Source of the DNA: a bacterium
GTDB lineage: Bacteria; UBP15; UBA6099; DSWB01
Direction of reading: 5' to 3'
DNA length: 6,197 bases
NCBI GenBank assembly: GCA_020061125.1
Contig: JAGUYV010000453.1
Location: 1-6,197, forward strand
Under the pieces are notes generated by a model. That model did no database searches, had not been told where the DNA came from, and was given only the letters and a program-made list of their open reading frames with translations. Position 1 is the first letter of the stretch. Every line of letters begins with the position of its first letter. The position numbers were made by a program, and so were the translations under genes. Below, piece after piece: positions 1 to 6,197 of this stretch.

Positions 1-865
1 CCACGACCGCGCGCGCCACGGGCAGCACCTTGTCCCACACGCCCATGGCGTGGCTCGGATCCGCAAGCACGGGCAGGTGCGACTTCTCCTTGATGCTCGG
101 CACCGCGCACAGGTCCAGGGTGTTGCGCGACGCGTCCGAGAATGTGCGGATGCCGCGTTCGGCCAGCACGATGTTTTCGTTGCCCTCGCTCGCGATGTAC
201 TCCGCGCTCATAAGCAGGTCCTTGACCGTGGCGGACATGCCCCGCTTGAGAAGCACGGGCTTGCGCGTCTGGCCCACGATCTTGAGCAGCGAGAAGTTCT
301 GCATGTTGCGCGTGCCGATCTGCAGCATGTCCGCGTAGTCCACGGCCAGTTCCACGGATTTCTCGTCAATGACCTCGGTGACCACGGGCAGGCCGGACGC
401 GTCGCGCGCCGCGGCCAGCAGCTTCAGACCCTCCAGGCCCAGGCCCTGGAACGAATACGGCGAAGTGCGCGGCTTGAACGCGCCCCCGCGCAGCACCGCA
501 GCCCCGTTCCTGGCCAGAAACACGGCCGTGGACACGATCTGCTCCTCGTCCTCCACCGCGCACGGCCCGGCCATGATCGTGAGATTCCCGTCCCCGATTG
601 ACACCGGACCCACGCGCACCACGGTGTCGTCCGGGTGGAACTCGCGCCCCACCAGCTTGTACGGCTTGGTGACATGGATGACCTCGCGCACGCACGGCAG
701 GGCCTCGAACGGGCCGCCGTCCACCTGCCGGTCGTTGCCCAGCACGCACACGGCCGTGCGCACCGCGCCGGGCATGGCGTGCGGCCGGAACCCCATGGCC
801 CGCACCATGTCCTCCACGGTTTTGACATCGGCCTCCGTGGCCGAGTTGCGCATCACGATCAGCAT
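1..865 (-). CDS. aroF: 3-deoxy-7-phosphoheptulonate synthase (DAHP synthase), C-terminus cut by window edge
   Basis: This enzyme condenses phosphoenolpyruvate and erythrose 4-phosphate to DAHP, the first step of the cytosolic shikimate pathway to aromatic amino acids. The reverse strand reads 288 codons without a stop, out of about 338 usual for the family. Residues 1-66 form the ferredoxin-like regulatory domain that mediates Tyr/Phe feedback in the Thermotoga enzyme. The barrel then shows REFHPDDTV (74-82), AGPC with metal-ligand Cys102, KPRTSPYSFQG (131-141), QIGTRNMQNF (182-191), LLKRG (205-209), ERGIRTF (236-242) and DPSH with metal-ligand His272. From memory, Cys102 and His272 are also the Thermotoga ligand positions. 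The last two ligands (Glu, Asp) would lie beyond the window. I chose ATG 865 because MLIVM aligns with the family N-terminus. An in-frame ATG at 916 adds 17 unrelated residues and falls at the predicted transcription start. No good Shine-Dalgarno is visible; GGTGGG lies just upstream. The family call is very secure. Confidence 0.96.
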   Translation of the reverse strand, partial: MLIVMRNSATEADVKTVEDMVRAMGFRPHAMPGAVRTAVCVLGNDRQVDGGPFEALPCVREVIHVTKPYKLVGREFHPDDTVVRVGPVSIGDGNLTIMAGPCAVEDEEQIVSTAVFLARNGAAVLRGGAFKPRTSPYSFQGLGLEGLKLLAAARDASGLPVVTEVIDEKSVELAVDYADMLQIGTRNMQNFSLLKIVGQTRKPVLLKRGMSATVKDLLMSAEYIASEGNENIVLAERGIRTFSDASRNTLDLCAVPSIKEKSHLPVLADPSHAMGVWDKVLPVARAVV

Positions 866-919
866 GGGACCCACCGCCTTGTTCCGGAACTTGAACACGC
901 GCGGCGCACCGCGCATTCA

Positions 920-941
920 CAGCATAGAAAATTTCATGCTG
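920..941. promoter_or_regulatory. Inverted repeat CAGCAT-N10-ATGCTG, candidate operator
   Basis: Perfect 6-bp arms (920-925 and 936-941) flank a 10-bp AT-rich centre (agaaaatttc), giving a 22-bp dyad typical in size of a dimeric repressor site. It covers the predicted -10 and most of the spacer of the aroF promoter. It lies about 40 bp upstream of the predicted -10 of the divergent GH4 gene, so one regulator could affect both. No regulator gene is in the window. The operator role is inferred. Confidence 0.35.
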
Positions 942-949
942 CCCCGCAA
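921..949 (-). promoter_or_regulatory. Predicted sigma70-type promoter of aroF
   Basis: On the minus strand, TTGCGG (949-944) lies exactly 17 bp before TATGCT (926-921). These match the -35 and -10 consensus at 4 of 6 positions each. Transcription would begin near 913-915, giving a leader of about 50 nt before ATG 865 and ruling out ATG 916 as the main start. The prediction rests only on hexamer match and spacing. Confidence 0.5.
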
Positions 950-958
950 GGCGGCGCG

Positions 959-987
959 TTCCCCCGCCGCGCATTTCCGTATATGAT
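959..987 (+). promoter_or_regulatory. Predicted promoter of the GH4 gene
   Basis: TATGAT (982-987) matches the -10 consensus at 5 of 6 positions. At 17-bp spacing the -35 position holds only TTCCCC (959-964), which is weak, so activation by a regulator is possible. Transcription would start near 994, leaving a leader of about 30 nt. That leader contains GGAGG at 1013-1017, 6 nt before ATG 1024. Confidence 0.4.
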
Positions 988-1023
988 CGTGATGGATGCA
1001 GAATCAGAAACCGGAGGCCACGC

Positions 1024-2322
1024 ATGAATGACCGGGGGCGGATTAAGATAGCGCTGATCGGCGCGGGCGGCGCAACATTCGGGTCGCTGACATGTTACGA
1101 GGCGGTGCGCGCCCAGGGGCTGCGGGGCGGCGAGTTGATGCTGATTGACATCAATGCGGAGACCCTTGAGCGCACGCGCGCGGCCGCGGAGCGCATGAAC
1201 CGCGCCCTGGGCGAGCCTCTGGCAATCTCCGCGGACACGGACACGGCGCGCGGCATCCAGGGCGCGGATTTCATCGTGCTGTCCGTTGAGGCGGGCCGCT
1301 GGAAATACTGGCGGCAGGATCTGGAAGTGCCGTGCAAACACGGGTCCATGCAGGACATGGGCGAGTGCGGCGGCCCCGGCGGGCTGTTCCACGCCCTGCG
1401 TACGATTCCCCTGGCCCTGTCCGTGTGCCGCATCATCGAGGAACACGCGCCGGGCGCACTGCTCATCAATGTGACCAACCCCCTGCCCCGCGTGACCCTG
1501 GCCATCCAGCGCGCCACAAAGCTGCGCTGCATCGGCGACTGCCCCGAGTTCCGGCTCGCGCAGCCGCGCCTGGCCCTGGGGCTGATGGCGCCCATGAGCA
1601 ATCTGCGCGCCACGGCCTGGGGCCTGAACCATTTCACCTGGTACCACGAAATCACGGCCGCGGACTCGGGCGCGGACCTGTACCCCCGGCTGCGCCGCAA
1701 CGCGCGCCTGTTCCCGTTCCTGCACGGAAAGCTCGCGCGCAAATGCCTGGACGAGTTCGGCCTGTACCCGGTGAGCGCGGACAGCCACATTGGCGAATAC
1801 CTGCCGAGCGCGGGCCGGTCAAGCCGGTCCGTGCTGCCCGAATGGTTCCCCTATCAGCAGTTCTCGGAATTCGAGTGCGGGTGGCGCGTGCGCCTCACCG
1901 AGTGGTACGGGCAGGGCCGCATCAGCCTGCCGCTCGAAAAAATGCCCCGCGCCGTGGAGGGCGCCATGGAACTCGTCGAGGCTCTGGCCACGGGCGCTCA
2001 CAAAGAGTTCGGCGCCGTGAACGCGCGCAATGACGGGCGCATCCCCAACCTGCCGGACTGGGCCGTGGTCGAGACGCCCGCGCAAACACGGAACGGGCAA
2101 CTCGAACCCGCGTCCATGCCGCCCGTGCCCGAACCCCTGGCCGGGGTCATGCAAACACAGTGCGAAATCCAGCGCCTGACCGTGGACGCGGCGCTGAACA
2201 CGGACCCGGAGGCCGCAATCGCGGCGCTGGCCATAGATCCACTGGCCCCGCCCACGGAGCAGGCCTGCCGCGCCGCATTCGAGGAAATGAAATCCCTGCA
2301 GGGCGACGCGTGGGGTTTCTGA
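1024..2322 (+). CDS. Glycoside hydrolase family 4 (NAD-dependent), substrate unknown
   Basis: GH4 enzymes are cytosolic and use NAD+ and a divalent metal to cleave glycosides by an oxidation-elimination mechanism. The 432-aa product has the usual length. It opens with a Rossmann dinucleotide motif GAGGATFG (13-20), with an acidic LIDIN at 40-44. It then shows the family's GGPGGLFHALRTIPLAL (116-132), TNP (151-153), Cys173 and NH at 202-203 (the expected metal ligands Cys and His), a D-x-HIGEYLP segment (253-261), IPNLPDWAVVE (340-350) and a C-terminal IDPLAPP (404-410). The residues after the metal cysteine are Cys-Pro-Glu-Phe. I recall CHSV, CHG, CDMP and CNxP marking galactosidase, glucosidase/glucuronidase and phospho-glycosidase groups, and this matches none. 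No sugar transporter or PTS gene is adjacent. The start is supported by GGAGG 6 nt upstream. The family is secure; substrate and even retention of hydrolase activity are not. Confidence 0.88.
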   Translation: MNDRGRIKIALIGAGGATFGSLTCYEAVRAQGLRGGELMLIDINAETLERTRAAAERMNRALGEPLAISADTDTARGIQGADFIVLSVEAGRWKYWRQDLEVPCKHGSMQDMGECGGPGGLFHALRTIPLALSVCRIIEEHAPGALLINVTNPLPRVTLAIQRATKLRCIGDCPEFRLAQPRLALGLMAPMSNLRATAWGLNHFTWYHEITAADSGADLYPRLRRNARLFPFLHGKLARKCLDEFGLYPVSADSHIGEYLPSAGRSSRSVLPEWFPYQQFSEFECGWRVRLTEWYGQGRISLPLEKMPRAVEGAMELVEALATGAHKEFGAVNARNDGRIPNLPDWAVVETPAQTRNGQLEPASMPPVPEPLAGVMQTQCEIQRLTVDAALNTDPEAAIAALAIDPLAPPTEQACRAAFEEMKSLQGDAWGF

Positions 2323-2324
2323 CC

Positions 2325-2364
2325 AGCCGTTTTCCCGCGCGTCCTGCGATACGGCTCCTGTTTT
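2325..2364 (+). terminator. Weak terminator-like hairpin after the GH4 gene
   Basis: AGCCGT (2325-2330) and ACGGCT (2351-2356) form a perfect 6-bp stem starting 3 nt after the GH4 stop codon. A loop of 20 nt separates them and TTTT follows at 2361-2364. The large loop and short, displaced T-run make this a poor intrinsic terminator. It is listed because nothing better lies between this gene and the next promoter. Confidence 0.25.
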
Positions 2365-2383
2365 GCAAATCCCCTTGGTGAAG

Positions 2384-2413
2384 ATTCGCTTTCATTCGTG
2401 CGAATTCGTGATC
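2384..2413. repeat. Three phased 10-bp ATTCG-type direct repeats
   Basis: Three consecutive 10-bp units, attcgctttc, attcgtgcga and attcgtgatc, share ATTCG at exactly one helical-turn spacing; the last two share ATTCGTG. They are followed by a pyrimidine stretch with a six-T run (2418-2423). The block lies between the GH4 stop and the promoter of the next operon, some 55 bp upstream of its -10. It could be stacked binding sites on one DNA face or a dispersed intergenic element. Function is unknown. Confidence 0.55.
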
Positions 2414-2446
2414 CGCATTTTTTCCTTTCCCGCGCCCGCGCGCCCG

Positions 2447-2475
2447 TATGCAATTGCGCGGCCTCATGCTATAAT
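2447..2475 (+). promoter_or_regulatory. Strong predicted promoter of the SDR/acyltransferase operon (extended -10)
   Basis: TATAAT at 2470-2475 is a perfect -10 box and is preceded by TGC (2467-2469), an extended -10. The -35 position at 17-bp spacing is TATGCA (2447-2452), only 3 of 6, which an extended -10 can compensate. An 8-bp palindrome, GCAATTGC (2450-2457), overlaps the -35 area. Transcription would start near 2482, giving a leader of about 53 nt. Confidence 0.6.
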
Positions 2476-2520
2476 TCCGGCATCCGAAAGACTGGAAACG
2501 CGGCGCGCGACTGGCTGCGG

Positions 2521-2526
2521 GGAGGG
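2521..2526 (+). promoter_or_regulatory. Shine-Dalgarno site GGAGGG that decides the SDR start
   Basis: GGAGGG lies 8 nt before ATG 2535, an ideal distance. It lies only 2 nt before the alternative in-frame TTG at 2529, which is too close. The SDR gene therefore starts at 2535. Confidence 0.75.
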
Positions 2527-2534
2527 ACTTGCTT

Positions 2535-3437
2535 ATGCGCATCATGATCACCGGCGCGTCCGGATACTTCGGCCAACTGCTCGCCCAGCGCCTGCGGGAC
2601 GACCTGGGCGCGGACACGGAAATCATCGGCATTGACATCCGCGAGGCAGAGGACACGCCCCAGGAAATGCGGTTCCTGGAGGGCGACACGCGCAAGAAAC
2701 GCATCGAGGACATTTTCAAGGTGCAGGACCAGATTGACACGGTCATCCACCTGGCGCGGGACGCCACCCCGGGCCTGCCCAGCGACAAGTCCATGATGAC
2801 CAATGTGTACGGCACGGCCCACATGCTCGAGCTGGCCCTCAAGTACAAGGTCAAGCAGTTCATCTTCCCCAGCGCGAGCATCGTGTACGGCGCGCACCGC
2901 GACAACCCCGCGCTCATCCACGAGTGCCACCCCCTGCTCGGCAACCGCGATGTGTCCAACATCCGTGACCGCGTCGAGGCCGACATGATCTGCCAGTCCT
3001 TTTCCAACAACACGAGAATGAAAGTCGTGATTCTGCGGATCGTGCCCATCTGGCGCGCCCAGGGCAACGGCATGCTCCAGCGCTACATGAAGCACGACCT
3101 GGTTCCCACGCTCATGGGCTACGACCCCATGTTCCAGATCATCTACGAGGAGGAAGTGCTTGAAGCCTTCAGCCTCACCGTGCGCAACCCCAAAGCCTTC
3201 GGCGCCTACAACATCCGCGGCCGCGTGTTCATGCCCCTGTCCAAAGTCATCAAGGAACTCGGCAAAACGCCCCTGCCCCTGCCCGAGCCGCTGGTGCACA
3301 AAAAGGGCCAGTTCCGCTGGTCCGAAAATGTGCGCTTCGATTTCAATTACCTCAAATACCCGTTCTGCGTGGACGGGGACCGCGCCAGGCGCGAACTCAA
3401 GTACCGGCCCGAGGAAATCACCATCACCCGCGTGTGA
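2535..3437 (+). CDS. Extended SDR protein, NAD-dependent epimerase/dehydratase-like, with altered catalytic dyad
   Basis: The product has 300 residues and looks cytosolic. It carries the Rossmann motif TGASGYFG (6-13), an acidic end to the second strand (IGIDIRE, 31-37), EGD (49-51) typical of cofactor-adenine binding, VIHLA (70-74), N90 in TNVYGT, and FPSASIVYG (111-119), the usual strand with the catalytic Ser region. The place where Tyr-x3-Lys is expected reads NIRDR (142-146), so the canonical proton-relay Tyr and Lys appear absent. LRIVPIW (167-173) and YNIRG (225-229) match later family motifs. The gene is followed after 21 bp by an acyltransferase, clearly in one operon. Such SDR plus acyltransferase pairs occur, as I recall, in mycobacteria (Rv0501 galE2 next to Rv0502). 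The substrate is unknown: a lipid-linked sugar or ketone is possible, and so is a binding role without redox turnover. The fold call is secure, the reaction is not. Confidence 0.85.
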   Translation: MRIMITGASGYFGQLLAQRLRDDLGADTEIIGIDIREAEDTPQEMRFLEGDTRKKRIEDIFKVQDQIDTVIHLARDATPGLPSDKSMMTNVYGTAHMLELALKYKVKQFIFPSASIVYGAHRDNPALIHECHPLLGNRDVSNIRDRVEADMICQSFSNNTRMKVVILRIVPIWRAQGNGMLQRYMKHDLVPTLMGYDPMFQIIYEEEVLEAFSLTVRNPKAFGAYNIRGRVFMPLSKVIKELGKTPLPLPEPLVHKKGQFRWSENVRFDFNYLKYPFCVDGDRARRELKYRPEEITITRV

Positions 3438-3458
3438 CCCGCGCACGGAGCGTCTCTT

Positions 3459-4310
3459 ATGAGCGACTACAAGGATCTCAAGCACAAGCACTTTTTCGAC
3501 GGCACGGCCGAGGCGTTCATGAAAGACCTGCTGCTGCGTTCGGACGCGGGCATGCAGGACGGCCAGTACGACATGATCGGCGGCGACATCAACGCCACCG
3601 CCAAAACCATGTCGTTTTTCCTTTGGTTTTATAAATTCTACTTCCGCGTGGAAGTGCATGGCGTGGAGAACATCCCGCAGGACGGGCCCGGCCTCATCGT
3701 GTCCAACCACGCGCCCATCTTCCCGTTCGACGCCACGCAGATCGCGCTCGCCTGCCTGCTCGAACCCGAGAAGCCCCGCTATGTGCGCACCATCGTGAAC
3801 CGCGCCATCGCCGACATCCCTTTCTTCTCCACGCTCATGTCCCGCACCGGTCAGGTCATCGGCTGCGACGACAATGTGCGCCGCGTGTTTGAGAACCAGA
3901 ACCTGATCGTAGTGTTCCCCACGGGCGCCGAGGGCGACATGAACACCATCTTCAACAAGTACCAGGTGCATGAATTCGCCGTGGGTTTCATGGAATACGC
4001 TCTGCGGTTCCGCACGCCCGTGACGCCCACCTGTGTGACGGGGTCCGAGGAAGCCGCGCTCACCCTGGGCAAAATCAACACCAACCTGGCCGGTTTCAAG
4101 CACATTCCGATCACGCCCATCTTCCCCTGGCTCGGCCCCCTGGGGTTCATCCCCTTCCCCAGCAAGTTCCGCATCTATTTCGACCCGCAGATTGATTACC
4201 ACACCGAACACCGCGAGGAACGCGACAACCCCGAGAAAGTGCGCGAACTCGTGGAGGGCCTGCGCCAGCACATCCAGCACATGCTCGATTCCGCACTGGG
4301 CCGGAAATGA
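3459..4310 (+). CDS. Lysophospholipid-type acyltransferase (LPLAT, MGAT-like class)
   Basis: This 283-aa protein belongs to the PlsC/LPLAT superfamily, which transfers acyl groups from acyl-CoA or acyl-ACP to a hydroxyl on a lipid at the inner membrane face. The aromatic stretch SFFLWFYKFYF (52-62) precedes VEVHGVENIP and could anchor the protein in the membrane interface; no clear full membrane helix is seen. Motif 1 is NHAPIFPFD (83-91): His84 and Asp91 are six residues apart instead of the textbook four, as I recall for the MGAT-like branch. Motif 2 is FPTGAEG (153-159), where Thr replaces the common Glu of FPEG. Further hallmarks are GSEEA (195-199) and PITPIFPWLGPLG (217-229) with FPSKF (233-237). 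ATG 3459 has ACGGAG 8 nt upstream. It shares an operon with the upstream SDR. The acceptor lipid cannot be read from sequence. No terminator is seen after it. Confidence 0.87.
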   Translation: MSDYKDLKHKHFFDGTAEAFMKDLLLRSDAGMQDGQYDMIGGDINATAKTMSFFLWFYKFYFRVEVHGVENIPQDGPGLIVSNHAPIFPFDATQIALACLLEPEKPRYVRTIVNRAIADIPFFSTLMSRTGQVIGCDDNVRRVFENQNLIVVFPTGAEGDMNTIFNKYQVHEFAVGFMEYALRFRTPVTPTCVTGSEEAALTLGKINTNLAGFKHIPITPIFPWLGPLGFIPFPSKFRIYFDPQIDYHTEHREERDNPEKVRELVEGLRQHIQHMLDSALGRK

Positions 4311-4338
4311 TTTTCCGCTATACCCGTGTTTCCAAAGA

Positions 4339-4358
4339 GCATTGCGCAGAAACAATGC
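4339..4358. promoter_or_regulatory. Inverted repeat GCATTG-N8-CAATGC, candidate operator
   Basis: Perfect 6-bp arms (4339-4344 and 4353-4358) enclose 8 bp, giving a 20-bp dyad that covers the predicted -35 and part of the spacer of the lipoprotein promoter. The position fits a repressor site. It is not followed by a T-run, so it is unlikely to terminate the upstream operon. Both this and the dyad at 920-941 contain GCAT...ATGC, but with different internal spacing (N12 against N10). Confidence 0.33.
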
Positions 4359-4372
4359 AAATCTGGTACAAT
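4342..4372 (+). promoter_or_regulatory. Predicted promoter of the lipoprotein gene (extended -10)
   Basis: TACAAT (4367-4372), 5 of 6 to consensus, is preceded directly by TGG (4364-4366), an extended -10. TTGCGC (4342-4347) is a possible -35 but lies 19 bp upstream, slightly far. Transcription would start near 4379-4380, about 32 nt before ATG 4412. This suggests the lipoprotein can be expressed apart from the upstream operon. Confidence 0.5.
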
Positions 4373-4411
4373 GGAGAAAAACCAGACTCTGCATAAAGGT
4401 GGCGATGCGTC

Positions 4412-4807
4412 ATGAAACGCGCTTTTCCGGTGATACTGATAGCCGTGTGCGCGCTTGCGGGTTGCGCGCGCATCAAGCAGTTCGCGGACCCGCCCGCGGC
4501 CAAGTTCTACAGGGACTACCGCCGCGGCGTGGTGCAGGAAGATGTGCGCAACTACATGGAACTGATAAACCACAATTTCGTGGATTACAACCTGGATGTG
4601 ATCAGCGCCGAGGAGGAAAACGCGGTGTACTACATCCAGGCGTCCGAAACCGTGCGCTGGATGCCGCCCAACGCCGCGGGCATCAATTTCGCGACCATTG
4701 TCACGCGCGAGTTGTCCGCCGTGGTCGAGGAAATTGACGGCGAATGGCAGGTGACCGGCGAAACCGTGGAAAGCGAAAACATCAGCACCTACGACCAGAG
4801 GCAGTAG
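4412..4807 (+). CDS. Small predicted lipoprotein, possibly NTF2-like fold
   Basis: I do not recognise a named family. The 131-aa product starts with a short basic N-terminus (MKR), a hydrophobic core and lipobox LAGC (15-18), so Cys18 should be lipidated, leaving a mature protein of 114 residues. The residue after Cys is Ala rather than Asp, which in enterobacteria favours outer-membrane sorting; that rule may not hold here. The mature part is helix-rich first (DVRNYMELINHNF, 44-56), then strand-like (AVYYIQASETVRW, 71-83; SAVVEEIDGEWQV, 101-113). This alpha-then-beta pattern, with a polar EIDGEWQV hairpin near the end, resembles NTF2/SnoaL-like proteins, but that is only inference. AAAGGTGG at 4395-4402 is the ribosome site, 9 nt before ATG 4412. 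It lies 101 bp after the acyltransferase with its own predicted promoter, so any link to lipid acylation is guilt by position only. Confidence 0.8.
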   Translation: MKRAFPVILIAVCALAGCARIKQFADPPAAKFYRDYRRGVVQEDVRNYMELINHNFVDYNLDVISAEEENAVYYIQASETVRWMPPNAAGINFATIVTRELSAVVEEIDGEWQVTGETVESENISTYDQRQ

Positions 4808-4828
4808 AGGCGCCGGGATTTCCTGTTC

Positions 4829-4862
4829 CAGAATTCACGATGTTATGAATTTGCGGATTCTG
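4829..4862 (+). other. Intergenic stem-loop in a local AT-rich patch
   Basis: CAGAATTC (4829-4836) can pair with GGATTCTG (4855-4862) over 8 bp including one G-U pair, with an 18-nt loop. It begins 21 nt after the lipoprotein stop codon in a patch clearly richer in A/T than its surroundings. No T-run follows, so it is not a classical intrinsic terminator; it could stabilise the mRNA 3' end. The octamer GAATTCAC occurs twice here, at 4831-4838 and 4870-4877. Confidence 0.3.
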
Positions 4863-4908
4863 CCGTGACGAATTCACCCGCGTCTTCACGCCTGATTCCG
4901 GGCCGCAT

Positions 4909-4937
4909 TTGCCGCGCCGGGGCAAGGCTGTCATAAT
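4909..4937 (+). promoter_or_regulatory. Predicted promoter of the DUF3298-rlmI unit (extended -10)
   Basis: TTGCCG (4909-4914) and CATAAT (4932-4937) are separated by exactly 17 bp, and TGT (4929-4931) directly precedes the -10 as an extended element. The hexamers match consensus at 4 and 5 of 6 positions. Transcription would begin near 4944, giving a leader of about 46 nt before ATG 4990. Confidence 0.6.
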
Positions 4938-4975
4938 GGATGCGGCGGGTTGCGGCGCGCGCCGCACTTTCCCGA

Positions 4976-4981
4976 GGGAGG
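4976..4981 (+). promoter_or_regulatory. Shine-Dalgarno site GGGAGG that decides the DUF3298 gene start
   Basis: GGGAGG lies 8 nt before ATG 4990, which opens a convincing signal peptide. The in-frame reading extends back to a TTG at 4909, but that longer version would bury the signal peptide and overlap the predicted promoter, so 4990 is preferred. Confidence 0.8.
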
Positions 4982-4989
4982 CTTGCCCC

Positions 4990-5691
4990 ATGCGCGCTTT
5001 GCTTTGTCTGGTTTTCTGCTGCCTTATTCCGGTTGCGGCGTGCGCGCCGTGCGCGGCCCAGGAGGGTGCGGATTCTCCGGACGACATGTGGTCCCCGGGA
5101 ATCAAGACCGTGGAGTGGCAGGTCAATTATCCGTTTTATCTCGGGCTGGACAATGAGGAAACCGCACTGGAGCTGAACCGCGCCCTGGCCGCGCCCGCGG
5201 ACCAGTTGCGCGCATTCGCGGGCGGAGACGGCCTGGAACCCGGCGCCGGGCTGTATATGACCTTTTCCGTCACGCGCCGCACCAACGCTTTCATCAGCGT
5301 GGCCTACGAGGCGTCGTTCATGCATCTGGGCGCGGCGCACCCGGTCAATCCCATGTTCGGCGTGACCGCGGACCTGGCCACGGGCCGCCCCTATGCGCTC
5401 ATGGACATGTTCGCGCCCGGTTGCGACGCGCAGAAGCTGCTTATTGGTGAAATCGCACGCTTTACGGAAAACAACGACGCCATGCTCCTGGCCCCGGTGC
5501 AGTCTCTGAATCTCGATCTGGACGAAGCCTGGCAGCGGCCCGGCTTCTTTCTCACGCAGGAGTCATTCGTGCTCTTTTTTCAGGAATATGTGTTCACCCC
5601 GCATGTGTTCGGACCGCTGGTGGTGGACATCCCCTACGCGCGCCTCGACGGCTGCCTCAAAAAGGAGTTCATGCCCGGAAGCGCGGAGTAA
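4990..5691 (+). CDS. Secreted or lipid-anchored DUF4163/DUF3298-type (PdaC/RsiV-like) protein
   Basis: The 233-aa product opens with an export signal (MRALLCLVFCCLIPVAA). VAAC (15-18) is an acceptable lipobox, so it may be a lipoprotein; signal peptidase I cleavage a little later is the alternative. Residues about 40-110, with VNYPFYLGLDNEETALELNRAL (45-66), look like the DUF4163 (PdaC) region. Residues about 113-216 look like DUF3298: GAAHPVN (114-120), DLATGRPYALMDMF (128-141), and a late segment with LTQESFVLFFQEY (188-200) and VVDIPYARL (211-219). These domains occur in the Bacillus anti-sigma factor RsiV, where they bind lysozyme, and in the deacetylase PdaC. Here neither an anti-sigma helix nor a deacetylase domain is attached, so it stands alone outside the cytoplasm. 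Binding of a cell-wall ligand is a guess. It is 21 bp upstream of the rlmI-like gene and probably co-transcribed with it. Confidence 0.83.
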   Translation: MRALLCLVFCCLIPVAACAPCAAQEGADSPDDMWSPGIKTVEWQVNYPFYLGLDNEETALELNRALAAPADQLRAFAGGDGLEPGAGLYMTFSVTRRTNAFISVAYEASFMHLGAAHPVNPMFGVTADLATGRPYALMDMFAPGCDAQKLLIGEIARFTENNDAMLLAPVQSLNLDLDEAWQRPGFFLTQESFVLFFQEYVFTPHVFGPLVVDIPYARLDGCLKKEFMPGSAE

Positions 5692-5712
5692 ATACGGAAC
5701 GGATTTGATTTC

Positions 5713-6197
5713 ATGGCAAAGAACCAGACAACCGCGGTGCTGCATCTGGACAAACAGCGGGGCCGCTCGTTAAGCCGCAGGCACCCGTGGCTGTTCTCGG
5801 GCGCCATCGAGCGCATTGACGGCAACCCCGGCCCCGGCGACACCGTGGACATGGTGAGCAGCAACGGCAAGTTCCTGGCGCGCGGCGCGTACAGCCCCAA
5901 ATCGCAGATCCGCGCGCGGGTCTGGACCTTCGACGCGGACGAGCGCATTGACGAGGATTTCCTGGCCCGGCGCGTGCAGCGCGCCGTGGACATGCGCCAT
6001 GCTGCGGGCATCGCCGCGGCCGCGGATACATACCGCGTGGTTTTTTCCGAGGCCGACGGGTTGCCCGGCCTCATCGCCGACCGGTACGGCGATACGCTTG
6101 TCGTGCAGATCCTGTCTGCGGGCGCGGAGCGGTTCAGGGACGCGCTTGCGGATCAGTTGATGAAAAGCACCGGCTGCAGCCGGGTGTACGAACGCTC
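5713..6197 (+). CDS. rlmI: RlmI-like class I SAM-dependent 23S rRNA methyltransferase, C-terminus cut by window edge
   Basis: RlmI makes 5-methylcytosine at position 1962 of E. coli 23S rRNA; this homologue is expected to act on rRNA in the cytosol. The window holds 161 complete codons of a family usually near 395 residues. Residues about 8-72 form the N-terminal PUA RNA-binding domain, with RHPWLFSGAI (23-32) and GKFLARGAYSPKSQIRARVW (52-71). The linker domain follows with YRVVFSEADGLPGLIADRYG (107-126) and LVVQILSAGAER (129-140), which align closely with E. coli RlmI as I recall it (GESDGLPG, LQLLSAGAE). The SAM-binding Rossmann domain and catalytic cysteine lie beyond the edge, so activity and the exact modified base cannot be judged. 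ATG 5713 has a weak ribosome site (CGGA, 5700-5703). It follows the DUF3298-type gene by 21 bp with no promoter between, suggesting read-through transcription. Confidence 0.93.
   Translation, partial: MAKNQTTAVLHLDKQRGRSLSRRHPWLFSGAIERIDGNPGPGDTVDMVSSNGKFLARGAYSPKSQIRARVWTFDADERIDEDFLARRVQRAVDMRHAAGIAAAADTYRVVFSEADGLPGLIADRYGDTLVVQILSAGAERFRDALADQLMKSTGCSRVYER

Follow-up and report, generated by a model that had tools for sequence, protein, structure and literature searches.

The window, that is, the whole stretch of 6,197 nucleotides that was analysed, lies on contig C43 of a metagenome-type assembly of 4.1 Mb. It carries an extended-SDR gene followed by an acyltransferase (AT) gene, together with several flanking genes, and the positions of all features are given in Table 1. 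Both ORFs of the pair were found at the place reported in the first-pass annotation, on one strand and 21 bp apart. The products of the lipoprotein-like gene and the DUF3298-domain gene downstream of the pair are probably secreted or lipoproteins.

Table 1. Features of the window, and ParA/AAA_31 ATPase genes found at other SDR-AT loci (last two lines, with the locus before the colon).
Feature	Position	Strand	Remark
DAHP synthase gene	2-916	minus	window gene
GH4 glycosidase gene	1024-2322		window gene, before the SDR gene
Extended -10 promoter-like element TGCTATAAT	2467-2475	+	sole exact TGNTATAAT in the window; weak -35
Shine-Dalgarno-like GGAGGG	2521-2526	+	8 nt before the SDR ATG; direct sequence reading
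Extended-SDR gene, ATG 2535 to stop 3437, 300 aa, degenerate catalytic triad	2535-3437	+	Pfam Epimerase 1.8e-18
Codon A114, SDR catalytic Ser/Thr position (GalE S124)	2874-2876	+	profile alignment, column counts
Codon N142, SDR catalytic Tyr position (GalE Y149)	2958-2960	+	profile alignment, column counts
Codons D145 and R146 (R146 at the catalytic Lys position, GalE K153)	2967-2972	+	profile alignment, column counts
Motif G195-Y-D-P-M199 of AT-linked SDRs, pattern G-[FY]-[DN]-P	3117-3131	+	
Spacer between SDR and AT genes, 21 bp	3438-3458	+	
AT gene, ATG 3459 to stop 4310, 283 aa, GPAT/PlsC fold	3459-4310	+	PF01553 2.1e-17
AT motif I N83-H84-X6-D91 (NHAPIFPFD)	3705-3731	+	N83, H84 and D91 in 59/59 homologues
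AT motif III FPTGAEG; family consensus FPEG[x]KG	3915-3935	+	E155 in 54/59
Small lipoprotein-like gene, without Pfam match	4412-4807		3' of the pair
DUF3298-domain gene	4990-5691		3' of the lipoprotein-like gene
RlmI-like rRNA methyltransferase gene, start only	5713 on		
ParA/AAA_31 ATPase genes	L081:3090-3884, L083:3009-3776, L085:2800-3564		between SDR and AT or beside AT
ParA/AAA_31 ATPase genes	L216:4355-5128, L046:557-1324, L234:7143-8126		between SDR and AT or beside AT

Judging from the sequence, one promoter at 2467-2475 could plausibly serve both the SDR and AT genes. When the window sequence was shuffled, an exact TGNTATAAT was expected 0.01 times by chance, and it was seen once, on the plus strand at this position. 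The element was missing from a sigma-70 hexamer scan because its -35 is poor, and the same scan revealed no plus-strand promoter-like site between the SDR and AT genes. A shared strong promoter had been proposed at first reading; the rare extended -10 element makes a shared promoter plausible, and "strong" is a deduction from the sequence. A second extended -10-like element, TGGTACAAT, lies at 4363-4371, before the lipoprotein-like gene, and this gene therefore probably has its own transcription.

The AT-family and SDR-family profiles were both searched against one set of 193 genomes, most of which represented a bacterial family each. The AT family was present in 27 genomes and the SDR family in 28, with both in 26 (Fisher p 9e-29), and a linked SDR-AT pair was found in 24 of the 27 genomes with an AT. 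In this sample, 35 of the 59 AT genes had a same-strand SDR gene within 3 kb, and both gene orders, SDR-AT and AT-SDR, were found. Among 80 named AT loci, 74 included a family SDR; of the other six, L092, L115, L130, and L134 had the AT at the contig or locus end, L120 had a weak SDR match only, and in L141 the AT was truly alone. Adjacent pairs were found in records whose titles name Mycobacterium (including M. leprae), Mycolicibacterium, Gordonia, Williamsia, Frankia, Streptomyces, Chloroflexota, Acidobacteria, Vicinamibacteria, Myxococcales, Deltaproteobacteria, Dadabacteria, and Abyssobacteria. In a second sample, 97 genomes drawn independently from one other phylum, the AT was present in 91 genomes and the SDR in 90, and 58 of the best 60 ATs were SDR-linked. 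No SDR-AT fusion was detected, as a Pfam check of the long AT frames found no SDR domain.

The trees of the AT and SDR from 49 linked pairs had 29 of 46 splits in common, and the distances of the two proteins gave a Mantel r of 0.76 (the highest value in 2000 permutations was 0.26); since vertical inheritance alone also yields congruent trees, it is the gene-order swaps, of which two were needed on either the AT or the SDR tree, and the linkage that carry the argument for a module. These results support that the SDR and AT genes form a widely spread, co-inherited module. The first-pass annotation had suggested just such a widely spread but poorly described module, to be given up if adjacency were rare outside close relatives or if the two trees had independent histories; adjacency holds across many families, and the two trees are congruent. 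Chance adjacency, or recent operon formation in a single lineage, could appeal to the two AT paralogues of the window's genome that stand alone, but it is refuted by the linkage in many families, the two gene orders, and the congruent trees, and its probability is negligible. The two paralogues without an SDR neighbour are at L191:5301-6191 and L192:5119-5988, and an SDR paralogue of the same genome is located at the edge of contig C455 (L193). Many genomes have extra ATs lacking an adjacent SDR, indicating that not every AT needs a neighbouring partner.

A mycobacterial pairing had also been pointed out at first reading, and homologues of both genes do lie side by side in M. leprae (L151) and in numerous Mycobacterium loci. 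Rv0501 (galE2)/Rv0502 of Mycobacterium tuberculosis and the M. leprae orthologues are a homologous pair with the SDR preceding the AT on the same strand, and the adjacent same-strand homologues and congruent trees place the window pair in this type of module. The Rv0502-type AT shares ~31 percent identity with the window AT, from which it differs in having an N-terminal extension and in keeping FPEG, and the mycobacterial SDR has F at the catalytic Tyr position where the window SDR has N. Four PlsC homologues, Rv0502 among them, are conserved in M. smegmatis and M. leprae (PMC10593935), and Rv0502 turns up in a biofilm screen (PMC12974664, review); no enzymatic activity of Rv0502 was reported in the papers found. 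ML2428/Rv0501 has been treated as an epimerase/dehydratase or an uncharacterized protein (PMC4809885). The open-licence PMC papers on Rv0501, Rv0502, MSMEG_0946/0947, and pseudo-SDR regulators gave no function for the SDR or the AT, and no description of the pair or of the lost triad described below was found in open-licence PMC papers.

The window AT matched PF01553, its sole Pfam family, with 63.6 bits (cut-off 23), and all 59 homologues also matched this domain. Its AlphaFold model (mean pLDDT 93.2) was closest to human GPAT1 8e4y (Z 17.1, rmsd 3.6, 247 aligned) and T. maritima PlsC 5kym, a 1-acyl-glycerol-3-phosphate acyltransferase (Z 16.4, rmsd 4.6, 213 aligned), followed by plant-type GPATs and 7zkq chain T. 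The classical motif I spacing of PF01553 is H-X4-D. Unlike PlsC and GPAT1, with which it has the fold and the domain in common, the AT family has H84-X6-D91, with the catalytic His and Asp kept in all 59 homologues, and the window clade carries FPTG as motif III; T155 was found in the window AT and three ATs of its order. The window AT was also far under the cut-off of the PlsC equivalog TIGR00530 (AGP_acyltrn; 24.2 bits, cut-off 102.95) and those of other NCBIfam models. With its catalytic residues kept, the AT looks active, though of unusual motif spacing. In a relative of the window's order (L195:5450-8770), the arrangement is SDR-AT-AT, in which the first AT is of the FPTG type and the second of the FPEG type.

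The SDR was likewise modelled with confidence (pLDDT 93.5), and the best VIA match of the model was the UDP-glucose 4-epimerase 4zrm (Z 27.9, rmsd 3.1, 274 aligned). The extended-SDR fold was full-length, with VIA Z values of 26-28 across residues 1-300. The NAD-site residues are kept in the family (G7 in 51/52, G13 in 50/52, D34 in 39/52, and D51 in 44/52), and the window SDR has G7, G10, G13, D34, and D51, namely the glycine motif, the Asp at the end of strand 2, and the Asp of the adenine site. Nevertheless, although the fold and the NAD site are those of GalE and other extended SDRs, the window SDR scored 45.8 bits against the GalE equivalog TIGR01179, below the cut-off of 262.3, and neither the SDR nor the AT of the window attained any NCBIfam equivalog cut-off.

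Catalytic positions were placed by a profile alignment of the SDR family to E. coli GalE spanning the active site. In the window SDR the whole Ser/Tyr/Lys triad is replaced, GalE S124, Y149, and K153 corresponding to A114, N142, and R146 in the alignment. Of the 49 AT-linked SDRs, 2 had an intact triad, against 15 of the 21 relatives that these genomes carry without AT linkage (p 8e-9; entry U363, a linked gene, was left out), a contrast between clades that reflects few evolutionary events rather than many independent ones, as nearly all triad-bearing unlinked SDRs belong to one clade. Position 142 is occupied by F, W, Y, N, S, T, L, or D in the linked family, and this repeated change looks like relaxed constraint. 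Other positions distinguish the linked SDRs by their conservation: D145 is Asp in 48/49 linked and 7/21 unlinked SDRs, and G195 with P or A at 198 occurs in 49/49 linked and 9/21 unlinked SDRs, the column counts being 52/52 for G195 and 50/52 for P198.

We propose, with a probability of about 0.5, that catalysis is the task of the AT and that its SDR partner, without catalytic activity of its own but probably able to bind NAD, regulates or scaffolds it. The AT would be a GPAT/PlsC-fold O-acyltransferase with H84-X6-D91 as the active site, presumably with acyl-CoA or acyl-ACP as the acyl donor and a molecule of the glycerolipid type as the acceptor. The SDR, which retains the complete fold of nucleotide-sugar epimerases and the majority of the NAD-site residues but has a lost triad, would bind the AT, serve it as a scaffold or regulator that takes up NAD(H) or a ligand, and perform no redox chemistry. 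The first-pass annotation had offered two roles for the SDR: chemical modification of the AT substrate finds no support, given the replacement of Ser, Tyr, and Lys in the window SDR and their rarely being intact together in AT-linked homologues, and the alternative that the SDR "senses" something is the version favoured here. A more tentative idea is a complex in which the dead SDR would gate the GPAT-fold AT in response to the NAD(H) state or to a ligand, either a nucleotide sugar or a lipid; in some lineages a ParA-type ATPase would position this complex. As far as found, no redox- or metabolite-gated acyltransferase of such a kind has been described in bacteria. Human DIESL (TMEM68) with its regulator TMX1 (PMC10482677) is an analogue only in the way it works, being an acyltransferase of PlsC-like fold under a bound redox-family partner; TMX1 itself is a membrane protein of the thioredoxin family and has no relation to SDRs. 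One result speaks against a wholly non-catalytic SDR family: Tyr is found at position 142 in 9 of the 49 linked SDRs, and together with K146 in 3, so that some members could be active.

The module occurs in mycobacteria, myxobacteria, Chloroflexota, Acidobacteria, and many little-known lineages, and the papers found report no function for either protein. Should the SDR be non-catalytic, names like "galE2, UDP-glucose 4-epimerase" misannotate the paired family, and any sugar- or keto-lipid-modifying logic resting on them fails. The pair also offers a case in which control of an acyltransferase by a pseudo-oxidoreductase can be tested directly.

Among the alternatives, the AT may belong to neutral-lipid (MGAT/DGAT-like) and not to phospholipid metabolism, helped by the SDR, a doubtful reading that is compatible with a regulating or scaffolding SDR. 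The DAGAT domain PF03982 was matched weakly by 26 of the 59 homologues (best 6.1e-8), and the loss of the motif III Glu in the window clade could mean a non-phosphate acceptor. However, all homologues match PF01553, the window AT gave no DAGAT match at E 0.001, and its fold is nearest to those of GPAT1 and PlsC. The "MGAT-like" label given at first reading therefore has some footing in the family but not in the window AT itself.

It is unlikely, in our estimate, that the SDR is instead an active enzyme with non-canonical residues, for example D145 in the RD motif, acting on a nucleotide sugar or lipid whose product is then acylated by the AT, the two-step pathway imagined at first reading. Such an enzyme would account for the complete epimerase fold, including the C-terminal domain, and for the presence of GalE and HpnA among the most widely matching NCBIfam relatives of the SDR family. 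It would also fit the nearly or fully invariant D145, Y118, E130, R168, G195, and N226, of which the conserved D145 might be a catalytic residue, but several of these residues may be structural. In addition to the replaced triad, the free variation at position 142 argues against it, and so does position 171, which faces GalE N179 by reading of the alignment and is not conserved.

The third alternative, a module for localising or scaffolding membrane lipid synthesis, holds that the SDR, with a ParA-type ATPase if present, places the AT at a membrane site or pole and senses no metabolite. This reading overlaps with the SDR as regulator or scaffold that we prefer, and on its own it also appears improbable. 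In its favour, the gene of a specific ParA-type ATPase (AAA_31) lies between the SDR and AT genes in six loci (G050, L082, G055, G177, G041, and G063) and adjoins an AT gene without SDR in G124, and several ATs carry long, basic, low-complexity N-terminal tails. However, both the ATPase and the tail are absent in most lineages, including that of the window, and the NAD-site residues are retained beyond the need of a mere scaffold. The ATPase scored 441-477 bits against its own profile in four lineages and 322-356 bits in three (about seven lineages in total); it is a distinct ParA/AAA_31 ATPase with the P-loop EKGG-[ST]-[GC]-KTT and the motif [VI]DEAQSHG.

A universal third gene of the module was also considered and rejected, as a Pfam scan of 129 neighbouring ORFs revealed no family in more than four of them, except for the ParA-type ATPase of one subset. 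At one locus (L202:7466-8245), a GDPD (glycerophosphodiester phosphodiesterase) gene overlaps the end of the AT-SDR pair, which is a hint at glycerolipid metabolism.
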